NCBI GenBank assembly: GCA_947486785.1
Contig: CANKUU010000001.1
Coordinates: forward strand, 310,001-374,000
Length of the DNA stretch: 64,000 nt
Direction of reading: 5' to 3'
From: an uncultured Flavobacteriaceae bacterium
GTDB taxonomy: Bacteria > Bacteroidota > Bacteroidia > Flavobacteriales > Flavobacteriaceae
In this document: piece by piece, positions 1 through 64,000 of the stretch
How the letters are laid out: every line of letters starts with the position of its first letter
Numbering within the stretch: position 1 is the first letter of the stretch
Made by a program: the position numbers and the translations under genes
Notes under the pieces: model-generated
Told to the model about the DNA's origin: nothing
The model's database searches: none
What the model saw: only the letters and a program-made list of their open reading frames with translations

Positions 1-91
1 ACAAGAAGGTTTGAATAGTCCTTTAGTGGAAGATTTTGACTTTGACGAGAATCTAAAAAGATTAAAAGCGGAAAAAAGAAAGAATGGCTAA
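1..91 (+). CDS. ParD-like antitoxin, C-terminal end (partial)
   Basis: Only the last 29 codons lie in the window; the frame enters at base 2 and stops with TAA at 89-91. The visible tail is acidic then basic and contains an SPLVEDFDFDENL segment, followed by a Lys/Arg-rich end. This resembles the C-terminal toxin-binding arm of ParD/CC2985-type antitoxins, which neutralise ParE toxins and autorepress the operon through an N-terminal DNA-binding fold (not visible here). The stop overlaps the start of the downstream ParE-like gene by 8 bases, which suggests translational coupling and fits the usual antitoxin-first order. The family call rests on this short tail and on the partner. Confidence 0.7.
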   Translation, partial: QEGLNSPLVEDFDFDENLKRLKAEKRKNG

Positions 92-383
92 AGTAATATT
101 AAGACAAAAAGCCATTGATGACCTGAATGACATTTGGGATTATACTTTCGAAAAGTGGTCAGCAAAACAAGCGGACAAATATTATACAACAATAAAATTG
201 ACTTGTAACGGAATTGGGCAATATCCTGAGGTTGGAAAAGAGTATGATGGAATTAGTAATAATCTACTTGGATTAAAATCTGGAAAACATATCGTATTTT
301 ACAAAGCTATTTCGGATGAAAGAATTGAAGTAGTCAGAATTTTACACGAGAGAATAGACTTGAAAAAAAGAATAATCGAATAA
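84..383 (+). CDS. RelE/ParE-family toxin
   Basis: A 99-residue basic protein of the size and layout of RelE/ParE toxins: an N-terminal strand (KVILRQKA), a helical pair with DLNDIWDY and SAKQADKYY, then the beta-sheet with GLKSGKHIVFYKA, a VVRILH strand and a basic tail. ParE members usually poison DNA gyrase and RelE members cleave mRNA; the pattern 'A..DL..I..Y' and 'RILH.R.D' is closer to ParE. The gene overlaps the antitoxin by 8 bases and is followed directly by a long stem-loop repeat. I infer a type II toxin-antitoxin module; the target is not decided by the sequence. Confidence 0.85.
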   Translation: MAKVILRQKAIDDLNDIWDYTFEKWSAKQADKYYTTIKLTCNGIGQYPEVGKEYDGISNNLLGLKSGKHIVFYKAISDERIEVVRILHERIDLKKRIIE

Positions 384-393
384 TAAAAACTAC

Positions 394-523
394 ACCCAAC
401 AATGGCTATAAGTAAATGCTTGTTCTCGCCTACTTCTGAAAATCCTATCTGATTTTTAGCTTGGTGTGTAATTGCAAAGTTTCGTGCTAAACCACGCAAC
501 TACTCATAGCCGAGACGTTAAAA
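394..523. repeat. attC-like imperfect stem-loop element
   Basis: Starting 10 bases after the ParE stop lies a ~130-base element with nested inverted repeats. Outer arms GGCTATAAGTA (404-414) and TACTCATAGCC (501-511) pair at 10 of 11 positions. An inner hairpin pairs CTGAAAATC (436-444) with GATTTTTAG (451-459) at 8 of 9. The ends carry ACCCAAC (394-400), which fits the integron R'' consensus RYYYAAC, and GTTAAAA (517-523), one base off GTTRRRY. The two end boxes complement each other only at AAC/GTT, so this is attC-like rather than a proven recombination site. No integrase lies in the window. Confidence 0.5.
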
Positions 524-582
524 GTACAATTGAGTTAAGTAAATATTATAAACCTATGGTCTATAGTGTTTACTAGTATCCA

Positions 583-1779
583 TTAATCTTCGAAAAAAGC
601 AATGGATGAGCCAATCCAAGTTTCTTCTGTATTATGGGCTACATTAATAAGTTCTCCTTTACTTAATCTGGCGAGGTTTATTACTGGTTTAAAACCATTT
701 ATTTGTTGGTCCCAAATAAATAAAATACGCACTTCGGCTTTTGAGTTTTTTTCTGATTTGGTTTTTAGCGCAGCGGCATAGTTTACTTTTTCTTGAAGAA
801 TATAATTTTCTTTGTCTGTAATAGCAGCTATTTTTTCTTTATTTGGATACAAGTCAATACCTAGCCCAGCAAAAGAAAACAGGGGTTTTAACACATAGTC
901 GTTAAGGTTAATAGTGTCAGGATAGTCGTTAAGGTAAAATGAATTAGGAATATTTTTATGCTGTAGTTTTGGCATCACAGATTTTGATATCATATAAAAC
1001 CAATCGGGGTGTGTAACCCATTCTACATCAACATCATCGTGCAAATTAAATTGAGTTTCAATATCAGCTGTTCGCGAAATTTCGTCAAAAATAACACGGT
1101 TGTATATTCTCTTAATAGGTGTTTTTGTGCCGTTTTTTAGGTAAAAAAGATTTTTGCCTTCTTTCATTATTTTAGTCATGCAAACCACATCTATACCTAT
1201 TGCTTTTTTGGTGGCCCAAAAGTCGATTTTTGTTTTTTGTTTTTCTGGGTACAGTTCCATCAAAATTACATGCTCTTGTTTTTCATCACCTACAATAACT
1301 TTTTTAACTTCATTAATGTATTGTTCTTCATTGAGGTCATTAAAGTAAAAATCAAAGCCCTCTTTAGGCATGCCTGGAAAATTATTTAAAAATGCTTTAC
1401 CCAAAAAAGGTTGGTAAAAAAATAAGGTTGGAAAAGCTTGTAGCTCTATTAATTGTGGGCTGATACCGCCTTTATCATCTTCACATAAGCCAAAATCTAT
1501 CGCTAAAAAGTGTGGGTTGCCAAGAGGTGCAGGAGATTGAATGTCTTTGGGTACAAATTGCGCTCTAATTTCATCAAAATTAAAAGTGCTTAATTGTTTT
1601 AAAATACTATTACAAGTGTCAAAAATTGTTTCTTTAACCGCTTTGCTAATGAAAACTGGGGTTTCTGATAAACGGAAAACAGTACTTTCGCCATAGGTTT
1701 CTATTACCTCATTTTGTAGATTTTCGTAGTGTTCCTTTTTAAAATGGTCGTTGTAATGCTGCCTTACCTTGGGTATCAT
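583..1779 (-). CDS. Putative ATP-grasp-type ligase
   Basis: A 398-residue cytosolic protein without a signal peptide. I recognise no named family with certainty, but several features suggest a permuted ATP-grasp or glutathionylspermidine-synthetase-like ligase: an acidic IELQAFPTL segment near residue 111, YNRVIFDE near 226, a glycine-containing VLKPLFSFAGLGI near 296-308, ILQEKV near 327, an EVRILFIW strand near 349, and an Arg/Asn-containing end (ARLSKGELINVAHN, 370-383). It is the last gene of a minus-strand cluster and starts inside the amidotransferase stop codon (ATGA overlap). I infer ATP-dependent formation of an amide or peptide bond; the substrate is unknown. Confidence 0.55.
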   Translation of the reverse strand: MIPKVRQHYNDHFKKEHYENLQNEVIETYGESTVFRLSETPVFISKAVKETIFDTCNSILKQLSTFNFDEIRAQFVPKDIQSPAPLGNPHFLAIDFGLCEDDKGGISPQLIELQAFPTLFFYQPFLGKAFLNNFPGMPKEGFDFYFNDLNEEQYINEVKKVIVGDEKQEHVILMELYPEKQKTKIDFWATKKAIGIDVVCMTKIMKEGKNLFYLKNGTKTPIKRIYNRVIFDEISRTADIETQFNLHDDVDVEWVTHPDWFYMISKSVMPKLQHKNIPNSFYLNDYPDTINLNDYVLKPLFSFAGLGIDLYPNKEKIAAITDKENYILQEKVNYAAALKTKSEKNSKAEVRILFIWDQQINGFKPVINLARLSKGELINVAHNTEETWIGSSIAFFED

Positions 1780-2612
1780 GCTGGTTGAAGATTTGTTTCG
1801 TTTAAAGTTTTAGCTGCGTTTGCTAAAAACCGTGGTAATATTACTTTGTTTGTTTTCATTATTTTTTCGTCATCAGCAAGTTTTTCTAGCATTAAGCGAT
1901 ATTTCTTTTTGCCATATTTTTTAATTACGAGGGCTTTTTTATCCTTGCGTTCAAAATAGCGGGTCATTCCTTCCGCATCAGCTTCTGGATGAAATTGCGT
2001 TCCTACAATTTCGCTAGAAAAACGAATTGCCATTACTGCTCGCTCTAGCGCTACATTGGGTCTTGGTTTTTCGATACATAAAATATTGCCATTTAGGCTG
2101 TTAAGTTTCCAGTCTTTTGGGCCAATGACTTGGTAATCTCTAGAATCAACTGCATAAAAGGGGTCATCTAAATCTTCGAATAATATTTCGTTTTCACCAG
2201 TTTTGGTTTTAAACATTGGAAAAATACCGAACGAAGTTGATCTTCTTTTAATTACTCGAGCTAAATCCCAATGTAAACAAGCTAGTTGAAATGAGTGACA
2301 AATAAGAAATAAATGTTTTTTATTCTCTTTAGATAAGTTGTGGTATAGAACGCTATCTAAAAAATTAAAATAAGCATTTTCCCAAGGTTCGTTAAGCACT
2401 AAGGGTATGCCTGGGCCACCCGAAGATATAAATATATCATAGTCTTTAACCTTTGGTATTTCTGATTTTACACGAACGTCAAAAATATCAAAACTTCCTT
2501 TAATACCTTTTTGCATTAAAAAATTGCACACTTGCATTTTAATACAACGCATGCCTTCGTTGGCATGCCCGGCATTCATATCTAAAATTGCTATTTTATA
2601 CTTTTTTTTCAT
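1776..2612 (-). CDS. Class-I glutamine amidotransferase-like protein
   Basis: A 278-residue protein with a class-I GATase fold: SSGGPG (63-68) as the oxyanion region, nucleophile Cys105 in LICHSFQ, and His208/Glu210 in GTQFHPEAD completing the triad. The elbow reads C-H-S-F-Q instead of the usual C-x-G-x-Q, so glutamine hydrolysis is not assured; a related gamma-glutamyl-peptide hydrolysis is also possible. It sits between a GCS2-type ligase (69 bases upstream) and the ATP-grasp-like protein (4-base overlap), and has no fused synthetase domain. I infer that it supplies ammonia to, or trims, the product of its ligase neighbours. Confidence 0.8.
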   Translation of the reverse strand: MKKKYKIAILDMNAGHANEGMRCIKMQVCNFLMQKGIKGSFDIFDVRVKSEIPKVKDYDIFISSGGPGIPLVLNEPWENAYFNFLDSVLYHNLSKENKKHLFLICHSFQLACLHWDLARVIKRRSTSFGIFPMFKTKTGENEILFEDLDDPFYAVDSRDYQVIGPKDWKLNSLNGNILCIEKPRPNVALERAVMAIRFSSEIVGTQFHPEADAEGMTRYFERKDKKALVIKKYGKKKYRLMLEKLADDEKIMKTNKVILPRFLANAAKTLNETNLQPA

Positions 2613-2680
2613 CTATCCAAATCCTTTCTTCATTAACGTATAAAAATGAGTTGCCGTCTATTTAAGGGCTATAACTTTAT

Positions 2681-3778
2681 TTATAAGCCTTTATGCGTTT
2701 GTGAAACCACGTACTCCATTACTCTTTTAAGATCACGAGTGTCTTCATATACTTTTAACTGGCGGTCGGCTCCTGATCCTTGTTCAATCATCTGGTATAC
2801 ATAATTTACTTCCGTTCGGCATCCCAATTCATCAACAACATCATCTATAAATTCTAAAAGCTCATTAATTAAAGTTGGAAAAGGAACTTCTTCTTGTTTT
2901 CCAAAATCAATTAATTTAGCCTCTACTCCCCATCGAGCAGCGCGCCATTTATTTTCATTAATCAAGATACGTCGATATGATCTAAAACTTTGATTTTTTT
3001 GGTGTAATTTACTAAGTTTCGCAATTATACATTGCATGAGTGCCGCAATACATATTACTTCATCAACAGTCATAATCATATCGCAAACCCTAAACTCAAC
3101 GGTAGGGTATACAGGATGTAAGCGAATATCCCACCAAATCTTTTTACCATTATCAATACAATTGGTTTTTACCAAAAGTTTTACAAAATCGTCGTATTCT
3201 GGTACCGAAGCGAAATAAGGAGGTATACCCGTTCTAGGAAATTTATCAAATATTTTAGAACGATATGACTTAAAACCTGTTTCTCTGCCTTCCCAAAATG
3301 GAGAATTTGAGGATAAGGCATATAAATGTGGCAAGAAATAACGTGCCACATTCATAATTTGTAAACCTTCTTCTCTATTTGGTATGCCTACATGCACGTG
3401 CATTCCAAAAATTAAATTAGACCGTGCAACATCTTTCATCTCATTTATAAGCTGGTCATACCTTGGGTTAGGAGTAATTAACTGTTCGCTCCAATGTGAA
3501 AAGGGATGCGTGCCTAAAGCGGCTACCTCTAAATCTTCTTTTGAAGCAAGTTCAAAAATTTGTTGTCTTAAATAAGAAACTTCATCTCTGGCTTGGGTAA
3601 TGTTTTCGCAAACATTTGTGCCCATTTCTACCATAGATTGATGCATCTCTTCTTTAATGCGTTCTTTTAAAAAGACCTTTCCGCCATCTATAATTTTAGA
3701 CATCTGAGAATGAAGCTTCAAAGTGTCTTTGTTTAAAATTTGAAACTCTTCCTCTATTCCCAAGGTAAACTTATGCAT
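2681..3778 (-). CDS. GCS2-type carboxylate-amine ligase (YbdK family)
   Basis: A 365-residue member of the glutamate-cysteine ligase family 2 (YbdK/COG2170). It has the N-terminal GIEEEF motif (7-12), whose glutamates bind metal and ATP, the FGMHVHVG segment with His127/His129, and the conserved WWDIRLHP and VEFRVCD strands. The family condenses the gamma-carboxylate of glutamate, or another carboxylate, with an amine using ATP; E. coli YbdK has only weak gamma-glutamylcysteine activity, so the substrate cannot be read from the family. Neighbours are two ATP-grasp-type ligases and an amidotransferase, which suggests a multi-step amide-bond pathway rather than simple glutathione synthesis. Confidence 0.88.
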   Translation of the reverse strand: MHKFTLGIEEEFQILNKDTLKLHSQMSKIIDGGKVFLKERIKEEMHQSMVEMGTNVCENITQARDEVSYLRQQIFELASKEDLEVAALGTHPFSHWSEQLITPNPRYDQLINEMKDVARSNLIFGMHVHVGIPNREEGLQIMNVARYFLPHLYALSSNSPFWEGRETGFKSYRSKIFDKFPRTGIPPYFASVPEYDDFVKLLVKTNCIDNGKKIWWDIRLHPVYPTVEFRVCDMIMTVDEVICIAALMQCIIAKLSKLHQKNQSFRSYRRILINENKWRAARWGVEAKLIDFGKQEEVPFPTLINELLEFIDDVVDELGCRTEVNYVYQMIEQGSGADRQLKVYEDTRDLKRVMEYVVSQTHKGL

Positions 3779-3806
3779 GACCGTTTTGGGGTTTTAATTG
3801 ACTATG

Positions 3807-4964
3807 TTATTTTGTTTTTTTTACTGCTGATTTTTTAGCTACTACTGGTTTTTTAGCTACAACTGGTTTTTTAGGTGATTTTGCAGTAGTAGTTTTTTTC
3901 ACAGCCGTCTTTTTAGCGGGTGTCGCTTTTTTTGCTGCAACCTTCTTAACAGCTGTTTTTTTAACTTCTGAAGCAGATTTTAAACTTGTTTGCTTCGCAA
4001 GAGTAACTTTAGGAGAACAGGCATCTGCTATAAAAGAACCCCAAGACGTATTATTTTTTTTGGGCTTGTGTGCCTTGGCTTTTTCAATAGCTAATTTTGC
4101 CGAGTGCTCTACTATCCAATCAAAATTGTCTTGGCCTACAGAATTAATATCGGCATCTGGTGCTGGGTTACAAAAATCAATTGCGTAAGGTATTCCATTA
4201 CGAACAGCAAATTCTACCGTATTAAAATCATATCCTAAAGCTTTGTTTAATTGTAACGTATAGTCGTGAATGGTTTTCATTAATTTTTCATGCTCTTTAC
4301 CACTCGTATTTGGCGTTGTTGCATAACGTAAATGAGGCTCATTTCTTGGCTCATAAGGCATAATATGCACATATTTCTGGCCCAAAGAATACACTCTATA
4401 GTAATCTTCAAAAACAATTTCTTCTTGAAGCATCATTACCAAATCACCTGTTTCTTCAAGCTTAGCAAATAAATCATCCGGATTGTCAACGCGATATACA
4501 TTTTTCCATCCACCACCGTCATGTGGTTTCATATAAGCTGGAAATCCAATATAATCAAAAATGTAATTCCAATCTAAAGGGTTAGTTAAGTTTCTAAAAG
4601 AAGTCTCAGAAGTGTCTTCTGGTCTTTCTTTAGAGGGTAATAATACTGTTTTAGGAACCGGAATACCTAGCTCCATAGCTAAACAGTTGTTAAAGAATTT
4701 TTCATCTGCGCTCCACCAAAAGGGGTTGTTAATTATGGTAGTGCCCATTAATGATGCATTTTTAAGGTATGCTCTATAAAAAGGAATACTTTGAGAAATA
4801 CGATCAAATATTACGTGATATCCGTAATCTATACCTTGTTGCAATTTATCTATTTGAACGGGTTCTGCAATAATTTCACCTTTACCTAATTCATTTACTC
4901 GATTGATAAATGCCCATGGAAAAGTGTCTTCCATTCCAAATAAAATTCCTACTTTTTTTGCCAT
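3807..4964 (-). CDS. ATP-grasp ligase with histone-H1-like Lys/Ala/Pro tail
   Basis: A 385-residue protein. Residues 1-315 form an ATP-grasp ligase of the RimK/glutathione-synthetase type: an N-terminal GILFGMEDTFP segment, a glycine-rich loop in KPHDGGGWKNVY (146-157), MMLQEE (177-182), and the metal-binding strand pair with TVEFAVRNG (249-257) and AIDFCNPAPD (261-270). Residues 329-385 are low complexity: 21 lysines in 57 residues, arranged as KK spaced by Ala, Val, Thr and Pro like histone H1 or Bacteroidota Hc1 proteins. No stop or frame change separates the parts. It lies 23 bases after an esterase gene and 28 before the GCS2 ligase. Substrate unknown. Confidence 0.8.
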   Translation of the reverse strand: MAKKVGILFGMEDTFPWAFINRVNELGKGEIIAEPVQIDKLQQGIDYGYHVIFDRISQSIPFYRAYLKNASLMGTTIINNPFWWSADEKFFNNCLAMELGIPVPKTVLLPSKERPEDTSETSFRNLTNPLDWNYIFDYIGFPAYMKPHDGGGWKNVYRVDNPDDLFAKLEETGDLVMMLQEEIVFEDYYRVYSLGQKYVHIMPYEPRNEPHLRYATTPNTSGKEHEKLMKTIHDYTLQLNKALGYDFNTVEFAVRNGIPYAIDFCNPAPDADINSVGQDNFDWIVEHSAKLAIEKAKAHKPKKNNTSWGSFIADACSPKVTLAKQTSLKSASEVKKTAVKKVAAKKATPAKKTAVKKTTTAKSPKKPVVAKKPVVAKKSAVKKTK

Positions 4965-4987
4965 TTTTAATGCTTTTATTAATTAGT

Positions 4988-5698
4988 TTAAAAATATTTT
5001 TTAACATATTCTGGAAACATCATTTTCCAGAGTGGCCAATCATGGCTAATCCATTTTTTTTCGTCATACCAATGCGCAATGCCTTTTTCATTTAAGATTG
5101 CAGACATCTCTTGGTTTTTATCTAAACAAATATCCCAATCACTAGTGCCTAAAACAATTTGCATATGGTTGTATTTCCAGCCCTCTTCATTTCGCATGTA
5201 CTCATTTGGACAATTAAAATAAATACGCATATCTTCAGAATTTGGTGCTAAATTTCTAATGCTAAATGCTGCACTCATAGCGATTAGATGTGATACAACA
5301 TCTGGAAAACGGAAAGCAACGTTAGACGCGTGAAAACCGCCAAAACTCACACCAGCTACACCTATTCTGTGGGTGTTACATTCTTTTTGAATAAAAGGTA
5401 TGAATTCATTTTGTAAAAATTGCATGTATAATTCATAATTATGAATTTTCGTTTCAGAGTCGAGATCATCGTTATAGAAAGATAGCATATCTAGGGTTTC
5501 TACATTATACAATTTAACACGACCTTCTTCTACCAAGTCCATAATTGAGCCGTTAAGGCCAAAGTCCGAATTTTGAGTATACTGTCCGCCCGAAGAAGGA
5601 AACATTAAAATAGGGTGTCCCCAATGCCCCGTAACCTCAATCATAATATTTCTATCGAGTGTATTTGAGTAGTAAGGGATATGTTCAATTTTTGCCAT
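4988..5698 (-). CDS. Alpha/beta-hydrolase, esterase (PF00756-like)
   Basis: A 236-residue alpha/beta hydrolase without a signal peptide. It has an early HPILMFPSSGG oxyanion-region segment (28-38), the nucleophile elbow GVSFG with Ser118, and a C-terminal ISHDWPLW with His219 as the probable catalytic histidine. The family includes esterase D-like and Fes-like enzymes acting on esters and peptide-like siderophores. It is the first gene of the minus-strand ligase cluster, 121 bases from a divergently transcribed second esterase, so that gap probably holds promoters for both. I infer hydrolysis or release of the cluster's product; the substrate is not known. Confidence 0.8.
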   Translation of the reverse strand: MAKIEHIPYYSNTLDRNIMIEVTGHWGHPILMFPSSGGQYTQNSDFGLNGSIMDLVEEGRVKLYNVETLDMLSFYNDDLDSETKIHNYELYMQFLQNEFIPFIQKECNTHRIGVAGVSFGGFHASNVAFRFPDVVSHLIAMSAAFSIRNLAPNSEDMRIYFNCPNEYMRNEEGWKYNHMQIVLGTSDWDICLDKNQEMSAILNEKGIAHWYDEKKWISHDWPLWKMMFPEYVKKYF

Positions 5699-5819
5699 TT
5701 TTTATTTTATTCAAAAGTTTAATCACTAGCGTTTTAAGGGGTGCAAAAGTAAAATATTTTTATTAAGAACAATTTTATTTTTTACTATTTGTTATACTTG
5801 CACTTTCTTTCCAGAAAAT
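5699..5819. promoter_or_regulatory. Divergent promoter region between two esterase genes
   Basis: This 121-base AT-rich gap separates divergent starts. On the plus strand TATACTTG at 5793-5800 is one base off the Bacteroidota -7 consensus TAnnTTTG and lies 19 bases before the ATG. No clear -33 TTG or operator dyad was seen. The shared gap suggests joint control of both directions; this is inference. Confidence 0.35.
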
Positions 5820-6629
5820 ATGACGTATAAGATAGATTTTATAAATGTAAGAGGTTGTTTTTTTTCCAAAAAATTAGATCGCAATGTTAAGTTCCGATTT
5901 ACGGCTCCTGACTGTTATACCAAGAGCAAAGATTTGTTTCCGGTTTTGTTGATGAATGACGGTCAAGATTATCATAACATGAATTTAGAGGACACTTTAA
6001 GCGAAGCTTTTGCAGATAAAAATCTTAAAAAATTTTGTTACGTAGGTATATCTTGTAATGAAAATAGAATAAATGAATATGGTACAGCCAGTACCGCTGA
6101 TTTTAAAAATAGAGGTAATAAGGCAAAGGCTTATAACGAATTTATTATTGAAGAGTTTATGCCGTTTTTAAAAGAAGAATTTAAGGTAACAAAAGATCAA
6201 TCTGATTGGGTGTTTTGTGGCATGTCTTTAGGAGGCTTGTCTGCTTTCGATATTGCGTATAACCATCCTAATTTTTTTAGTAAAATTGGAGTTTTTAGTG
6301 GTTCTTTTTGGTGGCGCAAAAAAGCCTATGTTGCAGATGATGTGTTAGATAGGAGTCGTATAATTCTTGATGTTATTAAAAATAGAAAAGAGACGGCAAA
6401 ACAGCAATTTTGGCTGCAGACCGGAACCGCGGATGAAAGCGCAGATCGTAATGATAATGGTGTTATTGATGCCATAGATGACACAAAAGATGTTATAAAA
6501 GAATTACAGAAAAAAGGCTATTCATATCCGGGCGATATCACTTATGTAGAAGTTAAAGATGGTAAGCATGATTTGGCTACTTGGGCTAAAGTATATCCAG
6601 AATTTTTAAAATGGGCGTTTAAAGCTTAA
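5820..6629 (+). CDS. Esterase family alpha/beta-hydrolase
   Basis: A 269-residue cytosolic esterase of the PF00756 type. It shows PVLLMNDGQD (41-50), the nucleophile elbow GMSLG with Ser136, and GKHD with His250 close to the C-terminus. Residues 209-220 (D-R-N-D-N-G-V-I-D) resemble a calcium-binding EF-hand or dockerin-like loop inserted before the last catalytic residue, which is unusual for a cytosolic esterase. The gene is divergent from the minus-strand ligase cluster that begins with another esterase. Such enzymes hydrolyse carboxylic or peptide-siderophore esters. The pairing with the cluster suggests a linked role, but the substrate is unknown. Confidence 0.8.
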   Translation: MTYKIDFINVRGCFFSKKLDRNVKFRFTAPDCYTKSKDLFPVLLMNDGQDYHNMNLEDTLSEAFADKNLKKFCYVGISCNENRINEYGTASTADFKNRGNKAKAYNEFIIEEFMPFLKEEFKVTKDQSDWVFCGMSLGGLSAFDIAYNHPNFFSKIGVFSGSFWWRKKAYVADDVLDRSRIILDVIKNRKETAKQQFWLQTGTADESADRNDNGVIDAIDDTKDVIKELQKKGYSYPGDITYVEVKDGKHDLATWAKVYPEFLKWAFKA

Positions 6630-6855
6630 TATGAAAGTGAATTGAATTAGTTGGTATTCTTAGATATATCGGGTTTCTACACTGTAATGTGATCTAGTTT
6701 TAGTGTTTCTCAATTTCAGCTCCTAGTCCCCAGTAATTAATAGCATCGATTTTTTAATAGGTTTATTTTCAGATAACTAATGCAATTTAAGTGTCCGTCA
6801 ATAGCTTCAGTTGTATATTTCATTATAAACCCTTTAACAGTTCAAGTGGATACTG

Positions 6856-6863
6856 TATATTTG
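6856..6863 (+). promoter_or_regulatory. Bacteroidota -7 promoter element for mrp
   Basis: TATATTTG matches the TAnnTTTG consensus exactly, 22 bases before the mrp ATG. A clear TTG at -33 was not found; TTTAAC at 6833-6838 is the nearest. The rest of the 256-base gap 6630-6885 shows no gene or strong hairpin. Confidence 0.5.
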
Positions 6864-6885
6864 TTGTTTAGAATGAATATATATA

Positions 6886-8025
6886 ATGAAAATTGAAAAA
6901 CAAGCAGTTTTAAAAGCACTTGAAAAAATTTCTGTACCCGGTGAGGGTAAGAATATGGTAGAAAGCGGTGCAATCAAAAATATTCAAATTTTTGGTGATG
7001 AGGTAGAAGTTGATATAACAATTAATAATCCGAGTTTACAAGCACGAAAAAAGACCGAGGTTGAGATTTTAAAAATTATTCATCAAGAGGTTTATGAAAA
7101 GGCTAAGATAAAAATTAACCTAAAAGTTGACGCAAAAGCAGCTGCGCCCAAACCACAAGGTATTAAAGGAAAACCAATACCTGGCCTGCAAAATATAATT
7201 GCAGTTGCCTCTGGTAAAGGTGGTGTGGGTAAATCTACCGTAACAGCTAATTTAGCGGTGACTTTATCAAAAATGGGTTTTAAAGTAGGCTTGTTAGACG
7301 CCGATATTTATGGGCCATCAATGCCTATTATGTTTGATGTTGCTCAAGAAAAACCACTTGCGGTAACTGTTAACGGTAAATCGAAAATGAAACCGGTAGA
7401 AAATTATGGTGTTAAATTATTATCCATCGGATTTTTTACAGAGCCAAGCCAAGCGGTAATTTGGAGAGGGCCCATGGCAGCAAAAGCACTAAATCAAATG
7501 ATTTTTGACGCCAATTGGGGAGAGTTAGATTTTATGTTGATTGATTTGCCCCCGGGCACAGGAGATATTCATCTAAGTATTATGCAAGCAATGCCAGTTA
7601 CTGGAGCTGTAATTGTAAGTACACCTCAAGAAGTGGCTTTGGCTGACGCAAAGAAGGGTGTTGCTATGTTTCAGCAAGATGCCATTAATGTGCCGGTTTT
7701 AGGTATTGTTGAGAATATGGCGTATTTTACACCAGAGGAACTGCCTAATAATAAGTATTACATCTTTGGAAAAGAAGGTGCAAAACATTTGGCAGACGAT
7801 TTAAAGGTTCCTTTTTTAGGCGAGATTCCTTTAGTACAAAGCATACGAGAAGCTGGCGATGTTGGTAGACCCGCAGCGCTGCAAAAAGAAACGGCTATAG
7901 AGATTGCTTTTGAAGCCTTAACCCAAAACGTTGTGCAAGAGGTAGTGCGTAGAAATAAAAGTATACCCCCAACTGAAGCAATTAAAATAACAACAATGGC
8001 AGGTTGCTCTGTCGTTAAAAAGTAG
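6886..8025 (+). CDS. Mrp/ApbC-type Fe-S cluster carrier ATPase
   Basis: A 379-residue Mrp/NBP35 protein. Residues 1-90 are the MIP18/DUF59 domain; residues 100-370 are the deviant-Walker P-loop ATPase with GKGGVGKST (110-118), DADIYGPSMP and a LIDLPPGTGD switch. The family binds and transfers Fe-S clusters in the cytosol. The CxxC found after 'ENMxYFT' in the E. coli protein is replaced here by PEELP, so cluster binding must use other cysteines, for instance the one in the C-terminal AGCSV. It is followed after 5 bases by a NifU-type scaffold and then redox genes, a coherent Fe-S assembly context. Confidence 0.93.
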   Translation: MKIEKQAVLKALEKISVPGEGKNMVESGAIKNIQIFGDEVEVDITINNPSLQARKKTEVEILKIIHQEVYEKAKIKINLKVDAKAAAPKPQGIKGKPIPGLQNIIAVASGKGGVGKSTVTANLAVTLSKMGFKVGLLDADIYGPSMPIMFDVAQEKPLAVTVNGKSKMKPVENYGVKLLSIGFFTEPSQAVIWRGPMAAKALNQMIFDANWGELDFMLIDLPPGTGDIHLSIMQAMPVTGAVIVSTPQEVALADAKKGVAMFQQDAINVPVLGIVENMAYFTPEELPNNKYYIFGKEGAKHLADDLKVPFLGEIPLVQSIREAGDVGRPAALQKETAIEIAFEALTQNVVQEVVRRNKSIPPTEAIKITTMAGCSVVKK

Positions 8026-8030
8026 TAGTT

Positions 8031-8279
8031 ATGACCACAATGACAGCAGATGAATTAAAAATGAATGTAGAAAAGGCTTTGCAAGAAATTCGTCCTTTTT
8101 TACAAAGTGATGGTGGTGACATTACGCTTGTATCTATTGATAATCAAACCTCCGTAAAAGTGCGATTAGAAGGTGCTTGTATAGGATGTTCGGTAAATCA
8201 AATGACTTTAAAAAGTGGTGTAGAAATGACGATAAAAAAATATGCCCCTCAAATTGAAGAGGTGGTAAATCTTTCATAG
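8031..8279 (+). CDS. NifU C-terminal domain Fe-S protein
   Basis: An 82-residue stand-alone NifU C-terminal domain. It carries the RPFLQSDGGDI start of the fold and the cluster ligands Cys50 and Cys53 in GACIGCS, followed by LKSGVE. Such proteins (NfuA/NifU-like) dimerise around a 4Fe-4S cluster and deliver it to target apoproteins. The gene is 5 bases downstream of the Mrp ATPase, so the two are probably co-transcribed. An in-frame ATG three codons later is a possible alternative start. No HesB/IscA-like or NifU N-terminal domain is attached, which is the common arrangement in this phylum. Confidence 0.93.
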   Translation: MTTMTADELKMNVEKALQEIRPFLQSDGGDITLVSIDNQTSVKVRLEGACIGCSVNQMTLKSGVEMTIKKYAPQIEEVVNLS

Positions 8280-8326
8280 GTTAGTGTTACTTATTACCAC
8301 ATTTAAGATATAAACAAACCATCTTA

Positions 8327-9385
8327 ATGATTGAAACAGATATACTCATTATCGGTGCTGGGCCAACCGGACTTTTTGCTGTATTTGAAGCTGGCTTACT
8401 AAAGCTAAAATGCCACTTAATTGATGCACTTCCGCAGCCCGGAGGGCAGTGTTCTGAAATTTATCCTAAGAAACCTATCTATGATATTCCTGGTTTTCCT
8501 GAAGTTCTTGCTGGTGATTTAGTAGCTAATTTAATGGAGCAGATAAAATCATTTCAGCCAGGTTTTACCTTAGGAGAACGAGCAGAAACTATCGAAAAAT
8601 TAGCCGACGGAACGTTTATTGTTACCACAAGTAAGGGCACTAAACATCATGCGCCTGTAGTTGCTATTGCGGGAGGTTTAGGAAGTTTTGAGCCAAGAAA
8701 ACCTCTTTTAGAAAATATTACAAAATTCGAAGATAATGGCATTGCTTATATCATCAAAGATCCTGAGGTTTACAGAGATAAAAGGGTAGTTATTGCAGGA
8801 GGTGGTGATTCGGCCTTAGACTGGAGCATTTTTTTAACCGATGTGGCTAAAGAAGTAACTTTGGTACATCGAAGAAATGAATTTAGGGGTGCTTTAGATT
8901 CTGTTGAAAAGGTACAGTATTTAAAAAATAAAGGTAAAATCAATTTAATAACACCTGCTGAAATAGTTGGTTTAGTAGGAGGTGAACATCTTAAATCGGT
9001 TCAGGTAAAAAGAACAAATGAAGATGAAGTAACGACCTTAGATGTAGACCATTTTATACCTCTTTTTGGATTATCTCCTAAATTGGGCCCAATCGCCGAT
9101 TGGGGTTTAGAAATTGAAAAGAATGCGATAAAAGTTGATAATACCTTAGATTATCAAACCAATATTCCGGGTGTATATGCCATTGGTGATGTAAACACTT
9201 ACCCAGGTAAATTGAAGCTTATTTTATGTGGCTTTCATGAAGCTACTTTAATGTGCCAAAGTGCTTTTAAGCGCATTTTTCCTGATAAAAAATATGTAAT
9301 GAAATATACTACCGTAGGTGGGGTAGAGGGTTTTGATGGTAGTAAAAAAGAAGCGCCAAAAGCAGTAGTAAAAGCGATTAATTAA
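8327..9385 (+). CDS. Ferredoxin--NADP reductase (TrxR-like type)
   Basis: A 352-residue flavoprotein of the thioredoxin-reductase-like ferredoxin-NADP reductase class. It has an N-terminal FAD-binding IIGAGPTG (8-15), a second Rossmann motif GGGDSA (158-163) for NADPH, and a C-terminal YAIGDV FAD segment. The CxxC redox pair of thioredoxin reductases is absent, which separates it from TrxB. It transfers electrons between NADPH and ferredoxin or flavodoxin in the cytosol. The 2Fe-2S ferredoxin gene 61 bases downstream is its likely partner, and the upstream Fe-S assembly genes fit the same pathway. Confidence 0.9.
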   Translation: MIETDILIIGAGPTGLFAVFEAGLLKLKCHLIDALPQPGGQCSEIYPKKPIYDIPGFPEVLAGDLVANLMEQIKSFQPGFTLGERAETIEKLADGTFIVTTSKGTKHHAPVVAIAGGLGSFEPRKPLLENITKFEDNGIAYIIKDPEVYRDKRVVIAGGGDSALDWSIFLTDVAKEVTLVHRRNEFRGALDSVEKVQYLKNKGKINLITPAEIVGLVGGEHLKSVQVKRTNEDEVTTLDVDHFIPLFGLSPKLGPIADWGLEIEKNAIKVDNTLDYQTNIPGVYAIGDVNTYPGKLKLILCGFHEATLMCQSAFKRIFPDKKYVMKYTTVGGVEGFDGSKKEAPKAVVKAIN

Positions 9386-9446
9386 AATTGTAAAAGTGCC
9401 ATGAGTTCGACGCAAGAATTATAAACTATGGTTTAAGTATTAAATA

Positions 9447-9776
9447 ATGAGTGATATAAAAATAAAAATAACGGACAGACAAGGCGTAGTTCATGAAGTT
9501 GATGCTCCAACAGATATGAATATGAACCTTATGGAAGTAGTGCGCTCTTACGAACTTGCCCCTGAAGGTACCATTGGTATATGTGGCGGCATGGCGATGT
9601 GCGCCTCTTGTCAATGTTACGTAACCTCTGATCACCAGCTAGCAGAAATGTCTGATGATGAAGATGCTATGTTGGCCGAAGCTTTTAATGTAGAAACGAA
9701 TTCTCGTTTAGGCTGTCAAATACATATGACAGAAGATTTAGATGGTTTAGAGGTTGCTTTAGCCCCTGAAGTTTAA
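9447..9776 (+). CDS. 2Fe-2S ferredoxin (adrenodoxin type)
   Basis: A 109-residue ferredoxin with ligands Cys46, Cys52, Cys55 and Cys90 in the C-x5-C-x2-C...C spacing typical of adrenodoxin/ISC-type 2Fe-2S ferredoxins. Cys57 is an extra cysteine next to the cluster loop. The protein is acidic (SDDEDAMLAE) as expected for a soluble electron carrier. It follows the ferredoxin reductase gene on the same strand and probably receives electrons from it, either for Fe-S assembly (mrp and nifU homologues are upstream) or for an oxygenase. Which of these it serves cannot be read from sequence. Confidence 0.92.
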   Translation: MSDIKIKITDRQGVVHEVDAPTDMNMNLMEVVRSYELAPEGTIGICGGMAMCASCQCYVTSDHQLAEMSDDEDAMLAEAFNVETNSRLGCQIHMTEDLDGLEVALAPEV

Positions 9777-9815
9777 AAAAGGAGCTAAATTTTATAATTC
9801 AAAATAAGAAAGTAT

Positions 9816-11555
9816 TTATATTCGAGCTTGGTAGGTATACAAGTTAAAGTATCTACCTTCTTTTGCAATAAGCTCATCATGTGTGCCTTGTTCGGCTATT
9901 CTTCCGTTTTCTATAACTAGTATTTGATCTGCTTTTCGTATCGTGCTTAATCTATGTGCGATTACAAAAGTGGTTCTACCTTCGGTTAATGCGGCCAAAC
10001 TTTTTTGTATTAAAGCTTCACTTTCGGTATCTAAATTAGAGGTTGCTTCATCTAAAATTAAAATTTTAGGATTTGCTAAAACAGCACGCGCAATAGCAAT
10101 ACGCTGTCGCTGACCCCCAGAAAGTTTTACTCCTCGCTCACCAATAAGGGTGTCTAAACCATCATCAAAACGGTCTGTAAATTCATCTACGTAGGCCGCT
10201 TTTACCGCAGCGTTAAGTTCTTCATCTGACGCTTTTGGTCTTGGAAAAAGTATATTGGCTCTAATAGTGCCTTCGAACAGAAAATCATCTTGTAATACTA
10301 CCCCTAAAAATTGCCTAAAACTTGTTAAATCTACTTTTGTAATATCATGCCCGTCGATGCTTATTTGGCCAGAGTCTGGGTTTAAAAAAGTAGCTGCTAG
10401 GCCGGCTATAGTAGATTTTCCTGAACCAGAGCTACCTACCAAGGCAATTACATCTCCCGGATTCGCTTTAAAGTTGATATGGTGTAATACTTTGTTATCC
10501 TCTTCGTACGCAAAAGAGACGTCTTTAAAAATCATTTCGCCTTTTAAATCGTTAAGCTTTATGGTACGGTCTTTTTCATCTGATTCGCTTACCTGATTCA
10601 TCAATTCTTGCGTGCGATCTAATCCTGCTAAGGCCTCGGTTAGTTGGCTTCCGACATTACTCATCTGCACAATTGGGGCTACCATAAGAGCAAGTAAGAA
10701 GGTAAACTCAAAATACTCACCAGTTGTTAAGGTACCATCCATAAGTTTATAACCCCCATAGCCCATCATAATACCAGTAGTAGCTAATCCTAATAAAAAA
10801 GTTGAAGAACTGGTCATAATTGCTGTAGCAGTTAAACTCTTCTTCACATTTTGATACAAACGATCAACCCCTACTTCAAAGTTTTTGGCCTCTTGTGCTT
10901 CTGCATTAAAGCCTTTAATTACTCGTATGCCACCTAAAGTTTCTGTAAGTCTACCTTTTACCTCTGCATTAATTTTACCACGTTCTCTAAAAACAGGGCG
11001 AATAATTTTAAATGCCTTTAGTGCTATAAAAGCAAACAAAAGTAAGGGTACAAAGGTGAGTAAAGTCATACTCGGACTAATACGTAGCAATAATATAAGT
11101 GAAACCACAGCGGTAATGGTACCACCAACAAGCTGCACGAGACCAGTACCTATTAAATTTCGAACACCCTCAACGTCACTCATTATTCGAGAAACTAGAG
11201 CTCCAGATTTGGTGTTGTCAAAGAAGTGTATAGGTAATGATAATACTTGTTTTTGTACTTGTGCACGTAGTTCTGAAATCATGAACTGAGCTTGAATACT
11301 TAGAATTTTTGTTAGCAAAAAAGATACAATGCCTTGTACTAAAAAAGCTAATATCACAAGGCCTACTATCATCTTTAGCAGCTCATAATTTTTGTTAGGT
11401 ACAATATCATCTAAGAAAAATTTCAGTGAAATTGGAGCGACAAAACTTGCAGATTTACTAATAACAATTAATAATAAGCCGATAAATACTAGTTTTCTTC
11501 TTGGCCAAATAATCGTTTTAAATGCAGTAGCTAAACTGACTTTTTTTTCAGTCAT
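9816..11555 (-). CDS. ABC exporter, fused permease-ATPase (MsbA-like)
   Basis: A 579-residue type-I ABC half-transporter. Six predicted membrane helices span residues ~20-300, followed by the ATPase with Walker A GSSGSGKST (374-382), signature LSGGQ (478-482), Walker B ILILDE (498-503) and H-loop His534. It should homodimerise in the inner membrane and export lipids or drugs; lipid A flipping (MsbA) and multidrug efflux are both possible. I chose the ATG at 11553-11555 (MTEKKVS); a longer frame exists but begins with TTG at 11609 and adds 18 residues unlike the family. It is divergent from the penicillin-acylase gene. Confidence 0.93.
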   Translation of the reverse strand: MTEKKVSLATAFKTIIWPRRKLVFIGLLLIVISKSASFVAPISLKFFLDDIVPNKNYELLKMIVGLVILAFLVQGIVSFLLTKILSIQAQFMISELRAQVQKQVLSLPIHFFDNTKSGALVSRIMSDVEGVRNLIGTGLVQLVGGTITAVVSLILLLRISPSMTLLTFVPLLLFAFIALKAFKIIRPVFRERGKINAEVKGRLTETLGGIRVIKGFNAEAQEAKNFEVGVDRLYQNVKKSLTATAIMTSSSTFLLGLATTGIMMGYGGYKLMDGTLTTGEYFEFTFLLALMVAPIVQMSNVGSQLTEALAGLDRTQELMNQVSESDEKDRTIKLNDLKGEMIFKDVSFAYEEDNKVLHHINFKANPGDVIALVGSSGSGKSTIAGLAATFLNPDSGQISIDGHDITKVDLTSFRQFLGVVLQDDFLFEGTIRANILFPRPKASDEELNAAVKAAYVDEFTDRFDDGLDTLIGERGVKLSGGQRQRIAIARAVLANPKILILDEATSNLDTESEALIQKSLAALTEGRTTFVIAHRLSTIRKADQILVIENGRIAEQGTHDELIAKEGRYFNLYTYQARI

Positions 11556-11706
11556 ATAATGTAATTGTTTAAATAAGGTGCAAGTTAGTTCAAAAAAGAT
11601 AAAGAGCAATGTGATGGTAGAATGCTAATTTTTTTTCGAAAAATTAGTATTTACAGCCCAATACAGGTATTTTAACAGAAGATAATTTAAATTTAATTTT
11701 GATACT

Positions 11707-13890
11707 ATGAGAGCTTTAATTCTTCTTTTATGCTTTAGTATTTTTTCATGCAATACCGACAATAAATCTATGAACAATTTAGGTGAGCTCACATTAGCTC
11801 AAAAAGCCAAGCAAGTCTCCATTATTCGAGATGATTTTGGTGTGCCTCATATTTATGGAAAAACAGACGCAGATGTCGTTTTTGGTTTGCTGTATGCCCA
11901 ATGTGAAGATGATTTTAATAGGGTGGAGCAAAATTATATTTGGGCAACAGGAAGGTTGGCTGAGATAGAAGGAGAGGAGGCCATTTATAGTGATTTACGA
12001 GCAAAACTATTTATGACCGAAGAGGAGGCCAAGGCTAATTATGAAAAAAGTCCTGTTTGGTTAAAAAAATTATGTGATGCTTTTGCAGATGGTATTAACT
12101 ATTATCTAGAAACCCATCCAGAAGTGAAACCTAAACTGCTAACACATTTTGAACCCTGGATGCCGATGTATTTTAGTGAAGGGTCTATTGGTGGAGATAT
12201 TGAACGTATTAAAATTGATAAGATCAAAGCTTTTTATGAGGGAAATATGGAGATATCTGAAATAGCATCAAGTCAAATCAAGAAAAAAGAAGAAATGGCC
12301 GAACCACAAGGTTCAAATGGTATTGCTATTTCAGGGCAGCTTACGAAGTCTGGTAACGCCATGCTATTGATTAACCCGCATACCTCTTTTTATTTTAGAG
12401 GTGAAGTACATATGGTTAGTGAAGAGGGTTTAAATGCTTATGGGGCAGTTACTTGGGGTCAATTTTTTGTCTATCAAGGTTTTAACGAAAAAACAGGTTG
12501 GATGCATACTTCTACCTATACCGATGTTATGGATGAATTTAAAGAACATATTGTGCAGATTGATGGAGAGAAAAAATATCGATTTGGGGAGGAACTTCGG
12601 CCTTTAAAGAGCTCGAAGATTACACTTAAATACCTCGAGGGAAATGAAATTAAAGAAAAGATATTTCCGGCATATCGCACGCATCATGGCCCAATCACCC
12701 ATATAGTGGATGAACAGTGGACGGCGTCAGCAATGATGTGGAAGCCGATTAAGGCATTAGAGCAATCTTTTATTCGATCAAAACAAGGGGGTTATAAAGG
12801 TTTTCGTGCGATGATGGATCTTCGTACGAATTCTTCAAATAACACCGTATATGCAGATGCTGAAGGAAATATCGCTTATTTTCATGGTAATTTTGTTCCA
12901 AAACGTGATGAGCATTTTGATTATTCAAAACCAGTAGATGGTAGTAACCCAAAAACAGATTGGCAAGGTTTACATACGGTAGATGAAAACATATTATTGT
13001 TAAACCCTAAAAACGGCTGGTTGCAGAATTGTAATTCTACACCCTATACGGCTGCTTTAGAATTTAGTCCAAAGAAAGAGAATTATCCTAATTACATGTC
13101 TTTAGACCGTGAAAATTTTAGAGGAGTTCATGCCATTGAATTACTAAAGGATAGAAAAGGTTATACTATTGATAGCTTAATTAAGCTTGCGCATGACTCA
13201 TATTTGCCTGCCTTTAAAGCCTTAATACCAGGTTTGATAAAAGCTTATGATACTAATGATAAAACAAATAAATTAGCTGGTCCCATTGCAATATTACGTA
13301 CATGGAATTTTAGAACATCAAAGACATCGGTGGCTATGACTTTGGCGCATTATTATGGTTCCCGCTATTTTGAAGAAGGAAAATACCCGGAAGGCATGAC
13401 GCCAATGGAACGTTTAAAATATTGGGGTAGCACATCACCAAACAGTGAAAAATTACGAATTTTTAAAGCGGTAATAGCACAATTAGAAAGAGATTTTGAT
13501 ACCTGGAATATACCATGGGGAAAAGTAAATCGATACCAAAGATTAAACGGTGCTATTAGGCAGGCTTTTGACGACAGTAAACCTAGTATTCCAATAGGTT
13601 TTTCTTCGGGTAAATGGGGGGCACTAGCGGCCTATGGTGCTCGATACAACAATGGAACAAAGAAAATTTATGGCACACGTGGAAATAGCTTTGCAGCTGT
13701 TGTTGAGTTTGGGTCAAAACTAAAAGCTAAATCTATATTAGCCGGAGGTCAGAGTGGTGACCCAGAATCGGCTCATTTTAATGATCAAACACAAAGATAT
13801 GCAGATGCGAATTGGAAAGATGTAGCTTTTTATAAAGATGATGTTTTAAAAAGAGCTAAAGAAATTTATATCCCAGGAGAGCGAAAATAA
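11707..13890 (+). CDS. Penicillin-acylase family Ntn hydrolase, lipoprotein
   Basis: A 727-residue member of the penicillin/acyl-homoserine-lactone acylase family (S45). An N-terminal signal ends in IFSC with lipid-modified Cys15. The alpha-chain has the RDDFGVPHIYG start (41-51), and the autoproteolytic site is GS at 202-203, leaving Ser203 as the N-terminal nucleophile of the beta-chain (SNGIAIS). Conserved RTHHGPI and NNTVYADAEGNIAYFHGN follow. It hydrolyses amides such as N-acyl amino acids, AHLs or beta-lactam side chains in the periplasm or outer-membrane periplasmic face. It is convergent with the next gene, stop abutting stop. Confidence 0.92.
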   Translation: MRALILLLCFSIFSCNTDNKSMNNLGELTLAQKAKQVSIIRDDFGVPHIYGKTDADVVFGLLYAQCEDDFNRVEQNYIWATGRLAEIEGEEAIYSDLRAKLFMTEEEAKANYEKSPVWLKKLCDAFADGINYYLETHPEVKPKLLTHFEPWMPMYFSEGSIGGDIERIKIDKIKAFYEGNMEISEIASSQIKKKEEMAEPQGSNGIAISGQLTKSGNAMLLINPHTSFYFRGEVHMVSEEGLNAYGAVTWGQFFVYQGFNEKTGWMHTSTYTDVMDEFKEHIVQIDGEKKYRFGEELRPLKSSKITLKYLEGNEIKEKIFPAYRTHHGPITHIVDEQWTASAMMWKPIKALEQSFIRSKQGGYKGFRAMMDLRTNSSNNTVYADAEGNIAYFHGNFVPKRDEHFDYSKPVDGSNPKTDWQGLHTVDENILLLNPKNGWLQNCNSTPYTAALEFSPKKENYPNYMSLDRENFRGVHAIELLKDRKGYTIDSLIKLAHDSYLPAFKALIPGLIKAYDTNDKTNKLAGPIAILRTWNFRTSKTSVAMTLAHYYGSRYFEEGKYPEGMTPMERLKYWGSTSPNSEKLRIFKAVIAQLERDFDTWNIPWGKVNRYQRLNGAIRQAFDDSKPSIPIGFSSGKWGALAAYGARYNNGTKKIYGTRGNSFAAVVEFGSKLKAKSILAGGQSGDPESAHFNDQTQRYADANWKDVAFYKDDVLKRAKEIYIPGERK

Positions 13891-14541
13891 CTACTCTTTA
13901 GTAATAATTAATCTAGCTTTAGATCCTCTAGACAGAAGCCATTTGTTAGAATATATAAGTTGACCGGTATCGTCGTATACATCAATTTGTGCTGTATTTG
14001 GAGAAGAAGATCCCTCGTTTAGTGCCTCAAATTCTATTCTATTAAAACCCTTTTTTAAATCAACATTCACGCCTTTAAAGACACCCGTAAGTAGCATATT
14101 CTGATCTATAACCCTTTCATTTAAATAAATTTTAACACGATCACCATCAACAAATTCGTGGTCTCTGGCGGCAATTCCTACAAATTTTCCATTATTTTTT
14201 ATTTCGCCTAAATACTGATTACCAAAATGATCCCTCGAACCTTCTTTTGCTGTTCTAGGCCCTACTTTTGGGTCAATTTTTAGTTTATACCCAGCTTGCT
14301 TTAAACCTCGTTGGTCTTTCATTTGTACTGGTCGGCGTGCTATTAAAGAGTCTTTAAAGTTTATTTTTGGTGCTTCTTCAACAATTTTAGGCATCCTAAG
14401 CGCTGTACCCTTTTCTGTTTGATCTTTTTTTTCAGATTCATTTTCAGCTTCTATCTTTAAAGGGCTGGTGTTGGGCAGGTCACCTTGAGACCATCCCAGT
14501 ATTGTAAATAGTAAAAATGAAAATAGTAGTAGCGTTTTCAT
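13891..14541 (-). CDS. Secreted protein of unknown function
   Basis: A 216-residue protein with a cleavable signal peptide (hydrophobic residues 4-16, then a WSQG cleavage region), so it is probably periplasmic or secreted. After a Glu/Lys-rich linker (residues 30-75), the C-terminal ~120 residues look like an all-beta domain with NQYLGEIKN, DGDRVKIYLNE, KGFNRIEFEALNEG and IDVYDDTGQ. I do not recognise a named family. The gene has no close operon partner: it is convergent with the acylase gene on one side and followed by a gene-poor stretch upstream. No cysteine follows the signal, so it is not a lipoprotein. Confidence 0.75.
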   Translation of the reverse strand: MKTLLLFSFLLFTILGWSQGDLPNTSPLKIEAENESEKKDQTEKGTALRMPKIVEEAPKINFKDSLIARRPVQMKDQRGLKQAGYKLKIDPKVGPRTAKEGSRDHFGNQYLGEIKNNGKFVGIAARDHEFVDGDRVKIYLNERVIDQNMLLTGVFKGVNVDLKKGFNRIEFEALNEGSSSPNTAQIDVYDDTGQLIYSNKWLLSRGSKARLIITKE

Positions 14542-14842
14542 AATAACTTAAGGATCGTTTTATGGTAATCAAAAGTAACAAATACCCTGCCATAGCACCT
14601 TAAATTGCTGTTAAAATGGAGTAGTATTCTAGTTTGTATTTTAAATGTACTTTGGTTTTGCCTTGTTTTTATATCTGTATTTGCTAGGGTTTATATTTTA
14701 AAGTCACTCTAAAGGCTATATCAGTAAATTAATCTATTAAATCAGGAATACAAAAGTAAGCTATGGTAGTATCTTTTATAAATCTAAAGTTAATATGGTT
14801 TTACATAAATTTAAGTGTTCTTTTTAGATACAAGTTCTTTAT
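14542..14842. other. Non-coding gap with no recognised element
   Basis: About 300 AT-rich bases between the start of the secreted-protein gene and the end of the dipeptidase pseudogene. I see no plausible reading frame, strong hairpin or consensus promoter. It may hold the promoter of the secreted-protein gene. Confidence 0.6.
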
Positions 14843-15199
14843 TTATGCCCAAGTATTTTTTAAAAAATGAAGTTAATTTAGGCTCATAATATGTTCTATG
14901 TTTTGTTGTGAGTATCCCTTTGTGGTAAGCAAAGACGGTATTTTTTGTAAGTCTGCGATAGTATCTAAATCTTTAGGGCATTGTTCTTTGCCAAATCTGC
15001 CATCTAAGTCGCTACCGATTCATACCTGTAAAATATTGCCTGCAAGTGGGCAAATATGGTCGATATTTTCAACCATTTGCTGTAGGCTTACGTTCATTCC
15101 TTTTTCACTTTTTCGAATCTCTGCTACAGACCAAGTGAGGTTTCTATTCCATTCCATAGCGTTCATAGAAAGGTCTAAATGGGCATCAAAAACAAACAT
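14843..15199 (-). pseudogene. Membrane dipeptidase (M19) remnant, internally deleted
   Basis: In-frame translation of 119 codons from ATG 15199 gives the start of an M19 dipeptidase (FDAHLDLSMNAMEWNRN) for ~36 residues, then jumps to the family's C-terminal part (HICPLAGN, GSDLDGRFG, PKDLDTIADLQ, GYSQQNIEHIM). Roughly 200-300 central residues, including most of the catalytic barrel, are missing. Two nonsense codons interrupt it: TGA at 15020-15022 (codon 60) and TAA at 14873-14875 (codon 109). It starts 2 bases after the stop of the D-threonine-aldolase-like gene, so it was the last gene of that operon. M19 enzymes cleave dipeptides, including those with a C-terminal D-residue. Confidence 0.88.
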
Positions 15200-15201
15200 A
15201 T

Positions 15202-16314
15202 TTAAATTGTTATTCTTTGGTTTCTAGCAAGTACTTGCCATTGGTTTATAATCTTGCCATTGGTTACCACTTGTAAATATTCGTATTTAGCAACGGTTGG
15301 GCAAACATGCATAGGCAAGGCATAAAAGCTATCACCAACACTATACTTGTTGGCATCTTTAACCCTTACTACTAAGTGTTCTTCACTTTGACTAATTTGT
15401 TCGCTATCAGGAAGGTTTAAAAATTGCACTCTTGGTAAACTCATTTCTGGAGCAACAGATTTATGACCTAAATCAAAGCAAAGAATTCCGGGTGCTGGTT
15501 TGCTAATAATTCGTGTAAATAATACCGCTGAGGGTATAAAATTTAGGTGTGGAAAAAGGCTAGTGTAGCCAGCATCCCAAAGTACAGTAGTACCAGGAGC
15601 TACTTCTACAGTCTTTCTTTTTGCATGTATTGGAAACGAAGGAGAGCCACCCGCTATGATCGTGTTTACGTTCATACCTTTTTGTTCGATAGCTGCTTTT
15701 AGATCTAAAATACTTTTAAAAGCCAAATCAACTTCTTTTTGTTGATGGTTAAGGTTTGTAAAATGAATATGCCCGTCATAAACATGAAATCCTTTTGCGG
15801 TAATAACGGGGTTTAATTCCATTTGTTGATAGAGAGCTATCGCATTTACTCCAGAAATTACCCCAGTTCTATTCATGCCTACATTAATGTCCATCCAAAG
15901 AGAAACTTTGATTTTTTCATTTAAAGCATAAGCAGCTATTTGGTCAAGTAACTCTATACAATCTACTAAACTCGAGAAGTTAGATCTTGGAAAGGTTTTT
16001 ATTAATTGTATAAACCGTTTAATATTGGGCCCAACAAGGGGCATCGCTAATAAGATTTCTTGGGCACCACAAGTACCTAACATTTCTGCTTCTGCTATTG
16101 TTGAACATTTAAACTTGACTATGCCGTGTTCCATTTGCATTTTAACTATTTCTAGGGTTTTATGCGTTTTAATATGGGGGCGTAATTGTTGAATATCATC
16201 TACCATAGCGATCATTTGTTCAATATTCTTTTCAATCCGTTCAGGATAAACAAGAAGTGAGGGAGAGATAAGATTTGAAGGGTTAGAAACCTTGTACCAA
16301 CTTATATTTTTCAT
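15202..16314 (-). CDS. D-threonine aldolase-like PLP enzyme
   Basis: A 370-residue fold-type III PLP enzyme (alanine-racemase N-terminal barrel plus D-serine-dehydratase-like C-terminal domain). The PLP lysine is Lys49 in RPHIKTHK. The C-terminal domain keeps the metal-binding HxxC in PMHVCPTV and a DLGHKSV segment. Relatives are D-threonine aldolase, D-serine dehydratase and 3-hydroxy-D-aspartate aldolase, so the substrate is probably a D-beta-hydroxy amino acid. I used the ATG at 16312-16314, 4 bases after the RidA stop; a longer frame starts with TTG at 16335 inside ridA. It appears intact although its neighbours are decayed. Confidence 0.85.
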   Translation of the reverse strand: MKNISWYKVSNPSNLISPSLLVYPERIEKNIEQMIAMVDDIQQLRPHIKTHKTLEIVKMQMEHGIVKFKCSTIAEAEMLGTCGAQEILLAMPLVGPNIKRFIQLIKTFPRSNFSSLVDCIELLDQIAAYALNEKIKVSLWMDINVGMNRTGVISGVNAIALYQQMELNPVITAKGFHVYDGHIHFTNLNHQQKEVDLAFKSILDLKAAIEQKGMNVNTIIAGGSPSFPIHAKRKTVEVAPGTTVLWDAGYTSLFPHLNFIPSAVLFTRIISKPAPGILCFDLGHKSVAPEMSLPRVQFLNLPDSEQISQSEEHLVVRVKDANKYSVGDSFYALPMHVCPTVAKYEYLQVVTNGKIINQWQVLARNQRITI

Positions 16315-16318
16315 GATA

Positions 16319-16783
16319 CTATTTGTAGAGTTCAAACATTGCTTCTATTTCAACAGCTATGCCGCCTGGCAGCATCATACCTACGGCACTGCGTACCCCA
16401 ACACCATGTTCTAATCCAAATACTTGAGCCATTAATTCGCTATAGCCATTAATTACAAGTGGGTGATCTTTAAATTCTGGCGTGCAATTGACCATGCCTA
16501 GTGTTTTTACCAATCTTTTAATACGATCTACATCACCAAAATGCGTAGTAATTGTAGCCAACATTGTAAGCGCTGTTTGTTTTGCGGCTTCTTTTCCTTC
16601 ATTTAAAGTTAAGGTGTCTCCTAAACGACCTTCAATAAAAGTGCCATCAGTTCTTAGACAGCCTTGTCCTGATATGTATAAAAAGTTATCCACTACTAAT
16701 ATAGGTTTGTATAAGCCTGCTGGTGGTGGGGCGGGTGGTAATACTAAACCAAGGTCTTTAATTTTTTGAGATGGTGATTTCAT
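16319..16783 (-). CDS. RidA family enamine/imine deaminase
   Basis: A 154-residue YjgF/YER057c/UK114 (RidA) protein with the VVDNFLYISGQG strand, the central helix and a C-terminal GVRSAVGM...VEIEAMFEL, where the Arg of GVRSAVG matches the family's catalytic arginine. RidA proteins hydrolyse reactive enamines and imines released by PLP enzymes, which fits its position 4 bases upstream of a PLP-dependent aldolase/dehydratase. The start is the ATG at 16781-16783; a TTG frame extends 8 codons further but runs into the original end of the upstream permease. It is longer at the N-terminus than canonical 128-residue RidA, as in the Bacteroidota subfamily. Confidence 0.88.
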   Translation of the reverse strand: MKSPSQKIKDLGLVLPPAPPPAGLYKPILVVDNFLYISGQGCLRTDGTFIEGRLGDTLTLNEGKEAAKQTALTMLATITTHFGDVDRIKRLVKTLGMVNCTPEFKDHPLVINGYSELMAQVFGLEHGVGVRSAVGMMLPGGIAVEIEAMFELYK

Positions 16784-16799
16784 ATTTTTTATTTTTACA

Positions 16800-17669
16800 T
16801 TAAACAAAAATATCTAAGATTAAAACGCCTATTAAACCCATAATCGCGACGGTGGTTTCCATGATGGGTCAAGTTTTTAGGGTGTCTTTTATAGAGAGAT
16901 TAAAATATTCTTTGAAAAGCCAAAAGCCGACATCATTGACATGAGAAAGCATTATGCTGCCCGAGCCTATTGCAAGTGCCATTAGCTCTGGACTACCGCC
17001 TGAATTTTCTAAAAGTGGTAATGCAATTCCAGCAGCAGTTAAGCCTGCAACTGTTGCAGAACCTACGGATATATGGATAATGCTTGCAATGAGCCATGCT
17101 AGTACTAACGGCGAAACTGAATATTCTTTGAGTATATTTCCTATATATTGGCTAACGCCACTATCAATAAGCACTTCTTTTAAAGCTCCGGCCCCAGCAA
17201 CAATAATTGCAGGAATCGCAACGATGATACCGTAAAGTAGTGTTTTGCCAATATTGGCTTTAAACATAACAGCAATACCCGTTGGAGCAGGATGAGGTGG
17301 TAAGTAACCATGAGTTACTGAAAGAGAAGCTAACATGGGTATGCCAACAATGAAACTTGTGAGTACTACCGCCCATTTAATATTTTTATTTCCAAATTTA
17401 GCTACAAGTTTTGCGGTGTTTTGTTGTGCTGCCCCGCTATCAGCAACTAGCTTGACCAGCATAGTGCCTAAGCTAAGTATTAAAATTAAGCTGCCTAAAG
17501 TTTTGCTAAGTCCAGTTTCAATTGATTTTATTACCTCCAAGATTGCCATATTATTGCCAACACCCACAAAAATAGAAACCAAAATAAACGCGATAAATGC
17601 ATTTAGTTTGAAATGGGCAATGAGTAGAAATAAAAAGAAGATTCCTAGGAGAACAATTGCGATTGGCAT
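16800..17669 (-). pseudogene. GntP-family permease, internally deleted pseudogene
   Basis: The product would be a gluconate:H+ symporter/GntP permease, normally about 440 residues with 12-14 membrane helices. Here only 266 codons precede a TGA (16869-16871). Compared with the E. coli GntT sequence as I remember it, ~31 residues are missing after VLTSFIVGIP, where the frame jumps to LASLSVTHG, and ~135 after IVAIPAIIVAG, jumping to AGALKEVLIDSG. The TGA replaces the tryptophan expected after KDTLKT, and reading through it gives 22 more codons ending VLILDIFV at a TAA at 16800-16802. Both deletions are in frame. An upstream ATG at 17741 lies inside a hairpin, so I use 17669. Confidence 0.85.
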
Positions 17670-17707
17670 AGCAAATAGGTATTTGGCTATTTTAAATATA
17701 CCAAAAT

Positions 17708-17746
17708 AAAAAATGCATGCCAACCTAAAGCTAACATGCATTTTTT
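17708..17746. terminator. Perfect 12-bp hairpin with A/T flanks
   Basis: AAAAAATGCATG (17708-17719) pairs exactly with CATGCATTTTTT (17735-17746) around a 15-base loop. The U-run follows the stem in both directions, so it could terminate transcription from either side. It lies between the aquaporin stop and the permease pseudogene start and overlaps an extended permease frame, which argues against that longer start. Confidence 0.65.
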
Positions 17747-17758
17747 TATTCTCTTCTA

Positions 17759-17794
17759 ATTTTAAATAGCAAAATGTACCTTGCTATTTAAAAT
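17759..17794. terminator. Perfect 14-bp hairpin after aquaporin
   Basis: ATTTTAAATAGCAA (17759-17772) pairs without mismatch with TTGCTATTTAAAAT (17781-17794) around an 8-base loop. It begins 3 bases after the aquaporin stop codon on the minus strand and is followed by a second hairpin. The A/T-rich stem ends make an intrinsic terminator likely. Confidence 0.65.
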
Positions 17795-17797
17795 CTT

Positions 17798-18493
17798 TTA
17801 ATCGTTGGTTTCTGGCGAAAGGTTCTTATAAACTAAGCCAGCCAATATTGCACCAACGATAGGCGCAACCCAAAATAACCAAAGCTGACCCATTGCCCAT
17901 CCTCCTTCTGCAAAAAGAGCTTGACTAGTACTTCTTGCAGGGTTTACAGAAGTATTTGTAACAGGTATACTAATTAGGTGTATTAGCGTTAGAGATAAGC
18001 CAATTGCTAAACCAGCTAAATACTTTGGGGCTTTTGAGTGAGTGGTGCCTAATATAACTATTAGGAACATAAAGGTCATAACAATTTCAGTTAGAAGCGC
18101 AGATAGCATACTAAACTTTTCTGGAGAATGTTCGCCAAATCCGTTTGCAGCAAAACCCCCAACACCTTCGAAACCTGCCTTGCCTGAAACGATGGTATAA
18201 AGAATGGCAGCACCGGCAATTGCTCCTAGTACTTGAGAAACAATATACGGTAATAAGTCTTTGGCATCAAAACGACCACCCATCCATAAACCAATAGAGA
18301 CAGCAGGGTTTAAGTGACAGCCCGAAATATGACCTATGGCATAAGCCATAGTAACTACAGTTAAGCCAAAAGCAAGTGATACTCCTACAAAGCCAATTCC
18401 TAAATCAGGAATACCGGCTGCAAGAACAGCACTACCACAACCACCAAGCACTAGCCATAGTGTTCCAATAAATTCTGCGATTAATTTTTTCAT
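17798..18493 (-). CDS. aqpZ: Aquaporin Z-type water channel
   Basis: A 231-residue major intrinsic protein with six membrane helices and both half-helix NPA boxes: HLNPAVS (NPA at 62-64) and SVNPARS (NPA at 184-186). Arg187 directly after the second box and His172 in helix 5 are the aromatic/arginine-filter residues typical of water-selective AqpZ rather than glycerol facilitators. It acts in the inner membrane as a tetrameric water pore. The gene stands alone, closed by two tandem hairpins on its 3' side. Confidence 0.93.
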
Positions 18494-18622
18494 TTTAAAA
18501 TAGTATTTTAATTAGTGTTTTTGTTTGAGCGGATAAAGTACTTAAAATTTAGTTAATTTCATGAAAAAAAATATGTTTTAAAGAATGTAAAGACTAGTTG
18601 CCAGGTATTTATAAGATATTTC

Positions 18623-19273
18623 TTACTCTTCAAGTTCGGTAATTTTTTTCTCGTATAATTTTTTACTTTCTGTTACGGCAACATTAAGTTCAGACATAAT
18701 ATCCGCAACTCGATCTTCAATACTTTTCATTTGATTATTGATATCGTCAAAAGAATTTAAAGCCGCCGCTACTTCTAAAGCTTTTACAACTTCGACAGCA
18801 TCGCTGTGCAGTAAACGTAGTTTATTAATAGCTTTTGAGGTGTTTTCTAGGGTGCTATTGTACTTATTTTGCGCTTTTTCAATTGCAATATTTAAAGTTT
18901 TTTTACTTTTTTCGTCGCTTAAACTGTTTGTTTGTGTTTGCATGGCAGTAAATAGATTAGATGCATGTGTTTTAAGATCTAAATACTCCTTGTTCAGGTT
19001 TTCTACTCTTTTGTTCACTTTTTCCCAATCACCATACACCTTTGCAAACTCTTTATCCTCATTTTTTGTGCCTTCTAAGGCACTTTTAAGGGCATTTAAT
19101 GTTTCCAGACCCTTGTTTACTTTTTTGTTAGCTACTTCTTTCTTTTTCTCGAAAGAAGATACAGTAGATTTAAATTTTTCTTTAAGACGAATTAAATCTT
19201 CTGGACTTTTATCTTTCCAACATGACACGAACAAAAGAGAAAAAAGGGAGATAAAGACAATTTTTTTAATCAT
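18623..19273 (-). CDS. Coiled-coil lipoprotein of unknown function
   Basis: A 216-residue protein with a lipoprotein signal ending LLFVSC (Cys18), so it is anchored in a membrane facing the periplasm. The remainder is almost entirely charged helix with heptad-like spacing (EKFKSTVSSFEKKKEVANK, WEKVNKRVENLNKEY) and no glycine- or proline-rich domain, so an extended coiled coil is likely. I recognise no named family. It lies 35 bases downstream of the metallophosphoesterase gene on the same strand and may share its transcript. An open frame on the opposite strand is a shadow. Confidence 0.75.
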   Translation of the reverse strand: MIKKIVFISLFSLLFVSCWKDKSPEDLIRLKEKFKSTVSSFEKKKEVANKKVNKGLETLNALKSALEGTKNEDKEFAKVYGDWEKVNKRVENLNKEYLDLKTHASNLFTAMQTQTNSLSDEKSKKTLNIAIEKAQNKYNSTLENTSKAINKLRLLHSDAVEVVKALEVAAALNSFDDINNQMKSIEDRVADIMSELNVAVTESKKLYEKKITELEE

Positions 19274-19308
19274 GGTTTTCTGTTTATAATGAGAATTATT
19301 TAAATTTT

Positions 19309-20202
19309 TCAGGATTGATAATCAACTAATTTTTGTGGTCCTTCGAGTACTTTTCTAACAATTTGTAGTGTGCCATCATCTTTAGATGCTATTTGCCATT
19401 TTATAAGACATATAGTGCCATTTTCAATTTCTATACCCGTTATACTACGTGGATGAACACAGCTACCATCATTAAATAAAGGTATTTCACCTGGTTCTGG
19501 AAATCGTGGGCGATGTGTGTGACCTACGATGGTGAGTAATGATTTTTTTTCTAAAATCCATTTTTTAATTCGACGTTCAACTTTTTTTAATTCGATATAA
19601 TTTCGAGCAGGGCTGGTTGGATCAGCAGTTCCCCAAACTTGAAGAGGTTTCCATAACACTCGAACCAAGAAGCGTCCCCAACGCCAAAAAGAATAGTTCC
19701 ACCAATCGGCTTGATGCCCGTGGGTTAAAAATAGTTCTTGACCTGTATCTGAATGTTTAAGTATTATTGCTTCTTCATATTTTAGACCGTTTAAAAATTC
19801 TTTTTCACAGTCCTCAACAGAATCAAAATAGTAATCTAAATGTTTTTTAACATACTCGGGGTTTTTATAAACCATGTCATGATTTCCCCAAATCATGTGT
19901 AAGCGGTTTTGTAAGTGAAACTGCCTAATAAGCATAAATACATTTTTATGGGCTAAAAAAATAGATTCAAACCTATGATTTTCCCATAGTTCGTCGCCAT
20001 CACCAAGCTCAATATATTCAAAATCGTTGTTAAAATAATATTTTAATGCATGAAAATAAATGTTTCTGTTTTTTGCAAAATCATCGGCAAAACTATTATC
20101 TCCACGATGACAATCACTAAATAATATAAACTTTGAGCTATCGTTAAAAGGCACAATTTTAGCTTTGCTGTAGGCTCTATTTAACCTTTCTTTAGATGAC
20201 AT
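19309..20202 (-). CDS. Calcineurin-like metallophosphoesterase
   Basis: A 297-residue metallophosphoesterase with the complete metal-binding set in order: FSDCHRGD (D-x-H), ELGDGDELWE (GD), IWGNHDMVY (GNHD), LTHGHQADWW (H) and VGHTHRP (GHTH). No signal peptide or membrane helix is evident, so it is cytosolic. The family includes UDP-2,3-diacylglucosamine hydrolases (LpxH/LpxI-like), diadenosine tetraphosphatases and phosphodiesterases; the GDGDELWE segment resembles LpxH-type enzymes but the sequence does not decide. It is followed by a coiled-coil lipoprotein gene. Confidence 0.85.
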   Translation of the reverse strand: MSSKERLNRAYSKAKIVPFNDSSKFILFSDCHRGDNSFADDFAKNRNIYFHALKYYFNNDFEYIELGDGDELWENHRFESIFLAHKNVFMLIRQFHLQNRLHMIWGNHDMVYKNPEYVKKHLDYYFDSVEDCEKEFLNGLKYEEAIILKHSDTGQELFLTHGHQADWWNYSFWRWGRFLVRVLWKPLQVWGTADPTSPARNYIELKKVERRIKKWILEKKSLLTIVGHTHRPRFPEPGEIPLFNDGSCVHPRSITGIEIENGTICLIKWQIASKDDGTLQIVRKVLEGPQKLVDYQS

Positions 20203-20350
20203 GAACTTTATTTTTTATAAATATCTGAAAACATAAAAATATATGACCCTTTTTATAAAATTTACTTCTAAAATTTTAAAACTAGCCTCGTATTTTAACC
20301 TGCAATTTTTTCAATTTATTACGATTAAATATAAGCGAATATTCTAGTGA

Positions 20351-21202
20351 CTAGTTAAGCGTGTAGGTGTATAAATTACCTCCGGTATCTTCTCTTATTT
20401 CATCGGATAACAACAGTGTTTTATTTGAGGTGAAGCATACCGATTCTAATTGTGTTCTAATACCTAAGTCTATTTCGTTAATTTTTGCTTTTTGAAGCTC
20501 ATCTATTAAAAAATCTGTAATTATCCAAAGCTTACCGTAACTTAAGAGCACTATGGTTGTAGCATCTGGAGAAATTGCTGCTGCGGTTACTTTACAGGTT
20601 TTCGAATCTAAACAAAGATTTAGTTTGCCTACTAATTTTGCCTCATAATCTCCTATTTCGCTAGGTATTTTATAAATAAGGGTTTGCCCTTTAAAAGGAT
20701 GAGCTCTGTTTTTTGTAAAAATATAAAGACTGCCTGCATGATAAAAAAAGGCTTCGGCATCATACCATAAATTGCTTTTTTTAGGAGGAAATTTTTTTTG
20801 TTCTGGGTATCTGAATCTAATATGAGATGCCTTTATTTTAGAGCTAGCTTCTTTTTCTGGGTTAGGGACTTTTAACACTACTAAATTTTTTCTTTTGTTG
20901 GCATTGTTGCCGAAATCGCCAATATATAGATTGCCTTTTTTATCTTTAGTGAGGTCTTCCCAATCAATATTTTTTGCATTTTTTACTTGTAATTTCTTTA
21001 TAATACGACCTTTAAAATCGGTTTTATAAATATGATTGCTATTGCCACTATCTTCAATCAGCCAAGCAGTCGATTTTGAATAAGAAACAATACCTGAGGT
21101 TTCATTGAGTTTTTTTGGAAGTTTTTCTATAGGCATAAGTTGCCCATGGTTTGTACAACAATGTAAAAGGCAAAAAATCAGTAGAAAGAAAATTAATCTC
21201 AT
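20351..21202 (-). CDS. Secreted beta-propeller-like protein (SdiA-regulated-like)
   Basis: A 283-residue exported protein. The first 14 residues are a hydrophobic signal followed by two cysteines (Cys15/Cys16), so it may be a lipoprotein. The rest carries LNETSGIV, WLIEDSGNSN, NIDWEDLTKD, LYIGDFGNN and YDAEAFF, the recurrent motifs of a six-bladed propeller family often called SdiA-regulated-like or esterase-like/phytase-like. The role is unknown; calcium or ligand binding on the propeller face is possible. It directly follows the GyrI-like gene (1-base gap) and is probably the end of that operon. Confidence 0.65.
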   Translation of the reverse strand: MRLIFFLLIFCLLHCCTNHGQLMPIEKLPKKLNETSGIVSYSKSTAWLIEDSGNSNHIYKTDFKGRIIKKLQVKNAKNIDWEDLTKDKKGNLYIGDFGNNANKRKNLVVLKVPNPEKEASSKIKASHIRFRYPEQKKFPPKKSNLWYDAEAFFYHAGSLYIFTKNRAHPFKGQTLIYKIPSEIGDYEAKLVGKLNLCLDSKTCKVTAAAISPDATTIVLLSYGKLWIITDFLIDELQKAKINEIDLGIRTQLESVCFTSNKTLLLSDEIREDTGGNLYTYTLN

Positions 21203-21203
21203 A

Positions 21204-22097
21204 CTAATCTTTTAAGGGCATATAGACTTCGGCTTTCCATTGTAATTCATTTCCACCCATGTTCGGGTTGGTGTAAAAAATTTCAAATGGTTTTTCTTCA
21301 ATGTTTAATCCTTCCTTTTTGGCATAATCGATTAAAGCATACCAAGCCCGATCTGAAGTGATGTAATTGCCATTATAAACAGATTTTATCGCTTTTTTTC
21401 TGGCTATTGGTTTGTATTTTAAATGTTTTATTTTTATTAATGAGTCGGGCTTTACTATAGGGTAACAAAAGTTAAATGTAACAGTATCTTGTTGCATGTT
21501 CCAATTTTCTACTTCGATAAATGGCGGGCCATCAAGCTCGATATTATTTTCAATTATAACGCTATTCAAAAAGGAATAGTTTTGCATCATGTGCAATGCT
21601 TTGTCCTTTTGATGGCTTTTGAAGGAGAGGTAAGCACAATATTTTGGAGCGATCTCATCTATGCCAACTAGGGAGACTTTAAAATTTTCTGTATGCTCCT
21701 TAATAGCTAACATAAGGTCTTTCAAAGTTTTTTTTGTGCGTTTCTCAAAGTCAGTTTCTTTAAAAATGATGCTAATTCTGTTTGTTAAGCTGTTATTGAC
21801 GTCTTTTACGTATACCTTTACTTGTGATGTGGAATCATTCAAAGACTTTATGTTCCATTGGTAATTGTGCAAAGAGTCATTGAATTGCATTTGGTGCGTA
21901 AAATTAGTTACATCTTTTTGGTGCAGTAGGTGGGAGTTTTCTAAACCATTTGCCCATAATTTAATAGTTTGGTTAACCGTACCTGGTATAGCTTTGGTTT
22001 TGAAGGTTACCAGAAAATCACTAGGCCAAATAAACAAATACCATGCTATTGTTCCAATAATGAGTAGAGCAAAAATAAGACCAAGCTTTTTTTTCAT
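21204..22097 (-). CDS. Membrane-anchored protein with GyrI-like domain
   Basis: A 297-residue protein with one N-terminal hydrophobic segment (residues 3-25) that should anchor it in the inner membrane facing outward. The middle contains a SRPBCC/cyclase-like stretch, and the C-terminal ~80 residues (YNGNYITSDRAWYALIDYAKKEG, FEIFYTNPN) resemble a GyrI-like/AraC-effector-binding small-molecule domain. The start is the ATG at 22095-22097; the longer frame uses TTG at 22112 inside the upstream gene. It follows the haloperoxidase-like gene by 1 base and precedes a propeller protein, so it is operonic with both. Function unknown. Confidence 0.65.
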   Translation of the reverse strand: MKKKLGLIFALLIIGTIAWYLFIWPSDFLVTFKTKAIPGTVNQTIKLWANGLENSHLLHQKDVTNFTHQMQFNDSLHNYQWNIKSLNDSTSQVKVYVKDVNNSLTNRISIIFKETDFEKRTKKTLKDLMLAIKEHTENFKVSLVGIDEIAPKYCAYLSFKSHQKDKALHMMQNYSFLNSVIIENNIELDGPPFIEVENWNMQQDTVTFNFCYPIVKPDSLIKIKHLKYKPIARKKAIKSVYNGNYITSDRAWYALIDYAKKEGLNIEEKPFEIFYTNPNMGGNELQWKAEVYMPLKD

Positions 22098-22098
22098 A

Positions 22099-23454
22099 TT
22101 AATTTTTGGCAACCATAATTTTGTTGCTCATTTTTATTTTGTTGATAACAAATTTCCCTAAATCTCGGCCCTGTTTTACGCCAATTTCTACGGCTGCACG
22201 GTAATGAATACCTCCATACATTCTACTTATTGCAGCTTCGTCGGCAGCTTTGTTAAATGATGAGAAACTTCGAACAGGAAGGCCATAAGGCAATTCGGTA
22301 TCATCGTCAAAGCTAAAATTATCACCAAAAATATCGGTTAATGCGGTCGATGCGGCTCCAGAAACTACACTATGACCACTCGTATATTCTGGAAAAGGTG
22401 GTGTTTGTAAAACTGGTTTCCAGTTTTGGTCAATATGCTCATTAATAAGCGTCTCAGGACGTATAAGATTACTTCGATATTTTTCATCCCAGCAGCTAAT
22501 AAAGGCATCTGCCATTGCTATAGATGCTTTGGTATATGCATAAAGAGTTTTGTGAAAATCACTATTTGTTTTTCTACTTGCTATCTTGGTAATACCCATC
22601 CAATGAGCCCCTGGGGTTATTTTTTTGGTAGCAAACATTAAATGTCCACGAGTAACAGAAACGTAAGGGTTGCAATCCCAAAATTGGGCTATTTTTATTT
22701 CTTCTGAGGTGTCACCCTTGGTAGTAATTTGATTACTTATATTATATACTTCAATAAGTTCTTTGTAGAAATCAGAATCTTTTTCTAGAGAAAAAACTGG
22801 GGGAGGAATAGGTTTAAATTGTGCTGCAGAATCCATGGCAAAAGGGCGTATTTTATTCCAATGTGGTTCTATGCTTTCCATATATGCAGGTGGCGTGGGC
22901 TGCCATCTAGAGGGGTCATCTGTATTTACCGTAAATTTTGGCATGGTACGGGTTTGGTTATAATTATCTTTGGCCATCCACGCAGCGATATGTTCGGCTA
23001 CTTCTAAGCCATATTTTTTCGAGTCAGTAAATACCGTCTCATTTTTAGTTCTCCAAATTTGATATAAACTATCTCTAAATACTTCCATTTTATCCTCAGA
23101 AAAAATCAACCTTTTATTGAGTTCTATATGCGCTACCATAGCAGCAAGTTCATAATTAATTTTTTTGGTAGCATCAGGTTTTGGTATCGGGGTTAATTCT
23201 TTTAATTGACCCGCTAAAGAATTGTAATCGTCATTGTGAAGGGTCATAATCTCATAAGCAGCAATATTAGGATAAGCAAAAATACGGCTAGCTACGGGCG
23301 GTGAAAAAATATCATGTATCATGATTTCTGTAACCTTGTCTATAGAAGCGTGCAGATCTTCTGAAGAAATTGATATTGGTTCCTCAGTCTTTTTGGTTTC
23401 TGTACATGATACTATTAAAAGTATAATAGCAAATGATAGCAATATATGTTTCAT
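22099..23454 (-). CDS. Vanadium haloperoxidase/PAP2-like lipoprotein
   Basis: A 451-residue lipoprotein (signal ends LLIVSC, Cys17) of the vanadium-dependent haloperoxidase/PAP2 phosphatase superfamily. It keeps the K-x6-R-P motif (Lys325 to Arg332-Pro333), the S-G-H motif (359-361 in YTSGHSVVSG) and the third motif SRMYGGIHYRA (410-420), with vanadate- or phosphate-binding Arg411 and His417. The acidic residue usually four positions after this His is alanine (421). Haloperoxidase or acid phosphatase activity cannot be told apart. It is 10 bases downstream of two tandem FG-GAP/UnbV lipoprotein genes, a recurrent pairing in Bacteroidota as far as I recall. Confidence 0.85.
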   Translation of the reverse strand: MKHILLSFAIILLIVSCTETKKTEEPISISSEDLHASIDKVTEIMIHDIFSPPVASRIFAYPNIAAYEIMTLHNDDYNSLAGQLKELTPIPKPDATKKINYELAAMVAHIELNKRLIFSEDKMEVFRDSLYQIWRTKNETVFTDSKKYGLEVAEHIAAWMAKDNYNQTRTMPKFTVNTDDPSRWQPTPPAYMESIEPHWNKIRPFAMDSAAQFKPIPPPVFSLEKDSDFYKELIEVYNISNQITTKGDTSEEIKIAQFWDCNPYVSVTRGHLMFATKKITPGAHWMGITKIASRKTNSDFHKTLYAYTKASIAMADAFISCWDEKYRSNLIRPETLINEHIDQNWKPVLQTPPFPEYTSGHSVVSGAASTALTDIFGDNFSFDDDTELPYGLPVRSFSSFNKAADEAAISRMYGGIHYRAAVEIGVKQGRDLGKFVINKIKMSNKIMVAKN

Positions 23455-23464
23455 TTTTCTTGCT

Positions 23465-26400
23465 TTATTCTGTTAATCGATATACTTGTGCCTTATCATT
23501 ATTGATTGTAATTAATAAATAAGGCTGGTTGTTAAATGTAATTATATTTAAATTTCTGACTGATTTTTGGGCAATTTTTAATCCGATTTTATCGCCCATA
23601 ATTATGTTTTTTTCATTGTTTATTAAAGCGCCTGAGAAAGAATCAAATCGGCCATGATAGGGTTTGACTCCAAAGTAATTTCCAGCGACTAGAAGCTCTT
23701 TTTTTCCATCGTGGTCAAAGTCATAAGTTAGTAACGCCATTATTGGAGCGAATTGTAAAAGATTGTTAAAGGGGGTGAAAGTAAATTTTCCATTTTCATT
23801 TCGTAAAAAACCAGAACGCAATTCACTAACATGTAATGTAGTTGATTTTTTTAAAGCTTTTTCTCCCAGAATTTCACTAATTGTTTTACCTGCAAAGTCA
23901 TTATATGTAGTAAATTTTTTTCTTAGCGAGACTAACTGGCCAGAAAGCTCATCTAAACTTTCTAAGGGGTAGTATTTTTTGTCTTTTTCGGTAGCGACAA
24001 TTGTTTCAGTTTGACCATTGTTGTCAAAATCACCGTAATACATTTTCATGGGTGAAGCTTCGCTGGCTTTGAATTTACTGTTAGTTCCCCAATTCCCTAA
24101 GACATAATCGGTGTCACCATCATCATCAATATCAAAGGGGATAATACGCTGCCAAAGTCCGTGAAGATCGTTGCCAATAGGGTTTACTTTTGTTAACTTC
24201 CCATCCTTATTTTCAAAAAAGTTAGGAGACATCCATTCTCCAACAACAATAAGGTCTTTTGTTCCATCTTCATTGAAGTCATGCCATAGGGCATCAGTAA
24301 CCATACCTACTTTTTGAAGGGCATTATTATCTTCAATAGCGAAATTACCGTTAGTGTTTTTTAATAAGAACGAGTTGGGTTTTTTTCCAAAATCGTTAGA
24401 AACGGCTTGGTTGCCAACAAATACATCTAAATCTCCATCGTTATCATAATCATGTGCTGTTATAACAGCAGCGTTTTCAAAATAATCAGGTAGTGCTTTT
24501 TTTTCAAAACCATCTTCGTTTTGTTGGTAATAAGAATCTAGCAAAGGCTTCATTTTGTTGAAGAAGTCAGCACCTCCAGAGCCTAACAAGATATCATTTT
24601 TATGGTCATTGTTGAAATCGGCTATTATTGCAGCTACATCTTCTTTAATCGAATCTTTTGCAATGGAAGGAACATGCTTTGGTATAAATGCTGTGTCATT
24701 TTGAACATAAATTTTAGATGCAATATGCTTAGAACCTCCAAAGAAAACGTCTACTAATCCATCATTGTTAATATCGCCTAAAGCTGTTGCAGGTCCTCTA
24801 TCAGATATTTGATAAGGAATTAATTTTTGTCTATTAAAATCAACATAACGGTCTTCTTTGTGAGTGAAGTTAATGCCTAGGTTGCCTTTAACTTTGGCGA
24901 ACAACTTCTTGTCTTTTTGTTTTAGTGAGGTGTAGTTAAAAGGCTTTGTGTTTTCTGGTTTAACAACAAGCGTTTGGTTTACTTCAATATCTCTTAAAAT
25001 TTGATAGGTGCCATCTGGCCAAATAATGCGTAAAGAATCTACTTTCGTTGCCGCACCATAACCAAAATGAATCGTCGGTTCTGAGGATGCTTGAAACCCT
25101 CGCGCGGTATATAGTTCTTTATATTGAAGTTGACTGTTGTGGTATGAATAAACCTTTGTGCCAATGCCAAAGGTGTTCCTCGGTTTATAGTTGAACTTTA
25201 GTTTTAGATAGTTAGCTTTTTTGTTGGTTTGGTTTACATACAACGAAGCAGGTTCATTAGTGTTGTTAATGACTAAATCTAAATCGCCATCTAAATCGAA
25301 ATCGGCCAATGCGGTTGCACCCGATTTTAGGGTATCGTTAGTAATCCATTTTTTTGATTTATCTATAAATTTTAAATCTTTAGCACCTTTAAAAATATAG
25401 TTGTGAACGCCCCCTGAAGGCATTAGAGCCAATGCTTTTTTATCAACTAATTTGGTGTTGTTTATTTTTTTTTGAATTTGTTCATTAGAAACAAAATTTA
25501 TGTAGTCAAGATTGTTAGGGCGTTTTACAATGCCGTTGCTAATAAAAATATCTTGCATACCATCTTGGTCATAATCACCAAATAAAGCGCTCCAGCTCCA
25601 ATCTGTTGCGGCTACACCGCTAAGAAGAGCAGTTTCTGCATAGTTTCCTTCTTGATTATTTACAAACAGCATGTTTCGTGTGTATTGATAGTGGTAGCCA
25701 AAGCGTTCTACTCTCAATTTTTGCGTTTGTACGTCGTTAGCACCCTCTGATGATTTTAGTATTTTTTCATCTTCGGGTAACATATCTAAAGAAATAATAT
25801 CTGGCCATCCGTCGTGATTGATATCTGCTACATCATTTCCCATTGAAAAACGTGAGGTGTGACCAAAATATTGACGTAGAGATTCAGAAAAAGTACCGTC
25901 GCCGTTATTTAGATAGTAATAGTCATCCTCATGAAAATCATTACCTACGTAAATATCTGGATATCCATCTTGGTTAAAATCTGAAATCGCAACACCTAAA
26001 CCATAACCGTTTACTCCACCGTATATGCCAGCCTGTTCACTTACGTCAACAAATTTTCCGTTATCATTGCGAAGGAGTTTATCGCCAGTTTGATAATCTC
26101 TTTTTTTTCTTACTTCGGCTTTACCATAAGATTCTTGCGTATGTACTGCATGATTTAAAAGGTACATGTCTAAATCGCCGTCCAAATCATAATCTAAAAA
26201 GGCGGCTGATGAACTGTATGAGTCAAAATCAAGACCGTATTTTGCTGCGCTTTCTGTAAATGTAATTTGGCCAGTTTCTGTTGATATGCCATCATTTATG
26301 TAAAGTTCATTAGAGCCATTAAAGCCGTTGATGCCGACTACAGCGCAAACATAGATATCTAATAAACCATCTCCGTTTATATCGCCCATCACAGCTCCCG

Positions 26401-26731
26401 TATTCCAACTGCTGTTTCCTGTTACGCCTGCCTGTATTGAGATATCTTCAAATTGCAGATTGCCTTTGTTGATGTATAGTTTGTTTTTAGTTTGGTTTCC
26501 AGAAAAGAAAATGTCAGGTAGGTTATCTCCATTAATATCACCAACAGCAACACCGCCACCATTATAGAAATAAAGATAATCTAAAATGTTAACGTCTTTA
26601 GTTGCCTTAAGGGCGTTTGTAAAGGTAATACCTGTTTCTTGGGGTGTTGGATTTTCAAATAGTCTATTTTCTGAATTTCCACAACCAATTAAAAACATTA
26701 GTGTTAAAATGTAAACTACATTTTTAATCAT
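23465..26731 (-). CDS. FG-GAP/VCBS repeat and UnbV lipoprotein (second copy)
   Basis: A 1088-residue lipoprotein (signal ends FLIGC). The N-terminal half has seven or so FG-GAP/VCBS repeats, each with a calcium-type loop such as GDINGDNLPDI, DYDLDGDLDM and DFNQDGYPDI. An ASPIC/UnbV domain follows in the middle (FGIGTKVYSY, GFQASSEPTIHFG, LRIIWPDGTYQ), and a second block of repeats completes it. Such proteins form extracellular propellers that bind carbohydrate or protein ligands on the surface. It overlaps its upstream paralogue by 8 bases and precedes the haloperoxidase-like gene by 10, so the three are one operon. Ligand unknown. Confidence 0.88.
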   Translation of the reverse strand: MIKNVVYILTLMFLIGCGNSENRLFENPTPQETGITFTNALKATKDVNILDYLYFYNGGGVAVGDINGDNLPDIFFSGNQTKNKLYINKGNLQFEDISIQAGVTGNSSWNTGAVMGDINGDGLLDIYVCAVVGINGFNGSNELYINDGISTETGQITFTESAAKYGLDFDSYSSSAAFLDYDLDGDLDMYLLNHAVHTQESYGKAEVRKKRDYQTGDKLLRNDNGKFVDVSEQAGIYGGVNGYGLGVAISDFNQDGYPDIYVGNDFHEDDYYYLNNGDGTFSESLRQYFGHTSRFSMGNDVADINHDGWPDIISLDMLPEDEKILKSSEGANDVQTQKLRVERFGYHYQYTRNMLFVNNQEGNYAETALLSGVAATDWSWSALFGDYDQDGMQDIFISNGIVKRPNNLDYINFVSNEQIQKKINNTKLVDKKALALMPSGGVHNYIFKGAKDLKFIDKSKKWITNDTLKSGATALADFDLDGDLDLVINNTNEPASLYVNQTNKKANYLKLKFNYKPRNTFGIGTKVYSYHNSQLQYKELYTARGFQASSEPTIHFGYGAATKVDSLRIIWPDGTYQILRDIEVNQTLVVKPENTKPFNYTSLKQKDKKLFAKVKGNLGINFTHKEDRYVDFNRQKLIPYQISDRGPATALGDINNDGLVDVFFGGSKHIASKIYVQNDTAFIPKHVPSIAKDSIKEDVAAIIADFNNDHKNDILLGSGGADFFNKMKPLLDSYYQQNEDGFEKKALPDYFENAAVITAHDYDNDGDLDVFVGNQAVSNDFGKKPNSFLLKNTNGNFAIEDNNALQKVGMVTDALWHDFNEDGTKDLIVVGEWMSPNFFENKDGKLTKVNPIGNDLHGLWQRIIPFDIDDDGDTDYVLGNWGTNSKFKASEASPMKMYYGDFDNNGQTETIVATEKDKKYYPLESLDELSGQLVSLRKKFTTYNDFAGKTISEILGEKALKKSTTLHVSELRSGFLRNENGKFTFTPFNNLLQFAPIMALLTYDFDHDGKKELLVAGNYFGVKPYHGRFDSFSGALINNEKNIIMGDKIGLKIAQKSVRNLNIITFNNQPYLLITINNDKAQVYRLTE

Positions 26732-29700
26732 CGATTGTAAATATCTTAGGTTTGCTATTATTTATGGCTGCAATTAAAAAAACGTTGCCTTGCGAATCTT
26801 TAAATTGCTTCAGGTGTTTTATTTCTTCTCGAATATGAAAGCCACTAGAATCATATGTTTGCCATTTAAAATTCATATTGCCATCTCCAAGTAGTACATT
26901 GCCATAGCTAGCATCTAGTCGAGAGTATTGTGGTTTAAATTCAAAATTATTACCGCCCATAATCAAATCAAGATTACCATCTTTATTTATATCAACACAG
27001 CTAATGCCACAAATACACGAAAGTTGCACCCGTGGAGGTAATTTTTTAATGGTAAATTTTCCACCCCCTTCGTTAATGGCAATTACAGATTCGGATATTT
27101 GAGCTTGTTTTACAATAGAATTGTTAAAAATTTCTGTAGTAAACAATTCGTCTATTGCTTTAGTTGCGTAGATTGAAGCTTTGATGTTTTGTTTTTTCAA
27201 AGCTGCCATTTGCCCAGTCATTTCTTGTTTTTGATGTATTGGATAATCTTTTTCGTTTTTGTGTTGCGTTACTATTTGCTCGAGAGTTCCATTGTTATCG
27301 TAATCATTTATCCATATTTTCATTGGATTATTAGGTGAAGGTCTGTAATGTAAATTACTGCCGTGGTTGCCTAAAACAAGGTCATTGTCACCGTCATTAT
27401 CTAAATCGGCACTAGCTACTGCGGTCCACCATCCTGATAGACTGTCGAGTGAGCTTGGTATTTTTGCCAAACGCCTCCCGTTGTTTTTGTATATGTTAGG
27501 GGTGCCCCATTCTGAAACAGTAACCAAATCTTCTTTATCATCTCCATCCATATCAACCCATGTGGAATTGGTAATCATGCCTGCATTTTTTATAGCATAA
27601 GCATTCTTTTCAGTAGCATTTTGAAATGTTCCGTCGCCATTATTGATTAAAAATAAATGATTCGGATCTATTCCGTATGTGCCTACGACACTTCTAGAGC
27701 CAATAAACAAGTCGATATCACCATCAGCATCAAAATCATTGGGTGAAATTGTAGCGATGTTTTTATAGGTAGAGGGTAGCTGTTGTGAAGATCTGTTAAA
27801 TACACCTTTACCATTGTTTAAATATAATCGACAACCATAGGTGCGCTCTTCTCCTAACTGATTACCTCCTGAGCCAACGATTAAATCTAAATCATTATCA
27901 CCATCAGCATCAAAAAAAGCAGCAGCGGTATCTTCATAATGAGCGTCTTCATTAAATATTTTTTGAGGTATGCGTTTTAATTTTCCCTTACCAGTATGTT
28001 TGTATATAACTGGGATATTTTCTTTAGCTCCTCCGACAAAAACATCTTCATTTCCATCTCCATCAATATCACCTATCGCAACGCAAGGACCTTCTTGAGA
28101 TAATGATTTGAATATCAGACCTTCATTATTGAAATCGTTGTAATTATTTTCTTTGTGAGGAATTAGACTGTTGGTTTTAATTTCGGTAAGTAGCGTTTTT
28201 TTAATCGCTTTTTTGGTGTGAGAATAGGTTTCATCAGCATCCTTTTCTTTGAGGAGTAGTGTTTGATTGGCTTTGACGTTAACCATTTTTTGACTTCGGT
28301 CGTTAGGCCAAATTACACGAAGAGAATCCATAGTAGCAGTTTTGCCTAAACCAATGGTCATGGTGTAGTCCATAGAACTTTGGAATCCTCTAGATGGTAT
28401 TTGCTCTTGAAATACAGTTTTATCCTCATAATAAATCAGTACAGCGGCTCCAATTGCAAATTTGTTTTTTATTGAGCCTTCAAACTGTAGGCGTATAAAG
28501 TTATTATTAGTGAGAGAATCAGCATGGTTTTCGTAAAAAAATGCAGGCATATTTACATTGTTCACCACAAGATCTAAATCACCATCATTGTCTAAATCTC
28601 CATAAGCGGCACCATTAGACATACTGGGTATCTCAAAACCCCATTCTTTATTAGCATTTGCAAAAGTAAGATCACCTTTGTTGCGATATGCATAATTGGG
28701 CTGTGGTCGAATAGGCATTTTGTTTATAATAGAATCTATAGATTCTTTTTTGCCTGTTAAGGCCATTTTTTGCATAATTTCATTGGCAAAAAAATCGACA
28801 AAATCAAGGTCTGTTAAATCATGGTTGATGCCGTTGGTAATGTAGATATCTCGAAGCCCGTCATTATCCATGTCAAGCAAAAGTCCTGCCCAGCTCCAGT
28901 CAGTAGCATCGACACCACTAAAATTTGCAATCTCAGAAAATGAGCCATCCCCATTATTTAGTTGTAGCGTATTTTGAATATACTGTTGGTAAAAATCTTT
29001 ACTTTGCTTTAGTTTGAAAACATCATAGCCTTCAAATTCCATAACAGCTTTAACGCGCTCATCAGCTTCAGGAAGCATATCAGTAATGAAAATTTCTGAG
29101 TTTCCATCATTGTTTATGTCTGCAATGTCAATGCCCATTGCTGAAAGCGAAAGATGTTGTGTCCACTTTTTTATTTCCTCTCGGAAAGTGCCATCTTGAT
29201 TATTGATATAAAGATAATCTCGTTCATAGAAGTCATTGGAAACGTACAAATCAGGATATTGATCCTTGTTAATGTCCGTCACCATTACGCCTAGTCCAAA
29301 ACCAATTAAACTACCATAAATACCAGCATCCTCACTAACATCTACGAATTTTCCATTGTCATTACGCAACAACATATCGCCAACACCTTTAAAAATATCA
29401 GGTACACCTTCCCAATCTTGGGCACGTACGTGTCGTTGTTCTGCATAGCCTAAGCTACTTACAGGAATATTGCTGTTATTTAAAATGTAGGCATCTAAGT
29501 CACCATCTTTGTCATAGTCAAAAAAAGTGGCATGTGTTGAAAATCCAGTTTTAGCAAGATTATATGCTGCAGCTTTTTCGGTAAAAGTTAGGTCACCATT
29601 GTTAATGTACAGGTCATTATCATGATTGTTACCTTTCATGTTCCCGGCATTACTTACATAAATATCCAGTAATCCATCACCATTAATGTCTACCATATTC

Positions 29701-30149
29701 ACTCCTGTAGACCATGGTTTATTACCTTCAACACCTGCTTTATTAGTGATGTCTTCAAAAGTAAGATTGCCTTTGTTGAGATATAGTTTGTTAGGCACCA
29801 TGTTGCCAGTAAGGTAAATATCTGGCAGTCCGTCATTGTTTATATCACCAATTGCAACGCCTCCACCGTTGTAGAAGTTACGGTATTTAAAAATATTAAA
29901 ATCCTTCTCATTTTCTACCTTATTAATAAAGTCTAGGCCGGTTTTTTTAGCAGGTAATAATGTGAATAAAGTACTGTTTTTTTTTGTGCTTTTTTCGTTT
30001 TCTTCTTTAGATGTTGAACAAGAATAAAAAATAGAAACTAAGATTAGATAGCTAACAAATAGGCGTAAATCTTTACGGCTAATTAAACAAAATAGATGGT
30101 TTGTTTTAATTGCTTTTTTTAGAACGGTGAATAAGGAAAAAAAAATCAT
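26724..30149 (-). CDS. FG-GAP/VCBS repeat and UnbV lipoprotein (first copy)
   Basis: A 1141-residue paralogue of the downstream gene with the same order: FG-GAP/VCBS repeats (GDINNDGLPDI, DINGDGLLDI, DYDKDGDLDA), a central ASPIC/UnbV domain (FAIGAAVLIYY, GFQSSMDYTM, LRVIWPNDRSQ) and further repeats to the end. The lipoprotein cysteine is Cys44 in IFYSCSTS, preceded by an unusually long ~29-residue basic n-region; no internal ATG offers a shorter start. It begins the operon and lies divergent to the sodium symporter across 276 bases. A surface binding role is inferred. Confidence 0.87.
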   Translation of the reverse strand: MIFFSLFTVLKKAIKTNHLFCLISRKDLRLFVSYLILVSIFYSCSTSKEENEKSTKKNSTLFTLLPAKKTGLDFINKVENEKDFNIFKYRNFYNGGGVAIGDINNDGLPDIYLTGNMVPNKLYLNKGNLTFEDITNKAGVEGNKPWSTGVNMVDINGDGLLDIYVSNAGNMKGNNHDNDLYINNGDLTFTEKAAAYNLAKTGFSTHATFFDYDKDGDLDAYILNNSNIPVSSLGYAEQRHVRAQDWEGVPDIFKGVGDMLLRNDNGKFVDVSEDAGIYGSLIGFGLGVMVTDINKDQYPDLYVSNDFYERDYLYINNQDGTFREEIKKWTQHLSLSAMGIDIADINNDGNSEIFITDMLPEADERVKAVMEFEGYDVFKLKQSKDFYQQYIQNTLQLNNGDGSFSEIANFSGVDATDWSWAGLLLDMDNDGLRDIYITNGINHDLTDLDFVDFFANEIMQKMALTGKKESIDSIINKMPIRPQPNYAYRNKGDLTFANANKEWGFEIPSMSNGAAYGDLDNDGDLDLVVNNVNMPAFFYENHADSLTNNNFIRLQFEGSIKNKFAIGAAVLIYYEDKTVFQEQIPSRGFQSSMDYTMTIGLGKTATMDSLRVIWPNDRSQKMVNVKANQTLLLKEKDADETYSHTKKAIKKTLLTEIKTNSLIPHKENNYNDFNNEGLIFKSLSQEGPCVAIGDIDGDGNEDVFVGGAKENIPVIYKHTGKGKLKRIPQKIFNEDAHYEDTAAAFFDADGDNDLDLIVGSGGNQLGEERTYGCRLYLNNGKGVFNRSSQQLPSTYKNIATISPNDFDADGDIDLFIGSRSVVGTYGIDPNHLFLINNGDGTFQNATEKNAYAIKNAGMITNSTWVDMDGDDKEDLVTVSEWGTPNIYKNNGRRLAKIPSSLDSLSGWWTAVASADLDNDGDNDLVLGNHGSNLHYRPSPNNPMKIWINDYDNNGTLEQIVTQHKNEKDYPIHQKQEMTGQMAALKKQNIKASIYATKAIDELFTTEIFNNSIVKQAQISESVIAINEGGGKFTIKKLPPRVQLSCICGISCVDINKDGNLDLIMGGNNFEFKPQYSRLDASYGNVLLGDGNMNFKWQTYDSSGFHIREEIKHLKQFKDSQGNVFLIAAINNSKPKIFTIDD

Positions 30150-30425
30150 TTTTATAAAAGTAATAAAGTCCCAATTATGGTGCGGTTAGCGTAAGCTTAG
30201 GACCTTGGGTCTAACGTATTTTTTGCACTTAAATAAGGATGCAATATATATAAACTTTGATGAACTGTAAAGTGGATTATAGTTAATGTTTATCAAAAAA
30301 ATAAGGGTTAGAGTAGGTGCTTTTTTTTAGCCTGATGGTGTATTTTGTTAATTATTCTTTTTTGGACAACTTATTCTTTAAAATTCTAATATATTTAGGC
30401 GGAATAAATTAACCAAATTAATCTT
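30150..30425. promoter_or_regulatory. Divergent intergenic region with candidate symporter promoter
   Basis: The 276-base gap separates two divergent genes. TATATTTA at 30390-30397 is one base off the TAnnTTTG -7 consensus and lies 28 bases before the symporter ATG; TTG at 30362-30364 could be a distant -33. No clear operator dyad or gene was found. Confidence 0.35.
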
Positions 30426-32075
30426 ATGTTAGGAATAGCCTCGTTTTTAGGATTTACCATTTTAGTTGCAGTAATTGCCTATTTGGCAACAAGAAAAACA
30501 GATGAAAACTCGTCGGATGGTTATTTTTTAGGCGGGAGAAGTTTAACTGCGGGCGTTATTGCAGGTTCTTTACTTTTGACCAATCTTTCTACGGAACAGT
30601 TGGTAGGACTAAACGGGAGTGCCTACAGAGATGGACTTTCTGTTATGGCTTGGGAAACCCTAGCCGCCATTGCAATGGTGGTTACCGCTGTTTTCTTATT
30701 GCCTAAATATTTAAAAAGTGGGCTTACTACTATTCCGCAGTTTTTGTCGGATAGATTTGATGTTGCTACCAAAACAATTACTTCTGGCCTATTTTTAACT
30801 GGTTATGTGGTGGTTTTATTACCGGTTATTCTTTATTCGGGAGGTTTAGCAATAAGAGATATGTTTGATGTGGCTACTTTATTAAACGTCTCCAAAGATA
30901 TAGCGTTGGTAATTTGTATTTGGGGTATTGGTATTATTGGTTCTTTTTACGCTGTATTCGGGGGGTTAAAAGCGGTAGCTGTTTCTGATAGTATTAATGC
31001 AATTGGTTTAATGATAGGAGGTATATTAATACCTGTATTCGGTCTTATGGCGATTGGTGATGGAAGCGTTTTTGAAGGCTTAGATACATTAATTTCGGCG
31101 AATCCGGAACGATTTGATTCTACTGGAGAGTCATATCAAGAAGTTCCTTTTCACACTATTTTTACAGGTATGATGTTAGTGCAACTTTTTTACTGGGGTA
31201 CAAATCAGCAAATCATTCAGAGAGCGCTAGGAGCTAAAAGTTTAGCAGAAGGCCAAAAAGGACTTCTTTTAGCCTCATTTTTGAAAATTCTAGGTCCCTT
31301 AATTTTAGTGCTTCCAGGTATGATTGCTTACTATTATTTTGAAGGAAAAATAGATATGAATTCTGCTTATCCCGAGCTGGTAAGAGCGGTATTACCCGCT
31401 CCTTTAGTTGGTTTTTTCGCTGCGGTTCTATTTGGGGCAATTTTAAGTTCTTTTAATAGTGTGCTCAATAGTTCTGTTACCCTTTTCGGAATTGATATTT
31501 ACAAACAACATATAAATCAAGATGCAAACGAAAAGACCGTAGTTAAATATGGTAAAATATTCGGAATTTGTTTAGCACTAGCGGCTATGCTTATTGCTCC
31601 CTTGATTGCAAATGCAGGGAGTATTTTTGATTATCTACAGAAAATTAACGGTATTTACAATATTCCAATACTCACTATAATAGCGGTTGGTTTCTTAACC
31701 AAGAGGGTTCCTGCAATTGCAGCAAAAGTTGCCATCTTTTTAGGTTCTGGATTATATATAATAAGTCAGTTCATTATAGGTCCAAAAATGATTGAAAATG
31801 CCTTAAATGCCGCAAAATTATCAGGGGTAACAGATGAAACTGCTTTGAGAATTATTGAGGCTGATGCCTATCCACATTTTTTAGATGTAATGGCCGTTTT
31901 GTTTATCTTAAATGCTTTAACAATGTTGATTATCGGGTACTTTAAACCAAGAAAAGTTGCCTACGTTCAAAAGTATACTGACCAAGTTTCTATTGTGCCA
32001 TATAAGTACGTTAAGCAGATTGGTTTAATAGTTTGTGCCATTGTTATTCTCATTTATATTTCTTTTGCTAAGTAG
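30426..32075 (+). CDS. Sodium:solute symporter (SSS family)
   Basis: A 549-residue inner-membrane protein of the SSS/SSF family with about 14 hydrophobic segments. It has the early GGRSLTAGVIAGSLLLTNLSTEQLVG region (typical sugar-symporter helix 1), a conserved FYWGTNQQIIQRALGAKSL segment and PGMIAYYYF. The family couples Na+ to uptake of sugars, sialic acid or other solutes. The convergent neighbour is xylA with 39 bases between stops, so xylose is a reasonable guess, but galactose- or maltose-type substrates cannot be excluded. Confidence 0.9.
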   Translation: MLGIASFLGFTILVAVIAYLATRKTDENSSDGYFLGGRSLTAGVIAGSLLLTNLSTEQLVGLNGSAYRDGLSVMAWETLAAIAMVVTAVFLLPKYLKSGLTTIPQFLSDRFDVATKTITSGLFLTGYVVVLLPVILYSGGLAIRDMFDVATLLNVSKDIALVICIWGIGIIGSFYAVFGGLKAVAVSDSINAIGLMIGGILIPVFGLMAIGDGSVFEGLDTLISANPERFDSTGESYQEVPFHTIFTGMMLVQLFYWGTNQQIIQRALGAKSLAEGQKGLLLASFLKILGPLILVLPGMIAYYYFEGKIDMNSAYPELVRAVLPAPLVGFFAAVLFGAILSSFNSVLNSSVTLFGIDIYKQHINQDANEKTVVKYGKIFGICLALAAMLIAPLIANAGSIFDYLQKINGIYNIPILTIIAVGFLTKRVPAIAAKVAIFLGSGLYIISQFIIGPKMIENALNAAKLSGVTDETALRIIEADAYPHFLDVMAVLFILNALTMLIIGYFKPRKVAYVQKYTDQVSIVPYKYVKQIGLIVCAIVILIYISFAK

Positions 32076-32114
32076 ACTTGTGGTGAAGAGCAATTAATGC
32101 TGATAAGTAAACGG

Positions 32115-33440
32115 TTAAATATATTGATTAATAATATTTTCAAACAATTCTTGTTTGCCACTTTGAAGCGTTAACTCTCCTTGTTCTTTGGCGATCTCGT
32201 AAAGGGTGTTGAAATCCAATTTGCCATCTTCAAAATCCTTTCCTTTTCCAGCGTCAAAAGAGCTGTAACGTTGGGTGCGTAAAGTATCATAGGCCGAAGA
32301 TGAAATAATTTTATCAGCAACTAATAAAGCTCTAGCAAAAGTGTCGGCACCTCCAATATGTGCGTGGAATACATCGTCTATATCTGTTGAGTTTCTACGG
32401 ATTTTGGCATCAAAGTTAATACCGCCGCCTTGCAGTCCGCCTGCCTTTAAGAATACCAACATCGCTTCTGTGACTTCCCCTATATTATTCGGAAATTGGT
32501 CTGTATCCCAGCCATTTTGGTAATCACCACGATTAGCATCTATACTACCTAGCATGCCGTGGGAGGCAGCAACTTCAAGTTCATGTTGCATCGTATGACT
32601 TGCTAGGGTAGCATGGTTTACTTCTATGTTTAGCTTAAAATCATCTTGTAGTCCATATTGGTGTAAAAAGCCTACTACGGTAGCGCAATCAAAATCATAT
32701 TGATGCTTCATAGGTTCCATCGGTTTTGGTTCAATGAAGAAATTACCTTTAAAACCTTGATCTCTGGCGTAGTCTCTTGCCATGCCTAAAAAGCGTCCCA
32801 TATGGTCTAATTCACGTTTCATATCGGTATTTAAAAGGGACATATACCCTTCACGGCCACCCCAAAAAACGTAATTCTCACCCTCTAGTGCCATGGTGGC
32901 ATCTAAGGCTAGTTTTATTTGTCCGCCTGCTCTTGCTAATACACTAAAATCTGGATTGGTAGCTGCTCCATTCATATACCTTGGGTTCGAAAAACAATTG
33001 GCAGTTCCCCAAAGCAGTTTAACACCGGATGCGGCTTTCTTTTCTTTGATATAATCTACAATAGTAGCTAGGCGTTTTTCAGATTCTGCAAAAGTGGGCG
33101 CTTCTTGTACCAAATCAAAATCATGAAAACAGAAATAATCAAATCCCATTTTGGTGATGAATTCAAAAGCAGCATCAGCCTTTGCCTTTGCAGCATCAAT
33201 TGGGTTAGATGGCTGATCCCAAGGGAAATTTTGTGTTCCTGGTCCAAAAGGATCAGCGCCTTGACCACAGAAGGTATGCCAGTAAGCAATTGCAAATTTA
33301 AAGTGTTCACGCATTGTTTTTCCTGCAACTACTTGATTAGGATTGTAGTATTTGAAAGCAAGTGGGTTGTCTGATTCTTTTCCTTCGTAGGTAATTTCTC
33401 CTATGCCTTTAAAATATTCTTTGCTGCCTATTAGTGCCAT
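32115..33440 (-). CDS. xylA: Xylose isomerase
   Basis: A 441-residue class II xylose isomerase converting D-xylose to D-xylulose in the cytosol. Catalytic and metal residues are present: His106 and Asp109 in FHDFD, the WGGREGY loop (193-199), Glu237 in FIEPKP, Glu273 and His276 in NIEVNHAT, Asp301 in SIDANRGD and the D-x-D of GWDTDQFP. The length matches the family. It starts 1 base after the xylB stop, so the two are translated from one message, with xylulose passing directly to XylB. Confidence 0.97.
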
Positions 33441-33441
33441 A

Positions 33442-34926
33442 TTAGTTGTTTTTTAAAAGTTGGTCTAATTTATTTTTCCACTTTTTATATGCGGTGATGT
33501 AAGCTGCCTTTTCGTTAGTAGGCGTATAGCTCATTACATAATCATTATCCATAATTTGTTTGCTAAAGGTTTTAAAATCTCCTTTGTGTAATTGGCAGGC
33601 ACGGGCTGCACCTATGGCGCCTGTAGTGTTGTATATTTCAATTTCTTGTCCTATTAGCGTTGCTATGGTATTGGAGAAAATTTCAGACCTGAAAAGATTG
33701 TCATTTCCAGCGCGAATGACCTCAGCTTTGAGGCCGTCTGATTTCATAATTTCAAAACCATAAACAAAAGAAAAAGCAATACCTTCTAAAGCAGCTCTAC
33801 ACAAATGTGCTTTGGTGTGGTTGTTTAAATTTATATTGGATAGTTGTGTGCCCAGTATTTTGTTATCGAGCATACGTTCGGCTCCATTACCAAAAGGATG
33901 TATAGCAACGCCATCAGAGCCAACGGGTACAGATGCGGCTAAGGCGTTCATCTCTTCATAGGAAGAAACCTTTAAATTGTTTAGTAGCCATCTGTATTGT
34001 ATGCCAGCGCCATTGATGCATAAAAGTTTGCCGATTCGGGGTTTTTCTGTGGTATAATTGACATGGGCAAAATTATTCACCCTTGAACTTTCTTTTACCG
34101 ACAAGCTATCGGTAATGGCGTAGACCACTCCAGAGGTGCCGCCAGTAGCGGCAACTTCACCCGGGTTAAAAACATTTAACGAAAGCGCATTATTGGGTTG
34201 GTCGCCAGCCCGATAAAGAATGGGTGTTCCAGTAGCTAGGCCAGATTGTTTTGCGCCCTCAATAGAAACTTCGCCTTGAACAGAAAAGGTGGGTGTAAGT
34301 TGGGGCACGAGGTCTTTATGTATGCCGTAATGTTGTAACAACCAGTCGGCAATTTGGTTGGATTTAAAGTCCCAAAAAATACCTTCGGATAATCCTGATA
34401 TTGTAGAGCGAATGTCGCTGCTTAGTTTATAAGCGATATAATCACCTGGAAGCATGAATTTATGAATTTGAGCATAAATTTCAGGTTCGTTTTCCTTTAC
34501 CCACTTGAGTTTAGAAGCGGTAAAATTACCAGGAGAATTTAATAAGTGTTCAGCGCATTTTTCAATGCCTAAAGCGTCAAAAGCTTCCTGTCCTATAGAG
34601 ACAGCTCTACTGTCGCACCATATAATGGCATTGCGAAGTGGGTTTCCTTTTTTGTCCACTACAACCAGACCATGCATTTGGTATGAAATGCCAATTCCGG
34701 TAATGACCTCTGATTTTAGCTGATTTTCTTTTAGCAGCCTTTGGGTTGCGGTGCAGATGTGTTTCCACCAGGTGTTTGGATTTTGCTCAGCCCAACCCTT
34801 GTGAATCGACATCATTTCCATTTCTGTTTCGGGCTCATTAACAACGGCAATTTGCTTACCTGATGCTTTTTCAACAAGAGCAGCTTTTATTGATGAACTG
34901 CCAATATCATAACCAATATAATACAT
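33442..34926 (-). CDS. xylB: Xylulokinase
   Basis: A 494-residue FGGY carbohydrate kinase that phosphorylates D-xylulose to xylulose-5-phosphate. The N-terminal phosphate loop DIGSSSIKA contains Asp7, [10 protein letters not shown] is the usual sugar-domain segment, the catalytic Asp lies in RAGDQPNNA, and the ATP-binding [12 protein letters not shown] and [13 protein letters not shown] segments are present. It heads the xylBA pair; the next gene upstream (susD) is separated by a strong hairpin. An inverted repeat lies just before its start. Confidence 0.95.
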
Positions 34927-34934
34927 ATATATGC

Positions 34935-34955
34935 TATACCTAAATTATTGGTATA
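34935..34955. promoter_or_regulatory. Candidate dyad before xylB
   Basis: TATACC (34935-34940) and GGTATA (34950-34955) form a perfect 6-base dyad with a 9-base spacer, 9-29 bases upstream of the xylB ATG. It could be a repressor site for xylBA. The arms are short and AT-rich, so chance is possible. Confidence 0.3.
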
Positions 34956-35013
34956 AGATATTGCTTTTGTTACGGTATTGCAAGTGCGTAGGCTAAACGT
35001 GTTTTGATTATGT

Positions 35014-35064
35014 TGTTAAATTTAAAAAGCCCTGACCAAAGGTCAGGGCTTTTTAAATTTAACA
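35014..35064. terminator. Perfect 24-bp hairpin terminator after susD
   Basis: Bases 35014-35037 and 35041-35064 are exact reverse complements around an AAA loop. The core is GCCCTGACC/GGTCAGGGC flanked by A/T runs, so the structure works in either direction. It lies 20 bases after the susD stop on the minus strand and separates susCD from xylBA transcription. Confidence 0.9.
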
Positions 35065-35083
35065 CTTAAATTAAGAATATGAA

Positions 35084-36655
35084 TTAATATCCTGGGTTTT
35101 GTACTAAATTTGGGTTTGACAAAATTGCCGTTTCAGGGATAGGGAAAAGATTTAAATTTGAATCTCCACTAATTTCTTTTAAAGACCATGGTTCAGTAAA
35201 TTTTCCGAACCGTACCAAATCATTTCTTCTCCAAAATTCTATATATAGTTCTCTACCACGCTCTTCTAATAGGATATCTTCTGATACGCTAGATAAAGCA
35301 GAAGTGTTAGTTCTTGTTTGTCTAAGCTCATTAACCAATGAGGTAGCATCATTACCCATTCTTAACATTGCTTCCGCTTTCATTAGATGAGCATCAGCAT
35401 ATCTAAACATGATTTGATGTTGTCTAAATGAATTGATTTTATCTTCAGTATCTGTAGGATCAAATGGATGGTATTTGATAATACGCATGCCAGTTTCTTC
35501 TACATTTCCTACCAATGCCGGGATTTCTTTTGAAAAAACTAATGGTCCACCTTGTCTATTTTTTAACGGATTGCCTTGTTCATCGAATTGTTGACCTATT
35601 AAAAAGCCATAACCAATACCTAAATTTTCGTTGTTAGCAGTTGTTGCATCTGGCACCCAACCTCGGCGTTCTTCTTGACCATTACCTGCATAGTTACTGT
35701 TGGGATCACCCTCAAAGGTGTCGTAGAATTCAGAGAGAGTAGAAAAGCCGTTCCAACCACCTCCACCATTATCTGGAGAATTTTGATTATAATGAAGACC
35801 ATTCCATATTCTATTGCCAATTCCTCCTTTTATAAACCAAATGGTTTCAGAATCATCTGTAGGTTCAAATATTTGAAAATAGCCCTCTTGTAAGGCAAAA
35901 CCTTGCGCTTTAATATCATCTACTGCATCTATTACTTTTTGCATGGTAGCATTATCTGTTTCTGTTCCATTATAAACGGATGCATTAAGATATAATTTTG
36001 CTAACAAAAAGTTTACAGCAGCTTTAGTCGCTCTTTCTGTATTAGCTACTCCTGGTTGCCCATCAGGTAATCCATTTAGTGCATCCCGTAAATCACTTTC
36101 AACAAAATTATAGGCCTCTGATCTCGTTAAGACTCTCGGGTTAACTTCGGGTCCTTCATCTACTTCTCTAAAAGGTACTGATCCGAATAAGTCCATAACA
36201 AAAAACATATTAAAAGCTCTTAGGAACTTTGCTTCGGCAAGTGTAGAGGCATCTGGATTACTTTCAATAATTTCAGAAGCTCTGAAAACATTTTGATTTA
36301 AATTATTCCATGCGTTTAGAATAAACAAATGATCAGATTTCCAAGTGTGTGTGTGCATCTGTCTCCATATACCGTTATCTCCCCAATCGGTTCCTCTTGT
36401 AGGAATTAGTAGTACATCTGTTGAAACTTCAGACATTGCGTATTGATTTTCTTGATTAGAAAAATCTCCACCTACCTTATTGTATAGGTCGTTTAGGGAT
36501 GAGGCAGGATCGGCAAGTCCTGGAAAACCTGAATCACCCGTCTCCGCACTTATTATTGAATCGGTTTCTTCTATTTCCAGATCTGTACAGGAAATGAAAG
36601 ATGCTATCACCAAAATAGGGATGATAACTGGTTTAAAAACTGTTTTTAATTTCAT
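35084..36655 (-). CDS. SusD/RagB family outer-membrane glycan-binding lipoprotein
   Basis: A 523-residue SusD-like lipoprotein (signal ends FISC, Cys23). It has the SusD N-terminal segment with NDLYNKVGG, the TPR-like helices containing EAKFLRAFNMF (the family's A..fRA..yf signature), and the C-terminal YADAHLMKAEAMLRMG and ELRQTR helices with ELYIEFWRRNDLVRFG. It should sit over its SusC partner as the surface lid that captures a glycan. It follows susC by 10 bases and ends before a strong hairpin. The glycan is not determined; the LacI-type operator upstream of susC links it to the alpha-glucoside genes. Confidence 0.93.
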   Translation of the reverse strand: MKLKTVFKPVIIPILVIASFISCTDLEIEETDSIISAETGDSGFPGLADPASSLNDLYNKVGGDFSNQENQYAMSEVSTDVLLIPTRGTDWGDNGIWRQMHTHTWKSDHLFILNAWNNLNQNVFRASEIIESNPDASTLAEAKFLRAFNMFFVMDLFGSVPFREVDEGPEVNPRVLTRSEAYNFVESDLRDALNGLPDGQPGVANTERATKAAVNFLLAKLYLNASVYNGTETDNATMQKVIDAVDDIKAQGFALQEGYFQIFEPTDDSETIWFIKGGIGNRIWNGLHYNQNSPDNGGGGWNGFSTLSEFYDTFEGDPNSNYAGNGQEERRGWVPDATTANNENLGIGYGFLIGQQFDEQGNPLKNRQGGPLVFSKEIPALVGNVEETGMRIIKYHPFDPTDTEDKINSFRQHQIMFRYADAHLMKAEAMLRMGNDATSLVNELRQTRTNTSALSSVSEDILLEERGRELYIEFWRRNDLVRFGKFTEPWSLKEISGDSNLNLFPIPETAILSNPNLVQNPGY

Positions 36656-36665
36656 AATATTTTTT

Positions 36666-39600
36666 TTAAAAAGTTGCGTTAAATCCGAACGTAAAGGTTC
36701 TTGGTCTTGGAAACGAAGTGTAATCTATTCCGGCAATTGGGAGGCTATTCAATAAGTCTCCACCCCCAGGAACCACGCTTACTTCTGGGTCTAATCCACT
36801 ATAATCGGTAATAACAAAAAGATTTTGTCCGTTTATGCTAAGTCGCATTGTTTTAAACAAGCCATCTTCTGGTAAAGGCACGTTATAGCCTAAAGAGGCG
36901 TTCTGCAATCTAACAAAATCCCCTTTTTCTAAGAATCTAGTCGAAACTGAAGCTTCTGCAAAACGACCTTCTTGACCAACAAGGTCAACAACCTGTTGTC
37001 TAACATTGTTTCCGCTCCCAAGTTGACCAGCAGTAAAAAAAGCATTTGCAGTATTGTTGTAGATGTAATTACCAAACTGACCATTAAAATAGAGTGACAA
37101 GTCAAGATTTTTGTAATTAGCACTAGTGGAAAAACCTCCGGTAAAATCAGGTAAGGCACTTTTTCCAACAAATTGTTGGTTGTCTGTACCTCCTTCATGA
37201 ATAGGGTTGCCATTTGCATCAAAACCTGTAAATTCTCTTAGATAATATGAAAATAAGGGTTGTCCTGAAGCTAAACGTTGAGAGAAGGCATTTGATAAAC
37301 CGGATCCTCGTATGGCTCCTGCTGAGATTTCGCCATCGAAGTCTTGTATTTCATTTTTGTTATAAGCTACATTAAATCCGGCATTCCAGTTAAAATTTTC
37401 ACTTTGAACTATGTCGTAGTTTAATGCAAATTCAACACCTTGATTTAGAACAACTGCATCTAAATTTTGAAAAAATGTCGGCTGAGGTGAAGGTTGTGCT
37501 GCATTGATATTTAGAAGTAAGTCATTGGTTTCTTTTCTGTAAACGTCTATACTTCCGTTTAATCGATCATTCGAAAAACCAAAATCAAGGCCTAAGGTAT
37601 ACTGCGCAGTTTCTTCCCATTTAAGATCTGGATTAGCAAACTCTACAGTTGTGATGCCTGGTACATTTATATTTCCACCATCATTAACAGATCCGTTAGA
37701 GTATCTTTCGCGACGAATAAAACGTCCATAGCCCAGACCATCTTGATTACCAGTAATACCATAACTTAGTCTTAGTTTTAAGGTTGAAATAGACTCGCCT
37801 ATAAAATCTTCTTCATTTATTTTCCATGCAAAAGCAGCAGAAGGGAAAATACCGTATTGGTTATTTTCTCCAAAACGAGATGAGCCATCAGCCCTTACGG
37901 TAGCGGTAAATAAATATTTGTCAGCAATGGTATAATTTAATCTTGCGAAGTATGATTGTAACTCATCAGTATTGTTAAAAGTGTCTGCGAAAATAGCATT
38001 TACAGGAATGTTAACTGAACCAAGTCTATTTGTTTCAGTAGTTGGTAAAAGCCTATTTACAAAAAGATCTGAGCCAGAATCGTATCCGTATTGTTGGTAA
38101 GGACCTGAAATAAGAGACTCAATGGTACTTGCTGAACTAGATAAGTCACTAGCCATTTGATTTAAATCGGTTGTACTGTAGCCCCAACCTTCAATGTTTC
38201 TGCCTCTAGTGTTAAAATCTTGATATGAAAAACCAACAAGAGCATCTAACATTGAGTTACTAAATTCTTTCTTGTAATTTATCGTAAGTTCCAACAACCG
38301 ATTTTCAAGAATACGATCGTTTAGTGCACCTCTTCCATTACCTTGGGTTCCTCGCCCTACATTAAAAGTATCAGCGGTTAAAGAGGCTTCTCTAGTAGAA
38401 TCAGATTTGTCATACCCTACAGTTACCTTTCCGATTAAATTTTTGGTAAAATCATAATCTGCGGATAAATTGAGCAATAAACGATTAGTGAAATTTAAAC
38501 TTTGCCAATTTTGTAACAAGTTAACTGGATTTATCCGGTCACCAGGGTTAAAATTGGCGTTTCCAGGCCAAGTTGGATTTGCAGAGTAAGCAGCTCCTAA
38601 TAAATCTCCAGTAGAACCAGCACTTCCGCTTAAAGGCGGTGCTTCGTCATTAACTCTTGAAATGGTTCCTTGAAAATTTAATCGTAATTTATTTTCAAAG
38701 AAGCGTTGCGCTAAATTAATTCTTCCAGTAATGCGCTCTTGCGATGATTTTTCAATAACGCCAAATTGTTTACCATAGTTAAACGTAGCACGAATATTTC
38801 CTGATCCGTAATTTTGGGAGTAAGAGACATTATTGTTAGTCGACGCAGAGTTACGAGTAACTAAAGACTGCCAATCGGTATCATTACCTAAATCTGTAGC
38901 AGTACCTCCAAAAGCTTGTACTGCCGAGAGAAATTGTTGTCTGTTTAAGAGATTGTATTCTTCTGCAGGTGATGAAAAACTTGTGTCAGAAGAAAATTCT
39001 ATTGTGCCTCCTTTCGCTCCTCCTTTGCCACTTTTGGTTGTAATAATGACTACACCATTTGCACCACGTGACCCATAAATAGCAGTAGATGATGCATCTT
39101 TTAAAACGCTCATGCTTTCAATATCATTAGGGTTAAGGAAACTTAAAGGATTTCTTGCTGCACTAGTTCCAACACCAATATTTGTGCCTTCTGAAGCGCT
39201 ACTACCGGAAGGAAGTGGAACACCATCTACGACAAACAAAGGATTGTTATTCGATCTTACCGAAGAGGTTCCTCTTATTCGGATTGCAACACCAGAACCT
39301 GGTTCGCCGCTACCTTGAGAAATTTGAACTCCAGCAGTTTTACCTTGTATAAGTTGTTCTGGAGATGATATTACTCCCTTGTTAAAATCTTCTGATGTAA
39401 CAGAAGCAACAGATCCAGTAGCATCCTTAACTGTGGTTGTGCCATAACCAATAACAACAACCTCTTCCAATGCTTGTGCATCTTCTTCAAGTGTTAAATT
39501 AATGGTCGTTTGACCATTTACTGCAACTTCTTTGGTTTTAAAGCCAACATAACTAAATACTAAGGTTGCATCACTACCAGCAGTAATGGTGTAGTTGCCG

Positions 39601-39767
39601 TCAAAATCTGTTTGAGTACCGTTAGTAGTTCCTTTAACCACAACACTGGCTCCAGGCAAGGGGCCATTGGCATCAGAAACAGTTCCAGTTACCTCCTGTG
39701 CTTGCAGAAGTCCGAAGCATAAAAAGGCTCCAAAAACTAACAAGCTTTTTAGTAGCGTAATCTTCAT
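36666..39767 (-). CDS. SusC/RagA TonB-dependent receptor
   Basis: A 1033-residue SusC-type outer-membrane transporter. It has a signal peptide ending LLQAQ, a carboxypeptidase-regulatory-like domain (GPLPGASVVVKGTTNGTQTDFDG), the LEEVVVIGYGT segment before the plug, the plug with IRIRGTSSVRSNNNPLFVVDG, and a C-terminal barrel ending in an aromatic FNATF. It imports a glycan with its SusD partner using TonB energy. I start at the ATG 39765-39767; the longer frame begins with a TTG two codons earlier. It is divergent from the lacI gene. Confidence 0.95.
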   Translation of the reverse strand: MKITLLKSLLVFGAFLCFGLLQAQEVTGTVSDANGPLPGASVVVKGTTNGTQTDFDGNYTITAGSDATLVFSYVGFKTKEVAVNGQTTINLTLEEDAQALEEVVVIGYGTTTVKDATGSVASVTSEDFNKGVISSPEQLIQGKTAGVQISQGSGEPGSGVAIRIRGTSSVRSNNNPLFVVDGVPLPSGSSASEGTNIGVGTSAARNPLSFLNPNDIESMSVLKDASSTAIYGSRGANGVVIITTKSGKGGAKGGTIEFSSDTSFSSPAEEYNLLNRQQFLSAVQAFGGTATDLGNDTDWQSLVTRNSASTNNNVSYSQNYGSGNIRATFNYGKQFGVIEKSSQERITGRINLAQRFFENKLRLNFQGTISRVNDEAPPLSGSAGSTGDLLGAAYSANPTWPGNANFNPGDRINPVNLLQNWQSLNFTNRLLLNLSADYDFTKNLIGKVTVGYDKSDSTREASLTADTFNVGRGTQGNGRGALNDRILENRLLELTINYKKEFSNSMLDALVGFSYQDFNTRGRNIEGWGYSTTDLNQMASDLSSSASTIESLISGPYQQYGYDSGSDLFVNRLLPTTETNRLGSVNIPVNAIFADTFNNTDELQSYFARLNYTIADKYLFTATVRADGSSRFGENNQYGIFPSAAFAWKINEEDFIGESISTLKLRLSYGITGNQDGLGYGRFIRRERYSNGSVNDGGNINVPGITTVEFANPDLKWEETAQYTLGLDFGFSNDRLNGSIDVYRKETNDLLLNINAAQPSPQPTFFQNLDAVVLNQGVEFALNYDIVQSENFNWNAGFNVAYNKNEIQDFDGEISAGAIRGSGLSNAFSQRLASGQPLFSYYLREFTGFDANGNPIHEGGTDNQQFVGKSALPDFTGGFSTSANYKNLDLSLYFNGQFGNYIYNNTANAFFTAGQLGSGNNVRQQVVDLVGQEGRFAEASVSTRFLEKGDFVRLQNASLGYNVPLPEDGLFKTMRLSINGQNLFVITDYSGLDPEVSVVPGGGDLLNSLPIAGIDYTSFPRPRTFTFGFNATF

Positions 39768-40128
39768 AAACAATTAATTTAAGTTTGAGTTAATCTTATT
39801 AATGAACAATTATAGGTAAAAATTTAATGTAAAAAAAATGTTAAATTATAGTTATTGTAAGATTTTGATTTACGAAAACGGTTTCGTGTTAATAACTTTT
39901 TGAAATATAGATATTGTGAATTAGACTATAAAATTATTATCATATTCTAATTTTAGTGGAAATAAGATTCGTAATAATTTCTATTCCGAGATGTTCGACC
40001 TCATTTTGTAGCGGATTGTATTTCTTGTTTTCTCGTTTCATTTTTTTTGAAATGTTAAAACTTTGTTTTTTAAGATAGATACTAGTTTAAAAAAGTAATT
40101 TGCTTTTTTACTTAAAAAAAACACTAGT
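39768..40128. promoter_or_regulatory. susC-lacI divergent regulatory region
   Basis: This 361-base AT-rich gap holds the promoters of both operons. On the minus strand TATAATTG (complement of 39807-39814) is one base off TAnnTTTG, 40 bases before the susC ATG. A LacI-type operator lies at 39872-39887. A perfect 10-base palindrome ACACTAGTGT (40121-40130) overlaps the lacI GTG start. No gene fits in the gap. Confidence 0.55.
39872..39887. promoter_or_regulatory. LacI/GalR-type operator
   Basis: ACGAAAACGGTTTCGT is a near-palindrome (ACGAAA/TTTCGT arms) around a central CG and fits GAAAnCGnTTTC, the typical LacI/GalR-family operator form. It lies 105 bases upstream of susC and 242 upstream of the divergent lacI-type gene, the expected place for an autoregulated sugar regulator. 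I saw only this copy in the window. Confidence 0.65.
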
Positions 40129-41154
40129 GTGAGAAGAAAATTAACACTTAAAGATATCGCTAGAGAACTTGGAGTTTCTATTTCTACGGTTTCAAAGTCA
40201 TTAAAAAATAGTGAAGAAATCGGTAGAGATACCAAAGAAAAAGTGCAAGCTTTTGCTAAGCTTTACAATTATAAGCCTAATAATATTGCCGTTAGCCTTA
40301 AAAATAAGCACACTAAAAATATTGGAGTGATAATCCCTGATATAGTTCATTATTTTTTTACAACTGTTTTTAGGGGTATTGAAAAGTATGCAAACAGCCT
40401 TGGTTACAATGTAATTATTTGTGTTTCTGACGAGTCTTTTGATAAGGAAGTAATAAACACAGAGCTGTTAGCTAACGGAAGTATTGATGGCTTTATAATG
40501 GCTTTGTCTGGCGAAACCCAGTTAAAAAACGACTACCGACACCTTACAGAAGTAACAGAACAGGGAATCCCTTTAGTTCTTTTTGATCGAGTTACAGATG
40601 AAATTAAATGTGATAAAGTGCTGCTTAATGATACTGAAATTGCTTTTGAGGCAGTTTCTAAAATGATTAAGGCAGGTAGAAAGAAAATAGCACTTTTGAC
40701 TACAGAAAATTTTTTTAATGTGAGTATTAATCGGGAATTGGGATATCGAAAAGCACTTGAAGAGCATGGTTTAGCGGTAAATGAAAATCTTATTTTAAGG
40801 TTGCCCTTTAATGAGCAAATTGATGGTATATACCCTTTTGTTTCTAACAATGAGATCGATGCAGTTTTGGCGGTTAACGAAATATTTGCAATTCACGCTA
40901 TGGGTATTCTGCAGAGTAAAGGAATGAAGGTGCCAGAAGATATTTCATTTATAGGTTTTACAAATGGTTTGCTATCAAAATATGCCTCACCTCCTCTTAC
41001 TTCGGTTGCTCAACACGGTGATAGAATGGGAGAACTTGCAGCAAAAATGCTGATAGAAAGAATAGAAATGAATTTTGTTGAAGGTAAAGAAGAGGATTTT
41101 AGAACTGAAATTATTAAAGGAACCTTAATAGAAAGAGAATCAACAGTTAATTAA
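40129..41154 (+). CDS. LacI family transcriptional regulator
   Basis: A 341-residue LacI/GalR regulator. Residues 4-50 are the helix-turn-helix and hinge (LTLKDIARELGVSISTVSKSL), followed by the periplasmic-binding-protein-like sugar domain from GVIIPDIVHYFF onward, including DGFIMA, PLVLFDR and ISFIGFTNG. The start is GTG at 40129; no ATG occurs in frame nearby and the HTH begins at residue 4. It leads the pgmB-GH65-GH13 genes and is divergent from susCD with a matching operator between, so it probably controls both directions in response to a maltose-like sugar or its phosphate. Confidence 0.93.
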   Translation: MRRKLTLKDIARELGVSISTVSKSLKNSEEIGRDTKEKVQAFAKLYNYKPNNIAVSLKNKHTKNIGVIIPDIVHYFFTTVFRGIEKYANSLGYNVIICVSDESFDKEVINTELLANGSIDGFIMALSGETQLKNDYRHLTEVTEQGIPLVLFDRVTDEIKCDKVLLNDTEIAFEAVSKMIKAGRKKIALLTTENFFNVSINRELGYRKALEEHGLAVNENLILRLPFNEQIDGIYPFVSNNEIDAVLAVNEIFAIHAMGILQSKGMKVPEDISFIGFTNGLLSKYASPPLTSVAQHGDRMGELAAKMLIERIEMNFVEGKEEDFRTEIIKGTLIERESTVN

Positions 41155-41173
41155 CTCAACATAATTTTATAAA

Positions 41174-41830
41174 ATGAAAAAAACCGGGTTTATATTCGAT
41201 TTAGATGGAGTTGTTGTCGATACTGCAAAATATCATTTTTTGGCTTGGCGGAAGTTGGCTAATGAGTTAGGTTTTGAGTTTACGGAAGTTCAAAATGAGC
41301 TTTTTAAAGGAGTGAGCAGAAAAAGATGTTTAGAGATTTTGTTGGGTATTGGAGGAATACAAGCCAGTCAAGATCAATTTGATCAGTGGATGATAGAAAA
41401 AAATATTGATTATCTAAACTATATTGAAAATATGGATGCGTCTGAAATATTACCAGACGTGCCAAAAATTTTAGAATATTTAAAAGCTAATGATTATGCA
41501 ATTGCTTTGGGTTCTGCAAGTAAGAATGCTACCGCTATTCTAGAAAAAATTAATTTGATTTCATACTTTGATGCCATCGTTGATGGAAACAACGTAACAA
41601 AAGCAAAACCAGATCCAGAGGTATTTTTAATCGCAGCAAAGAGCATACAAATACAACCAGAGAATTGTGTGGTTTTTGAGGATTCTATGGCTGGTATTGT
41701 AGCCGCAAATACGGCAAAAATGGTTTCGATTGGTATGGGTGACGCTAAAATTCTAGAACAAGCAAATTATAATTTTAATGATTTTACAGAAATTGATATT
41801 GAATTTTTAGAGCTTCTTTCTAAAAGTTAA
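41174..41830 (+). CDS. pgmB: Beta-phosphoglucomutase
   Basis: A 218-residue HAD-superfamily enzyme that converts beta-D-glucose-1-phosphate to glucose-6-phosphate through the beta-1,6-bisphosphate. It shows the nucleophile and acid/base aspartates Asp9 and Asp11 in FDLDGVVVDT, the cap helix with KGVSRKRCLEILL (R-x-x-x-L substrate motif), LGSASKNA, the KPDPEVF lysine and the VFEDSMAGI metal-binding loop. The gene starts 20 bases after lacI and precedes the GH65 phosphorylase, which would produce its substrate; this pairing is the standard bacterial maltose-phosphorylase route. Confidence 0.95.
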   Translation: MKKTGFIFDLDGVVVDTAKYHFLAWRKLANELGFEFTEVQNELFKGVSRKRCLEILLGIGGIQASQDQFDQWMIEKNIDYLNYIENMDASEILPDVPKILEYLKANDYAIALGSASKNATAILEKINLISYFDAIVDGNNVTKAKPDPEVFLIAAKSIQIQPENCVVFEDSMAGIVAANTAKMVSIGMGDAKILEQANYNFNDFTEIDIEFLELLSKS

Positions 41831-41970
41831 TATTTTAATATCACGTAGCAAGATCTCTTCAATTATTTTGAAGCAAACAAGAAAACATTAATTAGTATAA
41901 TAGCTAAAGTCAATACCCTAGGAGGGTGTAAATTAACACACAAGTTTTTCAATAAAATATTAATATAAAA

Positions 41971-44280
41971 ATGAATCAAGATTATATAGAACCGAACGCT
42001 TGGTCGCTTATAGAACAAGGTTTTGATAAAGAGCGAGTAAAATCTTCTGAAAGTCTTTTTAGTATTGGTAATGGGGCTATGGGTCAACGCGCTAATTTTG
42101 AAGAAAAATATACAGGAGAAAGCTTCCAAGGCAGCTATATCGCTGGGGTTTATTATCCCGATAAAACGCGTGTAGGTTGGTGGAAAAACGGTTATCCAGA
42201 GTACTTTGCAAAAGTGTTAAATGCTCCAAATTGGATCGGAATTAATGTTGTGATAAACGGCGAACCTTTAGATTTGAATACTTGTATAAGCATTTCTGAT
42301 TTTAGGCGTGAATTAAATATGAAAGAGGGTTGGTACACTCGATCTTTCAAAGCAGAAACATCAAATAGGCAGCACGTTGCGGTAAAAATAACACGTTTTT
42401 TAAGTCTTGATATTGATGAATTAGGTGCAATTAAATTTGAAATCTCAGCAGTTAACAATGATCTTGAAATTATATTTGAGCCCTATATAGATAGTGGTAT
42501 TACCAACGAAGATAGCAATTGGAATGATAAATTTTGGAACACTACGGCAGTACTATCTAAAGATAACCAAGCATTTATTGAGTCTCATACCATGAAGACA
42601 GAGTTTGCAATCTGTACCTTTATGCAGTCGCAATTGTTTTTAAATGAAGAGCCTATTTCGCTTGAGAGGGTAGAAACTAAAAGCGAACATTTTATATCGC
42701 ATGGTTATAGCTACAAGCTAAAAACAGGAGATACATTAGCACTACATAAATTTGGGGGGTATACGGTTGACCGCAATCATAAAGCTACTGATTTGGTAAA
42801 AGCAGCAAAAGCAACCTTAAAAGCTGCAACCGAAGTAGGTTTTAACGTACTATTAAAAAAGCAAAAATTAGCGTGGGCTCAGATATGGGAAATGAGTGAT
42901 ATCACTATAGAAGGAGATATAAAAGCCCAACAGGGTATTAGGTTTAACATATTTCAATTAAATCAAACTTATACAGGAAAAGATTCGCGGTTAAATATTG
43001 GTCCAAAAGGGTTTACCGGAGAAAAATATGGAGGTAGCACCTATTGGGATACCGAAGCCTATTGTATTCCATTTTACATGGCTACTAAAGATCAAAAAGT
43101 AGCAAGAAATCTTTTAGAGTACAGATATAATCATTTAAATAAGGCTATTGAAAACGCCACTAAGTTGGGTTTTTCCAATGGTGCGGCATTATATCCTATG
43201 GTAACAATGAATGGCGAAGAATGTCATAATGAATGGGAGATAACCTTTGAAGAAATTCATCGAAATGGAGCTATTGCCTTTGCTATTTATAATTATTATC
43301 GTTTTACGGGTGATTATTCTTTTTTGCCAGAAATGGGTTTAGAAGTGCTTATAGGTATAGCGCGATTTTGGCATCAGCGAGCTACTTTTTCTAAAGAAAA
43401 AGAACAATTTGTGATTTTGGGGGTTACGGGCCCTAATGAGTATGAGAATAATGTAAACAATAATTGGTATACCAACTACCTGGCCAAATGGTGTATTAAT
43501 TATACGTTAGAGCAATTGCAAAAAGTAAAAGATGGTTACCCAGAGGACTACCATAGAATAGTAGGTGTTACTAAGCTTTCAGAAACAGAAACCAATCGAT
43601 GGAACAGCGTAGCCAATAACTTATACTTTCCTTATTCAAAAGATCTAGAAATATTTTTGCAACAAGATGGTTTTTTAGATAAAGAATTAATAACTGTATC
43701 TGATTTACCAAAGGGGCAAAGGCCTATTAATCAAAAATGGAGTTGGGATAGAATTTTACGTTCTCCTTACATAAAACAAGCCGATGTTTTGCAGGGTTTT
43801 TATCTTTTTGAAGATCACTTTACTATAGCGGAACTAGAAAAGCATTTTGATTTTTATGAACCTTTTACGGTGCATGAATCTTCATTGTCACCATGTGTAC
43901 ATAGTATTCAGGCTGCAAAATTAAACAGAATGGAGCAGGCTTACAGTTTTTATTTACGTACTTCTCGGTTAGATTTAGATGATTATAACAAAGAAGTTGA
44001 AGAGGGTTTGCATATTACCTCTATGGCAGGTACTTGGATGAGTATTGTAGAAGGTTTTGGAGGAATGCGAGTTATTGATGATAAATTGTCCTTTGCGCCT
44101 AGAATACCAGAAAAATGGAATGCTTTTTCCTTTAAAATTAATTTTAGAAAGCGCATTTTAAAAATAACCGTAGCAGCAAATGAGACAAAATTTCAATTGT
44201 TGGGAGGGCGGCAAGATATGTCAATACGTGTGTTTGGAAAACGTGTAGTTTTACAGCCCAATAAGGTGATTAGGGTTTAG
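41971..44280 (+). CDS. GH65 glycoside phosphorylase, likely maltose phosphorylase
   Basis: A 769-residue GH65 enzyme without a signal peptide. The N-terminal beta-sandwich (FSIGNGAMGQRANFEE) is followed by the (alpha/alpha)6 barrel with YGGSTYWDTEAYCIPFYM, the general-acid region HNEWEITFEEIHRNG (419-433) and GVTGPNEYENNVNNNWYTN. It would phosphorolyse maltose, or a related disaccharide such as kojibiose or trehalose, to glucose and beta-glucose-1-phosphate for PgmB encoded upstream. Maltose is favoured by the GH13 neighbour and family resemblance. A small ACCCT-AGG-AGGGT hairpin lies 43-55 bases before the ATG. Confidence 0.92.
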   Translation: MNQDYIEPNAWSLIEQGFDKERVKSSESLFSIGNGAMGQRANFEEKYTGESFQGSYIAGVYYPDKTRVGWWKNGYPEYFAKVLNAPNWIGINVVINGEPLDLNTCISISDFRRELNMKEGWYTRSFKAETSNRQHVAVKITRFLSLDIDELGAIKFEISAVNNDLEIIFEPYIDSGITNEDSNWNDKFWNTTAVLSKDNQAFIESHTMKTEFAICTFMQSQLFLNEEPISLERVETKSEHFISHGYSYKLKTGDTLALHKFGGYTVDRNHKATDLVKAAKATLKAATEVGFNVLLKKQKLAWAQIWEMSDITIEGDIKAQQGIRFNIFQLNQTYTGKDSRLNIGPKGFTGEKYGGSTYWDTEAYCIPFYMATKDQKVARNLLEYRYNHLNKAIENATKLGFSNGAALYPMVTMNGEECHNEWEITFEEIHRNGAIAFAIYNYYRFTGDYSFLPEMGLEVLIGIARFWHQRATFSKEKEQFVILGVTGPNEYENNVNNNWYTNYLAKWCINYTLEQLQKVKDGYPEDYHRIVGVTKLSETETNRWNSVANNLYFPYSKDLEIFLQQDGFLDKELITVSDLPKGQRPINQKWSWDRILRSPYIKQADVLQGFYLFEDHFTIAELEKHFDFYEPFTVHESSLSPCVHSIQAAKLNRMEQAYSFYLRTSRLDLDDYNKEVEEGLHITSMAGTWMSIVEGFGGMRVIDDKLSFAPRIPEKWNAFSFKINFRKRILKITVAANETKFQLLGGRQDMSIRVFGKRVVLQPNKVIRV

Positions 44281-44367
44281 AAACCTATCGTATAAAAAGT
44301 TTCACGCTAAACCTCTTTTGGCTTTAGCCTTTAAAAGCTGTAAAATCAGATAAATACAATTAAAAAT

Positions 44368-46158
44368 ATGCCTGCCGAAATAAGCAAATCAAAAAAACAA
44401 GTTATTTATCAAGTATTCACTAGACTTTTTGGAAACGTAAATACTACAAATAAACCCTGGGGTACTCTAGAAGAAAATGGAGTTGGCAAATTTTCTGATT
44501 TTTCAGAAAAAGCACTTCAAGAAATTAAAGATTTAGGCGTAACCCATATTTGGTATACAGGTGTTCCGCATCATGGAGTGATAACCGATTATTCGCACTA
44601 TGGTATTTCTAATGACGACCCCAGTATTTTTAAAGGTCGTGCTGGTTCGCCCTATGCGGTTAAAGACTATTATAATGTAAATCCTGATTTAGCAGATCAT
44701 CCTGAAAATCGTCTAGAAGAATTTAGAGCATTAATTCAAAGAACTCATAAAATAGGGTTAAAACTTCTTATCGATATTGTGCCCAATCATGTTGCGCGCA
44801 ATTATGAAGGGGCATCAACACCTGAAGGCTTTTTTCCTTTTGGTGCTCATGATGATAATAGTAAGAGTTATTTAAGAGATAACAATTTTTACTATATCGT
44901 AGGTGAGCAATTTAAAGTTCCGGAATGGCAAAATGGATATCAACCTCTAGGAGGTGATCTACAAGATCTTAAAGCTGGTAAATTTATTGAGATACCGGCA
45001 AAATGGACAGGAAATGGTTCGCGTTTAGCACAGCCTAATCAAAATGACTGGTATGAAACAGTTAAGATAAATTACGGGGTGCGCCCAGAGGGAACTTATG
45101 ATTTTGATGCTTTGCCAAATGGTTTTGAAAAAAAAAGCTATAAAGATCATTTTAAGTTTTGGCAAGATAAAGAGGTTCCAAATTCATGGATAAAGTTTAA
45201 AGATATAGCTCTCTATTGGTTAGAAATGGGTGTGGATGGTTTTAGGTATGATATGGCAGAAATGGTACCTGTAGAGTTTTGGAGTTTTATGAATTCGCAC
45301 ATTAAAACCAAAAATGAAAATACTTTATTGTTGGCAGAAGTGTACCAACCAAGTTTATATAGAGATTACATACACAAGGGTAAAATGGATTATCTCTATG
45401 ATAAAGTAGAGATGTATGATAGCTTAAAGCATATTATGAAAGGATATGGGTGGACAGATCATATTTCTGTCGTGCTAGAGGGCCTTAAAGATATTGAACA
45501 TGAGATGCTACATTTTTTAGAAAACCATGACGAGCAGCGTATTGCAAGTTCAGAATTTGCTGGAAATGCTAAAATAGGAATGCCAGCAATGGTAGTTTCT
45601 GCTACTACAACGACGTCACCAACAATGATTTATTTTGGCCAAGAAGTAGGTGAGCCTGCTGCGGAGAATGCCGGATTTGGAACTGCCAGTAGAACTTCAA
45701 TTTTTGATTATATAGGTGTTCCACATTTTCAAAGGTGGGTAAATAATAAAAAGTACGATGGCGGTCAACTTTCAAATCAAGAACATGAGCTAAGAGATTT
45801 TTATAAGCGTCTTTTAAACTTTACTATCGAAAGTAAGGCCTTAATGGGTAAATACTATGATTTGCATTACTACAATAAAAGTCATTCAGAAGGTTATGAC
45901 CATCGTGTTTTTTCTTTCGCTAGATGGGCGGTAGATGAAAAATTAATAATAATTTCAAATTTTGAAGTAAATGATTCACGAGTCTTTGAATTAAAAATTC
46001 CGCAAATGCTTATTTCAGAATGGAATCTAAGCGACGGAGTTTATGAAATTGAAGATGTGCTTTATGGCAGTAAAAATAGTCTTGTGGTTGAAAATAGAAT
46101 GGGAAAGGTAAACATAATTCTTAATCCGCTCGGGTTCTTTATTTTTAAGGTGGTTTAG
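44368..46158 (+). CDS. GH13 alpha-amylase family enzyme, cytosolic
   Basis: A 596-residue GH13 alpha-glucan-active enzyme without a signal peptide. Conserved regions are DIVPNH (136-141), GVDGFRYDMAE with nucleophile Asp295, LLAEVY with acid/base Glu324, and FLENHDEQR with transition-state Asp388. It begins ITHIWYTGVPHHG-like family features early, between residues 59 and 70. Being intracellular and next to the GH65 phosphorylase, it probably hydrolyses or transglycosylates imported maltodextrins to shorter sugars; branching or cyclomaltodextrinase activity is possible. It closes the lacI-pgmB-GH65 operon and is followed by a weak hairpin with a T-run. Confidence 0.92.
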   Translation: MPAEISKSKKQVIYQVFTRLFGNVNTTNKPWGTLEENGVGKFSDFSEKALQEIKDLGVTHIWYTGVPHHGVITDYSHYGISNDDPSIFKGRAGSPYAVKDYYNVNPDLADHPENRLEEFRALIQRTHKIGLKLLIDIVPNHVARNYEGASTPEGFFPFGAHDDNSKSYLRDNNFYYIVGEQFKVPEWQNGYQPLGGDLQDLKAGKFIEIPAKWTGNGSRLAQPNQNDWYETVKINYGVRPEGTYDFDALPNGFEKKSYKDHFKFWQDKEVPNSWIKFKDIALYWLEMGVDGFRYDMAEMVPVEFWSFMNSHIKTKNENTLLLAEVYQPSLYRDYIHKGKMDYLYDKVEMYDSLKHIMKGYGWTDHISVVLEGLKDIEHEMLHFLENHDEQRIASSEFAGNAKIGMPAMVVSATTTTSPTMIYFGQEVGEPAAENAGFGTASRTSIFDYIGVPHFQRWVNNKKYDGGQLSNQEHELRDFYKRLLNFTIESKALMGKYYDLHYYNKSHSEGYDHRVFSFARWAVDEKLIIISNFEVNDSRVFELKIPQMLISEWNLSDGVYEIEDVLYGSKNSLVVENRMGKVNIILNPLGFFIFKVV

Positions 46159-46162
46159 CCAT

Positions 46163-46191
46163 AGAAAAGTATTGATAACAATCTTTTTTCT
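46163..46191 (+). terminator. Weak hairpin with T-run after GH13
   Basis: ATTG (46171-46174) and CAAT (46179-46182) form a short stem extended by AGAAAAG against CTTTTTTCT with a bulge and unequal T count. It lies just after the GH13 stop and is T-rich downstream. A terminator is plausible but the stem is weak. Confidence 0.35.
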
Positions 46192-46283
46192 GTATAACCT
46201 TTAGATTTAAAATTGTTTAACTTTAGCTGATTAAATTTTACTTTTTAATTAAAATGCGAATTTAATTATTCTAGATGCAGTTG

Positions 46284-46291
46284 TATATTTG
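46284..46291 (+). promoter_or_regulatory. -7 promoter element before the GDPD gene
   Basis: TATATTTG fits TAnnTTTG exactly, 28 bases upstream of the ATG at 46320. No clear -33 TTG was seen. It argues for an own promoter for the GDPD-flavoprotein pair, separate from the GH13 operon. Confidence 0.5.
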
Positions 46292-46319
46292 AATTTTTAA
46301 CTTGCTAAATAACCATCAC

Positions 46320-47063
46320 ATGAAATATATAGCCATATTCTTTTCAGTACTTTTTTTTTCTTCTTGTATGAATAGCAGCAAGCCTTTAGTTATTGGTCAT
46401 AGAGGTGCTATGGGTCATGAAACAGAAAATACCCTTGCATCCATTCAAAAAGCCATGGATTTAGGTGTTGATATGATTGAAATTGATGTTTTTAATTTAA
46501 AAAGTGGTGAAACTGTAGTGTTTCATGATAAAACCTTAGAACGCCTAACAAATGCAGGTGGTAGCATAGAAGATTGGAATTATTTTGATTTGCGAAAAGT
46601 TATTGTAGATGGGGGTCATTCTATACCTATGCTTCAAGAGGTATTAAAATTAATTAATCATAAGGTTAAATTAAATATCGAACTAAAAGGAGAAAATACG
46701 GCTAACAGGGTTAATTTTATTATAAATTACTACATCAAAAAAGAGGGATGGAAATTAGACGATTTTATAATTTCTAGCTTCAATTGGAAAGAATTAAAAG
46801 ATATGCGCGAAATGAATGCCGACATACCCATCGCAATTTTGACAGAAGATGACCCTTTAGACGCTATTGCAATTGCTAAAGAACTAAATGCCGAAGCCAT
46901 CAATCCAAATTTTGAAAAGCTTACTGCTGAAAATAGTAAGAAGCTAAAGGAGGAAGGTTTTAAAATTTATCCCTGGACGGTAAATAAACCCGAAGATATT
47001 TTAGAGATGAAACGTTTTGGGGTTGATGGAATTATCACCAATTACCCAGAAAGGGTACGCTAA
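46320..47063 (+). CDS. Glycerophosphodiester phosphodiesterase lipoprotein
   Basis: A 247-residue GDPD-family TIM-barrel protein with a lipoprotein signal (LFFSSC, Cys16). Catalytic HRGAMGHETENT, the metal pair in IEIDVF, FHDKTLERLT and the C-terminal PWTVNKPEDI segment are all present. It cleaves glycerophosphodiesters to glycerol-3-phosphate and an alcohol in the periplasm. The start is the ATG at 46320; the longer frame begins with TTG at 46302. The TAA stop overlaps the ATG of the next gene by 1 base, so the two are coupled. Confidence 0.9.
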   Translation: MKYIAIFFSVLFFSSCMNSSKPLVIGHRGAMGHETENTLASIQKAMDLGVDMIEIDVFNLKSGETVVFHDKTLERLTNAGGSIEDWNYFDLRKVIVDGGHSIPMLQEVLKLINHKVKLNIELKGENTANRVNFIINYYIKKEGWKLDDFIISSFNWKELKDMREMNADIPIAILTEDDPLDAIAIAKELNAEAINPNFEKLTAENSKKLKEEGFKIYPWTVNKPEDILEMKRFGVDGIITNYPERVR

Positions 47064-48337
47064 TGTATGATGTTTTAATCGTTGGAGGGGGTGCTGCTGG
47101 TTTTTATGCGGCTATTCATGTTGCTGAGGCCAATCCTAAATTAAAGATTGCTATTCTTGAGCGTGGTAAAGATGTTCTAGCAAAAGTGAAAGTTTCCGGC
47201 GGTGGTCGGTGCAACGTTACCCATGCCGAATTCAATCCAGCGGATTTAGTTAAAAATTACCCCAGAGGAGAAAAAGAATTATTAGGTCCTTTTCATGCAC
47301 ATTGCAGCGGCGATGTTGTTGCTTTTTTTGAAGATCGTGGCGTTGCTTTAAAAATAGAAGACGATGGTCGAATGTTTCCGGTTTCAAATTCTTCGCAAGA
47401 CATTATCGATTGCTTTTTAAAAGAAATCCATCGTTTAGGAGTGCAAGTTTTGAAGCATAGTTCTGTAGTTGGTATTGAGCGACAAGAAACTGACCAGAAA
47501 CTTTGGCAAGTAACTTCTATTAAAAAAACATATTATTCTAAAAAATTACTTATTGCCTCTGGGAGTAATCCAAAAATTTGGAAGCAACTACAGCATCTAG
47601 GACATACAATTCAGCCGCCAGTACCTTCATTGTTTACGTTTAATATCAAAGACGAGCGAATAAAGGGTATTCCGGGTTTAAGCACCAACGCCCATATTGA
47701 AGTATTGCCTAGAAAAATTTATCAGCCAAAAATAACTATTCCATTGCGCAGTAGTATTGCAGAAAAGGCCTTATTAGAATCTGACGGACCTTTGTTAATT
47801 ACGCATTGGGGTATGAGTGGTCCGGCAATATTGAAACTCTCTGCTTGGGGTGCATTACTATTAAATGAGTTAAATTATAAATTTAGAATTCGGGTGAATT
47901 GGTTGCCAGAGTATCATGCCGAATCTATTATTCATTTGTTATTTGAAATTAAAGAGGTCGAAGCTAAGAGAACTGTTTTACGTACTAATGCCGTTGATAT
48001 TCCGCGAAGACTTTGGACAAATTTGGTTCGTGCTGCTCAAATACCAGAGCAAATGAAATGGGCAGATACAACAAAGACGCTTCTTCAAAATTTGGCAATG
48101 CAGCTTACACAATGTGAATTTCAAGTTATTGGTAAAAGTACCTTCAAAGAGGAATTTGTTACTGCTGGTGGTGTAACATTAAATGAAATTAATTTTAAAA
48201 CTTTTGAAAGTAAATTACAACCGAATCTATTTTTTGCTGGAGAAGTCATTAACGTTGACGCAATTACTGGCGGATTTAATTTTCAAAACGCTTGGACAGG
48301 AGCCTATATTGCAGCACAGCGCATTGCAAAAGACTGA
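47063..48337 (+). CDS. HI0933-type NAD(P)/FAD-dependent oxidoreductase
   Basis: A 424-residue flavoprotein of the HI0933/BaiN/RdsA family. It has an N-terminal FAD motif IVGGGAAGFYAA, the family marker VSGGGRCNVTH, LLIASGSNPK, a SGPAILKLSAW segment, and the C-terminal ITGGFNFQNAWTGAYIAA that closes the FAD site. Members reduce unsaturated substrates or modify small molecules, and few have known substrates. It is translationally coupled to the GDPD lipoprotein gene (1-base overlap). The following 268-base gap (48338-48605) has no recognised gene; TATCTTTA at 48592-48599 may be a promoter for the mevalonate genes. Confidence 0.88.
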   Translation: MYDVLIVGGGAAGFYAAIHVAEANPKLKIAILERGKDVLAKVKVSGGGRCNVTHAEFNPADLVKNYPRGEKELLGPFHAHCSGDVVAFFEDRGVALKIEDDGRMFPVSNSSQDIIDCFLKEIHRLGVQVLKHSSVVGIERQETDQKLWQVTSIKKTYYSKKLLIASGSNPKIWKQLQHLGHTIQPPVPSLFTFNIKDERIKGIPGLSTNAHIEVLPRKIYQPKITIPLRSSIAEKALLESDGPLLITHWGMSGPAILKLSAWGALLLNELNYKFRIRVNWLPEYHAESIIHLLFEIKEVEAKRTVLRTNAVDIPRRLWTNLVRAAQIPEQMKWADTTKTLLQNLAMQLTQCEFQVIGKSTFKEEFVTAGGVTLNEINFKTFESKLQPNLFFAGEVINVDAITGGFNFQNAWTGAYIAAQRIAKD

Positions 48338-48605
48338 GAAGACTAATTAATATAATGAGTTTTAAGAGATATTGATCTTTCTTTTAAATTGATAATTTGG
48401 TGCAACATAAAAAACGATCTTAATTGAATGCTTTAAAAGCGGCATAAAATGTCACAACCATTATGAAAGGCCATAAAAAATATCGATTCAGGCGACATTA
48501 AGCACTCATTTAAATACGACATAAACGTTTAAAATTTTTAACAAAAGCCAGTAATTTTTTCTCTAAAAGTAGAAGCAAACCATCTAAAAACTATCTTTAC
48601 AAAAA

Positions 48606-49697
48606 ATGTTTTTAATGAATGAAAAAGATTTCATCCCATCAGAATATACAAACTTAATTGAAGCAGGTAAAGTAGCCTGTAAGGCTCCAAGCAATATTGC
48701 TCTGGTAAAATACTGGGGTAAGAAAAAAGGCCAAATACCAGCTAACCCATCTATTAGTTTTACCTTAAATACCTGTGCTACAACCACCACAATTACGTTT
48801 AAAAAGTGTGAAAATATACAGGATGATTTTTCTTTTGATTTACTTTTTGAGGGTAAGCCCAAAGAAGATTTTAAACCAAAAATAAAAACCTTTTTTGAAC
48901 GAATTGAGGTGTATCTTCCGTTTTTAAAAGCGTATCATTTTACCATAGAAACTTCAAACTCATTTCCTCATAGTAGTGGTATTGCTTCTTCGGCGAGTGG
49001 AATGTCTGCTTTAGCATATTGTTTTATGGAGCTTGAACGTAGTATGAATGCGAAAATGACAAGCGATTTTTTTAATAAAAAGGCTTCTTTTTTAGCTCGT
49101 TTAGGCTCGGGTAGCGCCTGCCGAAGTATTGAAGGATATTTAATGCAATGGGGGCAGCAACACGATATTGAAGGTAGTTCTAACTTATATGCAATTAAAT
49201 ACCCTTATGCGATTCATCAGATCTTTGAAAATTATAATGACACCATACTGTTGGTAGATAAGGGTCAAAAACAAGTAAGCAGCACAGTAGGGCATGATTT
49301 AATGCATAATCACCCTTATGCTGTAAGCAGGTTCGCTCAAGCACAAGAAAACCTAACTAAATTAAAAGCAGTTTTTAAAGCCGGAAACCTTTCAGAATTC
49401 ATAAAAATTGTAGAAAGTGAAGCATTAACCCTACATGCGATGATGATGACAAGTCTGCCATATTTTGTTCTAATGAAACCTAAAACACTTGATATTATCA
49501 ATAAAATATGGGCTTTTAGAGCTCAATCTAAAACTCATGTTTGTTTTACACTAGACGCTGGTGCTAATGTTCACGTGTTGTATCCTGAGAGTGAAAAGGA
49601 TCAAGTATTTCAGTTTATTAAAGATGAGCTTGTTGTATTTTGTGAAAATGGACAGTACATTTGCGATAGAATTGGTTTTGGGTCAAAAAAAATGTAA
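48606..49697 (+). CDS. mvaD: Diphosphomevalonate decarboxylase
   Basis: A 363-residue GHMP-superfamily enzyme that decarboxylates mevalonate diphosphate to isopentenyl diphosphate. It shows the SNIALVKYWGKK start (29-40), the phosphate-binding loop PHSSGIASSASG (121-132), ARLGSGSACRSIEG and the C-terminal TLDAGANVHVLYP strand with the family Asp. The ATG at 48606 has an alternative at codon 4. It begins the mevalonate operon, 57 bases upstream of the mevalonate kinase ATG. A near-consensus -7 element ends 6 bases before the start, so the leader must be very short or the promoter lies further up. Confidence 0.94.
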   Translation: MFLMNEKDFIPSEYTNLIEAGKVACKAPSNIALVKYWGKKKGQIPANPSISFTLNTCATTTTITFKKCENIQDDFSFDLLFEGKPKEDFKPKIKTFFERIEVYLPFLKAYHFTIETSNSFPHSSGIASSASGMSALAYCFMELERSMNAKMTSDFFNKKASFLARLGSGSACRSIEGYLMQWGQQHDIEGSSNLYAIKYPYAIHQIFENYNDTILLVDKGQKQVSSTVGHDLMHNHPYAVSRFAQAQENLTKLKAVFKAGNLSEFIKIVESEALTLHAMMMTSLPYFVLMKPKTLDIINKIWAFRAQSKTHVCFTLDAGANVHVLYPESEKDQVFQFIKDELVVFCENGQYICDRIGFGSKKM

Positions 49698-49754
49698 CTT
49701 TTACCATAATTTTTCGTCCAAACCTTAGTTTATATTATCAAATTGAAAAGCTTT

Positions 49755-50693
49755 ATGAAAGGCCCTTTATTTTATTCCAAGATTCTTCTTTTCGGTGAGT
49801 ACGGTATTATTAAAGATTCGAAAGGTTTATCAATACCTTATAATTTTTTCAAAGGTGCCTTAAAAAAGGATGATGTTGATTCTAAAGCTGCCAGAGAATC
49901 GAACCAGGCGCTCAAAGATTTTTTGAGTTATCTAGAAAATCTACATAAAAGCGATCCTAATTTGGTTGTTTTTGATTTTGAAAGTTTACGGTTCGATATT
50001 GAAGAAGGAATGTATTTTGATAGCTCAATTCCACAGGGTTATGGCGTGGGTAGTAGTGGTGCATTAGTAGCGGCCATTTATGATAAATATGCAGTTGGTA
50101 AGATTACCGTTTTAGAAAATTTAACTCGAGAAAAATTACTGAAACTTAAAATGATTTTTGGAAAAATGGAATCATTTTTTCACGGAAAATCATCTGGTTT
50201 AGATCCTTTAAATAGTTATCTAAGCTTGCCAATACTTATTAACTCTCAAAACAACATTGAGTCTACAAGTATACCTTCTCAGAATACAGAAGGTAAGAGC
50301 GCTGTTTTTTTACTTGATAGTGGTACAACTGGTGAAACTGCTCCAATGGTTCAGATTTTTATGGAAAAAATGAAGCACGAGGGCTTTAGAAATATGTTAA
50401 AAGATCAGTTTATAAGGCATACTGACGCTTGCGTTGAAGATTTTGTAAATGGAAATGTAAAATCTCTTTTCGGCAATTTAAAGCAACTTTCTCATGTGGT
50501 ACTTGACAATTTTAAGCCAATGATACCTGCCAAATTTCACCAATTGTGGAAAAACGGAATTGAAACAAACGACTACTACTTAAAACTTTGCGGTTCTGGT
50601 GGAGGGGGGTATATTTTAGGGTTTACACAAGACATAGATAAGGCCAAGTTAGCATTAAAAGATTACAAGCTAGAAGTGGTATACAACTTCTAA
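49755..50693 (+). CDS. Mevalonate kinase (GHMP kinase)
   Basis: A 312-residue GHMP kinase that phosphorylates mevalonate at O5. The N-terminal KILLFGEYGII (9-19) resembles mevalonate kinases, the ATP loop is PQGYGVGSSGA (93-103), SSGLDPLNSY contains the catalytic Asp, and the C-terminal loop is CGSGGGGYILGF. I used the ATG at 49755; the longer frame starts with TTG four codons earlier. It lies between mvaD and a UbiA-type prenyltransferase gene, 9 bases from the latter. A phosphomevalonate kinase role is less likely but possible. Confidence 0.88.
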   Translation: MKGPLFYSKILLFGEYGIIKDSKGLSIPYNFFKGALKKDDVDSKAARESNQALKDFLSYLENLHKSDPNLVVFDFESLRFDIEEGMYFDSSIPQGYGVGSSGALVAAIYDKYAVGKITVLENLTREKLLKLKMIFGKMESFFHGKSSGLDPLNSYLSLPILINSQNNIESTSIPSQNTEGKSAVFLLDSGTTGETAPMVQIFMEKMKHEGFRNMLKDQFIRHTDACVEDFVNGNVKSLFGNLKQLSHVVLDNFKPMIPAKFHQLWKNGIETNDYYLKLCGSGGGGYILGFTQDIDKAKLALKDYKLEVVYNF

Positions 50694-50702
50694 AACAACC
50701 AC

Positions 50703-51608
50703 ATGTTTATTAGAAAAAATAAGCTCTTACTGCTAAAGCTTTTGAGCCTATTTTCATTAGTTAGGGGCTACAATATCTTAGTACTAGTTCTTGCTCAATA
50801 TTTAGCATCTATTTTTATACTTGCTCATGAATTGGGTTTAAGAGATGTTGTTTTTGATATTTATCTTTTTTGTATTGTTACGGCATCGGCTTTGGTAATT
50901 GCAGGCGGTTATATCATTAATAATTTCTATGACGCAGAAAAAGATCTTATTAATAAACCCCAGAAAAGTATGCTCGATCGCTTAGTAAGTCAGCGATTTA
51001 AGGTAACAGCCTATTTTGTTCTTAATTTTTTAGCCGTTTTTGTTGCTAGTTACGTATCGTTTAGATCAGTTTTTTTCTTCTCTGCCTATATTTTTGGTAT
51101 TTGGCTTTATTCACATAAACTTAAAAAAGTACCCTTCGTGGGCAACTTTGTTTCGGCAATACTCACGATCTCCCCTTTTTTCGCTGTTTTTGTGTATTAC
51201 AAAAATTTTGAGTCGGTTATTTTCGTTCATGCTATATTTTTATTTCTGTTGATTTTGGCTCGTGAAATGATAAAAGATTTAGAAAATTTAAAAGGTGATT
51301 TAGTACAAAATTATAGAACTATACCAATAATATATGGTTCGTTAGTTTCAAAAATATGCATTGGTTTATTAATACTACTAACTCTGATACCTTCAGTATT
51401 GCTTATCACTTTTTTTAATTTAGGTCATATGAATCTTTATTTTGAGGCCTCTGTGGTATTTTTATTATTGTTTTTGGTACTCCTTTTTAATTCTAAAAGT
51501 AAAAAGCATTACGTATGGTTACATAATATCTTGAAGTTTATTATTGTAATGGGGGTATTTAGTATTTTGTTGATTGATGTTGATCTTGTTTTAAAACGTA
51601 TTTTATGA
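50703..51608 (+). CDS. UbiA-family prenyltransferase
   Basis: A 301-residue membrane protein with about eight to nine hydrophobic segments and the two Asp-rich motifs of UbiA prenyltransferases: NNFYDAEKDLINKP (N-x3-D-x3-D) and REMIKDLENLKGD (D-x2-x-GD). It transfers a polyprenyl group to an acceptor in the inner membrane. Bacteroidota homologues are often annotated as geranylgeranylglycerol-phosphate geranylgeranyltransferase, but menaquinone-type or other acceptors are not excluded. It follows the mevalonate kinase and its TGA overlaps the next ATG (ATGA). Confidence 0.82.
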   Translation: MFIRKNKLLLLKLLSLFSLVRGYNILVLVLAQYLASIFILAHELGLRDVVFDIYLFCIVTASALVIAGGYIINNFYDAEKDLINKPQKSMLDRLVSQRFKVTAYFVLNFLAVFVASYVSFRSVFFFSAYIFGIWLYSHKLKKVPFVGNFVSAILTISPFFAVFVYYKNFESVIFVHAIFLFLLILAREMIKDLENLKGDLVQNYRTIPIIYGSLVSKICIGLLILLTLIPSVLLITFFNLGHMNLYFEASVVFLLLFLVLLFNSKSKKHYVWLHNILKFIIVMGVFSILLIDVDLVLKRIL

Positions 51609-52558
51609 GGGAAAATATTTTAAAAGTAGCCTTAGCTCAAATTGCACCTGTTTGGCTAAATAAAGAAGCAACATTAGAAAAAATAGAAGTAACCATAAAA
51701 GAAGCCGCAAGCCAAGATACAGAGCTTGTTGTTTTTGGAGAGGCAGTATTGCCAGGATATCCCTTTTGGTTGGCTTTAACCGATGGTGCTGCCTGGAATA
51801 AATCTGTGAATAAAGAACTTCATGCCCATTATACAAGAAATTCAATTCAAATAGAAGCTGGAGAATTAGCTTCTATTTGTTTACTAGCAAAAGAAAATAA
51901 AATAGCTATTTACTTAGGTATTATTGAGCGTGCCAAAAATAGGGGTGGTCACAGTTTATACGCATCTTTGGTTTATATAAATCAAGAGGGTGAAATTAAA
52001 TCGGTGCATAGAAAATTACAACCAACTTATGATGAGCGCCTTACATGGGCCCCTGGAGATGGTAATGGATTGCAGGTACATTCGCTAAAACAGTTTACGG
52101 TTGGAGGACTAAATTGTTGGGAAAATTGGATGCCTTTAGCTCGAACTGCCTTATATGGTCAAGGTGAAAATTTACATGTAGCCGTTTGGCCTGGTAGCGA
52201 CCATAATACAAAAGATATTACACGATTTATCGCAAGAGAGTCTCGAAGCTTTGTTATTTCAGTAGCTGCTCTAATGTCTAAGAATGATTTTCCTAGTAAC
52301 ACCCCTCATCTCGATAGTATTTTAGCTAAAGCACCAGATATACTTGCAAATGGAGGTTCTTGCATTGCGGGGCCCGACGGCGAATGGTTGATTGAACCAG
52401 TACTTTTTAAAGAGGGTTTAATTTATCAAGAAATAGACTTTAATCGGGTATATGAAGAGCGTCAAAATTTTGATGGTGTAGGGCATTATTCAAGACCCGA
52501 TATAACCAAATTAACCATTAACCGAAAAAGACAGTCGATTTTAGACTTTGAGAACTAA
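51605..52558 (+). CDS. Nitrilase-family carbon-nitrogen hydrolase
   Basis: A 317-residue nitrilase-superfamily enzyme with the full catalytic set: Glu46 in VFGEAVLPGYPFW, Lys137 in HRKLQPTYDERLTW and Cys171 in GGLNCWENWMPLARTALY. The bulky WENWMPLAR context and PGYPFW are close to true nitrilases (branch 1) rather than amidases of other branches. The product would be a carboxylate plus ammonia from a nitrile. The start overlaps the UbiA stop by 4 bases, so it is translationally coupled to an isoprenoid operon, which is an unexplained pairing. The substrate is unknown. Confidence 0.88.
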   Translation: MRENILKVALAQIAPVWLNKEATLEKIEVTIKEAASQDTELVVFGEAVLPGYPFWLALTDGAAWNKSVNKELHAHYTRNSIQIEAGELASICLLAKENKIAIYLGIIERAKNRGGHSLYASLVYINQEGEIKSVHRKLQPTYDERLTWAPGDGNGLQVHSLKQFTVGGLNCWENWMPLARTALYGQGENLHVAVWPGSDHNTKDITRFIARESRSFVISVAALMSKNDFPSNTPHLDSILAKAPDILANGGSCIAGPDGEWLIEPVLFKEGLIYQEIDFNRVYEERQNFDGVGHYSRPDITKLTINRKRQSILDFEN

Positions 52559-52600
52559 ATCAATAAAAAGTACAGCACAAGAAATTACAATTGTGATACG

Positions 52601-52608
52601 TACCTTTG
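52601..52608 (+). promoter_or_regulatory. -7 promoter element before the RluB-like gene
   Basis: TACCTTTG fits TAnnTTTG exactly and is 16 bases upstream of the ATG. A TTG at 52591 is too close to be the -33 box, so the upstream element is not resolved. Confidence 0.55.
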
Positions 52609-52624
52609 CATATAAATTATAAAC

Positions 52625-53464
52625 ATGAGTAGGTTCGATTCTAATAACGACAAAAAGAAGCATGATAAAAAAGGCGGTGCTTTTCGAAATAGAAATATTG
52701 GAAAAGCAAAGTCTTCCATAAAAAAGGAGGAAGCCAAAAAACTGTCCGATCCAAATACAATGCGTTTAAATCGATACCTAGCAAACTCTGGTGTCTGCTC
52801 TCGTAGAGAAGCAGATATTTATATTGCAGCTGGTAATGTTACTGTTAATGGAAAACCTATTTCTGAAATGGGCTATAAGGTTCAGATAAGCGACGATGTT
52901 CGTTTTGATGGTCGCCGCTTAAATCCTATTAAAAAGGAGTATGTGCTCTTAAATAAGCCTAAAGATTTTGTAACAACAGGTAGAGATGATAAGGGTAGGC
53001 GCAGTGCAACAAGCTTAGTTGCGGGTGCATCAAAATCTCAGCTTACTGCGGTAGATAAATTGGAAAAAACAACAACTGGCTTAATGTTGTTTACAAATGA
53101 CACCGAACTTTCTAAGCGACTAGCAAGACCAAAAAACGGATTGCGAAAAATATTTCATGTTACACTAACTAAAGATTTGCGAAGTGCCGACTTAAAAAAG
53201 ATTCAGGAGGGTGTTGCTGTTGAAGAGAATATTGTTCGTGTACAAGATATTAGTTTTGTAGATAATGCTCCTAAAAACCAAGTCGGAATAGAAATTTATA
53301 GTTCTAGAAATAATATTGTTAAACGCCTTTTTAAAGAGTTAGGCTATGAAATTACTATGTTAGATCGTGTGGTGTATCACACGCTTACAAAAAAAGATCT
53401 TCCACGAGGTCATTGGCGCTATCTTACCGAGCAAGAGGCAATTAATTTAGCGATGATTAAATAA
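52625..53464 (+). CDS. RluB/RsuA-like pseudouridine synthase, catalytic Asp replaced by Glu
   Basis: A 279-residue protein with a basic low-complexity N-terminus (1-40), an S4 RNA-binding domain (46-95; RLNRYLANSGVCSRREAD) and a RluB-family catalytic domain starting EYVLLNKPKDF. The strictly conserved G-R-L-D-x-x-T-x-G-L motif reads D-K-L-E-K-T-T-T-G-L, so the catalytic aspartate is Glu147 and the preceding Arg is Lys145; the later GKNR-like motif reads SRNN. The frame is otherwise complete (LPRGHWRYLTEQE end). I infer an RNA-binding protein with reduced or no pseudouridine synthase activity. Confidence 0.85.
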   Translation: MSRFDSNNDKKKHDKKGGAFRNRNIGKAKSSIKKEEAKKLSDPNTMRLNRYLANSGVCSRREADIYIAAGNVTVNGKPISEMGYKVQISDDVRFDGRRLNPIKKEYVLLNKPKDFVTTGRDDKGRRSATSLVAGASKSQLTAVDKLEKTTTGLMLFTNDTELSKRLARPKNGLRKIFHVTLTKDLRSADLKKIQEGVAVEENIVRVQDISFVDNAPKNQVGIEIYSSRNNIVKRLFKELGYEITMLDRVVYHTLTKKDLPRGHWRYLTEQEAINLAMIK

Positions 53465-53480
53465 AGCTACTTGTATACTA

Positions 53481-55127
53481 TTATTTAACGTCAAATAGTA
53501 GCCAAAGATTTGGATCTAAATTTAGTTTTAAAGGTTTTGAATTTGAGGGGATTTTAAAACTATTATTTTTTTTATCAATTTGTACAGTTGTTATTACAGA
53601 TTTACCTTGTTTTATAACTTCAATGTCTAAAGGAAAATTAAAGGTATGATGACTTTGAACTTGATCGACAAAAAGATGAATGGCGCCTTTTTTAAAGGTA
53701 TAATTCCATTTAATTTCAGGGTATCCTTTGGTAAAAATCCATTGCTTAAAAAATGAATCGAGCTTTTTGTTTGAAACTTCTTCCATAATTTTTTGAAAGT
53801 CGTAAGTCATGGCATTTGCGTTCTTGTAGGTTGCATAGTATTTGCGAATACCTTTCCAAAAAATTTCATCACCAAGTTTGTGCCGTAACATGTTTAGTAT
53901 CCAAGCTCCCTTTTGGTAGGTATTGGTATTGAGTACTTTTAATGGGTTTTTAATGCTAGGGTCTACGATTGGCGATGGCTTTTTCTTGTAATACGCAATA
54001 ATTTGATCTCGGTCAAGCAACAGTTCTTCTTTGCGCTTGTTGTCACCATAAACACTTTCTTGATATAGAATAGCAAAATAGGTGGCAAATCCTTCACTAA
54101 GCCAAACGTGATTCCAATCATCTTCAGAGGCAGAATTACCAAACCATTGGTGTGCAATTTCATGGGCAATTAAAGCTTCTACTTCATTTTTTCCGGTTAC
54201 AGAATTTTCAAAATATGAAATCGTGCCTGCATTTTCTAAACCACCCCATTGGGTTTTAGCCTGCATATTTGCAAGTTTTGCATACGAATAAGCCCCAATA
54301 TGATCTATAAAATATTTTAAAACTTTAGTGGCAACGCTGTAATCGGAAAAACCATCTATTCTGTTTTCAGGATAAACCCATGCCGAAACAGGTATGCCAT
54401 AAACCTCGTCAAGCAATTGACTTGCAAATTTGGTAACACCAATGGTTACAACTTTCATGGCTACAGGGGCAGGTTCTTTATAGGTAGTTAGCTTATATCC
54501 ATTGCCTAAGTTGCTTTCTTCAGTTTTTACTCCTGTTGCGACTACATCATAATATTCAGGTGCAGTAATGTTAAAGGTAATACTGGCTTTGTCATATGGG
54601 TGGTCTACAGAGGGTAACCAATGCCGCGCTAAGTTGGGCCAGTTATCACCAAAAAAAGAACGCTGTCCAAACTTGGTAGTATCTATAACTAAACCCTGTT
54701 TTGGTATGCCTTGATATTTTATAAAATAGTTTCTTCGCGTAGTACTTAACTTATTTGGGGTTATTTTTATTTTATTATTTATGAAGGTATAATTTACTTC
54801 TACAGAATCTTCTAAAACAGCAATAAGTTCCATGCCATATGTTTCAGATTTAGCAACTAGATCTAAACTAAAATCACCAACCTCATTTTTAAATGCTACA
54901 GTAACAACCGTTTCACCTTTAATCTCGTTGGTGTTATCATTTAACCAAAGATTGAAGCTATATTTTTGTACATCTGCAGAGGTATTTCTTTGATAGGTGT
55001 CTTGTGATAAGGTAATTTGTACTTGTAAAAAGAGAAGTGCATAAAAGAAGTAATTAGCTAAAATTAATTTTTTAACACTAAGATGTTTTTTGATAAGACC
55101 ACTAATTATATTTGATTTTTTAAACAT
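53481..55127 (-). CDS. M1 family zinc aminopeptidase, exported
   Basis: A 548-residue gluzincin of the M1 family. A basic start followed by hydrophobic residues 19-40 (ending ITLSQD) is a signal peptide. The catalytic set is intact: exopeptidase-type GGLENAG (295-301), HEIAH with zinc ligands His322/His326 and base Glu323, and third ligand Glu345 in WLSEGFATY. It probably removes N-terminal residues from peptides in the periplasm or outside. The length matches short bacterial M1 proteins without a large C-terminal helical domain. It is convergent with the RluB-like gene (16 bases) and stands alone. Confidence 0.92.
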   Translation of the reverse strand: MFKKSNIISGLIKKHLSVKKLILANYFFYALLFLQVQITLSQDTYQRNTSADVQKYSFNLWLNDNTNEIKGETVVTVAFKNEVGDFSLDLVAKSETYGMELIAVLEDSVEVNYTFINNKIKITPNKLSTTRRNYFIKYQGIPKQGLVIDTTKFGQRSFFGDNWPNLARHWLPSVDHPYDKASITFNITAPEYYDVVATGVKTEESNLGNGYKLTTYKEPAPVAMKVVTIGVTKFASQLLDEVYGIPVSAWVYPENRIDGFSDYSVATKVLKYFIDHIGAYSYAKLANMQAKTQWGGLENAGTISYFENSVTGKNEVEALIAHEIAHQWFGNSASEDDWNHVWLSEGFATYFAILYQESVYGDNKRKEELLLDRDQIIAYYKKKPSPIVDPSIKNPLKVLNTNTYQKGAWILNMLRHKLGDEIFWKGIRKYYATYKNANAMTYDFQKIMEEVSNKKLDSFFKQWIFTKGYPEIKWNYTFKKGAIHLFVDQVQSHHTFNFPLDIEVIKQGKSVITTVQIDKKNNSFKIPSNSKPLKLNLDPNLWLLFDVK

Positions 55128-55334
55128 TTTTCGGTTTTAGAAATTGCTAAATTGCCTTATAGGGTGTAAATATTGCTTGTGCTTTCTCTTAAAAGATATT
55201 ACAAATCGCTAGTACCTCTGCTGAAATAAATTTAAGCTTTAAAAAATAAATTTATGCTACTAATTTTTATGATTATATTAAATTTTATTGTTCATTTTTA
55301 TACCTAAATAGTATACAAGAATTAGTTGGTAAGA

Positions 55335-56615
55335 TTAAAAATTTTCATTCATCTTTTCTTTTATTTCTGCTAAACATAAATTACCTAAACTGCCTTCATG
55401 AGAATGTTTGATGTCTTTTTTGGCAGTAAAAGTACCTTCGTTGATTTCTTGTCCCATTTTCTTGTATGCATCTCTAAATGGCATTCCATTCTGTACGAGT
55501 TCGTTTAAGGTGTCTACGCTAAACAAATAATCATATTTTGTATCCTCTAAAATAGTCTTGTTTACTCTTATTTCTTTTAGGCTAAAGGTTAAAATTTCTA
55601 AACATGCTTTCATATCTTGAATTGCAGGAACTATAATTTCTTTTACTAACTGTAAATCGCGATGATACCCACTTGGCAAATTATTAATCACCAAAGTTAG
55701 TTGGTTGGGCACACCTTGTAGTTTGTTGCATTTAGCTCTTATTAGCTCAAAAACATCAGGATTTTTTTTATGAGGCATAATGCTTGAGCCTGTGGTTAAT
55801 TCATCTGGAAAAGAGATGAAATCAAAATTTTGACTCATATATAAGCAAATATCCATAGCCATTTTCGATAAAGTGGCGGCTATATTTGCCATGCCAAATG
55901 CAGTGGCTTTTTCAACTTTTCCACGACCCATTTGTGCTGCAACTACATTATATTTCATGGTTTTAAAACCCATTTCTTTTGTGGTGAAGCTCCGATCAAT
56001 AGCAAACGAGCTTCCGTAACCTGCAGCACTACCTAATGGATTTTGATCGGCTACTTTAAATGCTGCATCAATAAAATAAAGATCATCAACTAAACTTTCG
56101 GCATAGGCAGAAAACCATAAGCCAAAAGAAGAAGGCATTGCAATTTGTAAATGGGTATAGCCCGGCAGTAAAATATTTTTATGTTGTTCTGCTAAATCAA
56201 GCAGTAGGTTAAAAAGATTTTTGGTTTGCAATTTTATTTCGGTTAATTCTTCTTTTAGATACAAGTGCATTGCTACTAATACTTGATCGTTTCGAGACCT
56301 TGCCGTGTGTATTTTTTTACCCGTATCGCCAAGTTTTTGGGTAATTATAAATTCTATTTTCGAATGCATGTCTTCGAACGAATCTTCAATTGCAAACTCT
56401 CCTTTGGCTATAGAAACCTTAATCTCATTTAATGCAGCTACTAAACTAGTAGTTTCTTCAGGGCTAAGTAACTCAATTTTTCCTAGCATTTTGGCATGTG
56501 CTATAGACGCTATTACATCATATTTTGCTAAATGTAGATCTAGCGCTCTATCGTTACCAACAGTAAATTGATCTATTTTTATATCGGTACTGAATCCTTT
56601 ATCCCAGAGTTTCAT
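55335..56615 (-). CDS. argH: Argininosuccinate lyase
   Basis: A 426-residue fumarase/aspartase-superfamily enzyme that splits argininosuccinate into arginine and fumarate. It has TARSRNDQV (catalytic region 1), LPGYTHLQIAMPSSF with the catalytic His, and the signature GSSIMPHKKNPDVFELIR loop with the catalytic Ser. It is slightly shorter than the ~460-residue norm, mostly at the C-terminus. It is the last gene of the minus-strand arg/pro operon, 49 bases after argE. Confidence 0.95.
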   Translation of the reverse strand: MKLWDKGFSTDIKIDQFTVGNDRALDLHLAKYDVIASIAHAKMLGKIELLSPEETTSLVAALNEIKVSIAKGEFAIEDSFEDMHSKIEFIITQKLGDTGKKIHTARSRNDQVLVAMHLYLKEELTEIKLQTKNLFNLLLDLAEQHKNILLPGYTHLQIAMPSSFGLWFSAYAESLVDDLYFIDAAFKVADQNPLGSAAGYGSSFAIDRSFTTKEMGFKTMKYNVVAAQMGRGKVEKATAFGMANIAATLSKMAMDICLYMSQNFDFISFPDELTTGSSIMPHKKNPDVFELIRAKCNKLQGVPNQLTLVINNLPSGYHRDLQLVKEIIVPAIQDMKACLEILTFSLKEIRVNKTILEDTKYDYLFSVDTLNELVQNGMPFRDAYKKMGQEINEGTFTAKKDIKHSHEGSLGNLCLAEIKEKMNENF

Positions 56616-56664
56616 AAGTTTTAGTGCTTAAACGAATTATTTCGTAGTTACTATTGGTATTATT

Positions 56665-57726
56665 TTATAATATTTTTTCTAATAATTTAATGTATAAATC
56701 AATGCCTTCCTCAATTTCATGCAGATATATATATTCATCTGCAGAATGAGAACGCGTGCTGTCTCCTGGTCCTAGTTTTAACGACTGGCAGCTTAATGCG
56801 GCTTGGTCTGACAGGGTGGGTGACCCGTATGTTTTTCTTCCTAAAGAAATACCGGCTTGCACTAAAGCATGGTTTTTGTCGATTTTAGAAGAGTTTAGTT
56901 TTAAACTTCGTTCTTTTAAGTCGCAAGGTGCTTCATTCTTTAATAAACTTGCTATTTCTTGGTTAGAATAAGCGTCATTTACCCGAACATCAATTACAAG
57001 TTCTACTTGTGCTGGTACCACGTTGTGTTGTGTGCCTGCATTAATTTGTGTAACCGTCATTTTTACATCACCTAAAGCCTCAGAGGTTTTTTCAAAACGG
57101 TAGTTTTTAAACCACTCTAAAACTTCGATGGTATTATAAATAGCATTGTTATTATTCGGATGAGCAGCGTGACTTGGCGCTCCTTTTACCTTTGCATCAA
57201 AAACAATAAGTCCTTTTTCTGCAATCGCTAATTGCATTAAAGTGGGTTCGCCAACGATAGCAACATCAATTTTAGGAAGACTTGGAAGCAGGCTTCTTAA
57301 ACTATGCTCTCCTGCGTTTTCTTCTTCGGCAGAAGCCACTATTAGTAGGTTGTGACTAGCATTTTCTAAGGTGTAAAAATGAGCAAAAGTTGCCAATAAG
57401 GAAACCAAACAGCCGCCCGCATCGTTACTACCTAAGCCATATAATTTACCATCTTCTACATGTGCATTAAAGGGGTCTTTTGTATAGGCTTTATTTGGTT
57501 TAACGGTGTCATGATGCGAGTTTAGTAACAAAGTGGGTTTGCTATTATCCCAAAATTTATTTCTCGCCACGATATTGTTTTGCATGCGCTCAAAAGGAAT
57601 TTCAAGAGATTTAAACCATTCTTGAATGGCATCAGCTGTTTTGTCTTCTTCTTTTGAAAACGAGGGTGTAGCAATTAAGGTTTTTAAAAGTTTAATAGCT
57701 TTTTCTGTTAGTTCTTTTTGTTCCAT
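56665..57726 (-). CDS. argE: N-acylornithine/N-acylcitrulline deacylase (ArgE-like M20)
   Basis: A 353-residue M20 metallopeptidase-family enzyme. Zinc ligands and acids are visible: NSHHDTV, the bridging Asp in GSNDAGGC, SAEEENAGEHSL with catalytic and metal glutamates, and the C-terminal RSHSADEY histidine. It removes the N-acyl group in arginine synthesis. Because ArgF' acts on an N-acylornithine, the substrate is probably N-acylcitrulline (succinyl or acetyl) rather than acetylornithine. The stop of argB abuts its ATG, and it is followed by argH. Confidence 0.9.
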   Translation of the reverse strand: MEQKELTEKAIKLLKTLIATPSFSKEEDKTADAIQEWFKSLEIPFERMQNNIVARNKFWDNSKPTLLLNSHHDTVKPNKAYTKDPFNAHVEDGKLYGLGSNDAGGCLVSLLATFAHFYTLENASHNLLIVASAEEENAGEHSLRSLLPSLPKIDVAIVGEPTLMQLAIAEKGLIVFDAKVKGAPSHAAHPNNNNAIYNTIEVLEWFKNYRFEKTSEALGDVKMTVTQINAGTQHNVVPAQVELVIDVRVNDAYSNQEIASLLKNEAPCDLKERSLKLNSSKIDKNHALVQAGISLGRKTYGSPTLSDQAALSCQSLKLGPGDSTRSHSADEYIYLHEIEEGIDLYIKLLEKIL

Positions 57727-58506
57727 TTATAAGATTATGGTGGTAAATAAAGTATTGTTTTCTTCAAGCATAGTCATGTTTCCTAAACAAATTTTTTGCA
57801 CTTTGTTTTGTAGTGCATGAAAGCAGTTTTCTAATTTTGGCAACATGCCATCAGAAATTACACCGGCTGCTAATAGTTGTTGATAAGTGCTTAAATTTAT
57901 CATTTTAACTACTGATTCTTCATTTTTTATATCTTTTAAGACACCTTTTTTTTCAAAACAATAGTATAATGTTGTAGTGTATAGAGCACTCATTTGAATA
58001 GCCAGTTCTGATGCAACGGTGTCTGCATTGGTGTTAAGTAACTGCCCATTACCATTATGAGTTATGGCACAGAATACTGGTGTTAATGCAGCGTTTAATA
58101 GGGTAGAAATGATGTTGGTGTTTACTTGATTAATGTCACCTACGTACCCGTAATCAATTTCTTTAATTGGTCGTTTGTGTGCTTTTATGCTATTGGCATC
58201 TGCACCGCTTAAACCAATGGCATTGCAATTATTGGCTTGTAATTGGGCTACAATGTTTTTATTTGCTAATCCGCCATAAACCATGGTAATTATGTCTAAT
58301 GTGTCTGTATCGGTAATTCTTCGGCCATTTATGATCTTAGATTCAACCCCTAGTTTTTCAGCAAATTTTGTGGCTAGTTTTCCCCCACCATGCACTAATA
58401 TTTTTAATCCATTTAGTTGCGAGAATAGTGTTAAAAACTTGCTTAATTCTGCTTTGTTTTCAATTACATTGCCGCCAATTTTTATGATAGATAGTTTTTG
58501 CTTCAT
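57727..58506 (-). CDS. argB: N-acetyl/N-succinyl-glutamate kinase
   Basis: A 259-residue amino-acid kinase with the N-terminal KIGGNVIENK loop, LVHGGGKLATKFAEKLG and the GRRITDTDTLDIITM substrate segment. It phosphorylates N-acylglutamate at the gamma-carboxylate in arginine synthesis. It lacks the N-terminal helix of arginine-inhibited hexameric enzymes, so feedback inhibition may be absent. The start overlaps the argF' stop by 1 base. Whether it uses acetyl or succinyl substrate is not decided by this sequence alone, but the ArgF' partner suggests succinyl. Confidence 0.93.
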   Translation of the reverse strand: MKQKLSIIKIGGNVIENKAELSKFLTLFSQLNGLKILVHGGGKLATKFAEKLGVESKIINGRRITDTDTLDIITMVYGGLANKNIVAQLQANNCNAIGLSGADANSIKAHKRPIKEIDYGYVGDINQVNTNIISTLLNAALTPVFCAITHNGNGQLLNTNADTVASELAIQMSALYTTTLYYCFEKKGVLKDIKNEESVVKMINLSTYQQLLAAGVISDGMLPKLENCFHALQNKVQKICLGNMTMLEENNTLFTTIIL

Positions 58507-59444
58507 TATAATTTTTCAAGTATTTTTTTTAAAACTAGTTGGGCAGCAAAAGTTCTATTATTTGCTTGCTCAATTACTAAAGACTGATTACTATCTAAAA
58601 CATCATCTGCTACTACCACATTTCTGCGAACGGGTAAGCAATGCATAAATTTAGCTTTTCCTAGTTTTTTTTTTGTCATCATCCATTTGGTATCTTTATG
58701 AAGTACTTTGCCGTAATCTGTGTAACTGCTCCAATTTTTAACGTAAATAAAATCTGCATTTTCACAGGCTTTTTCTTGATTATATTCAATGGAAACATTT
58801 TTGGTGATTTGAGGATTTAACTCATATCCCTTTGGATGTGTAATTACAAAATGGGCGTCTTGCAATTGCATCATTTTAACAAACGAATTGGCCACGGCAT
58901 GTGGAAGTGCTTTAGGGTGTGGGGCCCAAGAGAGCACTATTTTGGGTTTTGTTTTGTTATTTTGTTCTGCTATTGTAATAGCATCAGCGAGTGCTTGTAA
59001 GGGGTGTTCAACAGAACTTTCCATGTTTATTACAGGAATAGAAGCGTGCTTTGTAAACCCTTTTAAAACAATTTCGGCCTCATCTTTTTCTTTATCAGCC
59101 AAAGAAGCAAAAGCCCTAATAGCAACAATATCACAAAATTGAGATACTACTTTTGCGGCCTCTTTTATATGTTCCGATTTACCTTGGTTCATGATTTCAC
59201 CATCTCCAAATTCTAACTGCCAACCTTCACTACCAAAGTTCATCACCATAACGTTCATACCGAGGTTAATAGCTGCTTTTTGAGTGCTTAAGCGTGTTCT
59301 TAAGCTATTGTTGAAAAATAAGAGGCAAATCGTTTTATCTTTCCCCAGATTTTTTAAGGCTACCGAATTTGCTTTTAAGAGTTTTGCTTCTTCAACCCAT
59401 TGGTTTAAATCGTCAATATCATTAACTGCTAAATAGTGTTTCAT
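58506..59444 (-). CDS. argF': N-succinylornithine carbamoyltransferase-type ArgF'
   Basis: A 312-residue transcarbamylase of the AOTCase/SOTCase group. The carbamoyl-phosphate loop reads SLRTRLSTQ, HPLQALAD and HCLPVRRNVVV follow. Residue 90, in the QGKSEHI loop that contacts the N-acyl group, is Ser. In the characterised enzymes this position is Pro90 in the succinylornithine enzyme of Bacteroides fragilis and Glu92 in the acetylornithine enzyme of Xanthomonas. As I recall, replacing that Glu by small residues confers succinyl preference. I therefore predict N-succinylornithine as substrate. It overlaps proB by 4 bases. Confidence 0.9.
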   Translation of the reverse strand: MKHYLAVNDIDDLNQWVEEAKLLKANSVALKNLGKDKTICLLFFNNSLRTRLSTQKAAINLGMNVMVMNFGSEGWQLEFGDGEIMNQGKSEHIKEAAKVVSQFCDIVAIRAFASLADKEKDEAEIVLKGFTKHASIPVINMESSVEHPLQALADAITIAEQNNKTKPKIVLSWAPHPKALPHAVANSFVKMMQLQDAHFVITHPKGYELNPQITKNVSIEYNQEKACENADFIYVKNWSSYTDYGKVLHKDTKWMMTKKKLGKAKFMHCLPVRRNVVVADDVLDSNQSLVIEQANNRTFAAQLVLKKILEKL

Positions 59445-60205
59445 GCTTTAATTTTTGTATGCTTAGAGTTACCGTTTAGTGCCGCTATTATAAAGTTGTC
59501 TTTTAGCCCGTTTACAATCCAAGTTTCTATAGCTGCCTTTTGAGCTATACTACCTGCCTGTATTTTTGACTGCATACCACCGGTACCATGCGATGATTTT
59601 TCAAAACTAATTTCTTGTGCCAAAGCACTGACATCTTTCACCATGCTAATGGTTTTTGGCTGCTTTTTTTCGATAGATATTTTGGTGTAAATACCATCTG
59701 TATTTGTGGCAATCAGCAATAAATCAACTTGCAATAAAGTTGCTGTTAACGCAGCTAATTTATCATTATCGCCAAACTGAATTTCTGCGGTAGATACCGT
59801 ATCATTTTCATTTATAATAGGGATATAGCTGTTTGCAATCAATACATCTATAGTATTTTTTATGTTTTCTCTAGATTCTGGTTTTTCAAAATCAGAGTAA
59901 GAAAGTAGGCATTGTGAGGTGTTTAGCCCAAGTTCTCTAAAATTTTCTTGAAAAATACGCATCAAACGCGGTTGGCCAATTGCTGCTAAGGCCTGTTTTA
60001 CGGTTATTTCTTTTCCGTTATGTTCTAGTTTAACAAATTGTTTGGCAGCAGCTATAGCACCAGAGCTAACAATTATAAATTGGTAATCGTCTTTTAGTTT
60101 AGCAATCTGTCTTGCAATGTCTTCTATCTTTCCTCGCGATATTTGATCGGTTTCTTTGGTTAAGGTGTTTGTTCCAATTTTTAATAAGATTCTTTTTTTT
60201 GCCAT
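59441..60205 (-). CDS. proB: Glutamate 5-kinase
   Basis: A 254-residue amino-acid kinase that makes gamma-glutamyl phosphate in proline synthesis. It contains the LLKIGTNTL N-terminus, IVSSGAIAAAK, IINENDTVST, FGDNDKLAA and HGTGGMQSKIQAG. It lacks the C-terminal PUA domain of E. coli ProB (367 residues), a common short form. It follows proA by 2 bases and overlaps argF' by 4, so it sits between arginine genes in one operon. Confidence 0.94.
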   Translation of the reverse strand: MAKKRILLKIGTNTLTKETDQISRGKIEDIARQIAKLKDDYQFIIVSSGAIAAAKQFVKLEHNGKEITVKQALAAIGQPRLMRIFQENFRELGLNTSQCLLSYSDFEKPESRENIKNTIDVLIANSYIPIINENDTVSTAEIQFGDNDKLAALTATLLQVDLLLIATNTDGIYTKISIEKKQPKTISMVKDVSALAQEISFEKSSHGTGGMQSKIQAGSIAQKAAIETWIVNGLKDNFIIAALNGNSKHTKIKA

Positions 60206-60207
60206 AA

Positions 60208-61404
60208 CTATCGAACTTGTCCGTTACCGTTTATAAACCATTTATTGGTTACTAAATGTGATAAACCGATGGGGCCTCTTTGATGCAGTTTATCTGTACT
60301 GATAGCTAATTCTCCTCCTAAGCCAAATTGACCACCATCGGTAAAACGAGTAGAGGCATTATGGTAAACAGCAGCACAATCTACCTCGTTCATAAATTGA
60401 AAAGCTTTTTCGTTATTGTTTGTTATGATTGTAGCAGAGTGTCCTCCGCTATAAGCGTTTATTTTAGCAATGGCATCCTTTAAATTGGTAGCTTGGCCTA
60501 TTGCAATTTTATACGCTAAAAATTCTTGCGACCAAATACGGTTATCATCAATAGACCGTGTTCCGGTGAGTCCCGAGAGCGAATCATCGGTAAGAATATC
60601 AACTTTATGTTTTAATAGTTTTTGAACTAGGTTTTGTAAAAACGGAAGTTTTCTTTCTATATCAATAGCAATTAACACCTTATCTACTGCATTGCAGGCA
60701 GATATTTTTGTGGTTTTAGCGTTTATGATAATGTCGATTGCCATTTGCAAGTCAGCTTCGGTGTCTACGAATACAAAATTATTTCCGCGCCCACTAACAA
60801 TTATGGGGCAATTGGCATGTTTTTTCACAAAAGCGATTAGTTGCTCGCCACCTCTAGGAACAATTAAATCTAATTTTAGATTTGGTTTTTCTAAAAAAGC
60901 TTGGGTCTCGCTTCTATTAAATTGTAAATAGGTAACCAAATCAGTATCGCAATGGTTTTTTTTAAGGGCTTTATGCCATAATTCAACTAAAAACAAATTG
61001 CTTTTTAATGATTCTTTTCCACCTTTTAATAAAATTTTATTTCCTGATTTAAATGCAATTCCGGCAGCTTCAACCGTAACATCGGGCCTAGATTCATAAA
61101 TGATTAGAATAGTGCCAAAGGGGACTGTTTTATTGCTTATTTGCATTCCATTTTCATGAGTAAAGGCATATCTTTCAACTTGTAACGGGTCTGGTTCTTC
61201 CGCTAGTTGACGTAAAGATAAAATCATCGACTCAATTTTAGATAGATTAATCTTTAGTCGATCGCGCATAGAAATATCGGAAGTTGGGCACTTGACTACA
61301 TCTAGTTTATTAGCTGCAATTAGGGCGGCTTGATTCGTTTGAATATTTTTAGCCATATCAAGTAGTACGGCGTTTCGTTGCTTTACGTTTAATGCTTTAA
61401 TCAC
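60208..61404 (-). CDS. proA: Glutamate-5-semialdehyde dehydrogenase
   Basis: A 398-residue aldehyde-dehydrogenase-superfamily enzyme that reduces glutamyl phosphate to glutamate semialdehyde with NADPH. It shows YESRPDVTVEAAGIAFKSGNKILLKGGKE, LIVPRGGEQL, and the catalytic cysteine in KISACNAVDKVL. The start is GTG at 61404 within a GTGA overlap with the argD stop; it is the only suitable start before the conserved N-terminus. ProB follows directly, so the two enzymes can channel the unstable glutamyl phosphate. Confidence 0.94.
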   Translation of the reverse strand: MIKALNVKQRNAVLLDMAKNIQTNQAALIAANKLDVVKCPTSDISMRDRLKINLSKIESMILSLRQLAEEPDPLQVERYAFTHENGMQISNKTVPFGTILIIYESRPDVTVEAAGIAFKSGNKILLKGGKESLKSNLFLVELWHKALKKNHCDTDLVTYLQFNRSETQAFLEKPNLKLDLIVPRGGEQLIAFVKKHANCPIIVSGRGNNFVFVDTEADLQMAIDIIINAKTTKISACNAVDKVLIAIDIERKLPFLQNLVQKLLKHKVDILTDDSLSGLTGTRSIDDNRIWSQEFLAYKIAIGQATNLKDAIAKINAYSGGHSATIITNNNEKAFQFMNEVDCAAVYHNASTRFTDGGQFGLGGELAISTDKLHQRGPIGLSHLVTNKWFINGNGQVR

Positions 61405-62528
61405 TTTAAGACTTCTTTTAGTGCGTTAAAAAATAGGTCGATATGTTTTGTTGTAATGTTTAAGGCAGGTAATATTCGAAGTACATGTTTATCTTTTGCG
61501 CCTCCTGTAAATAAATGTTGTTCATAAATGAGCTTTTTTCTTAGTTCGGCAATTTCAAAATCGAACTCTAAACCAAGTATTAATCCTCTTCCTTTTACCC
61601 TTTTTATTTGCTGAATTTCTGAGGCTTTTTCTTTAAAATAAGCTTCCATAGCTGCTGCATTATCGATTAGTTTTTCTGATTCTAAAACCTCTAAAACGGC
61701 AAGAGAAGCTGCGCATGCTAAGTGGTTACCTCCAAAAGTAGTTCCTAAGAGGCCATGTTTTGGTTTTATGCGATTATGAATTAGTATGCCCCCTATTGGA
61801 AAACCATTACCCATACCTTTTGCAATACTTATGATATCTGGCTGTATTTGGTGATGTTGAAAGCCAAAAAATGCACCACTTCTACCAAAACCAGATTGCA
61901 CTTCATCTGCGATAAGTATTACGTCATTTTTTTTACACAGTTTTGCAATTTCTTGGTAAAAAGAAGTACTCGGTTGGTCTAGCCCTCCTACACCTTGTAT
62001 TGCTTCAATAATAACTGCGCAAACATCACCTTTATCTATTTCTTTTTTAAATTGTTCGCTATCATTTAGGGGTAATATACTTACCTTTTGTTGCTTATTT
62101 AATGGAGAATTAATTTTTTCATTATCGGTTGCAGCAACTGCCGCGGAAGTTCTACCATGGAAGCCATTTTTGAAGGCTATGATTCTCGTTTTTCCAGTAT
62201 GAAAGGAAGCCATTTTTAGTGCATTTTCATTTGCCTCTGCACCAGAATTGCATAAAAATAACTGATGGTTTTCACAATTTGAAAGTTGCCCAAGTTTTGT
62301 GGCAAGTGCTACCTGTAATGGGTTATGAACGGCATTACTATAAAACCCAATTTTATCTAACTGATTTTTAATACGTTTAACATAATGCGGATGCGAATGC
62401 CCAATTGAAATAACGGCATGGCCACCGTAAAAATCATGGTACTCTTCACCTTTATCATCGGTAACGATAATCCCTTTTGCAGAAACAGGGGTTACATGGT
62501 AAAGTGGGTAAACATCAAATAAATTCAT
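61401..62528 (-). CDS. argD: N-acylornithine aminotransferase
   Basis: A 375-residue class-III PLP aminotransferase, cytosolic. It has the LYHVTPVSAKG start, LCNSGAEANENALKMA (PLP phosphate), FHGRTSAAVAATDN, VIIEAIQGVGG, DEVQSGFGRSG and the PLP lysine in SIAKGMGNGFPIGG. It converts N-acylglutamate semialdehyde to N-acylornithine. It lies between proC and proA; its stop overlaps the GTG of proA. Confidence 0.95.
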   Translation of the reverse strand: MNLFDVYPLYHVTPVSAKGIIVTDDKGEEYHDFYGGHAVISIGHSHPHYVKRIKNQLDKIGFYSNAVHNPLQVALATKLGQLSNCENHQLFLCNSGAEANENALKMASFHTGKTRIIAFKNGFHGRTSAAVAATDNEKINSPLNKQQKVSILPLNDSEQFKKEIDKGDVCAVIIEAIQGVGGLDQPSTSFYQEIAKLCKKNDVILIADEVQSGFGRSGAFFGFQHHQIQPDIISIAKGMGNGFPIGGILIHNRIKPKHGLLGTTFGGNHLACAASLAVLEVLESEKLIDNAAAMEAYFKEKASEIQQIKRVKGRGLILGLEFDFEIAELRKKLIYEQHLFTGGAKDKHVLRILPALNITTKHIDLFFNALKEVLK

Positions 62529-62600
62529 TTTTTCACTTTTTAGTCATTTTCATTTGAAGGCAGCTTATTACGTTCTGGTTAACAATGTCTGCGGAATATT

Positions 62601-63401
62601 TTAAAGCTGTTTTTCTTTAATTCTACTAATTTTATCAAACGAGGCGATAATGCCTTGAATAAGTGATGAACTTAAACCTTGGTGTTCCATTTCGTTTAAG
62701 CCTTGTATAGTGCAGCCTTGAGGTGTGGTTACTTTATCTATTTCTGCTTCTGGGTGGCTTTCTGATTCTATTAAAAGACTTGCCGCACCATTACAAGTAT
62801 GCATGGCTAATTCTTGAGCTTCTTTTGCATCAAAACCAAGTTGTATAGCACCTTGCGTGGTAGCTCTAATTAAACGCATCCAAAAGGCGATACCACTTGC
62901 GCATATTACGGTTGCAGCTTGCATTTGATCTTCCGGTATTTCTAAAGTATGCCCCATTTTGTTAAAAATAGCTTTTGCTAAATCTATTTTAGTTTCACCC
63001 TTTTTATTTGCACAAATACAAGTCATAGATTTGCCGACGGAAATTGCGGTGTTTGGCATGCTTCTAATTATATGGTGCTCTGTGCCTATAATAGCCTCAA
63101 TCTTTGCGATACTGAAGCCAGTTATGGTAGAAATAATGACGTGTTTTTGGCAAATTAGGTCTTTGGTGTTTTCAAGTATGGCTTGTAACTGACTGGGCTG
63201 TACTGCAAAAATTAGAATGTCAGCGTTTTTAACGGCTTCTCTATTGTCTGAAGTGATAATGACATTACCGTATTTTTCAAAACTATAAATTTCTAGTGGA
63301 TTTCTTTTGGTGAGGTACATTTGGGTTTTACCATTGGCATTTAAAATGCCTTTGGCAATAGATAAGCCTAAATTTCCTGCTCCTATAATCGCTATTTTCA
63401 T
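62601..63401 (-). CDS. proC: Pyrroline-5-carboxylate reductase
   Basis: A 266-residue NAD(P)H-dependent reductase that forms proline from pyrroline-5-carboxylate. The N-terminal Rossmann motif is IIGAGNLGLSIAKG, followed by FAVQPSQL, IIRSMPNTAISVGKS and the C-terminal dimer segment with TTPQGCTIQGLNEME. It lies between argC and argD in the operon, 72 bases before argD. With ProA and ProB it completes the proline branch here. Confidence 0.94.
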   Translation of the reverse strand: MKIAIIGAGNLGLSIAKGILNANGKTQMYLTKRNPLEIYSFEKYGNVIITSDNREAVKNADILIFAVQPSQLQAILENTKDLICQKHVIISTITGFSIAKIEAIIGTEHHIIRSMPNTAISVGKSMTCICANKKGETKIDLAKAIFNKMGHTLEIPEDQMQAATVICASGIAFWMRLIRATTQGAIQLGFDAKEAQELAMHTCNGAASLLIESESHPEAEIDKVTTPQGCTIQGLNEMEHQGLSSSLIQGIIASFDKISRIKEKQL

Positions 63402-63414
63402 ATTATTTTCTTTT

Positions 63415-64000
63415 TTAAAATATGCTTCCTTTTAATAATAAACCTTCTGTTTCTGCTAAACCAAACATCAAGTTCATATTTTGAACTGCTTGTCCGGATG
63501 CCCCTTTTAATAAATTATCTATGGCAGATGTTATTAAAAGAGTATCATTATGTTGATGTAAATGAATATGACATAAATTGGTATTTACAACTTGTTTTAA
63601 ATGGATGGGTGCCTCAGAAATATGAGTAAAAGAGGCATCCATGTAAAAATCTTTGTACAGCTGAATTACGTTTTCAAATTTTTCTTCCAAGTTGAGATAG
63701 GCCGTTGCAAAAATTCCTCTTGTAAAGTTTCCCCTGTTCGGTAGAAAGTATAGGCTACCAATATTTTTTTGTAATGACCTTAAGCTTTCATTGATTTCAC
63801 TTAAATGTTGATGCGTAAAAGGTTTATACCAACTTACATTATTATTTCGCCAACTATAATGTGTGTTATTAGACAAACTTACACCTGCACCCGTACTGCC
63901 CGTAACTGCATTTATATGAACGTTTTGCTTTAATTTATTTGCTTTTGCTAGGGGTAATAAGGCGAGTTGAATAGCAGTAGCAAAACATCCTGGATTGGCA
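63415..64000 (-). CDS. argC: N-acyl-gamma-glutamyl-phosphate reductase, C-terminal part
   Basis: The gene runs in from beyond the window; the visible ~194 codons start with ANPGCFATAIQLAL, which contains the catalytic cysteine of ArgC, followed by VTGSTGAGVSLSNN, the HxxE-type SEINESLRSLQ region and the C-terminal ANSTY-like NMLMFGLAETEGLLL end. It reduces N-acylglutamyl phosphate to the semialdehyde. A 153-codon frame beginning at 63876 (TTG) is an internal artefact; the true start is outside. It is the most upstream visible gene of the arg/pro operon, 13 bases before proC. Confidence 0.93.
   Translation of the reverse strand, partial: ANPGCFATAIQLALLPLAKANKLKQNVHINAVTGSTGAGVSLSNNTHYSWRNNNVSWYKPFTHQHLSEINESLRSLQKNIGSLYFLPNRGNFTRGIFATAYLNLEEKFENVIQLYKDFYMDASFTHISEAPIHLKQVVNTNLCHIHLHQHNDTLLITSAIDNLLKGASGQAVQNMNLMFGLAETEGLLLKGSIF

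Follow-up and report, generated by a model that had tools for sequence, protein, structure and literature searches.

A conserved ligase-hydrolase operon in Bacteroidota that may make a small peptide-like molecule

Closest described systems

Operons carrying several amidoligases were reportedly surveyed by Iyer et al. in 2009 (Mol Biosyst 5:1636). Operons of this sort, in which ATP-grasp ligases accompany COOH-NH2 (GCS2-type) ligases, have been described as probable producers of peptide metabolites through a series of ligations (PMC4431377). The locus described here lies in a 64,000-nucleotide stretch of Flavobacteriaceae DNA (the window) and shares with those operons, as described there, the joining of ATP-grasp ligases with a GCS2-type ligase in one operon. 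Multi-amidoligase operons are thus an already known kind; what is new, as far as could be tested, is the distribution of this one over 296 genomes, the exchange of one of its ligases (AG2) for another (c6), and the exchange of its hydrolase. In literature searches of titles and abstract openings, no description of this operon was recognized.

Another comparison is with glutathionylspermidine synthetase/amidase (Gss) and the peptide-spermidine ligases YgiC and YjfC, all three of which are matched by the predicted fold of AG2. Gss pairs a ligase with an amide hydrolase, a logic that this operon may share. However, neither Pfam nor NCBIfam links AG2 to that family, its similarity is local, and the operon has two further ligases. 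YgiC carries the annotation of a peptide-spermidine ligase (PMC12568646). Glutathione synthesis by a GCS2-type GCL and a eukaryotic-type glutathione synthetase likewise combines a GCS2 ligase with a glutathione-synthetase fold, whereas the present operon has an additional ligase (AG1) and hydrolases, and its GCS scores below the glutathione-type GCL equivalog TIGR02048 (gshA_cyano; 67 versus 249 bits). A further known operon combines a circularly permuted ATP-grasp ligase with alpha-E, transglutaminase, and Anbu genes. The likeness there lies in c6, which has weak, subthreshold matches to CP_ATPgrasp_2 and CP_ATPgrasp_1; in a listing of c6 loci, no alpha-E, transglutaminase, or Anbu gene was recognized among the neighbors.

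Gene content and organization

The ORF listing of the window confirmed six open reading frames. EST1 (4988..5698, minus strand), a predicted alpha/beta-hydrolase, opens the minus-strand operon and its conserved order and is followed on the same strand by AG1 (3807..4964), a putative RimK/Ddl-type ATP-grasp ligase with a Lys/Ala-rich C-terminal tail; GCS (2681..3778), a predicted YbdK-type GCS2 carboxylate-amine ligase; GAT (1776..2612), a class-I glutamine-amidotransferase-like cysteine enzyme; and AG2 (583..1779), a predicted ligase. EST2, a divergent esterase, lies on the plus strand (5820..6629). The gaps between the minus-strand genes are 23 (EST1-AG1), 28 (AG1-GCS), and 68 (GCS-GAT) bases, and the GAT and AG2 reading frames overlap by 4 bases; these coordinates bear out the preliminary description of five tightly spaced genes with a divergent esterase.

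A candidate operon promoter, TTG-N18-TACTTTTG, is located on the minus strand at 5744..5772 and follows the Bacteroidota-type consensus. The full pattern occurs nine times across the window on both strands, and of 20 relatives, 12 have TAnnTTTG at a distance of 49 to 63 bases upstream. A sigma-70 promoter scan was uninformative (25 sites versus 27.1 expected).

Conservation and co-occurrence across Bacteroidota

The order EST1-AG1-GCS-GAT-AG2 was unbroken in 76 of 80 loci from relatives, which were the best AG1 matches (71 to 81% identity in the best segment) and are close by design. Across a sample of 296 Bacteroidota genomes from 140 genera, AG1 was present in 108, a count that omits six matches confined to the K-rich tail (G025, G154, G170, G202, G245, and G285). 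AG2 was present in 92 genomes, together with AG1 in 89 and without it in three (G144, G154, and G220). GCS occurred in 87 of the 92 AG2 genomes and AG1 in 69 of the 70 GAT genomes; GAT was absent from 37 AG2 genomes and, in 12 of the 296, was present without any GCS match. A second core gene was near AG1 in 37 of 60 further loci, which we selected from the 108 AG1 genomes, and the co-occurrence also holds where the pathway genes are unlinked. Both the conserved order and the co-occurrence exceed chance, the p-values for the co-occurrence ignoring phylogeny. A neighborhood not conserved in relatives, named in the preliminary description as grounds for abandoning a shared pathway, is therefore not what we observed.

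AG2 and its probable replacement by c6

Searches of Pfam and NCBIfam gave no match for AG2 at E ≤ 1, and its designation as ATP-grasp-like had been a guess from sequence. The structure prediction proposed for this 398-residue protein gave a confident model (pLDDT 89.9, pTM 0.90) that backs the guess: all 27 Foldseek matches at E ≤ 0.001 have the glutathione-synthetase/glutathionylspermidine-synthetase (GSPS)/YgiC fold, with E values of 1.5e-13 to 9.5e-7, TM scores of 0.45 to 0.62 (by query length), and rmsd values of about 6 to 11 Å. Profile comparison pointed the same way, with a match to YgiC at E = 0.003 and an hhalign probability of 82.7 across 101 columns. AG2 is thus confidently predicted to have this fold.

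Nineteen AG1 genomes lack AG2, and in 15 of them AG1 is immediately followed, in the same orientation, by another ligase gene, c6, which is itself followed directly by GAT in 14 of these 15 c6 operons (21 of 37 c6 matches, weaker than E = 1e-80, were set aside). In total, 104 of the 108 AG1 genomes have either AG2 or c6; the four divergent AG1 matches (34 to 40% identity) have neither. The c6 protein falls in the same superfamily as AG2 by its match to 3n6x (E = 1.8e-8), which is a putative glutathionylspermidine synthase; its profile comparison with the E. coli trio gave no useful result (probability 11.2). Direct profile comparison of AG2 with c6 likewise gave no match (hhalign probability 1.3), so that the replacement of AG2 by c6 in AG1 genomes lacking AG2 rests on position, fold, and distribution.

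Proposed pathway

We hypothesize, with a probability of roughly 0.6, that the minus-strand genes form a single operon and encode a non-ribosomal pathway of the cytosol. A small peptide-like molecule would be assembled by the three ATP-dependent ligases, GCS, AG1, and AG2, and then trimmed, released, or recycled by hydrolases (GAT and EST1, with EST2 as an accessory). The stepwise ATP-dependent ligation plus hydrolysis suggested earlier is supported by the ligase folds, confidently for AG2 and weakly for AG1, and by the conserved neighborhood. In this scheme, GCS would form a gamma-glutamyl-type amide, to which AG1 would attach an amino acid or a comparable acid. Judging from its fold, AG2 may then activate the C-terminal carboxylate of the resulting peptide and couple an amine or an amino acid to it, which is how glutathione synthetase, glutathionylspermidine synthetase, and YgiC work; GAT may cleave an amide of the product or of an intermediate. 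Taken alone, the specifics of a gamma-glutamyl bond and a peptidyl-amine are held with low confidence. Five AG2 genomes and eight c6 genomes with GAT have no GCS, and hence a gamma-glutamyl step would not be universal.

It is possible, though doubtful, that about one-third of the sampled Bacteroidota have an unrecognized pathway for a peptidyl-amine or gamma-glutamyl peptide, with three ligases to make it and, to break it, an amide hydrolase that varies among GATase-like, M29-type, and amidohydrolase forms. In another branch of the phylum, one ligase would have been swapped entirely for a distant relative sharing its fold; the pathway would resemble the glutathionylspermidine synthesis-hydrolysis cycle with a product of its own. 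Being so widespread, such a product would belong to the general metabolism of the phylum, and the replacement patterns make the product question testable, i.e., whether a compound is lost without AG1 and accumulates without the hydrolase. An anti-phage defense system was rejected, the six proteins and c6 having no PADLOC match at E ≤ 0.01.

GAT: hydrolase or ammonia donor

GAT scores above the Pfam cut-off for class-I glutamine amidotransferases (PF00117, E = 1.5e-5, 25.2 bits versus 22.8) and retains their Cys-His-Glu triad, with Cys105, His208, and Glu210 invariant in 18 sequences. That part of its GATase-like assignment stands, whereas a role as ammonia donor is doubtful. Were GAT a true glutamine amidotransferase feeding ammonia to AG2 (or c6), the product would be a peptide amide, for which glutathione amide offers a precedent; the family match, the invariant triad, the 4-base overlap with AG2, and the position of GAT directly after c6 are consistent with this. 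We nevertheless consider it somewhat unlikely, given the number of AG2 genomes without GAT, the motif CHSFQ in place of the CxGxQ usual in class-I enzymes, and the other genes that stand at GAT's place in some GAT-less genomes.

One of these is an M29-type gene, which in five GAT-less genomes is flanked by GCS and AG2. Among 80 AG1 genomes, comprising all 39 without GAT and 41 of the 69 with it, strong M29 matches were found in 6 of the 39 and none of the 41, after matches weaker than 60% identity (16 of 22 genomes) were set aside. The other is an Amidohydro_3 gene. Of 30 loci from genomes lacking GAT, 11 have it immediately before AG2, at a spacing of −29 to +17 bases, and all 11 come from two families; the 30 represent 30 of the 37 AG2 genomes that have no GAT, and the remaining seven were viewed as loci L023, L024, L127, L141, L149, and L152 and, by coordinates, genome G251. 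Because unrelated hydrolase-type genes occupy its place in some GAT-less genomes, the role of GAT may be hydrolysis instead of ammonia donation.

GCS and a possible thiol product

GCS scores above the curated cut-offs of GCS2 and YbdK-type carboxylate-amine ligase models: GCS2 PF04107 (E = 1.3e-66, 225 bits versus 21), PRK13515 (543 bits versus 371), and TIGR02050 (310 bits versus 176). It aligns over residues 3 to 336 with E. coli YbdK (1r8g; E = 1.9e-50), although YbdK itself has no comparable operon around it and GCS passes the cut-off of PRK13515 rather than that of PRK13516. Besides TIGR02048, it also falls below the EgtA (ergothioneine) equivalog TIGR03444 (12.7 versus 370.8 bits). The preliminary description saw no recognizable glutathione pathway, and this holds insofar as GCS reaches neither equivalog, but given the AG2 fold, the combination of GCS with AG2 does resemble glutathione-type chemistry.

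The same combination could signify a low-molecular-weight thiol pathway, in which GCS makes gamma-glutamylcysteine, AG1 and AG2 extend it, and the esterases are thioesterases; PF00756 also contains S-formylglutathione hydrolases, to which there is a weak NCBIfam match. We regard this as unlikely, as GCS fails both the gshA and EgtA equivalogs and BshC, of bacillithiol synthesis, was present in all 80 genomes tested regardless of AG1 (40 with and 40 without), suggesting that the thiol niche is already filled. On the BshC evidence, we rejected the possibility that the product is the cell's sole low-molecular-weight thiol.

AG1 and its basic tail

AG1 weakly resembles RimK/Ddl ATP-grasp ligases: its match to the RimK family (NCBIfam TIGR00768; E = 2.4e-5, 23.8 bits) is below the cut-off of 143.4, and its RimK/Ddl-type fold matches (E about 1e-12), with graspetide ligases also among the fold matches, come from a low-confidence model (mean pLDDT 66.4). 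The basic tail noted at the outset is real (about residues 317 to 385, with only a subthreshold histone-like Pfam match), and K-rich tails recur in at least eight families (f1, f3, f5, f8, f10, f22, f46, and f47). Such a tail could bind ribosomes, DNA, or another polyanion, and together with the RimK-type matches it raises the alternative that the ligases modify a macromolecule. This is quite unlikely, since the tail is absent in Chryseobacterium and many other lineages having the same operon and since small molecules are the usual substrates of enzymes with the GCS2 or glutathione-synthetase fold.

That the neighbors are functionally unrelated and kept together merely through close kinship is very improbable: it suits the closeness of the 80 compared loci but not the co-occurrence over 140 genera, unlinked genes included.

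Esterases and minor observations

Both esterases match Esterase PF00756 (EST1, E = 2.6e-8; EST2, E = 7.5e-26). Although the divergent esterase was initially counted as a cluster member, EST2 was found in that position in only 20 of the 80 named loci and 12 of the 60 other loci; it is accessory and outside the core operon. EST1 paralogs are common, with matches in 153 of the 296 genomes.

Carriers of AG1 include many Chryseobacterium and marine Flavobacteriaceae, and AG1 is also present in G079, a genome that encodes the FMO protein known from green sulfur bacteria. A plasmid-borne module was rejected, AG1 having no match among 72,556 plasmid records. An EST1-like gene does occur on plasmids of other phyla, directly preceded by a c11-type ATP-grasp gene in three of six loci (L113, L114, and L176, as opposed to L115, L177, and L178), a pairing that we record as a lead only.

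Operon layout and promoter

The preliminary description had placed six genes at positions 583-6629, five on the minus strand and one divergent esterase, and the ORF listing agrees. In order of transcription on the minus strand, these are EST1 (an alpha/beta-hydrolase), AG1 (a putative RimK/Ddl-type ATP-grasp ligase), GCS (a GCS2 ligase), GAT (class-I GATase-like), and AG2 (a second ligase), with the esterase EST2 divergent. The last two genes, GAT and AG2, share 4 bases, and the remaining intergenic gaps are 23, 28, and 68 bases. A candidate operon promoter, TTG-N18-TACTTTTG (5772-5744, minus strand), lies inside the 121-base EST1/EST2 spacer and corresponds to the Bacteroidota promoter consensus. 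Since the complete pattern is found nine times within the window, the case for this promoter rests on its position and on conservation (TAnnTTTG occurs 49 to 63 bases upstream of EST1 in 12 of 20 relatives) and not on the match alone.

Conserved order and co-occurrence

Gene order was compared across the 80 best AG1 relatives in named genomes (Maribacter, Muriicola, Zeaxanthinibacter, Dokdonia, many Chryseobacterium, and others), and EST1-AG1-GCS-GAT-AG2 was kept in 76 of them. Among the exceptions, the operon runs off the contig in L035, L040, and L083, the last without EST1 upstream, and L099 is without AG2. EST2 occupies the divergent position in 20/80 of these loci and in 12/60 other AG1-centered loci. 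Linkage of the core genes is not universal, as at least one of GCS, GAT, AG2, and EST1 lies near AG1 on the same strand in only 37 of those 60 other loci; co-occurrence is therefore more than linkage restated. Across 296 Bacteroidota genomes, AG1 was found in 108, GCS in 103, AG2 in 92, GAT in 70, and c6 (another ligase) in 16, with AG1 and AG2 together in 89, AG2 and GCS in 87, and GAT and AG1 in 69, all counts being uncorrected for phylogeny. EST1-like genes are common (153/296 genomes), so EST1 is not diagnostic. Three genomes have AG2 without AG1 (G144, G154, and G220); in G154, GCS, GAT, and AG2 lie side by side, and no AG1 is present in the 12 kb that was read of its 21.6-kb contig.

Family assignments and folds

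Family profiles and a structure match identify GCS as a YbdK-type GCS2 ligase, and it scores below the NCBIfam glutathione and ergothioneine equivalogs. GAT is narrowly above the Pfam class-I GATase cutoff, with Cys105, His208, and Glu210 invariant in 18 sequences (motif CHSFQ), and both EST1 and EST2 belong to the Pfam esterase family PF00756. AG2 has no Pfam or NCBIfam family at an E value of ≤1. Its AlphaFold2 model, for which 43 sequences were used, has high confidence (pLDDT 89.9, pTM 0.90), and all 27 Foldseek matches at an E value of ≤0.001 fall in the group of glutathione synthetases, homoglutathione synthetase, glutathionylspermidine synthetases, YgiC/YjfC, and nematode and plant relatives; the TM-scores (about 0.45 to 0.62) indicate a distant relation. 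Profile searches singled out YgiC (E = 0.003 and E = 0.0056; hhalign, 82.7% over 101 columns), which is annotated as a peptide-spermidine ligase, including in a passage of PMC12568646. The AG1 model is poor (pLDDT 66.4), and the 50 matches listed for it comprise Ddl, RimK, LysX/ArgX, and graspetide ligases. The K/A-rich C-terminal tail of AG1 (3810-4013) is seen again in eight or more families of Bacteroidota, with Lys/Ala-rich tails in L116, L117, L120 to L122, L127, L136, L138, and L159, and is missing in many other lineages, e.g., Chryseobacterium.

Apparent replacement of AG2 by c6

Among the 19 AG1 genomes without AG2, c6 is present in 15, and the AG1 matches of the remaining four are all divergent (34 to 40% identity). 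In all 15, c6 directly follows AG1, and GAT comes next in 14. c6 matches 3n6x, a putative glutathionylspermidine synthase (E = 1.8e-8) that also ranks third among the AG2 fold matches, and gives subthreshold matches to circularly permuted ATP-grasp families. Because the AG2 and c6 profiles do not match one another, AG2 appears to have been replaced by a distant relative from its own superfamily. Only G137 has both AG2 and a c6 relative, the latter at 37% identity.

Two c6-type operons (L164 and L167; clusters c11 and c19) extend into a third ATP-grasp gene (PF13535 for L164) and a gene that clusters with the Asparaginase_2 protein of L119 (PF01112).

A possible hydrolase slot

In five genomes, all lacking GAT and spanning four families (f19 twice, f30, f38, and f46), the position between GCS and AG2 is taken by an M29-type gene (PF02073, at least 62% identity); a sixth genome, G208, carries one elsewhere. 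Strong M29 matches occur in 6/39 AG1 genomes without GAT versus 0/41 with it (Fisher P = 0.011, uncorrected for phylogeny). An Amidohydro_3 gene (PF07969) stands directly upstream of AG2, at a spacing of −29 to +17 bases, in 11 of 30 loci of GAT-lacking genomes (nine from f24, two from f27). Relatives at 31 to 35% identity lie near the operon in the f4 loci L124 and L131, of which L131 also has GAT. The remaining GAT-lacking genomes have no recognized hydrolase at the slot. The presence of M29-type and Amidohydro_3 genes there in some genomes without GAT is a hint, short of proof, that this position belongs to an amide hydrolase, in which case GAT would be a hydrolase as well.

Directly before AG2, three f28 genomes (L183, L184, and L186) have a sodium:solute symporter (PF00474), which shares a single open frame of 867 aa with AG2 at L183:1137-3740; L185, L187, and L210 have a class-I tRNA synthetase-like gene there instead (PF00579 for L187).

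Proposed pathway

Building on the genes, folds, order, and co-occurrence established here, we suggest that GCS would form a gamma-glutamyl-type amide, AG1 would extend that product, AG2 would couple the C-terminal carboxylate to an amine or amino acid, and an amide would be cleaved by GAT or by the enzymes that stand in for it. Five AG2 genomes without GCS and 12 GAT genomes without any GCS match speak against a universal gamma-glutamyl step. A thiol replacing glutathione is argued against by BshC, present in 80/80 genomes, of which 40 carry AG1 and 40 lack it. According to a passage of PMC4431377, citing Iyer et al. 2009, distinct ATP-grasp ligases linked in operons, or with COOH-NH2 ligases, have been seen repeatedly, and such linkage often serves successive ligations; on that passage, this kind of operon is therefore already known. 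Our literature search, which did not cover the contents of the Iyer et al. 2009 survey, recognized no paper describing this particular operon.

Surrounding genes and possible relatives elsewhere

A ParE-type toxin ORF (84-383, plus strand; PF05016, E = 1.2e-15) lies just beyond the operon end, and the antitoxin that usually accompanies it would fall outside the window, ahead of its first base. A penicillin amidase family protein, another amide hydrolase, is encoded a few kilobases from the operon (11707-13890, plus strand; PF01804, E = 6e-119), and two large tandem FG-GAP/ASPIC-UnbV repeat proteins of 1,088 and 1,141 aa are encoded at 23465-30149 (minus strand). On Sinorhizobium, Peptoclostridium, and Pararhizobium plasmids (L113, L114, and L176), an ATP-grasp gene is directly followed by an EST1-like gene, possibly a two-gene relative in other phyla.
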